A stretch of 30,109 nucleotides of DNA, taken from IMG/VR virus record IMGVR_UViG_3300044981_000197, positions 1 through 30,109 of that record; one strand, written 5' to 3'. A program made the translations under genes and the position numbers. Numbering within the stretch: position 1 is the first letter of the stretch; the number at the start of each line of letters is the position of its first letter. Source of the stretch: a virus. This document shows, one piece after another, positions 1-30,109 of the stretch. A model generated the notes under the pieces. The model made no database searches. It was not told where the DNA came from and was given only the letters and a program-made list of their open reading frames with translations.

Positions 1-1
1 C

Positions 2-154
2 GGCGCGTTGGCCGGAGACAACACGCCGAAGCGGACCTCGACCCCGGCGCAGATCCAATCGACCGCTGACCTGCTCAAATTGCCCAAGGGGCGGGCCTAT
101 GTCGTGCCCAAGGGCTTCGATGAAGCGGGGCAAGTTCGCTACGCGGGTTATTGA
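2..154 (+). CDS. 3' end of a phage gene, likely virion protein (partial)
   Basis: An open frame runs in from the left edge and stops with TGA at 152-154, giving the last 50 residues. The tail reads LPKGRAYVVPKGFDEAGQVR and ends in AGY, a compact basic/aromatic end with no membrane segment. The next gene starts 2 bp after the stop in the same direction, so the two are co-transcribed. The downstream ejection-like protein suggests a structural role, but nothing in the visible part identifies a family. Confidence 0.55.
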   Translation, partial: GALAGDNTPKRTSTPAQIQSTADLLKLPKGRAYVVPKGFDEAGQVRYAGY

Positions 155-156
155 TC

Positions 157-1764
157 ATGGCCAGCTGGGACGACGCCATCAAAGCGCAACAGGGCGGCGC
201 CGCCGCCGCCGCGCCCTCGGGATCGAGCTGGGACCAGATCGTCAAGCCGGTGCCGCTGTCGACCGATGCGCCCAAGCCGCAGGCGCCCGGCGACTTCTTC
301 ACCAAATACCTCGGGGTCGCGCCAGCCTCCGAACTCGATCCGAACTGGAAGCCCTCGGGCAATAGCCTCAAGGACTTCTTCACCCGCCCCATGGCCAAGA
401 CCGAGGGCGTGGTCCCGGCGGCGAGCGACACGGCGCTGTCGATCGGCGATTACGCCACGCTCGGTTTCGGCGGCAAGATGCTCGGCCCCGGCGCGCAGCA
501 GACGATCGCCCAGGCGCATCGCAACATGGGGCTGATGGATTATGGCGCGCAGGCGATCGGCTATGCCGGGCCAGGTTCGGTTCTCGGGCCAGCGGCGCGC
601 GGGATCGTCGGCGCCGTGCCTGGAGTGACTTCGGCGGGCGCTGGGCTGGCCACCCGAGTCGGGGCCGGAGCGGCGGCGGGCGGGCTCGAAGGCGCAGCCG
701 CGGGCGCAGCCGGAACCTACGGCCACAACCAGGGCTGGGATGATCTCAGCAACGTCGGCCAGGGCGCGCTGATGGGCGGGATTACCGGCGCGGCCGGCGG
801 CGTAGCCTCCAGGGGCGAGGCTGGGCCAACCCAGAAAGGTCCAACCGAGGCCGAGGTCGGTCAACCGGGCCGCGGCGGCGCGCCGACCGGCATGGTCGCC
901 GACAAGGAGAAGGCCTACGCGCCCTTAAACACAATCTACTTCGATAATCCGTCGTACGCCGGGCCTATCAGCACGGTCAGGAACGCCATCAATCTTCAGA
1001 ACAACCCGCTGGGCCGGAAGGGTATTGACGTCGGCATCACGCCCGAGATCGACAAGATCGTCAACGATGTCGCCAGCCAGTCCTCGGTCACCGCCAAGAA
1101 CCTGCAGGAGGCGAGCTATAAACTGCGCAACAACATAGACAACGGCGCCAATCCGGTCGCGCACCGCTTCGCCGACGCCCTCGACTCCACCTTGTCCAAC
1201 GGCGCGCCGAGTCCGGGCAGCGTCGGCGCGACCGGAGCCCCAGCGCAGGTCGGCGAGGCCGCCGCGGCGCAGAAGGCGGGCAATGCGCTGTACCAGAAGA
1301 TCCAAGATCTGAACCGCCTGGGAACCGACCCGAGCGAACTCACCAAGGCGGCGGTCAAGCAGACCATGAGTTTTCCTTCGAACGCTCCCGGCACGGCGCA
1401 GGGCGACGCGCTCGCCAAGCTCTATGGATCCTTGAGCCCGAGCTTCAGTCCTTTCGCCGCTCGGCACATCCTAGCGCCGGTCGCTGGCGCCGGAACCGGC
1501 GCGCTCGAAGGCTATGTGAACGCCGCCGAGGGTCAGGATCCCTACACCAATGCGCTGATCCACAGCGGCGAAGAGGCGATGCTTTTCCATGGGCTGCATT
1601 CAGCCGCGGCGCCCAAGCCAGCGGCGAACCTCAATGCGGCGCGGTTCACGATTGGAACAGGCCGACCGCTCACCACCACCGGCGGCGACATCGGCAACGC
1701 GATCTTGAGGGCGACGATCGCGCACGCGGCGTCAGGCTACCCGCAACCTGATCAGAGCCAATAG
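157..1764 (+). CDS. Putative phage DNA-ejection / internal virion protein
   Basis: 535 aa from ATG at 157, two bases after the upstream stop; an in-frame TTG at 151 overlaps that stop and is less likely. The N-terminus carries two short repeats (ASWDD near residue 2, SSWDQ near residue 25). A Gly/Ala-rich stretch at about residues 130-220 could form amphipathic or membrane-associating helices. A longer mixed helical region follows, and the C-terminus is again Ala-rich. This composition, the length and the position at the end of a late rightward block are typical of podovirus internal (ejection) proteins that enter the host envelope with the DNA. No catalytic motif, such as a transglycosylase Glu, can be assigned, so the function is inferred from composition and context only. 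Confidence 0.55.
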   Translation: MASWDDAIKAQQGGAAAAAPSGSSWDQIVKPVPLSTDAPKPQAPGDFFTKYLGVAPASELDPNWKPSGNSLKDFFTRPMAKTEGVVPAASDTALSIGDYATLGFGGKMLGPGAQQTIAQAHRNMGLMDYGAQAIGYAGPGSVLGPAARGIVGAVPGVTSAGAGLATRVGAGAAAGGLEGAAAGAAGTYGHNQGWDDLSNVGQGALMGGITGAAGGVASRGEAGPTQKGPTEAEVGQPGRGGAPTGMVADKEKAYAPLNTIYFDNPSYAGPISTVRNAINLQNNPLGRKGIDVGITPEIDKIVNDVASQSSVTAKNLQEASYKLRNNIDNGANPVAHRFADALDSTLSNGAPSPGSVGATGAPAQVGEAAAAQKAGNALYQKIQDLNRLGTDPSELTKAAVKQTMSFPSNAPGTAQGDALAKLYGSLSPSFSPFAARHILAPVAGAGTGALEGYVNAAEGQDPYTNALIHSGEEAMLFHGLHSAAAPKPAANLNAARFTIGTGRPLTTTGGDIGNAILRATIAHAASGYPQPDQSQ

Positions 1765-1780
1765 CGTTTCACGGGAAATA

Positions 1781-1809
1781 GGGAGGACGAGAGCGGTGCT
1801 CGTCCTCCC
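1781..1809. terminator. Strong hairpin between convergent genes
   Basis: GGGAGGACGAG (1781-1791) and CTCGTCCTCCC (1799-1809) form a perfect 11-bp stem with a 7-nt loop, 16 bp after the stop of the rightward ejection-like gene and 31 bp before the end of the leftward PEP-CTERM gene. There is no U-run on either side, so termination would depend on the stem or on Rho. The position suits a bidirectional terminator. Confidence 0.6.
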
Positions 1810-1840
1810 CCGAATTGCCGCGGCCACAGGGGGTGTAGGC

Positions 1841-2485
1841 TTAAACGGCAATCCGGCTGGCCCGTGAACGAACGCCCACAAAGCCGAGCAGACCAAAGCC
1901 TAGCAGCATCAGCGCCCAGGTCGAGGGCTCGGGCACGCCGGTGGTCAGTTGGATCGAGCCGCCGAACGACTGCCGCGGCGCGGTGAAATCGATCGCGAAC
2001 TGCGTTTCGTCCGAGGTGAACGGCCCAGTCGCCGCCGAGAATGGACCCGCGGAACCGTCGAGCAGCGCCACCGGGAAGGTGTGCGAAGCGAGCAACCCGC
2101 CATCGGCGAAGGTCGACTCGGTGGTCGGGCCCGGGTCGTTGGTGAGCCCGTTGACCGTAAACGTGCTGAGCGTGTTCCCGCGCCCGCTGATATCGCTTTG
2201 CAGGATATCGACCGTCAGCGTGTGCGAGCCGGTGAAGCCGGCCGCGGCGCTGGCGTCGAGGGTGACGCTGGAAAGGTCGGCGTTGGGCAGGATCGGGCTC
2301 CCCTGCGCGGCGATGGTGATGTTGGCGAAGTTGGCGTCGTTGGCGGTGAGGCTGGCCGCGCCGGTGGTGATCCCGGTGACGTTGTCGATCAGCGCGCCGT
2401 TATCGAACACCTCGATTTGCAGCGTCGCCCGCGCCGGACTCGCGATCGCAGCGAGCAGCGCCGCTGACAGAAGAAGCTTATTCAT
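1841..2485 (-). CDS. PEP-CTERM (PEPxxWA-type) sorting-signal protein
   Basis: 214 aa. Residues 1-20 are a signal peptide (MNKLLLSAALLAAIASPARA, cleavage after ARA). The middle is a Thr/Ala/Gly/Asn-rich beta-type extracellular region. The C-terminus is a textbook exosortase signal: VPEPSTWALMLLG, a hydrophobic helix, then a basic tail (RSRASR). In bacteria such proteins are exported, recognised by exosortase (EpsH family) and tied to exopolysaccharide or the outer surface. An excellent Shine-Dalgarno (TAGGAGG) lies 5 nt before ATG 2485. The gene stands alone between two hairpins and opposes the upstream virion gene. It is not a normal phage family and looks like a host-derived moron; alternatively it could mark a piece of host chromosome. 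The sorting signal is clear; the biological role in the phage is unknown. Confidence 0.85.
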   Translation of the reverse strand: MNKLLLSAALLAAIASPARATLQIEVFDNGALIDNVTGITTGAASLTANDANFANITIAAQGSPILPNADLSSVTLDASAAAGFTGSHTLTVDILQSDISGRGNTLSTFTVNGLTNDPGPTTESTFADGGLLASHTFPVALLDGSAGPFSAATGPFTSDETQFAIDFTAPRQSFGGSIQLTTGVPEPSTWALMLLGFGLLGFVGVRSRASRIAV

Positions 2486-2506
2486 GCGTCCCTCCTAAAG
2501 GGAAAC

Positions 2507-2569
2507 GTCGGCGGGATGCCGACGCTCCTTGGATCTCTAATATCCGTATCATTGATACGGATATTTTTT
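2507..2569 (+). terminator. Plus-directed Rho-independent terminator plus small hairpin
   Basis: AATATCCGTATC (2539-2550) and GATACGGATATT (2554-2565) form a perfect 12-bp stem with loop ATT, followed on the plus strand by a run of Ts to 2569. It therefore reads as an intrinsic terminator for rightward transcripts, although both neighbouring genes are leftward. It would stop antisense read-through from the virion block. On the minus strand the same hairpin follows the collagen-like stop directly but lacks a U-run. A second stem, GTCGGC/GCCGAC (2507-2523), lies in the PEP-CTERM leader. Confidence 0.65.
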
Positions 2570-2570
2570 G

Positions 2571-3254
2571 CTACTTCGGCTGCGGGCGCTGGGGCGCGCC
2601 GGGTCGGGTCGGCAATTGTCCAGCGGTTGGCGGTCGTTGGCCCGGCCGCTGCCCAGGCAGACCCTGGCCGGGTTGAGCTGGCGGACGCTGGCCGGGTAGA
2701 CCCTGACCCGGCTGCGGAGGACGTTGACCCGGTCGCGGCGGCTGGGGGCTGGGCAGCTCCTGATCGGGGCCTTCCTCGCCCTCGCCCGGCAGTCCCTGAT
2801 CGGGCTGTCCGCCCTCGGGAATGTCGACGACGAAATAGTGCATCTTCTTGTGGCCAGTCGAGCTGACCACCGCAGCTAGAACCAAAGCCTTGCCCTCGGG
2901 AACGCCGGGGAGGTCGAGCGGCGGCCAGACGGTGCCCGGGGGCGGGTCGACCGGCGGCAACGGCTGGCCGGCGACCGGCGGCAGGCCGACGTCGGGATGC
3001 TCGGGATCGAGCGGCCACACTGGCAGCTGGCCGGCGTCCTCGCCGCCGCCCTCGCCCTCGTCGACGCCCCAATCGGGATCCACGGGCCGGCCAGGACGAC
3101 CGGGGCGGGATGGCAAATGACCGGGATGCCCAGGGGCGCCAGGGAAGCCAGGGAGCTGACCAGGGCGTCCAGGGCGCCCAGGAAGCTCATGGTCGGGGTG
3201 CCCGCCGCCCGGTTGGTCGAAAAACTGAATGTACGCCCACGAACCTTGTGCCAT
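2571..3254 (-). CDS. Collagen-like Pro/Gly-rich protein
   Basis: 227 aa starting MAQGSWAYIQFFDQPGGG. The N-terminal third has irregular Gly-Pro triplets such as GRPGRPGQLPGFPGAPG. A more ordinary segment lies near residues 125-155 (GKALVLAAVVSS and HYFVVDIPEGG), and the C-terminal third repeats LPGQRP and PGQGLPGQ units. The first half resembles collagen-like repeats seen in phage fibres and surface proteins; the second is a Pro/Gln-rich spacer. The ATG overlaps the TAA of the gene upstream (TAATG), and the gene ends the long leftward operon just before a hairpin. The repeats are visible; a structural or adhesive role is inference, and a disordered linker protein is the alternative. Confidence 0.7.
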   Translation of the reverse strand: MAQGSWAYIQFFDQPGGGHPDHELPGRPGRPGQLPGFPGAPGHPGHLPSRPGRPGRPVDPDWGVDEGEGGGEDAGQLPVWPLDPEHPDVGLPPVAGQPLPPVDPPPGTVWPPLDLPGVPEGKALVLAAVVSSTGHKKMHYFVVDIPEGGQPDQGLPGEGEEGPDQELPSPQPPRPGQRPPQPGQGLPGQRPPAQPGQGLPGQRPGQRPPTAGQLPTRPGAPQRPQPK

Positions 3255-3511
3255 TAGCGTTTCTCCTTTGCTTTAAATTCACCGAGCGCTTTCATCGCCA
3301 GGATGATCTCTGGCTCCCCGGCGACCTCTTTGATCTCCTGATCAGTGAGTTCGCGCAAGATCAATTCGTCGCCATAGACCATAAGATGATGACAGTAGAA
3401 ACATATCGCGACATCGCCGGGTTTCGGTCCTCGACCACCGCTGGTCGGATCGGCGGCGTCCATATCCTTGCCACAGTTGGTGCAGCGCGTGCTAGGGACG
3501 CGATAGCTCAT
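3254..3511 (-). CDS. Small zinc-ribbon protein
   Basis: 85 aa. It has two Cys pairs, CTNC at residues 10-13 and CFYC at 37-40, with His41-His42 next to the second pair. This forms a plausible treble-clef or zinc ribbon. The rest is charged and helical (TDQEIKEVAGEPEIILAMK) with a Lys-rich tail. Its ATG overlaps the stop of the SNF2 helicase (ATGA) and its own stop overlaps the next start, so it is translationally coupled on both sides. The partner of the ribbon (DNA, RNA or protein) cannot be told. Confidence 0.7.
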   Translation of the reverse strand: MSYRVPSTRCTNCGKDMDAADPTSGGRGPKPGDVAICFYCHHLMVYGDELILRELTDQEIKEVAGEPEIILAMKALGEFKAKEKR

Positions 3512-4905
3512 GCTGGCTCCGCGACCTTGAGGTTCTTGAACACAGAACGATAGAGCGCGTCTTTTCGTTGCAGGGCTTTGACAATCCGCCGGTCGAGATC
3601 CGAGCCCGAGAGGTCGATGTACGACACATATTCGCCCGTCTGGCCGCGCCGGTGGATCCGATCTTCTATCTGGTCCCTGGTGTCGGCGCTGTAACTATTT
3701 TCAAAGAAGATCATCGTCCGGCATAAATCATCCGGTCCCGGGCCGCCGAGCAAGGTGTGGCCGTATTTGGAGGCTTCCGCTTGCAGGAAGATGGTGCGGC
3801 AGAAGGGGTCGGTGTTGAAGCGCCGCTTCTGGTCCTCGACCTCGTCCGCTTTCATCCCCCCTTTGATCCAGGCGCCGCCGCCCAGCGCGTTGGCCAGCAT
3901 ATCGAGGACTGGCCGGTGGCGATAAACGATACACACCTTGCCCTCAGTTTCCTCTTCCAGAAGCTGGCGCAGAAGGTTGAGACGCGGGTTCTCATCGGGG
4001 AGCACAAGTTGATGCGCGTCACCATGTTCATCGTAAACGAAGCCAGTTTGGATCTGGGCCAACTTTTCATATTTCGCGATCGCCACATCGACGGTGACAT
4101 AGCCTTCCTCGATGGCGAGTAGGAACTCATGCTCCATTGAGGCGTATTGGCGCGCCTGCTCGTTCGACATCGCATAGTCGCGGATGGTGAAGTCCTTGCG
4201 CGGCAACGATGGCAACCAGTCTTTCTTTTTCGCCTGGAACACCACAGGGGTCATCATCGAGGCCAGGAGATCGGTGTTCTTGGCCTGCACCACCTCGCGC
4301 ATCTGCCATCCGCCCATGATGCAGAACAGGCCGCGGAAGGCGTAGAAGTTTCGATCTTGAAACAGGCCGAGCGCGCGCAATTGCCCCCACAGATCCTGTG
4401 GTCCTTGCGTCTGCGGGCGCCCGGTTAGGCAGCGCACCCAGCGGCAGATCGGAGCGAGCCGGTGGACGCATTTGGTTTGCTCGGACTTGTTGCTCTTGAT
4501 CTGGATGCTCTCGTCGATCACCAGATAGGCCTTGCCGCGCTTGGCCCATAGCACCATCGCCTGCAGCACGTTAGGCCTGCGGATCGCTTCGTAGTTCAGG
4601 ATGAACACCGGCGGGCGCTCATGCAAGCTGTTGATAAATTGCCCCGCCTGTTTCTTCTTGGCCGACTCGAAGACATGGACGTCGAAGTCGAATTCGTGCT
4701 TCTCGATCTCGTCGACCCAACCCTCCTTGAACGTGTTGGGGCAGATCACGATCAGTCGATCGGCTTCCTCGGCGATCGTCAGGCCTTCGAACTCAGTCAG
4801 CGCGGTCAGGGTCTTGCCGAGCCCTTGCTCCATGAACCAGCCGACGCCGGGCTTGCCCCTGGCGAAGTCGAGGCCCGCGATCTGGACCGGGTCAAGCGTG
4901 CTCAT
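3508..4905 (-). CDS. SNF2-type DEAD/DEAH-box helicase/translocase
   Basis: 465 aa from ATG 4905, preceded by GGAGGA at 5-nt spacing and overlapping the upstream stop as ATGA; an ATG 12 nt earlier lacks this support. Superfamily 2 motifs appear in order: motif I EQGLGKT (about 26-32), motif Ia VICPNTF, motif II VIDES (129-133), motif III LTGRP (160-164), and near the C-terminus motif VI DRIHRRGQTGE, the SNF2 signature RxHRxGQ. SNF2 enzymes use ATP to translocate on duplex DNA. Phage members are short, single-domain forms found in replication and recombination clusters, which matches the SSB-like and nuclease genes in the same operon. The family is clear; the exact task in infection is not. Confidence 0.92.
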   Translation of the reverse strand: MSTLDPVQIAGLDFARGKPGVGWFMEQGLGKTLTALTEFEGLTIAEEADRLIVICPNTFKEGWVDEIEKHEFDFDVHVFESAKKKQAGQFINSLHERPPVFILNYEAIRRPNVLQAMVLWAKRGKAYLVIDESIQIKSNKSEQTKCVHRLAPICRWVRCLTGRPQTQGPQDLWGQLRALGLFQDRNFYAFRGLFCIMGGWQMREVVQAKNTDLLASMMTPVVFQAKKKDWLPSLPRKDFTIRDYAMSNEQARQYASMEHEFLLAIEEGYVTVDVAIAKYEKLAQIQTGFVYDEHGDAHQLVLPDENPRLNLLRQLLEEETEGKVCIVYRHRPVLDMLANALGGGAWIKGGMKADEVEDQKRRFNTDPFCRTIFLQAEASKYGHTLLGGPGPDDLCRTMIFFENSYSADTRDQIEDRIHRRGQTGEYVSYIDLSGSDLDRRIVKALQRKDALYRSVFKNLKVAEPA

Positions 4906-5291
4906 TTCTTCCTCCACGTTCCATCGCCGACGCGCTCGATCGTCCCGAACTTGCGCAGCTCCTCCAGCCGCGAAGTGACCGAGTTGGGTGAGAAGCCCGC
5001 GGCCACAACTTTGGGCAGCAGATCTTTCGCGCTTTGAGGCCCGCTAGACAGGGCGGCCATGATGATCCCGTTGAGGCCCTTCTCCAGATTGGGGCCTGGC
5101 GAGGCGCGCTTCGCGGTTCGCTTGGGCTTGGTGATGTGTTTGACGGCGTGCGCGATCGCCTCGATCGGGATCTGGGGTTGACGCTCGACCAGCTCCTCGA
5201 CGCTGAGATTGTCGATCGGCAGGAACTTCGACATCAGGCCGAACAGCGTCTCGCCGTCGATGGTGAAGCCGATCTTGAATTTAACAGTCAT
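4902..5291 (-). CDS. Winged-helix protein, paralogue of the gene at 7376-7774
   Basis: 129 aa from ATG 5291 (MTVKFKIGF); longer starts would run through the small gene upstream. The N-terminal half is beta/alpha-like (IGFTIDGETLFG), followed by a basic linker (KPKRTAKRA) and a C-terminal winged-helix-like region: LNGIIMAALSSGPQSAKDL, SVTSRLEELRKFGTIERV, ending in GTWRKK. The order and many residues match the protein at 7376-7774 (ASAKDL, S..S.L..L...G.IERV..G.). The two appear to have arisen by duplication. It probably binds DNA; the target is unknown. The stop overlaps the helicase start. Confidence 0.7.
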   Translation of the reverse strand: MTVKFKIGFTIDGETLFGLMSKFLPIDNLSVEELVERQPQIPIEAIAHAVKHITKPKRTAKRASPGPNLEKGLNGIIMAALSSGPQSAKDLLPKVVAAGFSPNSVTSRLEELRKFGTIERVGDGTWRKK

Positions 5292-5397
5292 CGCCCGGTT
5301 CCTTGTCCATGCCGTCGAGCCAGTCCCGGACCGGAGGGCACGGCAGGCACATGCAAACGAAGGCGATGAGGCCAAGCAGGATGGGGAACCAGTTCAT
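5281..5397 (-). CDS. 38-aa membrane-anchored small protein
   Basis: ATG 5397 overlaps the TGA of the upstream gene (ATGA). The product begins MNWFPILLGLIAFVCMCLP, a single hydrophobic segment with three cysteines (15, 17, 20), followed by a short polar tail (VRDWLDGMDKEPGDDC). It ends with TAA at 5281, overlapping the next gene by 11 nt. It could be a single-pass membrane peptide, or a small lipoprotein-like product given the Cys after the hydrophobic core. The exact coupling at both ends supports translation. Function unknown. Confidence 0.55.
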   Translation of the reverse strand: MNWFPILLGLIAFVCMCLPCPPVRDWLDGMDKEPGDDC

Positions 5398-5621
5398 AGG
5401 CGGTTCTCCAGTTCAGTGATCCGGCGATTGAAGAGATCGAGGTCAGCGTGGACGATCTCCCAGCTTTCTCTGTAGGCGTCGTTGAGAGCGCTCAGCGCCA
5501 GTTTCATTTCGACGTTGGATCGCCGCGTCACGCGAATGACCCCGTTGATCGCGATCGCGCAGGCGAGTGCGCTGAGGACGCAGGTCAACATCGAGATGAT
5601 GGTTATGATATTCCAGATCAT
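5394..5621 (-). CDS. Single-pass membrane protein with coiled-coil tail
   Basis: 75 aa. Residues 1-28 are a long hydrophobic segment (MIWNIITIISMLTCVLSALACAI begins it, given here only in part: ITIISMLTCVLSALACAI). Then come a basic stop-transfer (RVTRRS) and an amphipathic helix to the end (ALSALNDAYRESWEIV, LFNRRITELENRL) with leucine spacing like a short coiled coil. It overlaps its upstream neighbour as ATGA and the 38-aa membrane gene downstream as ATGA. The pair resembles adjacent small membrane proteins of phage lysis or superinfection-exclusion cassettes, but no endolysin is nearby, so the role is open. Confidence 0.65.
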   Translation of the reverse strand: MIWNIITIISMLTCVLSALACAIAINGVIRVTRRSNVEMKLALSALNDAYRESWEIVHADLDLFNRRITELENRL

Positions 5622-5932
5622 TTCGCCCTCCGGATCTTCGCCATGCGGACGACGTGGCCCATAGAGGGCGTGGGTTGAGCGACGGAGGCCGCTTCGTAAG
5701 GGACGAACCCGAGCTTGTAGCCCAGCGCCCGCGCCACCGCGTTGAGTGTGGCCGCCTGGGGTTTGCGCGTCTCGCCGTCGAACCAGTCGTGCAGCGTCTT
5801 CGAGGTGACGCCAGAGGCCTCTTCGATTTTCTTGTAGGAGAACCCGCTCAGCTGCACGACGCCGCGGATTTCGTCGATGATCGGATCCTTGTCGACGAAC
5901 GAGTAGCTTTTGTAGGTGAAGCCTTTAGACAC
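5618..5932 (-). CDS. XRE (Cro/CI-type) helix-turn-helix regulator
   Basis: 104 aa. The helix-turn-helix is at about residues 30-75: FSYKKIEEASGVTSKTLHDW followed by TLNAVARALGYKLGFV, the usual five-helix XRE layout. A short disordered tail is basic at the end (RMAKIRRAK). Length and layout fit a Cro-like repressor or an antitoxin-type regulator. It lies inside the coupled leftward operon (ATGA with the next gene, 8-nt overlap with the one before), not at a divergent promoter as a classical lysogeny repressor would. It may regulate the operon; its operator is not visible here. Confidence 0.8.
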   Translation of the reverse strand: MSKGFTYKSYSFVDKDPIIDEIRGVVQLSGFSYKKIEEASGVTSKTLHDWFDGETRKPQAATLNAVARALGYKLGFVPYEAASVAQPTPSMGHVVRMAKIRRAK

Positions 5933-6149
5933 CGGCGATCTCCATCAGCTTGGCGACGAAGGCGTTGGTGGCTTCGTGACATCGTTCCTGCAACGCCACG
6001 AACTTTACGCGCGAGAGGTCTTCGTCCATATCGTGCCGCCAATAGTCGATCATCGCCTGGTCGTAGGCGCGGTAGAGCCCACCCAATTCAGTGGCGCTGA
6101 ACGCTTCGTGGCGTCGGCGTTGGGCGTGCCAGTCTTCGGTTTCAGTCAT
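5925..6149 (-). CDS. Hypothetical small helical protein
   Basis: 74 aa from ATG 6149, preceded by GGGGGAG at good spacing. The sequence is charged and helical (ELGGLYRAYDQAMIDYWRHD, VALQERCHEATNAFVAKLME). It overlaps both neighbours by 8 nt. No family recognised; an all-helical fold is the only visible feature. Confidence 0.6.
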   Translation of the reverse strand: MTETEDWHAQRRRHEAFSATELGGLYRAYDQAMIDYWRHDMDEDLSRVKFVALQERCHEATNAFVAKLMEIAGV

Positions 6150-6315
6150 TTTTCTCCCCCAGAAATTCGCGCAGCCGCTCACGCTCGGCCGGATCAGAGA
6201 CGTGGTCGGCGAGCCACTGACACACGGCGCAACGCGTCTGCCCCGGCGGCCAATAGCCGTACACGTACACGTCGTAGCCGCAGTCAGGGCAGACGAAGGT
6301 CGGCTCGTCAGGCAT
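6142..6315 (-). CDS. Zinc-ribbon microprotein
   Basis: 57 aa from ATG 6315. Two Cys pairs, CPDC (residues 9-12) and CAVC (30-33), flank a short aromatic hairpin (YDVYVYGYWPPG), giving a complete four-Cys zinc ribbon. An acidic/basic helix follows (DPAERERLREFLGE). It overlaps its neighbours by 8 nt on both sides. The fold is convincing. The role is unknown; such ribbons in phage early operons often act as protein or nucleic-acid adaptors. Confidence 0.65.
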   Translation of the reverse strand: MPDEPTFVCPDCGYDVYVYGYWPPGQTRCAVCQWLADHVSDPAERERLREFLGEKND

Positions 6316-6505
6316 CGGCCTCCTCCTGCTCTTTCTGCAGCTTGAGGTCGCGCTCGACCAGCGCCTTGGCTTTGTGAAGTGAGCCGAGCGCGTGGCCAAG
6401 CTCCAAGGCGGTATCGTTCGAGCAGTCCCGCTCAAGCTGACTGCGCATGGGGGCGAGCTGAGCGAAGGCGGCCTCGCAGCGCGCCAGGATCTCGACGAGC
6501 TTCAT
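6308..6505 (-). CDS. Hypothetical helical protein
   Basis: 65 aa, Leu/Ala/Glu-rich helices (VEILARCEAAFAQLAPMRSQ, HALGSLHKAKALVERDLKLQ) with a heptad-like pattern and an acidic end. The ATG overlaps the upstream stop as ATGA. No family recognised; probably a short coiled coil. Confidence 0.6.
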   Translation of the reverse strand: MKLVEILARCEAAFAQLAPMRSQLERDCSNDTALELGHALGSLHKAKALVERDLKLQKEQEEADA

Positions 6506-6837
6506 GCGTCACCCAGCGGGCGCGGGGCGGGATCAAACAGGTTCTTCGGATTGATGACGCGCGCCTGGGCCGTCTGAGCGATGCTCTTCTCCAGCGAACC
6601 TTCCAGCGCCTTACGACGAAGATCCGCCAGCAGAGAGATGTCGGCCCAGCGTTTAACATCGCTGGCGTCGCCAGTCAGGATCTGAGCGAGGCTCGACGCG
6701 ATCAGCTCCAACGCCTCCTTGCTTTCTGGCTGGAGCGCTTCCCAGTTTTTTCCGCGCCTAAACGCGAACTTGAGCCCTTGGGCGAGCGCCGCCAAGTCTT
6801 CGAAATATTTGCCGTGCAAGCTCTCATCGAGGTTCAT
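6502..6837 (-). CDS. Hypothetical helical protein
   Basis: 111 aa from ATG 6837, which overlaps the stop of the nuclease gene by one base (TGATG). All-helical with alternating charged and Ala/Leu stretches (KYFEDLAALAQGLKFAFRR, EALELIASSLAQIL, ISLLADLRRKALEG) and a Pro-rich end (NLFDPAPRPLGDA). No catalytic pattern is seen. Coupling to the nuclease suggests a joint function, but this is inference. Confidence 0.6.
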   Translation of the reverse strand: MNLDESLHGKYFEDLAALAQGLKFAFRRGKNWEALQPESKEALELIASSLAQILTGDASDVKRWADISLLADLRRKALEGSLEKSIAQTAQARVINPKNLFDPAPRPLGDA

Positions 6838-7199
6838 CAGGTTCCCTTCAGATATTCGAACAGCACGTCGACCCATTGCCCGCTGCCGTAGAAGCAGGTG
6901 CGGATGTCGGCCTGCTCGACCCATGGACTGACGTACATGTTGCGCGCCTTCCAGCCGATCAGAACCACGGGCATGCCAGCGGCGAGGATCCGGTTGCCTT
7001 CGACCCACTGGCGCTCGGTGGGGGAGAAAAGGTTGCCACTGACAATCTTCCCTTCGCCCCAGAGGATGGGCCAACCGGGCAGCTTCATCACCAGATCCAA
7101 CAGCCCGGTCGCCCAGCGGTCCTCCCACCGCCGCGCGTACCCGCCGGGGAGAGCATTGATCTCCCTGACGAGTTCGCGTTTTCGGGTCGCTTCGTCCAT
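6837..7199 (-). CDS. PD-(D/E)XK-type nuclease (VRR-NUC / Holliday-junction resolvase-like)
   Basis: 120 aa from ATG 7199 (an adjacent GTG at 7202 is the alternative). The pattern fits the VRR-NUC/HJR group: ARRWEDRWATGLLDLVMKLP with the first acidic residue (LLDLV), WPILWGEGKIVSG carrying the E-x-K pair, then FSPTERQWVEGNRILAAGMP with the conserved Gln in a helix, and a strand VVLIGW. These are small Mg-dependent endonucleases that resolve or cut recombination intermediates. The neighbours (SNF2 helicase, SSB-like protein) support a recombination role. The family is assigned from motif spacing, not from full similarity. Confidence 0.65.
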   Translation of the reverse strand: MDEATRKRELVREINALPGGYARRWEDRWATGLLDLVMKLPGWPILWGEGKIVSGNLFSPTERQWVEGNRILAAGMPVVLIGWKARNMYVSPWVEQADIRTCFYGSGQWVDVLFEYLKGT

Positions 7200-7375
7200 C
7201 ACTCAGCCGCTTTCAAGATTTTCTTGACCACTTCGAAGGTGATGACGATGCGACCTGTGTGCGGATCGTGAGCAATCAAAAGGTCGTTTTCGATGAGGAC
7301 CAGATCGTGCTTTTCGACATGAACGCGAATGTGCGCGTCCAACGTCTTGGCGAATTGCTTGATCGGGTCCGTCAT
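7199..7375 (-). CDS. Hypothetical 58-aa protein
   Basis: Starts at ATG 7375, directly after the TGA of the winged-helix gene (TGAATG), and its TGA overlaps the ATG of the nuclease gene. The product has an N-terminal helix (DPIKQFAKTLDAHIRVHVEK), two likely strands (DLVLIENDLLIAHD, TGRIVITFEVV) and a Lys-rich end. The exact fit between neighbouring start and stop codons supports it as real. No family recognised. Confidence 0.6.
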   Translation of the reverse strand: MTDPIKQFAKTLDAHIRVHVEKHDLVLIENDLLIAHDPHTGRIVITFEVVKKILKAAE

Positions 7376-7774
7376 TCATTCCGCCGCTTGCTGGTGGTTG
7401 CCGACAATGCCGTAGACGCCCTCACGAACGCGTTCGATCTGACCGCTCTTCTGCAGCGCCGCGAGCCCGGTTGAAAGCGAGCCCGGCGATAGGTTGGCGC
7501 GCTCCAGGGCGTCCTTCAGATCCTTGGCGCTGGCTTCACCCTGTTCGCCCAACGTCGCCAGGATGGTGTCGTTGACCTTCGAGCTGCGCACCCGTTTCGG
7601 CTGGGGTGGCCCATGCTCCCGGCGCGGCTTAAGCGACGGGGTGGCGTCGCCCGTCTCCCTGACGACTTTGCTGACGATGACCTGCATCGTGCCAGCGACC
7701 GGCCCGACCTTCTCGATCGTTTCGATGAAGCTCTCCTTGTTCGGGCATTTGAAGGTGATTTCGTACGTGTTCAT
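7376..7774 (-). CDS. Winged-helix protein, paralogue of the gene at 4902-5291
   Basis: 132 aa from ATG 7774 (MNTYEITFKCPN). An N-terminal beta/alpha part (residues 1-45) is followed by a basic linker (KPRREHGPPQPKRVRSSK) and a winged helix (VNDTILATLGEQGEASAKDL, GSLSTGLAALQKSGQIERV, EGVYGIVG). The helix-turn-helix with wing matches the 4902-5291 protein in order and in key residues. It probably binds DNA, or single-stranded DNA as some winged-helix phage proteins do. It overlaps the upstream gene by 4 nt. Confidence 0.7.
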   Translation of the reverse strand: MNTYEITFKCPNKESFIETIEKVGPVAGTMQVIVSKVVRETGDATPSLKPRREHGPPQPKRVRSSKVNDTILATLGEQGEASAKDLKDALERANLSPGSLSTGLAALQKSGQIERVREGVYGIVGNHQQAAE

Positions 7775-7980
7775 TTCAGTTCCTTGTTGAGCACCTCTAA
7801 TTGCGAGCCGTAGATCTCCAGAGCGCACCGCATGGCCCGGCTGGCCATCTTCAGGTGAACCCCTTGCTTTAGCATGTCGTCGGTGTTGAGCACATGATCG
7901 AGATGCTCAATCACGATCTCCACCACCTCGCCCAGCGTGATGGCGTAGGGGTAGCTCAAAGCTTCATCAGACTCGCCCAT
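7771..7980 (-). CDS. Hypothetical small protein
   Basis: 69 aa (MGESDEALSYPYAITLGEVV start). Two amphipathic helices (VVEIVIEHLDHVLNTDDML, LKMASRAMRCALEIYGSQLE) and a basic end. It overlaps the gene before by 25 nt and the gene after by 4 nt. No family recognised. Confidence 0.6.
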   Translation of the reverse strand: MGESDEALSYPYAITLGEVVEIVIEHLDHVLNTDDMLKQGVHLKMASRAMRCALEIYGSQLEVLNKELK

Positions 7981-8345
7981 GCATCTCTGTGCGCCTCCCC
8001 GAGGCTGTAGAACCGGCCCGAAAAGTCCCGCAGAGGATCGCCGACGCCAATGCGCAGCCAGCCATAATCCTGGGTGCTCTTGTATTCAAACAAAACAATT
8101 CTGTAAGCCTTGTTTTTGTGGGTGACGACATGGCTGCGGTTGCCATTGGCGGTTCGGCTCCAGTTGCTGAGGTCCATGAAGGTGTAGCGTTCGTAGTCGA
8201 ACGAGGGCTGGAGCCCAGGATTGCGCTTGTTCGGTCGCGGCTCCGGCGGCAGGAGTTTGCGCGCCATCTCCCGCATATACGGGTTGGCGCGCGGATCCTC
8301 GGCTAGGGCGCGGATCTTCTCCAGCTTGGTGCGCCGATCAGTCAA
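7956..8345 (-). CDS. Hypothetical protein with DUF2786-like N-terminus
   Basis: 129 aa if translation starts at TTG 8345, which is backed by AAGGGG about 7 nt upstream; no ATG follows until residue 24. The first 30 residues (KLEKIRALAEDPRANPYMRE, MARKLLPPEP) resemble the N-terminal helices of DUF2786-type phage proteins. The rest is a beta-rich domain (RSHVVTHKNKAYRIVLFEYK, YGWLRIGVGDP, SGRFYSLGEAHRDAWASL). The function is not known; the weak start codon implies low expression. Confidence 0.6.
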   Translation of the reverse strand: MTDRRTKLEKIRALAEDPRANPYMREMARKLLPPEPRPNKRNPGLQPSFDYERYTFMDLSNWSRTANGNRSHVVTHKNKAYRIVLFEYKSTQDYGWLRIGVGDPLRDFSGRFYSLGEAHRDAWASLMKL

Positions 8346-8592
8346 GCCCGGCCCCTTTGCGCATGCAGATCCGCTGCATCAGGTAGAGCAGCGCCGTGGT
8401 CGGATCGGACGCCATCGTCTGCTTGCCAAACATGCCGTAGGCGATGCGGGTGGCGATCGACAGGCGCAGGACGTTGCGACCGCGCTCGTCGTAATAGGCC
8501 CCGAGCGCCTGGGTGGCCATGTCTTCGGCCTCCTTCCACGTCTCGGGCACTTCGATCAGCTGCTTGTTTTTGCCGATGTTGACGAACTTCAT
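8338..8592 (-). CDS. Hypothetical small protein
   Basis: 84 aa from ATG 8592, overlapping the zinc-motif gene upstream as ATGA. It has an N-terminal strand (KFVNIGKNKQLIEVPE) and then helices (TWKEAEDMATQALGAYYDER, TTALLYLMQRICMRKG). No family recognised. Confidence 0.6.
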   Translation of the reverse strand: MKFVNIGKNKQLIEVPETWKEAEDMATQALGAYYDERGRNVLRLSIATRIAYGMFGKQTMASDPTTALLYLMQRICMRKGAGLD

Positions 8593-8756
8593 ACCCAGCC
8601 GCCCTGCCCGAGCTGGGGCAAAAGGCGCGCGATGCAAACCGCGCAGAGGCGTTTGTCTTCATCACCCTCGACCGTGGCGACGCGCACCACGCGGACGTCT
8701 TCGTTTGGGCATGGCTCACACTGAGGCCGGGTGAACCCCTCGCATTTATTCTCCAT
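8589..8756 (-). CDS. Cys-rich 55-aa protein, probable zinc finger
   Basis: ATG 8756 overlaps the end of the upstream gene by 11 nt; its TGA overlaps the next ATG. The product MENKCEGFTRPQCEPCPNED has Cys at 5, 13 and 16 and a second pair CAVC at 38-41, giving four or five possible zinc ligands in 55 residues. A short helix follows (IARLLPQLGQGG). It is one of three Cys-pair microproteins in this operon. Function unknown. Confidence 0.6.
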   Translation of the reverse strand: MENKCEGFTRPQCEPCPNEDVRVVRVATVEGDEDKRLCAVCIARLLPQLGQGGWV

Positions 8757-8946
8757 CGTCGTGCTCCTCGAAAACGAACTGCCGAACTTCGCAGCCGCAG
8801 CGGCGCGCCATCAAAGCGAGGATTTCGATCGTCCGCTCTTTCCGCTCCTTGGCGCTAAGTTCAAGAAAGGACGAGATCAGACTGAGCTGGATCATCTCGT
8901 AATTGACCAGCGCCGTGACGCGCACGTAGTTGTCAATGGTCAGCAT
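8746..8946 (-). CDS. Hypothetical 66-aa helical protein
   Basis: Starts at ATG 8946, preceded by GGGGGAA at ideal spacing. All helical: YVRVTALVNYEMIQLSLISS and LELSAKERKERTIEILALMA, then RRCGCEVRQFVFEEHDD. It is the first gene after the structured spacer that follows the SSB-like gene, so it could be under RNA-level control. No family recognised. Confidence 0.6.
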   Translation of the reverse strand: MLTIDNYVRVTALVNYEMIQLSLISSFLELSAKERKERTIEILALMARRCGCEVRQFVFEEHDDGE

Positions 8947-8961
8947 ATTTCCCCCTTTTGC

Positions 8962-9032
8962 GAAGAGGCCCACCCAGCAATCGGGGGGCGATTGATGTGG
9001 GCGGACCTCTTCTACCCCTGATGACGCAGGGG
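8962..9032 (-). ncRNA. Structured intergenic RNA: one branched stem and a second hairpin
   Basis: Between the SSB-like stop and the next Shine-Dalgarno lie nested perfect stems: GAAGAGG/CCTCTTC (8962-8968 with 9006-9012), CCCAC/GTGGG (8969-8973 with 8997-9001) and CAATCG/CGATTG (8978-8983 with 8989-8994) around a loop of five Gs. A separate hairpin CCCCTG/CAGGGG spans 9015-9032. There is no U-run, so this is more likely an mRNA processing, stabilising or attenuating element than a simple terminator. Confidence 0.55.
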
Positions 9033-9036
9033 GTTC

Positions 9037-9978
9037 CTAGAACGGGATGTCGTCCTGGTCGTGCGCTGGCGCCTGGGTGGTGTTCGCGTACCGGCCCGCA
9101 GGCGGTTTGTCGGCGTTGATCGTCTCGGCCTCGGCCTCGAAGTCGGTGACGAAGCCGCTCTTGGCGTACTGGTCATACAAGGCCTTCGCCTCGATCCCCT
9201 CCGCTTCCGTCTGCAGATTGCCCAGATATTGATATTCGTAGGTGTAGTAGGGGTCGCCGGTTGGCCCGGTCTTGCGCTGGCTGACGATCTTGTAGCGTTG
9301 GAAATACTGATCAACCCCCATCGCTCGGGCGGTGGAGATGAAGTTCTGGGTCGGCCCAATGCCCGTCCTGGCGTTGGTGAACACGCACAATTGCTTCTTG
9401 CCGTTGGGCAGGTCGATCAGCCACAGCACGTCATAGGTCAGCGTGGCCGCGGGTTTGGAGTTCGGATTGTCGTCTTGGCTCGACCCAAACTTATGCATCT
9501 TGTTCTCAAACACCGTGGACTTGACGTGCCACTTGTAGACGCGCGGATTGCCGGGGAACCGGACCTCGAAAACTTGGTTCGGCACATCCCAATGGATGCC
9601 GTCCGAGGCGGTCGCCAGCGGCCCCTTCTGGCCGCCATCGCCGGGGAGGCCTTTCGGCGCCCAGAGCTGGTAGCTCTTGCGCAGGAAGATCGGCGTCCCG
9701 CTGACCGAGGGGCCGAAATCCATGTTCAGGATCGTCATCCAGAAGTTGCCGACCTGGGCCCCTGGCGTGCGGTCCATGATCTCCGGCGACTGGCCGGCCA
9801 GGATCTTAAGCCGCGGCGGCTTGAGATCGCTCTGGTCGATGTTGCCCATCGACGCGCCGGTCGAGGCTTTGCGCATCCAGTCCGGGACGGCTGCGCTTTC
9901 GGTCTTGGTGAGTTCGGTGGTCACGATGTACATTCCTTTCGCTTGGTTCCAGCGATAGCGGGGCTTTTCGTAATTCAT
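9037..9978 (-). CDS. Single-stranded DNA-binding-like protein with SSB-type acidic tip
   Basis: 313 aa from ATG 9978, which overlaps the stop of the HNH gene (ATGA); a second ATG at 9933 has AAGGA directly abutting it and is less likely. The last residues, HDQDDIPF, match the bacterial SSB C-terminal tip (DDDIPF) that docks partner proteins. The tip follows a low-complexity linker (NADKPPAGRYANTTQAPA), again as in SSB. The large N-terminal domain (about residues 45-270) has alternating strands (KWHVKSTVFENKMHKFG, LTYDVLWLIDLPNGKKQLCV) and is longer than a standard OB fold. A phage SSB or replication accessory factor is the best reading. Confidence 0.65.
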   Translation of the reverse strand: MNYEKPRYRWNQAKGMYIVTTELTKTESAAVPDWMRKASTGASMGNIDQSDLKPPRLKILAGQSPEIMDRTPGAQVGNFWMTILNMDFGPSVSGTPIFLRKSYQLWAPKGLPGDGGQKGPLATASDGIHWDVPNQVFEVRFPGNPRVYKWHVKSTVFENKMHKFGSSQDDNPNSKPAATLTYDVLWLIDLPNGKKQLCVFTNARTGIGPTQNFISTARAMGVDQYFQRYKIVSQRKTGPTGDPYYTYEYQYLGNLQTEAEGIEAKALYDQYAKSGFVTDFEAEAETINADKPPAGRYANTTQAPAHDQDDIPF

Positions 9979-10355
9979 TTTCGATGTTCTAAAGTGTGGC
10001 AAGCGCGACAAAGCCACTCGACTTCAAGCGGCTTCGAATAGTCGGCGTGATGACCATCGATAATGCCTCCATCACCACAACGTGAACAGACTTCAGGTTT
10101 GATGATGTAGCCCAATCGAACAGCGTTAGTGAGAGCTGTGTTGGCTTTATATCGTTCAGGATTGCGCCCACGCTGAACTCTGGTGTGCTTAGTCTTGGCT
10201 TTCTTTCCAGCCTCAGTTTTCCCGTACTCAGCGCGCAGGGCGACGTTCTTAGGGAGCATACCTCGCGCCTTTTCATAGGCGCGGATCCTCTCTTTGTTGG
10301 CGGCCCGCCAAGCTCGATTGTAAGCAACGACGTCATCTCTATTCTTCCAATCCAT
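9975..10355 (-). CDS. HNH homing endonuclease
   Basis: 126 aa from ATG 10355 (TAATG with the upstream stop). The N-terminal part is basic (RDDVVAYNRAWRAANKERIR, KKAKTKHTRVQRGRNPERYK). The HNH domain is near the C-terminus: CSRCG, IDGHHADYSKPLEV, EWLCRACHTLEH, with a zinc Cys pair before and after and the catalytic His pair in DGHHADY. This arrangement is very common in free-standing phage homing endonucleases, which cut the equivalent locus in related phages and spread by repair. It is more AT-rich than its neighbours and sits between two genes that were probably adjacent before. Confidence 0.88.
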   Translation of the reverse strand: MDWKNRDDVVAYNRAWRAANKERIRAYEKARGMLPKNVALRAEYGKTEAGKKAKTKHTRVQRGRNPERYKANTALTNAVRLGYIIKPEVCSRCGDGGIIDGHHADYSKPLEVEWLCRACHTLEHRK

Positions 10356-10843
10356 TATGATTTTGTAATAGAGACGTAAGGCGTCGGCGTGACTTTGAAG
10401 ATTTCGCTCGGCAACGGTCGCTTGGCGAGCGCCTCGTCCTTGGCGAAAGCCCCCAACGTCTGGGCGTTGACCGTCTCGATGATCAGCCCTTCGTTGCCGG
10501 TCTTCTTCAACCATTCGAAGGCCTTGCTCTTGTCGAGCATCGAGGCCGACCAGCGGTCGTTGATGCTGACCCGGCCCACGTCGGTGACGTTGATCGTCTT
10601 GACGCCCTGGTTTTCAAACAGGCCGGGGATCATCTCCTGCGACATAGTGTCGACAAGCGACTGGAGCGCGCTCATCCGCATTGCGAGCTTTTTGACCGTG
10701 TCGCGCAGCTCGGCGAAGTAGGTGACGGCGTCGGGGATGTTCTTGTTCTCGATCGAGATGTTGGCGTCACGCGTGGCGCGCTCCAGCAACGAGTCGAGTT
10801 TCTGGCCAGCGTACGTGGCCGCAGTCTGGGTATCGAATTGCAT
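10355..10843 (-). CDS. Hypothetical phage early protein, possible SSB partner
   Basis: 162 aa (MQFDTQTAATYAGQKLDSLL start). N-terminal helices (TYFAELRDTVKKLAMRMSAL) form a probable coiled coil. A short beta segment follows (GVKTINVTDVGRVSINDRWS), then a helical region (SKAFEWLKKTGNEGLIIETV) and a last strand (IFKVTPTPYVSITKS). This layout, a coiled coil then GxxTxxxxxGxxS and a C-terminal VTxxxYVSI strand, is familiar from phage proteins of unknown role encoded beside SSB genes. It is the first gene of the leftward operon. Confidence 0.6.
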   Translation of the reverse strand: MQFDTQTAATYAGQKLDSLLERATRDANISIENKNIPDAVTYFAELRDTVKKLAMRMSALQSLVDTMSQEMIPGLFENQGVKTINVTDVGRVSINDRWSASMLDKSKAFEWLKKTGNEGLIIETVNAQTLGAFAKDEALAKRPLPSEIFKVTPTPYVSITKS

Positions 10844-10986
10844 CTGCTTATCCTCTGGTTAAGACCACACAGGGGCCTTGTTCCCAGAGCTATTAGGACT
10901 GTGTGGGACTGTCAAGTGGAAAGCTTGCCAAGATTGTCGTTTTGTGGTCCCATCAACAGGCGGGGCCCCCGCAGCTGGGAGATCTC
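10844..10986. promoter_or_regulatory. Divergent control region with AGTCC boxes
   Basis: The 143-bp gap separates the leftward operon from a rightward gene. It contains TAGGACT (10894-10900) and GGGACT (10905-10910), matching boxes found at 19269, 21307 and 23440. A minus-strand TTGACA (10910-10915) is followed by TAATAG only 14 nt on, so a canonical sigma70 spacing is not met and the promoter may need an activator. GCGGGG/CCCCGC (10960-10972) forms a 6-bp stem with a 1-base centre before the Shine-Dalgarno of the rightward gene. Confidence 0.5.
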
Positions 10987-11406
10987 ATGTCGGTTCTAAC
11001 CACCCTCGCGCTTATGACTTCCGCCGTCGTCGCCAAGCTTCGCGAACCGCCGGTCGACGTCGAGATCACCCGTCTCCAAGCGAAGGTCGATGATCTCAAT
11101 CGCCAGCTGACGAATTTCGAGCGGGATCTCGCAATAGCGCGTCTTCAGGCCGACCGCTGGCGCGCGTTGGTCGAACGGCGCGAAGAGCAGCGCGTTTCGG
11201 AGGAAATGTTGCGCGCCCAGACGCAGACGCAGCAACTGATGGCGATGGCGTACCAGCAGCAAGCCAACATAAACGCGCAGCAAGCCCAACAGGGTCAAGC
11301 CCTTGCGCAGCAGAACTACTTTCAAGGCAACCTTGGCTCGCAAGCCCAGGCGCTTGAGTGGTGCAATTGCGTCCCGGCGCGGCACGATATGTTCAGGCTC
11401 GGCTGA
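10987..11406 (+). CDS. Coiled-coil protein on the opposite strand
   Basis: 139 aa from ATG 10987 with GGGAG at 5-6 nt spacing. A short hydrophobic N-terminus (VLTTLALMTSAVVAKL) is followed by a long coiled coil (ITRLQAKVDDLNRQLTNFER and onward), a Gln-rich stretch (QQQANINAQQAQQGQALAQQ), and a Cys-containing end (WCNCVPARHDMFRLG). It is the only rightward gene between 2.5 and 23.8 kb. Its last 14 nt overlap the end of a leftward gene. The function is not recognised; it may be an anchored rod or scaffold. Confidence 0.65.
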   Translation: MSVLTTLALMTSAVVAKLREPPVDVEITRLQAKVDDLNRQLTNFERDLAIARLQADRWRALVERREEQRVSEEMLRAQTQTQQLMAMAYQQQANINAQQAQQGQALAQQNYFQGNLGSQAQALEWCNCVPARHDMFRLG

Positions 11407-11608
11407 TCGGATCCAGCACCCGGCTGAGCCGCTCGGCGAGCGCGTCCCAACGTCGCGCCGCATCCCGATCGTCCTGGCGGATCGCCCGCATCGCCATCTT
11501 TTCAGCGATGCGCTTCAATGTCGCGACCACCGCTTCCGGCTCGTCGGCCTCGACCAATTCCACAATTTGAAATCTGAGCGCGTCTTTTTCGTGCGCGTTT
11601 AACGCCAC
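11393..11608 (-). CDS. Hypothetical small helical protein
   Basis: 71 aa starting at GTG 11608, which overlaps the end of the Acb2-like gene by 10 nt and has AAGG upstream; another GTG 21 nt earlier is possible. The product is fully helical (DALRFQIVELVEADEPEAVV, ATLKRIAEKMAMRAIRQDDR, WDALAERLSRVLDPI). No family recognised. It is the last gene of this leftward run and converges with the plus-strand gene. Confidence 0.55.
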   Translation of the reverse strand: MALNAHEKDALRFQIVELVEADEPEAVVATLKRIAEKMAMRAIRQDDRDAARRWDALAERLSRVLDPISRA

Positions 11609-11823
11609 GTCGCGGCCTTGACGCTCCACATTTGCGCCGTCTGCGCCTCGGTGATGGCGATCGAGTACATGCGCTTGACTTCGGGGTCTTCTGAGACTTC
11701 GCGCAGCGCATGGCATGAGTCGATGAATGAGGCGGCGCAAGCCTTCAACTCGTCGACCGCGGAGGATCCGCTCGGGTTGAAGGAATAGCCGACCGCGCGT
11801 TCGCCGAAAGTTTGATCCGTCAT
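11599..11823 (-). CDS. acb2: Acb2/Tad1-type cyclic-nucleotide sponge (anti-CBASS)
   Basis: 74 aa from ATG 11823 with GGAGGA at 8-nt spacing and ATGA overlap with the upstream gene. Residues TFGERAVGYSFNPSG (5-19) and AITEAQTAQMWSVKAATW (56-73) match the hallmark ends of the Acb2 hairpin domain: FNPSG near the start, two long helices, and an AQMWxVKAxT motif at the C-terminus. In that family the small helical protein forms a hexamer that binds cyclic di- and trinucleotides and so starves CBASS effectors; related domains also bind Thoeris signals. It would act in the host cytoplasm. The family call rests on recalled motifs. Confidence 0.75.
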   Translation of the reverse strand: MTDQTFGERAVGYSFNPSGSSAVDELKACAASFIDSCHALREVSEDPEVKRMYSIAITEAQTAQMWSVKAATWR

Positions 11824-12014
11824 GGGGCGGTCCTCCGGCGCTCAGCCTGGGACATCTTGCCGCGTTTGACGCCTTTGGCGGTCGGCTTGTTCGATCCAGG
11901 CTTGAGCGAACCACTCTTCTGCAGCGCGGAAGTACCGATGGCGTAGGCGCTCGACGTGCCCCAGCCCTTTTTCTTCAGCTGCTTGACCGCCTCGTCGAGG
12001 ATTGCTGGGCACAT
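11820..12014 (-). CDS. Small basic protein, common in phages, unknown role
   Basis: 64 aa from ATG 12014; a GTG one codon earlier is also possible, but the ATG overlaps the upstream TGA exactly. It reads CPAILDEAVKQLKKKGWGTS, SAYAIGTSALQKSGSLKPGS, then a basic Lys/Arg end (AKGVKRGKMSQAERRR). Small proteins with this pattern (helix, SAYAIxTSxLQKxGxLK, basic tail) occur in many phages beside structural genes. They may bind nucleic acid. No experimentally defined function is known to me. Confidence 0.6.
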   Translation of the reverse strand: MCPAILDEAVKQLKKKGWGTSSAYAIGTSALQKSGSLKPGSNKPTAKGVKRGKMSQAERRRTAP

Positions 12015-12553
12015 CACGCCACCGCGATTGCGTTGGAGGTTGAGTTGGCCGAACCTGCGCCATTATGCGCGGTCACCCGGCAAGAAACATTCGTTCCCGC
12101 ATCGGCGCCGACCGTCACATAGGTCGCTGCGGTCGCCCCGGCGATGTTCGCCCCGCCGCGCAGCCATTGGTAGGTGTAGGAGGTTGGGCTGTTCTGCCAG
12201 ATCCCAGTGGTGACGCTGAGCGTCGTCGTGCCGGTGGCGAACGGCGCCGTGGTGTTGACCGGCGGCAAGATCGCGCTCAGCGCGTTGTCGATCAAATCAG
12301 CCATCACCGTATTGGCGAGATTGCCCGCCTTGCCGCGGTTGACCAGCAAGAGCACCTCGTTCACGAACGGCGTTTGCCCATTAACGCCGGGGCGAAGGCC
12401 TCTCGGCGCGTTCTGGATCGTCATGTCGCAGGTCGTCGGGTCCGGATTGAGCGCAGCGACAATCGCCTGCAGCTCAGCCCCGATGGAGCCATAGAACGGA
12501 TAAGAGCCAACGATGAGGTTGAGCTTACCGGCGAAAGTGACGGGATCCATCAT
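12014..12553 (-). CDS. Phage protein with C-terminal Ig-like domain
   Basis: 179 aa; the ATG overlaps the stop of the Pro/Gly-rich gene. Residues 1-95 form an uncharacterised domain (AGKLNLIVGSYPFYGSIGAE, PFVNEVLLLVNRGKAGNLA). Residues 96-179 are an Ig-like beta sandwich: SYTYQWLRGGANIAGATAAT, then YVTVGADAGTNVSCRVTAHN and GAGSANSTSNAIAV, with the Trp and Cys typical of the fold core. Ig-like domains of this kind decorate phage capsids, tails and fibres and are thought to bind cell-surface carbohydrates weakly. The gene's place in a leftward block, away from the head genes, makes the virion role uncertain. Confidence 0.7.
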   Translation of the reverse strand: MMDPVTFAGKLNLIVGSYPFYGSIGAELQAIVAALNPDPTTCDMTIQNAPRGLRPGVNGQTPFVNEVLLLVNRGKAGNLANTVMADLIDNALSAILPPVNTTAPFATGTTTLSVTTGIWQNSPTSYTYQWLRGGANIAGATAATYVTVGADAGTNVSCRVTAHNGAGSANSTSNAIAVA

Positions 12554-13707
12554 TGGGTTAATCCTATCGGCGTGAGCGCGTCAGGCCCGTTGTAGCCCGG
12601 CTGCAACCGTCTCGACCAAGCGAGGATGCTCGGGTCCATCGGTCCGGCTCCGGCGGCGTTTTGATGGGCGATGATGCTCGGATCCATCGGTCCTGACGGC
12701 GGCGTCGGTGAAGCCAAGGCGCCCCGCGGGCGAACCGGAGGCACGGCGGGCGCTGGCGAGCCGATCGCCGGAGTTGGAGCTGGAGCCGCGGGCTGACCGC
12801 CGCCAAACAGCCGCGAGAGATCGAGCATGCCCATCTGCGGCGCGCCCTGGCGGCCTTGCGCGCTATTCTGCGGGCTCATGTTGGGCCGACTCGCCGTGAT
12901 CCAGGGATTGTTGCCCAAGTTGACCGAGGCCGGATTGATCCGCCCATTGATCGGCGGCGGGGTGACGCCAGGAGGGGGCGCAACCGGAGCCGCCGCGGGC
13001 GCTGGGCTGGGCGCGCCAGGAGGCGCTGACGCCACGGGCCGCGGTGGAGCGCCCTGGCCGCCGACGTAGGGACCGCCGACGCCGGGCGGCGCGGGTCCAG
13101 GCGTCGGGTTGGTCACCTGCGGCCCCGGCATGCCGCCGACGCCGCTCGGACGCTGGAACCATGCGTTGGTCGGCGCCGCGTCATTGGCGGTCGGAGTCGG
13201 CGCCATCACGCCAGCGCCAGTGATCGCGGCGCGCGCCCAAGGATTGAGATTGCCGCCGCTGAGCCAAGACGGGAAAGCGCCGCCCGCGGCTGCGTCGCCC
13301 ATCGGCTTGCCAGCTTCAAAGGTGTTGTCGGTCGAAGTGCCGCCGGTGAACCGTCCGACCTGTTTGTTCGGGGCGATCGGACGTTGGTTCGGCGGGAAGA
13401 CCTGCGGTCCGGTGGTGTTGAGGCTGGAGCCGCCCATCGCCGGGTAGCCCATCGTTGGCGCGCCCGCGCTCGCCGAGCGGGGCAGGACGCCGCTGCCTGG
13501 CAGCATCGTGCCGCTGGAGCCAGCGCCGGTCGGGGTCAGGCCGCCGCCAGGCGTCGGGGCCCCAGGCGATTGCGGGATGGTGACGCCGGGGGCTGGGCGG
13601 TAGGGCGCGTTCCAGTCGCTGCCGACTTGGTTCGGCGGCCCTATAGTCCCGTCAGGATAGCGGATCCAACCTTGCGGGATCCGCGTCTGCCAAGCGTCAT
13701 CGACCAT
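12550..13707 (-). CDS. Pro/Gly/Ala-rich low-complexity protein
   Basis: 385 aa. Only the N-terminus is ordinary (MVDDAWQTRIPQGWIRYPDG). The rest is dominated by Pro, Gly and Ala with repeats such as GAPTPGGG, PGPAPPGVGGP and VAPPPGVTPPP, and a repeated MDPSI(I/L)A unit near the end (residues 340-370). It is predicted to be largely disordered. It overlaps its downstream neighbour by 4 nt and the upstream gene by 11 nt. Possible roles are a flexible virion linker or scaffold. There is no family assignment. Confidence 0.65.
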   Translation of the reverse strand: MVDDAWQTRIPQGWIRYPDGTIGPPNQVGSDWNAPYRPAPGVTIPQSPGAPTPGGGLTPTGAGSSGTMLPGSGVLPRSASAGAPTMGYPAMGGSSLNTTGPQVFPPNQRPIAPNKQVGRFTGGTSTDNTFEAGKPMGDAAAGGAFPSWLSGGNLNPWARAAITGAGVMAPTPTANDAAPTNAWFQRPSGVGGMPGPQVTNPTPGPAPPGVGGPYVGGQGAPPRPVASAPPGAPSPAPAAAPVAPPPGVTPPPINGRINPASVNLGNNPWITASRPNMSPQNSAQGRQGAPQMGMLDLSRLFGGGQPAAPAPTPAIGSPAPAVPPVRPRGALASPTPPSGPMDPSIIAHQNAAGAGPMDPSILAWSRRLQPGYNGPDALTPIGLTQ

Positions 13708-14065
13708 AATCGATCATCGTCGGCGAGACGCCTTCGACCGCCTGCTGTTGATAATCGGGGTTGCGCTCGTCATGCGCGGCGACCCAGTTATGGACTCCCA
13801 TCGCCTGCATCTCTTGCGAGCGCTGGAGTTGCTCGACGCCGACCGGGATCACTTCGCCTTGCGCGGGCGCCCCGGGCTCGACCTCCTCGACCCCGACGTC
13901 GGGCCAGCGATTGTCTTCGCCGCTGGGCAATCGACCGCCTAACCGCTGGGGCGGTTCGTCAGCGGGCAACGGCGGCGGGGTGCGGGAGATTGTGGTGGTG
14001 GTGGTGCGTTTGATGGCCATGGTCCGATCCTTCCAATTGATTGGAGGTCCGTCATACTCATGCAT
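13697..14065 (-). CDS. Hypothetical protein, Thr/Pro-rich N-terminus
   Basis: 122 aa from ATG 14065, 2 bp after the preceding stop, with GGAAGG about 9 nt upstream. An in-frame ATG at 14020 (MAIKRTTTTT) has an equally good GGAAGG at the same distance, giving 107 aa; I cannot decide between them. After a disordered front (SRTPPPLPADEPP) there is a more structured end (VIPVGVEQLQRSQEMQAMGV, NWVAAHDERNPDYQQQAVEG). No family recognised. Confidence 0.6.
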   Translation of the reverse strand: MHEYDGPPINWKDRTMAIKRTTTTTISRTPPPLPADEPPQRLGGRLPSGEDNRWPDVGVEEVEPGAPAQGEVIPVGVEQLQRSQEMQAMGVHNWVAAHDERNPDYQQQAVEGVSPTMIDYGR

Positions 14066-14067
14066 GG

Positions 14068-14379
14068 TCAGCGACCTTCCTTCAAATCCCGCAAAAGCGC
14101 AATCCCGCGCATCCGCTCATCCCCCGGCGGGCAATCGATCCAGTCGAGCGCGGGCAATGGGATGTCGATCCGTTCCGGCGGCAAAGCTGACAGATGCTGG
14201 TGTAAAGCTGACACATGCGGCGCGAGCGCAGTGAAGCACCGTTGCGGTTTGGGATAGTGCCAGACACGATAGCAATGGGCGTCGACTGGCGTCGCAAGGA
14301 AGATTAGTCCGACATGCCAATGTCGTCGGGGTCGTAACGCTTGCCATGCGCTTGTTGACCTTGCTTGTTCCCGCGCCAT
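14068..14379 (-). CDS. Hypothetical protein overlapping the primase/helicase end
   Basis: Up to 103 aa if it starts at ATG 14379, which overlaps the 3' end of the primase/helicase gene by 76 nt in another frame. The part beyond that overlap looks like real protein (VDAHCYRVWHYPKPQRCFTA, SALPPERIDIPLPALDWIDC, PPGDERMRGIALLRDLKEG). No ATG lies close to the helicase stop. A GTG near 14217 would give about 50 aa. A frameshift-made extension of the helicase is another option. Start uncertain. Confidence 0.5.
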   Translation of the reverse strand: MAREQARSTSAWQALRPRRHWHVGLIFLATPVDAHCYRVWHYPKPQRCFTALAPHVSALHQHLSALPPERIDIPLPALDWIDCPPGDERMRGIALLRDLKEGR

Positions 14380-16775
14380 GGCTCGCCCCCACTAGGTGAA
14401 ACGACATCGTTGTCGGCGAAATCATCGGGTCGAAAGTTCCAGTTCGGCGCAATCTCCAGATTGTGCGCTTCGCCCATCTTCTGCAGCAGCTTGCCATATT
14501 TGAACTTGAACTTGCGCAGGTCGCCGCGCGCCATCTCGATCACCCCCGCGCGCTCGAATTCGAGCAGCACCGCAGACGCCTCGACCTTGGTGCGCGAACC
14601 ATCGACCCGCTTGATCGCATCTCGCAATTGAACCGGACTGAACCATGCCGAAATATCCATCCCCTGGATCACTCGCGCATCGGCGACGATCGCTCGCGCC
14701 ACTTCGCGTGATTTCGACATCGTGGCCCGCACCACATTTTCGTCATCGCGCGACGACAGGCTGAGATCCTCCAACTCAGCCCGCTCGACGGCAATATCCA
14801 TGAAATAGCGCATGAGGTGTTGTTTAAATGGGACGCTTTGGAGGTTCGCTAGGACTGTATCGTAAAATGGTTTGAGCGTGCCTGTCCAGGCCAAAAATTC
14901 GTTGTCGGTCTTATGCATGTTCTGAGGGGTGTGGGACATGATGAAAAAGAAAGCCCGGTCCGCGGCGTCTTCTGGCGTTAGGCCAATGTCTGGCGAGTTG
15001 GTCGCCAAGATCAGCCGACTGGGAATGTAGTAGTCGCGCTGGTGCCCGAACTTGATCTGACCTGAGATCTTATCTTCGCGGACCAAGTTCTTGATGATGT
15101 TGATCGCGCCGACGCTCTCCATGCGCACTTCATCGACGAAGGTGATCAGCTTGCCGCGAAAGGGCGTAACCAAGAACTTGTCGTCGTCGAGCGACCCGGC
15201 CTTGGCTTGCCCGGCCATCTCTTGAAACAGCGCGCTCATAAAACTGATGCCAAACCGGCTCTTGCCGATCCCCTGGCCGCCGACCAAGATCGGGCAGACC
15301 TGCTGCTTGATCTCTGGATGCTGGATGATCCAGGCGATGAATTTCTTCAACCACATCATCTGGGCGTCGTTGTCTCGGGTTAAGAGCCCAAACATGCGGT
15401 CAACCATGCTGATCGCGGCGACCATGATTTGTGGGTCGATGACGCCCACCGGCTTGACGGCGAACCCGGGGAAGGTGTTGAGGATCCGATATTCGTCGGC
15501 GTAGCGATCGTCGCTGGTCACCAGCCCATGGGCGCGCGAATAGCGCAGGTAGGCTCCAGGCTCTTGGCCGGGATAGAACTCATGCAGCTCGACGTCGGTG
15601 CGGAGCTTCGATTGCGCATAAATCTGAAATGGATTGTATGACTTCTGACCAAAGAAAATCTGATCATCTTTGCCGTGACGAGCAAATAACGCCTTGTAGG
15701 TGAATTCGAACGGAAGGCCCTTAACCAGAGCATCGCGATCGACATACACATCGCCCGAGACATCATAGGTGTAGCGCTCGCTCATCACCTCGATCGCTTC
15801 GACGTCGCCGCCAGCGCGAAAGGCGCGCCGGACTCCGATCTTGGCCGCAACCCCGAGCGTCCGCTCCATCGCCGGCCAGCCCGAGATCGGCGCTTGGCGA
15901 TTGCGCTCAAGCTCTTGCTCGGCCCGGTGAAAGAAACCCTCCAGCGCCTTGGGCGCGCCCAGGCCGCCCAAGAACCGGATCAGCTCAGCCGCGCTGGCCC
16001 CGCCGTCGACCGGCGCCCAGCACAGGCCTTCGAGGCTCTTGCCCTTGGCGTTGACCGCCGGGCCGTCAATGAACGCCTCGCGCGCAATCCAGCCGCCGAG
16101 CGTGCGCAACAGGCTCTCGTCCCAAGGTCCATGGTCGAGATAGACATTGACCCAATAGCCGAGGGTGGCGAAAGCGATCGCCCGACAAAGGGTTTCCATA
16201 TTGGTCGCCGGCACGGGCCTGGCTTCGAGATCCTCGGCTCCCAGCTCCATATCGTCGGCTGCGGGCTTGCCCATCGGCCGCCAGACCATGGTCGTCCCGG
16301 CGAAGCGCGACCCCGGCAAAGGCGCGCTGTAATGGATGACCGGCTTGGCGCGCTTGGTCGGCGCCGGGGTGTAGGCGAGCTTGGTTTCGACCCAGGCGTT
16401 GGCGTTGTCGCGCGAACCGCGGGGCCAACGATCGATCCAGGCGTCCACGGAGTCGGGGTCGGCGATCTTGAAGAGAACGGAGCTGACCGGCTTAAGATGG
16501 CCGCCCCAGGCCGCCCGCGCGTCGACCTGAGAGGCGAAAAGCTTGAACCAGACGTCGTCGGGGGCCTTGATCTGCAGCTCGACGAAGCCATCGCGTAATT
16601 CAGCCCCGAGATTGCGCTCCTCGCCTTCGACTAGCCAGTCCTGGGTAATGGTTTGCTCGGGCCCCTCGACCGGGACCGCGCTTTCTTTCTTGAACCAGAC
16701 GGCCGAAACATTGAGGCGGCGTTGAGCAATGAAATTGACGGTTAAATTTCGCTGGATCGTGGTTAATTGTGGCAT
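14304..16775 (-). CDS. Primase/helicase with SF3-type (DUF5906-like) ATPase
   Basis: 823 aa from ATG 16775; an in-frame TTG at 16826 would add 17 residues and lies in a possible promoter. The SF3 ATPase is in the second half: Walker A GGQGIGKS (about residue 497), Walker B LITFVDEV (about 543), and motif C RLILATNSPD (about 587), followed by the Arg-containing segment DAADRAFFFIMS. This is the layout of phage D5/DUF5906-type helicases that open the origin and are usually fused to a primase. The N-terminal 400 residues probably hold the primase-like or adaptor part, but I cannot point to catalytic Asp residues. No DNA polymerase is present in the window. Confidence 0.85.
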   Translation of the reverse strand: MPQLTTIQRNLTVNFIAQRRLNVSAVWFKKESAVPVEGPEQTITQDWLVEGEERNLGAELRDGFVELQIKAPDDVWFKLFASQVDARAAWGGHLKPVSSVLFKIADPDSVDAWIDRWPRGSRDNANAWVETKLAYTPAPTKRAKPVIHYSAPLPGSRFAGTTMVWRPMGKPAADDMELGAEDLEARPVPATNMETLCRAIAFATLGYWVNVYLDHGPWDESLLRTLGGWIAREAFIDGPAVNAKGKSLEGLCWAPVDGGASAAELIRFLGGLGAPKALEGFFHRAEQELERNRQAPISGWPAMERTLGVAAKIGVRRAFRAGGDVEAIEVMSERYTYDVSGDVYVDRDALVKGLPFEFTYKALFARHGKDDQIFFGQKSYNPFQIYAQSKLRTDVELHEFYPGQEPGAYLRYSRAHGLVTSDDRYADEYRILNTFPGFAVKPVGVIDPQIMVAAISMVDRMFGLLTRDNDAQMMWLKKFIAWIIQHPEIKQQVCPILVGGQGIGKSRFGISFMSALFQEMAGQAKAGSLDDDKFLVTPFRGKLITFVDEVRMESVGAINIIKNLVREDKISGQIKFGHQRDYYIPSRLILATNSPDIGLTPEDAADRAFFFIMSHTPQNMHKTDNEFLAWTGTLKPFYDTVLANLQSVPFKQHLMRYFMDIAVERAELEDLSLSSRDDENVVRATMSKSREVARAIVADARVIQGMDISAWFSPVQLRDAIKRVDGSRTKVEASAVLLEFERAGVIEMARGDLRKFKFKYGKLLQKMGEAHNLEIAPNWNFRPDDFADNDVVSPSGGEPWRGNKQGQQAHGKRYDPDDIGMSD

Positions 16776-16945
16776 CGGCGCACCCGCGGGGAGTCGAGAT
16801 GTCGACCTGTTCGCCGGGGCTGTCAAACCGTGATGTGGACAGTTTCAAATTGCCCTGTTAGATGAGGCGCGAGGCTGTTTCGCACCCGGCCTCATGCGGA
16901 CCGTCAGACGGGCTCTAGCTTCTGGCTGCTGGAGCCCGTTACCGT
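16776..16945 (-). promoter_or_regulatory. Intergenic spacer with two stem-loops and a -35-like box
   Basis: ATGAGGC/GCCTCAT (16862-16868 with 16889-16895) and ACGGGCTC/GAGCCCGT (16908-16915 with 16932-16939) are perfect stems with 20- and 16-nt loops, downstream of the leftward gene ending at 16946. No U-run follows, so termination is uncertain. A perfect minus-strand TTGACA occupies 16821-16826, 46 nt before the primase/helicase ATG, but no good -10 lies 16-18 nt on. The spacer may hold both a terminator and a regulated promoter. Confidence 0.4.
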
Positions 16946-17326
16946 TTAAAGCGGTCCGAGTCGGGGGTATTTCCGATTGTATTCGGCTTTGTAGGCCGCG
17001 AGCGCATGGGGCAACGTGTTGTAGCCTTCGAGCGCCCGGGTCAGCGTTTCCGACACCCGCGCGATATTGATGTTGCTCACCCCCGAGTGCTGCAGGATCA
17101 TCTGATAGCTGAGCGAGGGATCGGCGACGCTGGTCGAGATGATCTTAATCTTGTCGCGCAGGATCTGCTCTTTGCTGCGTTTTTCGCCGGGCGTCTTTTG
17201 CACCGCCGTCTTGCGCTTGAGCCTGACCGCCCAAGCTTTGACCTGCGTCCGCCATTTGGCGTCAGTCCGCACCTCCCCGAGCGCCGCCGCCTCCATTTCC
17301 ATCCAAACCTTGCGCACCTCGCTCAT
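16946..17326 (-). CDS. Hypothetical protein, basic and helical
   Basis: 126 aa from ATG 17326 (MSEVRKVWMEMEAAALGEVR), overlapping the upstream gene by 65 nt. A Lys-rich middle (KRKTAVQKTPGEKRSKEQIL) is followed by a helical region (SLSYQMILQHSGVSNINIAR, VSETLTRALEGYNTLPHALA) that has a helix-turn-helix feel, and a basic Tyr-rich tail. DNA binding is possible but not shown. No family recognised. Confidence 0.6.
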   Translation of the reverse strand: MSEVRKVWMEMEAAALGEVRTDAKWRTQVKAWAVRLKRKTAVQKTPGEKRSKEQILRDKIKIISTSVADPSLSYQMILQHSGVSNINIARVSETLTRALEGYNTLPHALAAYKAEYNRKYPRLGPL

Positions 17327-17792
17327 GCTCGCTCCTCGCCGCCAACGCCGCGACCGCGCTCGCGGTGTATTTCGCCCAATCCGCCTGGGTGAGATCGATC
17401 TGCCGCGTTTCCGGCTTGCCCTCGATCTCCATATATTTTTCCATGCATAGCGTGCGGTCCTCGACCGCGACGATGCGCCAAGGGCCGACCCACATATGAT
17501 CGTCACACTGAAAGCCGCTCACGCCATCGCGCGGCACATCCTTGATGGTAAAGCGCGGCGGAAAGATCCCGAGCTTGGCGAGCGCGATCTTGGCCGGATC
17601 CGCAGCCAGCGGGATCTGCTTGCCCTCGACCCAGCTGAAGTGAAAGCGCCGGTAGTCACGCATGGTACTTTCGAACGCGGCGTCTTCCTGAAGGTATCGG
17701 GGTAGTTTCGGCCAACGGGCGCAATGCGTCTCGAAACGCTCACGCCAGTCGGGCTCCTCCAGCTCGACCGCGGCGGCCTCAAGCGGAGTCAT
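17262..17792 (-). CDS. Hypothetical protein
   Basis: 176 aa (MTPLEAAAVELEEPDWRERF start). It has a helical N-terminus, then a strand-rich middle (GIFPPRFTIKDVPRDGVSGF, DDHMWVGPWRIVAVEDRTLC). The C-terminal 35 residues are Ala/Gly-rich (VAALAARSEHERGAQGLDGN) and coincide with the overlap with the next gene, so they may be by-products of that overlap. No family recognised. Confidence 0.6.
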   Translation of the reverse strand: MTPLEAAAVELEEPDWRERFETHCARWPKLPRYLQEDAAFESTMRDYRRFHFSWVEGKQIPLAADPAKIALAKLGIFPPRFTIKDVPRDGVSGFQCDDHMWVGPWRIVAVEDRTLCMEKYMEIEGKPETRQIDLTQADWAKYTASAVAALAARSEHERGAQGLDGNGGGGARGGAD

Positions 17793-17958
17793 GCCGATCC
17801 CTGAGCGCGTCGGCCATTTGCTTCGCCTGCTCGGCCAAGGGCCGCATTTGCCGCGCGCAATATTTGACGCCGTCGCGGTAGCCCCAGAGATAGGAAGCGA
17901 TCATCAAAATGCTGACGACCGCCGCGATGGCGAGGCTCTCCCAGTTAAGATTAATCAC
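17779..17958 (-). CDS. Small single-pass membrane protein
   Basis: 59 aa from GTG 17958, overlapping the upstream stop; a TTG at 17964 is the alternative. After a short N-terminus a hydrophobic helix spans about residues 8-26 (LAIAAVVSILMIASYLWGY), followed by a basic/Gln-rich cytoplasmic-type helix (CARQMRPLAEQAKQMADALR). It resembles small phage inner-membrane proteins. The role is unknown; holin-like or spanin-like activity would be speculation. Confidence 0.55.
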   Translation of the reverse strand: MINLNWESLAIAAVVSILMIASYLWGYRDGVKYCARQMRPLAEQAKQMADALRDRHDSA

Positions 17959-18202
17959 GCGCAATCGCCTGCAGGTAATCCGCGCGCGACGGCGTGCAGG
18001 TTCTAAACTCGCAATGCCCCATCATCCAGAGCGTCTCGCGGTCCATTTGGCGCATCGTCTTAAGCATGCCCTTCAAGCCCTCGCGCGCCATTTTTAGCTC
18101 GCGCTTGAGCTGTTTGACCTCGGCCCTGAGTTCGGCGAGGGTCATGTCGCACGGCTTGCGCACTTTTTTGATCGGCGGGGTCAGTTCGACCACGGCTTTC
18201 AT
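17951..18202 (-). CDS. Coiled-coil protein with Cys-containing end
   Basis: 83 aa from ATG 18202, preceded by GGGAGGAAAA, one of the best ribosome sites in the window. A basic N-terminus (TPPIKKVRKP) is followed by a strong coiled coil (LAELRAEVKQLKRELKMARE, GLKGMLKTMRQMDRETLWMM) and the ending GHCEFRTCTPSRADYLQAIA. The CxxxxCxPSRxD end recalls the WCNCVPARHD end of the plus-strand coiled-coil protein at 10987. The two may share a short terminal motif. Confidence 0.65.
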   Translation of the reverse strand: MKAVVELTPPIKKVRKPCDMTLAELRAEVKQLKRELKMAREGLKGMLKTMRQMDRETLWMMGHCEFRTCTPSRADYLQAIARD

Positions 18203-18215
18203 GGCTTTTCCTCCC

Positions 18216-18482
18216 TCAAATCCAGGTTTCAACGATCTTGGAGTCGTCGCCCTCGGCGCGCGGCAGACAATGGAGCCCGGCGCCCTCGAAAACGCTGCGC
18301 AGCTCCTCCAAGGGCGCCATCAGATAGCAATCCTGCGGGCCGCCGGGCACATCGTGCCTCCGGGCGCAGAACCCATGCGGATAGTCCTTGGGATGGTCGT
18401 AGACGGTCCAGAAGGCGAGCACGCCGCGCTGGGCGGCGTTGTGCTGCAGCTGCAGGATGAACAGCGCCCGCTCGTCGATCAC
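18216..18482 (-). CDS. Hypothetical protein, beta/alpha, likely small enzyme-like fold
   Basis: 88 aa starting at GTG 18482, which overlaps the upstream TGA (GTGA). The sequence is well ordered: ALFILQLQHNAAQRGVLAFW, TVYDHPKDYPHGFCARRHDV, PGGPQDCYLMAPLEELRSVF and a final strand (LHCLPRAEGDDSKIVETWI). The pattern suggests a small alpha/beta fold. I do not recognise the family. Confidence 0.6.
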   Translation of the reverse strand: MIDERALFILQLQHNAAQRGVLAFWTVYDHPKDYPHGFCARRHDVPGGPQDCYLMAPLEELRSVFEGAGLHCLPRAEGDDSKIVETWI

Positions 18483-18832
18483 CGCGCTCGCCGCTGAGCT
18501 TCCTTGGCCATTTCCTTGTTGACCGCCTCGACCATGGCCTCGGTCACGAATTGCTCCCATGCGGCGTCCTCCCCCAGGCGTTCGATCAGGTCGTTGGTTT
18601 CCTTGGCGGCGTTCATGCGGCTGGAGGTCGGATAGCTGTCCGCTTCGCCGGTCAGGCATTTGTAGTAAATGGTGTTCTTGCCGACCTTGAAAGCGCGCGC
18701 CAGGATCGGCACTTTCACGTCCTTGCGCCAAAATAGGTTGATCGCCACCCGCTCTTCCGGGGTCAGGCCATCATCGCGCGCGCGGCGCTTGGTTCTGTAC
18801 ACAAGCGTCTCATCAAGTTGAGCCATAGTCAT
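18479..18832 (-). CDS. Helix-turn-helix DNA-binding protein
   Basis: 117 aa from ATG 18832, overlapping the HNH stop (ATGA); a second ATG two codons on is possible. The HTH lies at about residues 24-60: LTPEERVAINLFWRKDVKVP then ILARAFKVGKNTIYYKCLTG, with a resolvase/terminase-type recognition helix. A helical C-terminus follows (ETNDLIERLGEDAAWEQFVT, MVEAVNKEMAKEAQRR). The HTH order resembles the protein at 21603 (LTFAERCGLAFALRKGARAA, HVAEAFALSRATVSW). It could be a transcription regulator or a small-terminase-like protein; a better terminase candidate sits at 24112. Confidence 0.65.
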   Translation of the reverse strand: MTMAQLDETLVYRTKRRARDDGLTPEERVAINLFWRKDVKVPILARAFKVGKNTIYYKCLTGEADSYPTSSRMNAAKETNDLIERLGEDAAWEQFVTEAMVEAVNKEMAKEAQRRAR

Positions 18833-19251
18833 CTATATCGTCCTCGTTGAAGCTGACAAACATAAGCAACAGACATCCCATAAGCTTTAGCCAGCTTCCG
18901 TTGAGAAACGTGGTCCTTTAATTGTTTGACTTCCCAAACATCTCGATCTGAAAACTTAATCATATGAGTCACATTACGCCGACCCTTTGCATCCATATCC
19001 CGCACATTGTCCAACTGAGTTCCAACGAACAAATGATCTGGATTGACGCACAAGGAAACGTCGCACTTATGAAGAATTTTTAATCCTGGAGGGATCGGTC
19101 CTTTATGCAGCTTCCACGAAACGCGAGCCGCATATTCTGTTCCGATCATTGGGCGAGTTCCCTTGTTTGGCCCCGCCGCGCCAATCCATAACCAACAACC
19201 GCTATTAGGCTCTGGAATGTATTTTTGCTCAAATCGCAGCGCGATATTCAT
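18829..19251 (-). CDS. HNH endonuclease with C-terminal helix-turn-helix
   Basis: 140 aa from ATG 19251; a GTG at 19263 would add four residues. The HNH_3-type core reads IPEPNSGCWLW, VSWKLHKGPIPPGLKILHKC, DVSLCVNPDHLFVGTQLDN, with the catalytic His in LHKCD and the NPDHL motif. The C-terminus adds SQRKLAKAYGMSVAYVCQLQ, a helix-turn-helix that would help recognise a target site. It is AT-rich against the neighbours and has its own sigma70-like promoter (19275-19303). The core is closely similar to the HNH protein at 23820. Confidence 0.9.
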   Translation of the reverse strand: MNIALRFEQKYIPEPNSGCWLWIGAAGPNKGTRPMIGTEYAARVSWKLHKGPIPPGLKILHKCDVSLCVNPDHLFVGTQLDNVRDMDAKGRRNVTHMIKFSDRDVWEVKQLKDHVSQRKLAKAYGMSVAYVCQLQRGRYR

Positions 19252-19268
19252 CGTCCCGTCCACTTCGC

Positions 19269-19303
19269 AGTCCTAATGTAGCAACGATCGATCCTCAATT
19301 CAA
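19269..19303 (-). promoter_or_regulatory. Sigma70-like promoter for the HNH gene
   Basis: On the minus strand TTGAAT (19298-19303), a 17-nt spacer and TACATT (19275-19280) make a good sigma70 promoter, overlapping the end of the preceding gene. The -10 runs straight into AGGACT (19269-19274), the box also found at the other intergenic promoters. The start site would be near 19268, about 17 nt before the HNH ATG. Confidence 0.65.
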
Positions 19304-19534
19304 CGGTCGACCGAACGCCCGGGCGATCGCGGCGCGATCGATCGCCCGCTCCACCGCCTCGTCGACCTTGGCCATACCCTCTTCGACCTTGGCGCGCGCG
19401 CGTTCTTGGCGTTCGACCTCAAGCTCAATCTCGCGCAATTCCGCCGCGGTGATTTCTTTCTCCACCTCCATCAAGAGCTTGCGATCCTTGGCCCGCCGGC
19501 TGGCGCCGAACAGTTTTTCCCATTGATTTTTCAT
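19295..19534 (-). CDS. Hypothetical coiled-coil protein
   Basis: 79 aa from ATG 19534, overlapping the stop of the 29-aa gene (ATGA). It starts MKNQWEKLFGASRRAKDRK and continues as a highly charged coiled coil (LLMEVEKEITAAELREIELE, VERQERARAKVEEGMAKVDE). No family recognised. Coupling to the tiny membrane peptide suggests the two work together. Confidence 0.6.
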   Translation of the reverse strand: MKNQWEKLFGASRRAKDRKLLMEVEKEITAAELREIELEVERQERARAKVEEGMAKVDEAVERAIDRAAIARAFGRPLN

Positions 19535-19620
19535 TGCAGCCCCAAAAGGTTGATGAGGATCTGGCCGCCGTAGGCGACGGCGAACAGAAGGGCGAGGACG
19601 AGGAGCGGGTCTAGGCGCAT
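19531..19620 (-). CDS. 29-aa membrane micropeptide
   Basis: ATG 19620 lies within the last codons of the upstream gene and the TGA overlaps the next ATG (ATGA). After MRLDP comes a hydrophobic helix, LLVLALLFAVAYGGQILINL, ending LGLQ. This is a single transmembrane segment with almost nothing else. The exact start/stop interlocking is the main support for translation. Confidence 0.5.
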   Translation of the reverse strand: MRLDPLLVLALLFAVAYGGQILINLLGLQ

Positions 19621-19811
19621 CGCTCTTCCTTGTGCTTACGGCAGAGCGCGAGCAGCTCATGGCTGAGTCGCTCATGCAGGCCGTCGACGCTGACCAACAG
19701 CTCGCCGCGCAGCTGCGAGCGGTTGCGCGGGCAATGCTGATAGGTCGCCATCGCCTGAGCGATGGCGAGGGCCGTAGCCTGGACCGAAGCGGCGAGGTCG
19801 GCTGAGGTCAT
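19611..19811 (-). CDS. Hypothetical helical protein
   Basis: 66 aa. An Ala-rich helix (ADLAASVQATALAIAQAMAT), a turn with CPRNRSQ, and a second helix (LVSVDGLHERLSHELLALCR) with a basic His/Lys end. It overlaps the upstream gene as ATGA. No family recognised. Confidence 0.6.
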   Translation of the reverse strand: MTSADLAASVQATALAIAQAMATYQHCPRNRSQLRGELLVSVDGLHERLSHELLALCRKHKEERCA

Positions 19812-20083
19812 TTGATGTGGACCGCTTCAGTGATTTTCAGCACGACGCGCTTCCCGGCCGGGTCAAGCTTGCCGGTGTCGAACCAGCGCTTGGCGTCAAA
19901 GAGGGGTTCGAGGGTGAGTTCGAACGCGGTCGCGATCACGCCGCCGTGGCGAATGGCGCCCTCGGGCGAGATGAACCAATTGCGCCCATCTCGATCGATG
20001 AGGCGGCACAGCTCCTGGCTATCGGGATAGCGGTCCGCCGTCCCATCGCCGTTAGCGTGATACCAATAAACTTCAATCGACAC
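19808..20083 (-). CDS. Hypothetical protein
   Basis: 91 aa. Beta-rich with aromatic positions (MSIEVYWYHANGDGTADRYP, RDGRNWFISPEGAIRHGGVI) and a C-terminal strand (GKRVVLKITEAVHIK). It overlaps the gene upstream by 11 nt. Small alpha/beta or beta fold; no family recognised. Confidence 0.6.
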   Translation of the reverse strand: MSIEVYWYHANGDGTADRYPDSQELCRLIDRDGRNWFISPEGAIRHGGVIATAFELTLEPLFDAKRWFDTGKLDPAGKRVVLKITEAVHIK

Positions 20084-20390
20084 GGGTCACCTCGTAATCG
20101 CCATTGGGCTGTAGGATCAGGAGCCAGGCCCCTGAAGGGTAGAAAAAGACCTGCTCGTCGCCGATGGTGGTCATCGCCGCAGGCTTGAACGGCGGATCGC
20201 CGGGGTAGTGCAGGGTCATCGTCATGCGGTCGAGCTTGAAGCCTTTAAAGGGGCGATACCCGCCGCCATGGGCGTAACGATCGTTCAATTGATCTTTGAC
20301 CTTGCGTTCATCCTCGGGGATGAGGATGTCCCACAAGAACCCGAGATCGCCGGCGCAAAAGCGCCGGCTGAGGGCGACCCAGGTGGTCAC
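20073..20390 (-). CDS. Hypothetical protein
   Basis: 105 aa starting at GTG 20390, which overlaps the stop of the tiny membrane gene (GTGA). N-terminal part FCAGDLGFLWDILIPEDERK, then a beta-rich half (KLDRMTMTLHYPGDPPFKPA, DEQVFFYPSGAWLLILQPNG). It pairs with the next gene, which also has a YWYHANGDG-like beta start; both may belong to one complex. No family recognised. Confidence 0.55.
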   Translation of the reverse strand: MTTWVALSRRFCAGDLGFLWDILIPEDERKVKDQLNDRYAHGGGYRPFKGFKLDRMTMTLHYPGDPPFKPAAMTTIGDEQVFFYPSGAWLLILQPNGDYEVTRVD

Positions 20391-20467
20391 GCGTGCAGCG
20401 CCAAGATGCCGATGACGATGATCAGCGCCACCAAGAAACCAAAGCCTGCTCCATTGCCTTGCGCCAT
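20387..20467 (-). CDS. 26-aa membrane micropeptide
   Basis: ATG 20467 has GGAG 8-9 nt upstream. After MAQGNGAGF comes a hydrophobic helix GFLVALIIVIGILALHA. The TGA overlaps the next GTG. An in-frame ATG at 20521 would give a 44-aa form; a very strong AAAGGAGGTGA lies 15 nt before it, but that ATG is buried in the perfect inverted repeat at 20502-20528. Two forms from one frame are possible. Confidence 0.45.
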   Translation of the reverse strand: MAQGNGAGFGFLVALIIVIGILALHA

Positions 20468-20501
20468 TGTCTTCACTCCATTGCCGGCGATGTTGCCGTC
20501 A

Positions 20502-20528
20502 CTGCCCAATGGGTGCGCCATTGGGCAG
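20502..20528. repeat. Perfect 11-bp inverted repeat covering a start codon
   Basis: CTGCCCAATGG (20502-20512) and CCATTGGGCAG (20518-20528) form a perfect stem with a 5-nt loop. Read on the minus strand it follows an AAAGGAGGTGA ribosome site and covers the upstream ATG of the micropeptide. No U-run follows, so a translation-control hairpin is more likely than a terminator. Confidence 0.55.
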
Positions 20529-20546
20529 GAACCGCCTCACCTCCTT

Positions 20547-20789
20547 TCAAGCGTCGTAGTGCGAACGCTCCTCTTGCGCCGCGTCGATGTTCTCGATCGC
20601 GGCCACCACGCGCGACCACAGCCCATCTGTGGTCCGGTTGGCGCAGTGGATCGCCCAAGCGCGGGCGTTGGCGAGGCCGCGGTCCTCAATCAAGGCCTCG
20701 GCGGTTTCGTGCGCCTCGCGGCGCTTGGCGTGATCCCAGGCCTCTTGTTTTTGGCGAGCGAAGAACTCGCCCCGGCTTAACTTTCTCAT
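20547..20789 (-). CDS. Hypothetical helical protein
   Basis: 80 aa from ATG 20789, one base past the TGA of the upstream gene. A basic N-terminus (MRKLSRGEFFARQKQEAWDH), a charged helix (AKRREAHETAEALIEDRGLA) and a second helix with Trp (RTTDGLWSRVVAAIENIDAA). No family recognised. Confidence 0.6.
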   Translation of the reverse strand: MRKLSRGEFFARQKQEAWDHAKRREAHETAEALIEDRGLANARAWAIHCANRTTDGLWSRVVAAIENIDAAQEERSHYDA

Positions 20790-20790
20790 C

Positions 20791-27020: not shown

Positions 27021-29825
27021 ATGGAACGTCTATTCTATCACTTTAAGGACCAGACTGCGCCTGGAACAAGCGCGTACGACCCGCAAGATCCTGATAGTTA
27101 TGATCAATACATCCGCGCGATGATGGCGGACGCAAAGGATTACGAGAACTCCTTCCTCTGCATCGATCGCCAGAACGCCCAGCTCTACTATTACGGCTAC
27201 GAGCCCTGGATCGGCCCTTACAACCCCGGCCAGCCCTATATCGGCGAAGACCCCAACGCCACGCTGGGCGAAATCCTCAACAAGGATAACACCAACTCCC
27301 CCAACCGCTCGACCTACGTCTCCACCGACGTGCGCGATGCGGTGATGATGATGATCCCCTCTCTCATCAGGCTGTTCGGAGCCTCGGAGAGCCCGGTCTT
27401 CTTGGTGCCGCGCAATCAAGACGAAGTCGATATTGCCGAGCAGGGCACTGATTATGTGAATTATACGTTTTGGAATGATAATCCAGGTTTTCTCATTCTT
27501 TATGGCGCGTTTAAAGATGCTTTAACCGTAAAAACTGGTTTTGTTAAATGGTGGACTGACGACCACAAAGAGATTAAACGCAAGACTTTTCTTAACGTTA
27601 CTGCAGAACAACTGCAGATGATCTTGTCGGAGGATCCGAGCGCCAAACTGATCGACGTCGGCAAGCCCGTCAAGACGCCCCCGCCGCAGATCCCGACTGC
27701 TCCCCCGCCGGGGGCAGCTCCTCCGGCGCCGCCCTCGCCTCCCACGGGTCCGGCGCCGGGGGCGATGCAGACGCAAAATCCTCCCGGCCCCAGCGGGCCA
27801 GCCCCGCCGATGGGGCCGTCCGGGCCGCCGCCGGGCGCGCCGACTCCTGGTCCCTCGCCCGCTCCTCCCGGGGCGGCGGGGAACGCGAGTGGACCACCCC
27901 CTGGCCCGATGGCGGGCGCGCCGCCGCCGCCATTGCCGCAATCGCTCACCATGCCGCCGCCGCCGGTGTTCGATCACGCCACGATCGAGTTCGAAGTCTC
28001 GAAGCCGATCATCAAGGTCGCCGGGGTGCCGCCGGAAGAGATGCGATTGGATCGCTACGCCAGAACCTTCCGCGACAGCCGGATCGTCGGCCACGAACGC
28101 ATCGTCCCGGTCGATCAGCTGATTGCGATGGGTTACGACCGCGACCTTTGCCTGGAGCACATCCAGACCTCGGAGAGCGCCTTCACCGTCGAGCCGCAGC
28201 TGCGCAACGCCGCCCGCTTCATGGGCACCCGCATCGGCGATGGGGTCAAATATGGGGAATGGTATGTTCGCGTCGACAAGGATGGCGATGGCGTTCCGGA
28301 GCTGCGCTACATTTGCACCATGGGCGAGGATCAGCAGGTCGTCGCCGATGAGGAGGCGAACCGGATCAAGTTCGCGCTGTTTTCGTGTGATCCGGTCAGC
28401 CACACGATTGTTGGCGACTCTTTGGCGGACTACACGGAAGACATCCAGAGAATAAAAACCAATATGACCCGCGCCATCCTCGACAGCGCGGCGGAAAGCA
28501 TCAATCCCAAAACCGTCATCAACGAACTCACCGTCACCGTCGACGACGCGCTCAACGACGATCTCGGCGCGGTGATCAGAAGCCGCGGCGATCCGCGCGA
28601 CAGCGTGCTGTTCACCAACACCCCCTTCCTTGGCCAGCAAGCCCTGCCGGTGTTGGAGATGTTGAACGCTCAATTGCAGCGCCGAACGGGTCTTAGCGAC
28701 GCCGCCAAAGGCCTCGATCCCAAAGCGTTGCAATCCTCGACCATGCTGGGGGTCGAGGCGGTGATCAACGGCGCCCAGGAGCGTATCGAGCTGGTCGCTA
28801 GGGTCTTGTGTGAGACTGGGTTCAAAGATCTGTTTTCCGGTCTGTTCAACGAGATCACCGAGAACCCGAACCAAGAGCGGACGTTGCAGATCCGCGGCAA
28901 GTGGACGCCCTACAACACCTCGACCTTCGATGCGACGATGTCGGTCGAGGTCAACGCCAATCTTGGCAAGGGCTCCGACCTCACCCGTATGCTGGCGCTC
29001 AATCAGATCAAGCAAGACCAACAATTGATCGTGACCACCTACGGGCTCAACAATCCGGTGTGCGGGATCCCGGAACTCATCAACACCATCACCGATATAC
29101 TGGCCCTGGCCAATGTGAAAAATGTCGGGCGGTACTTCAAGACCCCGACGCCGCAACAGATGCAGCAGATCCTCAACGCGCCCAAGCCGCCCGATCCCAA
29201 TCTGGTCGCCGCGCAGGCGCAGATGGAGAAGGTTCGCTCCGACACCGCCAAGGCGGTCGCCGAGCAGAACCTCAAGACCAAGCAGCTGCAGTCGGACAAT
29301 GTGTTCAAGCATCTGACCCTGCAGGCCAAGACCGAATATGAGTTCAACAAGCTCGCGGTCGACGCTCAGAAGGCCGGGGTCGAGGGCGCGCACAAGCTCG
29401 GCCAGCTCGGCGCGACGTTGATGAAGAGCCAGTCCGACTCGGATCAGGCCGACAGCCAGAACCAGCTCGACATGGCCCAGCAGCAGCAGGCCTCCGACGA
29501 TAGCGCCCGGCAGCATCAGCAGGCGATGACCCAGGCCCAGCTCAAGGCCGCTCAGCTCGCCAGTCAACACATGCAGAAGATGGCCCAAATCCATTCCGGC
29601 CACGTCCAGCAAATGACCGGGATGGCGGCCAACCATCACGCAGCGATGACTGGCCATGGGGTGCAGCAGATCAAGACCGTCGCGGGCGCGCTCGCTGGCG
29701 ACGCCGATCGCGAGCACGAAGCGCATGAGAACGAGCTTGATCGCGGCCATGACGCGCTCAAGACCGCAGCCACTCTGACCAACCAGAAAGATTTGGCCAG
29801 GATGAAGCCGAGGCCTGCGCCGTGA
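27021..29825 (+). CDS. Portal protein (P22-type) with Pro-rich insert
   Basis: 934 aa from ATG 27021. The N-terminal part (residues 1-210) has the portal look (STDVRDAVMMMIPSLIRLFG, DYVNYTFWNDNPGFLILYGA, KDALTVKTGFVKWW). Residues about 214-316 are an inserted stretch of mostly Pro, Gly and Ala. The fold resumes with FDHATIEFEVSKP, then EDIQRIKTNMTRAILDSAAE, RTGLSDAAKGLDPKALQSST and VEAVINGAQERIELVARVLC, strongly portal-like stem and wing segments. Residues about 710-934 are a long Gln/His/Ala-rich coiled coil (QQQQASDDSARQHQQAMTQA), as in the long barrel of P22-type portals. Twelve copies would form the DNA gateway at one capsid vertex. Confidence 0.88.
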   Translation: MERLFYHFKDQTAPGTSAYDPQDPDSYDQYIRAMMADAKDYENSFLCIDRQNAQLYYYGYEPWIGPYNPGQPYIGEDPNATLGEILNKDNTNSPNRSTYVSTDVRDAVMMMIPSLIRLFGASESPVFLVPRNQDEVDIAEQGTDYVNYTFWNDNPGFLILYGAFKDALTVKTGFVKWWTDDHKEIKRKTFLNVTAEQLQMILSEDPSAKLIDVGKPVKTPPPQIPTAPPPGAAPPAPPSPPTGPAPGAMQTQNPPGPSGPAPPMGPSGPPPGAPTPGPSPAPPGAAGNASGPPPGPMAGAPPPPLPQSLTMPPPPVFDHATIEFEVSKPIIKVAGVPPEEMRLDRYARTFRDSRIVGHERIVPVDQLIAMGYDRDLCLEHIQTSESAFTVEPQLRNAARFMGTRIGDGVKYGEWYVRVDKDGDGVPELRYICTMGEDQQVVADEEANRIKFALFSCDPVSHTIVGDSLADYTEDIQRIKTNMTRAILDSAAESINPKTVINELTVTVDDALNDDLGAVIRSRGDPRDSVLFTNTPFLGQQALPVLEMLNAQLQRRTGLSDAAKGLDPKALQSSTMLGVEAVINGAQERIELVARVLCETGFKDLFSGLFNEITENPNQERTLQIRGKWTPYNTSTFDATMSVEVNANLGKGSDLTRMLALNQIKQDQQLIVTTYGLNNPVCGIPELINTITDILALANVKNVGRYFKTPTPQQMQQILNAPKPPDPNLVAAQAQMEKVRSDTAKAVAEQNLKTKQLQSDNVFKHLTLQAKTEYEFNKLAVDAQKAGVEGAHKLGQLGATLMKSQSDSDQADSQNQLDMAQQQQASDDSARQHQQAMTQAQLKAAQLASQHMQKMAQIHSGHVQQMTGMAANHHAAMTGHGVQQIKTVAGALAGDADREHEAHENELDRGHDALKTAATLTNQKDLARMKPRPAP

Positions 29826-30085
29826 TCGCCAAGACCGATCCAGAGGTCGTCAAGGAGATCGCCAGGGAAGCGAGAACCATCCTCGACAACAGGGCTTTTC
29901 TGCAAGCGGTGATCGATCTGCGCAAGCAGTGGTTCGGCGAGTTGATGGACGCAAAAACGGATAGCCCGAAGGTGCTGGAGCTGATCGCGATGCTGAGGGC
30001 GCTGGAAGCCATTCCAGGCCGCCTCGCCAGCATGACGCACGATGCGCAGATGGCGCCGAGAGGACATGATGCCGGAAGGTTATGA
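29822..30085 (+). CDS. Hypothetical protein following the portal
   Basis: 87 aa from GTG 29822, which overlaps the portal stop (GTGA). Two helices: DPEVVKEIAREARTILDNRA, FLQAVIDLRKQWFGELMDAK, then KVLELIAMLRALEAIPGRLA and a His/Arg end. Its size and place between portal and the next head gene are typical of small head-module genes. No family recognised. Confidence 0.65.
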   Translation: MIAKTDPEVVKEIAREARTILDNRAFLQAVIDLRKQWFGELMDAKTDSPKVLELIAMLRALEAIPGRLASMTHDAQMAPRGHDAGRL

Positions 30086-30109
30086 CGAGGCCGCAGTCGC
30101 GTTCTCGAA
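30066..30109 (+). CDS. 5' end of next head-module gene (partial)
   Basis: Two ATGs (30066 and 30069) follow GAGAGG; the second has the better spacing. The visible frame reads MMPEGYDEAAVAFS and runs off the window. It overlaps the previous gene by about 20 nt. In P22-like phages a scaffold or protease gene usually follows the portal, but the fragment is too short to decide. Confidence 0.5.
   Translation, partial: MMPEGYDEAAVAFS

Follow-up and report, generated by a model that had tools for sequence, protein, structure and literature searches.

A conserved PEP-CTERM protein gene of unrelated phages, probably exchanged among them and a candidate user of the host exosortase

In bacteria of soil and sediment, the exosortase pathway makes proteins of the surface and the matrix; roles are known for few of its substrates. 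On the phage side, Llp of phage T5 is a lipoprotein that serves superinfection exclusion. The bacterial PEP-CTERM/exosortase substrates are described by a model in which the protein is exported, anchored by its tail, and recognized by exosortase (Haft 2006, PMC1569441), and later genetic work indicates that PEP-CTERM proteins help to bind exopolysaccharide to the cell (PMC9850573, PMC12188702). A tested example of such binding is PepA (PMC9850573). Neither phage-borne PEP-CTERM proteins nor phage use of exosortase was found in the literature searched, most subscription journals lying outside it.

We analyzed a 30,109-base virus record of IMG/VR (the whole stretch is called the window below), which carries a gene for a protein of this kind. 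Like the bacterial substrates, the protein combines a signal peptide, a unique ectodomain, and a PEP motif followed by a hydrophobic helix and a basic end, and it is encoded by a stand-alone gene. Unlike them, it is phage-borne, with a single ectodomain conserved and apparently exchanged across unrelated phages; its gene lacks a sigma-54 site, usually occurs once per genome rather than many times, and has no exosortase in the same phage genome. The FxDxF (NF038126) and PepA (NF033554) families are PEP-CTERM proteins of similar size, but the window protein stays below the cut-off of the former (38.7 of 50 bits, with no match for the ectodomain alone) and has no match to the latter (cut-off 80). 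Judged by the sequence features tested, the predicted product is a PEP-CTERM protein, and by these cut-offs it lies outside both families. As for lipoproteins of the T5 Llp type, we propose an analogy, in that both would be small exported proteins of virulent phages that alter the surface of the infected cell; however, the window protein contains no cysteine and therefore no lipobox, bears a PEP-CTERM tail instead of a lipid, and is common to unrelated phages. The nearest cultured phages, Ochrobactrum phage vB_OspP_OH and Sinorhizobium phage phiM5, have no homologue of it.

The gene, its product, and the surrounding signals

The features of the locus are as follows.

1841–2485, minus strand: PEP-CTERM protein gene, 214 amino acids (open reading frame; three profile cut-offs exceeded; homologues on viral contigs; low dN/dS)
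2426–2485, minus strand: signal peptide, residues 1–20, ending in A-R-A (sequence inspection, conservation in homologues)
1937–2425, minus strand: ectodomain, residues 21–183 (conserved across phage groups; no database match)
1844–1936, minus strand: PEPxxWA-CTERM sorting tail, with VPEPSTWA, hydrophobic helix, and basic end (NF035944, PF07589, PExxTW conservation)
2491–2496, minus strand: ribosome-binding site AGGAGG, spacer of 5 nt to the ATG
1781–1809, no strand assigned: 11-bp perfect hairpin downstream, between two convergent genes (stem and folding scores)
2506–2524, no strand assigned: 7-bp hairpin immediately upstream of the ribosome site (stem and folding scores)
2539–2565, no strand assigned: palindromic hairpin, perfect over 13 bp, whose plus strand shows a T run (terminator pattern, stem, folding scores)
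2571–3254, minus strand: Pro/Gly-rich (collagen-like) protein gene, the recurrent upstream neighbour (24 clustered loci, of which 22 share its strand relative to the PEP-CTERM gene)

The signal peptide reads MNKLLLSAALLAAIASPARA, with the AxA site preceding T21 by inspection, and the C-terminus of the protein is VPEPSTWALMLLGFGLLGFVGVRSRASRIAV. This tail scores 38.7 bits against NF035944 PEPxxWA-CTERM (cut-off 35), 21.6 bits against TIGR02595 (cut-off 16), and 32.2 bits against PF07589 (cut-off 20.7), the last cut-off being exceeded in 42 of the 46 records. The preliminary description had claimed an exosortase-type substrate with a full PEPxxWA signal and basic tail, and both the AxA-bearing signal peptide and the passing of all three NCBIfam/Pfam cut-offs bear this out. 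Between the two signals lies an ectodomain of 163 residues, which, like the whole protein, is free of cysteine, contains no transmembrane stretch by inspection, and found no match by sequence searches in Pfam, PHROGs, NCBIfam, or the PDB.

Among 49 distinct homologues, all have a basic n-region and a hydrophobic stretch at the N-terminus, 48 keep the AxA site, and 48 keep the PExxTW motif, which occurs in the variants PEPSTWA, PESSTWV, PEASTWV, PETSTWV, PELSTWA, and PETKTWA. The ectodomain is the most constrained part of the protein (median dN/dS 0.115 over 1,225 pairs) and the sorting tail is the more variable part in sequence. The open reading frame at 1841–2485 is thus real, and its sorting signals are more than a chance resemblance. 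One homologue, in G043 (L058 1339–1998), retains the same ectodomain but has lost the PEP motif and carries the tail VPGPVVGAGLPG in its place, which we take to be reminiscent of Rhizobiales tails; across 398 genomes, it gave just weak matches. The replacement tail (VPGPVVGAGLPGVIVGCGFLVLLAMTRRKA) is possibly another sorting signal.

The gene has, as first described, its own strong ribosome site, AGGAGG placed 5 nt before the ATG. It had also been described as insulated by hairpins on both sides. Strong hairpins do lie on both sides (folding z-scores of −3.7 and −6.2 for the minus-strand transcript), but the insulation is only partly shown, because the terminator pattern is matched solely by the hairpin at 2539–2565, and there on the plus strand. 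No promoter was found for the gene in the window, and the strict sigma-54 motif, which is common in chromosomal PEP-CTERM genes of Proteobacteria without defining them, occurred in none of the 63 upstream regions. In groups A, A2, A3, and B of the phages defined below, the Pro/Gly-rich gene lies 55–204 bp upstream on the same strand; its product has the conserved core GTxWPPL...GKALVL... and may, to judge from this arrangement, be a partner of the PEP-CTERM protein.

Carrier phages and the movement of the gene

The window encodes an SU10-type portal, a terminase, an SNF2-type helicase, a DUF5906 primase-helicase, and a Gp88-like protein, which mark it as a tailed phage. Its portal is nearest, among cultured phages, to those of Ochrobactrum phage vB_OspP_OH (MT028492; 39%) and Sinorhizobium phage phiM5 (37%), and its helicase to that of the former (43%). 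Scanning IMG/VR with the protein revealed 65 loci with the ectodomain; they lie on 64 contigs, whose names point to 31 metagenomes, and are 75–99% identical over full-length matches; a second scan with other conserved stretches returned the identical set and no more distant members. Four other contigs place the gene, as the window does, between a helicase gene and a tail-region gene, and the gene lies inside two contigs with exact terminal repeats (G007, 104 nt; G030, 127 nt). Apparent terminal repeats in G006, G010, and G017 proved inexact when checked and were left out of this count.

Outside these viral contigs, the ectodomain was not found among the GenBank phages searched, among plasmids, in 84,980 bacterial and archaeal species (one genome each, scanned with two short patterns that a distant homologue would escape), or in 398 Pseudomonadota genomes, a search of limited sensitivity that matched PEP-CTERM tails only. 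The preliminary description had suggested looking for PEP-CTERM signals in phage databases and for the same locus in host genomes: the former search yielded the 64 contigs together with the non-homologous PEP-CTERM proteins treated below, and the latter, within the sensitivity just given, no bacterial homologue of the ectodomain. It had also named, as the alternative to a phage gene, a misassembly that fuses host chromosome to the phage. In favour of such an artefact, or of host contamination, PEP-CTERM genes are frequent on the chromosomes of some bacteria; against it stand the number and independence of the contigs, the shared flanks, the contigs with terminal repeats, and the lack of a bacterial homologue in the searches above, which together exclude it for practical purposes, and we regard it as extremely improbable.

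No exosortase gene was present in any of the 46 phage records checked, so that a phage-encoded exosortase was rejected and the protein would depend on the host for its processing, in line with the original proposal. Tyrosine integrase was likewise absent from 33 records, many of them fragments (all control genomes were positive; the scan covered integrases of the tyrosine type), which suggests that the carrier phages are virulent. On the same result, and within the same scope, lysogenic conversion was rejected.

When 33 contigs, including the window, were separated by their shared genes, a rough grouping, the gene was seen in at least six groups of phages, both podovirus-like and myovirus-like, that have few other genes in common. 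Group A, with its subgroups A2 and A3, has SU10-type portals; group B measures 71–78 kb and group C up to 66 kb; group D with D2, which share many genes, reaches 80 kb at a G+C content of 0.39–0.48, and one member of D is myovirus-like by its tail sheath and baseplate genes; group E has portal and major capsid families of its own; and group F is a further carrier group. Pairs from different groups mostly share a handful of genes at most, at about 45% identity, whereas their ectodomains are 80–97% identical. Within groups, the ectodomain is among the most conserved genes in the majority of diverged pairs. Its synonymous divergence in such pairs usually falls short of the median for the other genes they share, which points to exchange beyond constraint alone. 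The PEP-CTERM gene has a G+C content of 0.55–0.57 in phages of 0.39–0.42. Its tree shows B, D, and F as single clades (with moderate support for B and D), but not A, C, or E.

The position of the gene also depends on the group. It follows the helicase in group A, lies with the Pro/Gly-rich gene between terminase and portal in A2, stands between portal/scaffold-like and capsid genes in group E, adjoins an endolysin gene in group B, has an endolysin gene near in groups C and D, and is found among non-structural genes in group F; no endolysin is close to it in groups A, E, and F. Because positions differ and the gene tree departs from phage kinship, horizontal exchange is indicated, and on these sequence comparisons its most likely history is one of several transfers between groups, followed by inheritance within them. 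That this exchanged phage gene encodes an exosortase substrate is, in our estimate, very probable. In Ochrobactrum phage OH, a cultured relative, the terminase gene directly adjoins the portal gene; this empty junction, the stand-alone gene with its own ribosome site and hairpins, and the group-dependent positions agree with the moron first proposed.

Other genes recur in these phages as well. Two endolysins (an M15 peptidase and a GH19-like enzyme) are 70–85% identical across otherwise unrelated phage groups, for example at L131 8806–9255, L134 11393–11860, and L140 12733–13434 and their homologues, as if drawn from an exchanged pool of host-specific lysis genes. A small exported protein with the motif C-x3-W-x-[YF]P-x-x-Q-[RK]C occurs in phages of groups A, C, and E (window 14071–14391, minus strand; G018 27206–27562; G007 21222–21581; G033 31112–31417).

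A second type of ectodomain, joined to the same type of signal peptide and tail, is encoded by five further open reading frames.

L069 5341–6108: type-2 PEP-CTERM protein
L218 3980–4693: type-2 PEP-CTERM protein
L219 3971–4696: type-2 PEP-CTERM protein
L220 3950–4678: type-2 PEP-CTERM protein
L226 3962–4675: type-2 PEP-CTERM protein

L069 has the gene in the place that type 1 takes in A2, between terminase and portal; in L218 it lies one gene past a group A helicase; and in L219 it occupies, in reversed orientation, the group C locus by the endolysin and Pro/Gly-rich genes. Common ancestry of the two ectodomain types is unsupported (profile probability 0.3%, both profiles being shallow). The presence of non-homologous PEP-CTERM proteins in the same neighbourhoods suggests that selection at these loci is for an exosortase-sorted product, the ectodomain being exchangeable. 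The conservation over at least six groups, the probable exchange, and the non-homologous stand-ins go beyond what could be seen in the preliminary description of one sequence.

PEP-CTERM proteins with unrelated ectodomains were also observed in the viral contigs L067 (5401–6108, which exceeds the cut-off for choice-of-anchor E, NF033208, too), L068 (5509–6102), and L071 (5578–6186). In G037:C1 (about 47540–48300) and in G036, a second PEP-CTERM open reading frame of about 250 amino acids, rich in cysteine and glycine, lies about 2 kb from the first.

Possible function and host

Following the PEP-CTERM/exosortase model, the protein would be exported during infection and cut at the AxA site, its tail would hold it in the inner membrane, the exosortase of whichever host is infected would recognize PExxWA, and the product would be delivered beyond the outer membrane, among the exopolysaccharide. 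Going further, the ectodomain might bind a conserved component of the surface or the polysaccharide and so re-coat the infected cell, to which, or to whose debris, further phages and the phage's own progeny would adsorb less. The interpretation as a phage moron using the host exosortase is well supported by the sequence comparisons, and display outside the cell by this route is, by analogy with the bacterial substrates, probable. As to the benefit, shielding of the surface or exclusion of superinfecting phages is a tentative proposal. Taken as a whole, from moron to re-coated cell and reduced adsorption, the explanation seems to us moderately likely.

Several observations count against this explanation: the G043 protein has no PEP motif, the upstream regions have no sigma-54 site, and the position of the gene gives no single time of expression. 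In addition, superinfection-exclusion proteins tend to be specific for one receptor, and an ectodomain as nearly constant as this one is unusual among them. This constancy appears to argue for a common host target, and thus against a receptor-specific blocker. It also argues against a simple decoy, in which the tail would occupy the host exosortase, leave host PEP-CTERM proteins unsorted, and so weaken the host surface. The decoy would fit a sorting tail that is always retained in some form and ectodomains that are exchangeable, but the tail alone would suffice for it, and it is the ectodomain that is most constrained and the tail that varies more; we therefore consider it very unlikely.

With the same export route, the benefit could instead lie in the matrix: exopolysaccharide would be tied to the cell, infected cells would aggregate, or the matrix would be loosened, so that progeny reach new hosts or escape. 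Overexpression of PepA in Aquincola lowers soluble and raises bound polymers (PMC9850573), and polysaccharide adhesion in Nostoc needs exosortase (PMC12188702). A type-2 ectodomain (L069) shows weak likeness to the floc protein PepA, NF033554 (29.7 bits, cut-off 80), and the endolysin genes near the locus in groups B, C, and D would suit this reading too. However, the window ectodomain itself does not match PepA, and it is not clear what a virulent phage would gain from more bound polysaccharide. We find a matrix benefit rather doubtful.

The tail might also be a plain membrane anchor, unsorted by exosortase; the ectodomain would then act at the inner membrane or in the periplasm, with lysis as one possible role. 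In favour of this, the G043 protein has a hydrophobic, basic tail that does without PEP, and the conserved endolysins of groups B, C, and D lie close by; but the retention of PExxTW in all but one of the distinct homologues exceeds the needs of an anchor, and groups A, E, and F have no endolysin at hand. This alternative is unlikely.

As to the host, the closest cultured relatives of group A are phages of Ochrobactrum and Sinorhizobium, while phages of Pelagibacter and Caulobacter are among those closest to group B; this gives a lead, and only a lead, to an alphaproteobacterial host. A genome scan with the M15 endolysin returned one distant match, in a betaproteobacterium.

The carrier phages are known only from metagenomes. 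A virus gene under strong selection across unrelated phages would point to a surface target that is both common and useful, and the phage PEP-CTERM gene offers a compact means of approaching the roles of exosortase substrates. It would also be a further way for virulent phages to alter the surface of the infected cell. We lean slightly toward the view that among virulent phages there is a pool of surface proteins, exchangeable and sorted by exosortase, with one dominant ectodomain conserved across unrelated phages and non-homologous alternatives in the same neighbourhoods, all delivered by the exosortase of the host. If this is true, the pool would represent a general phage strategy, in which a protein-display pathway of the host is taken over to re-coat the infected cell.
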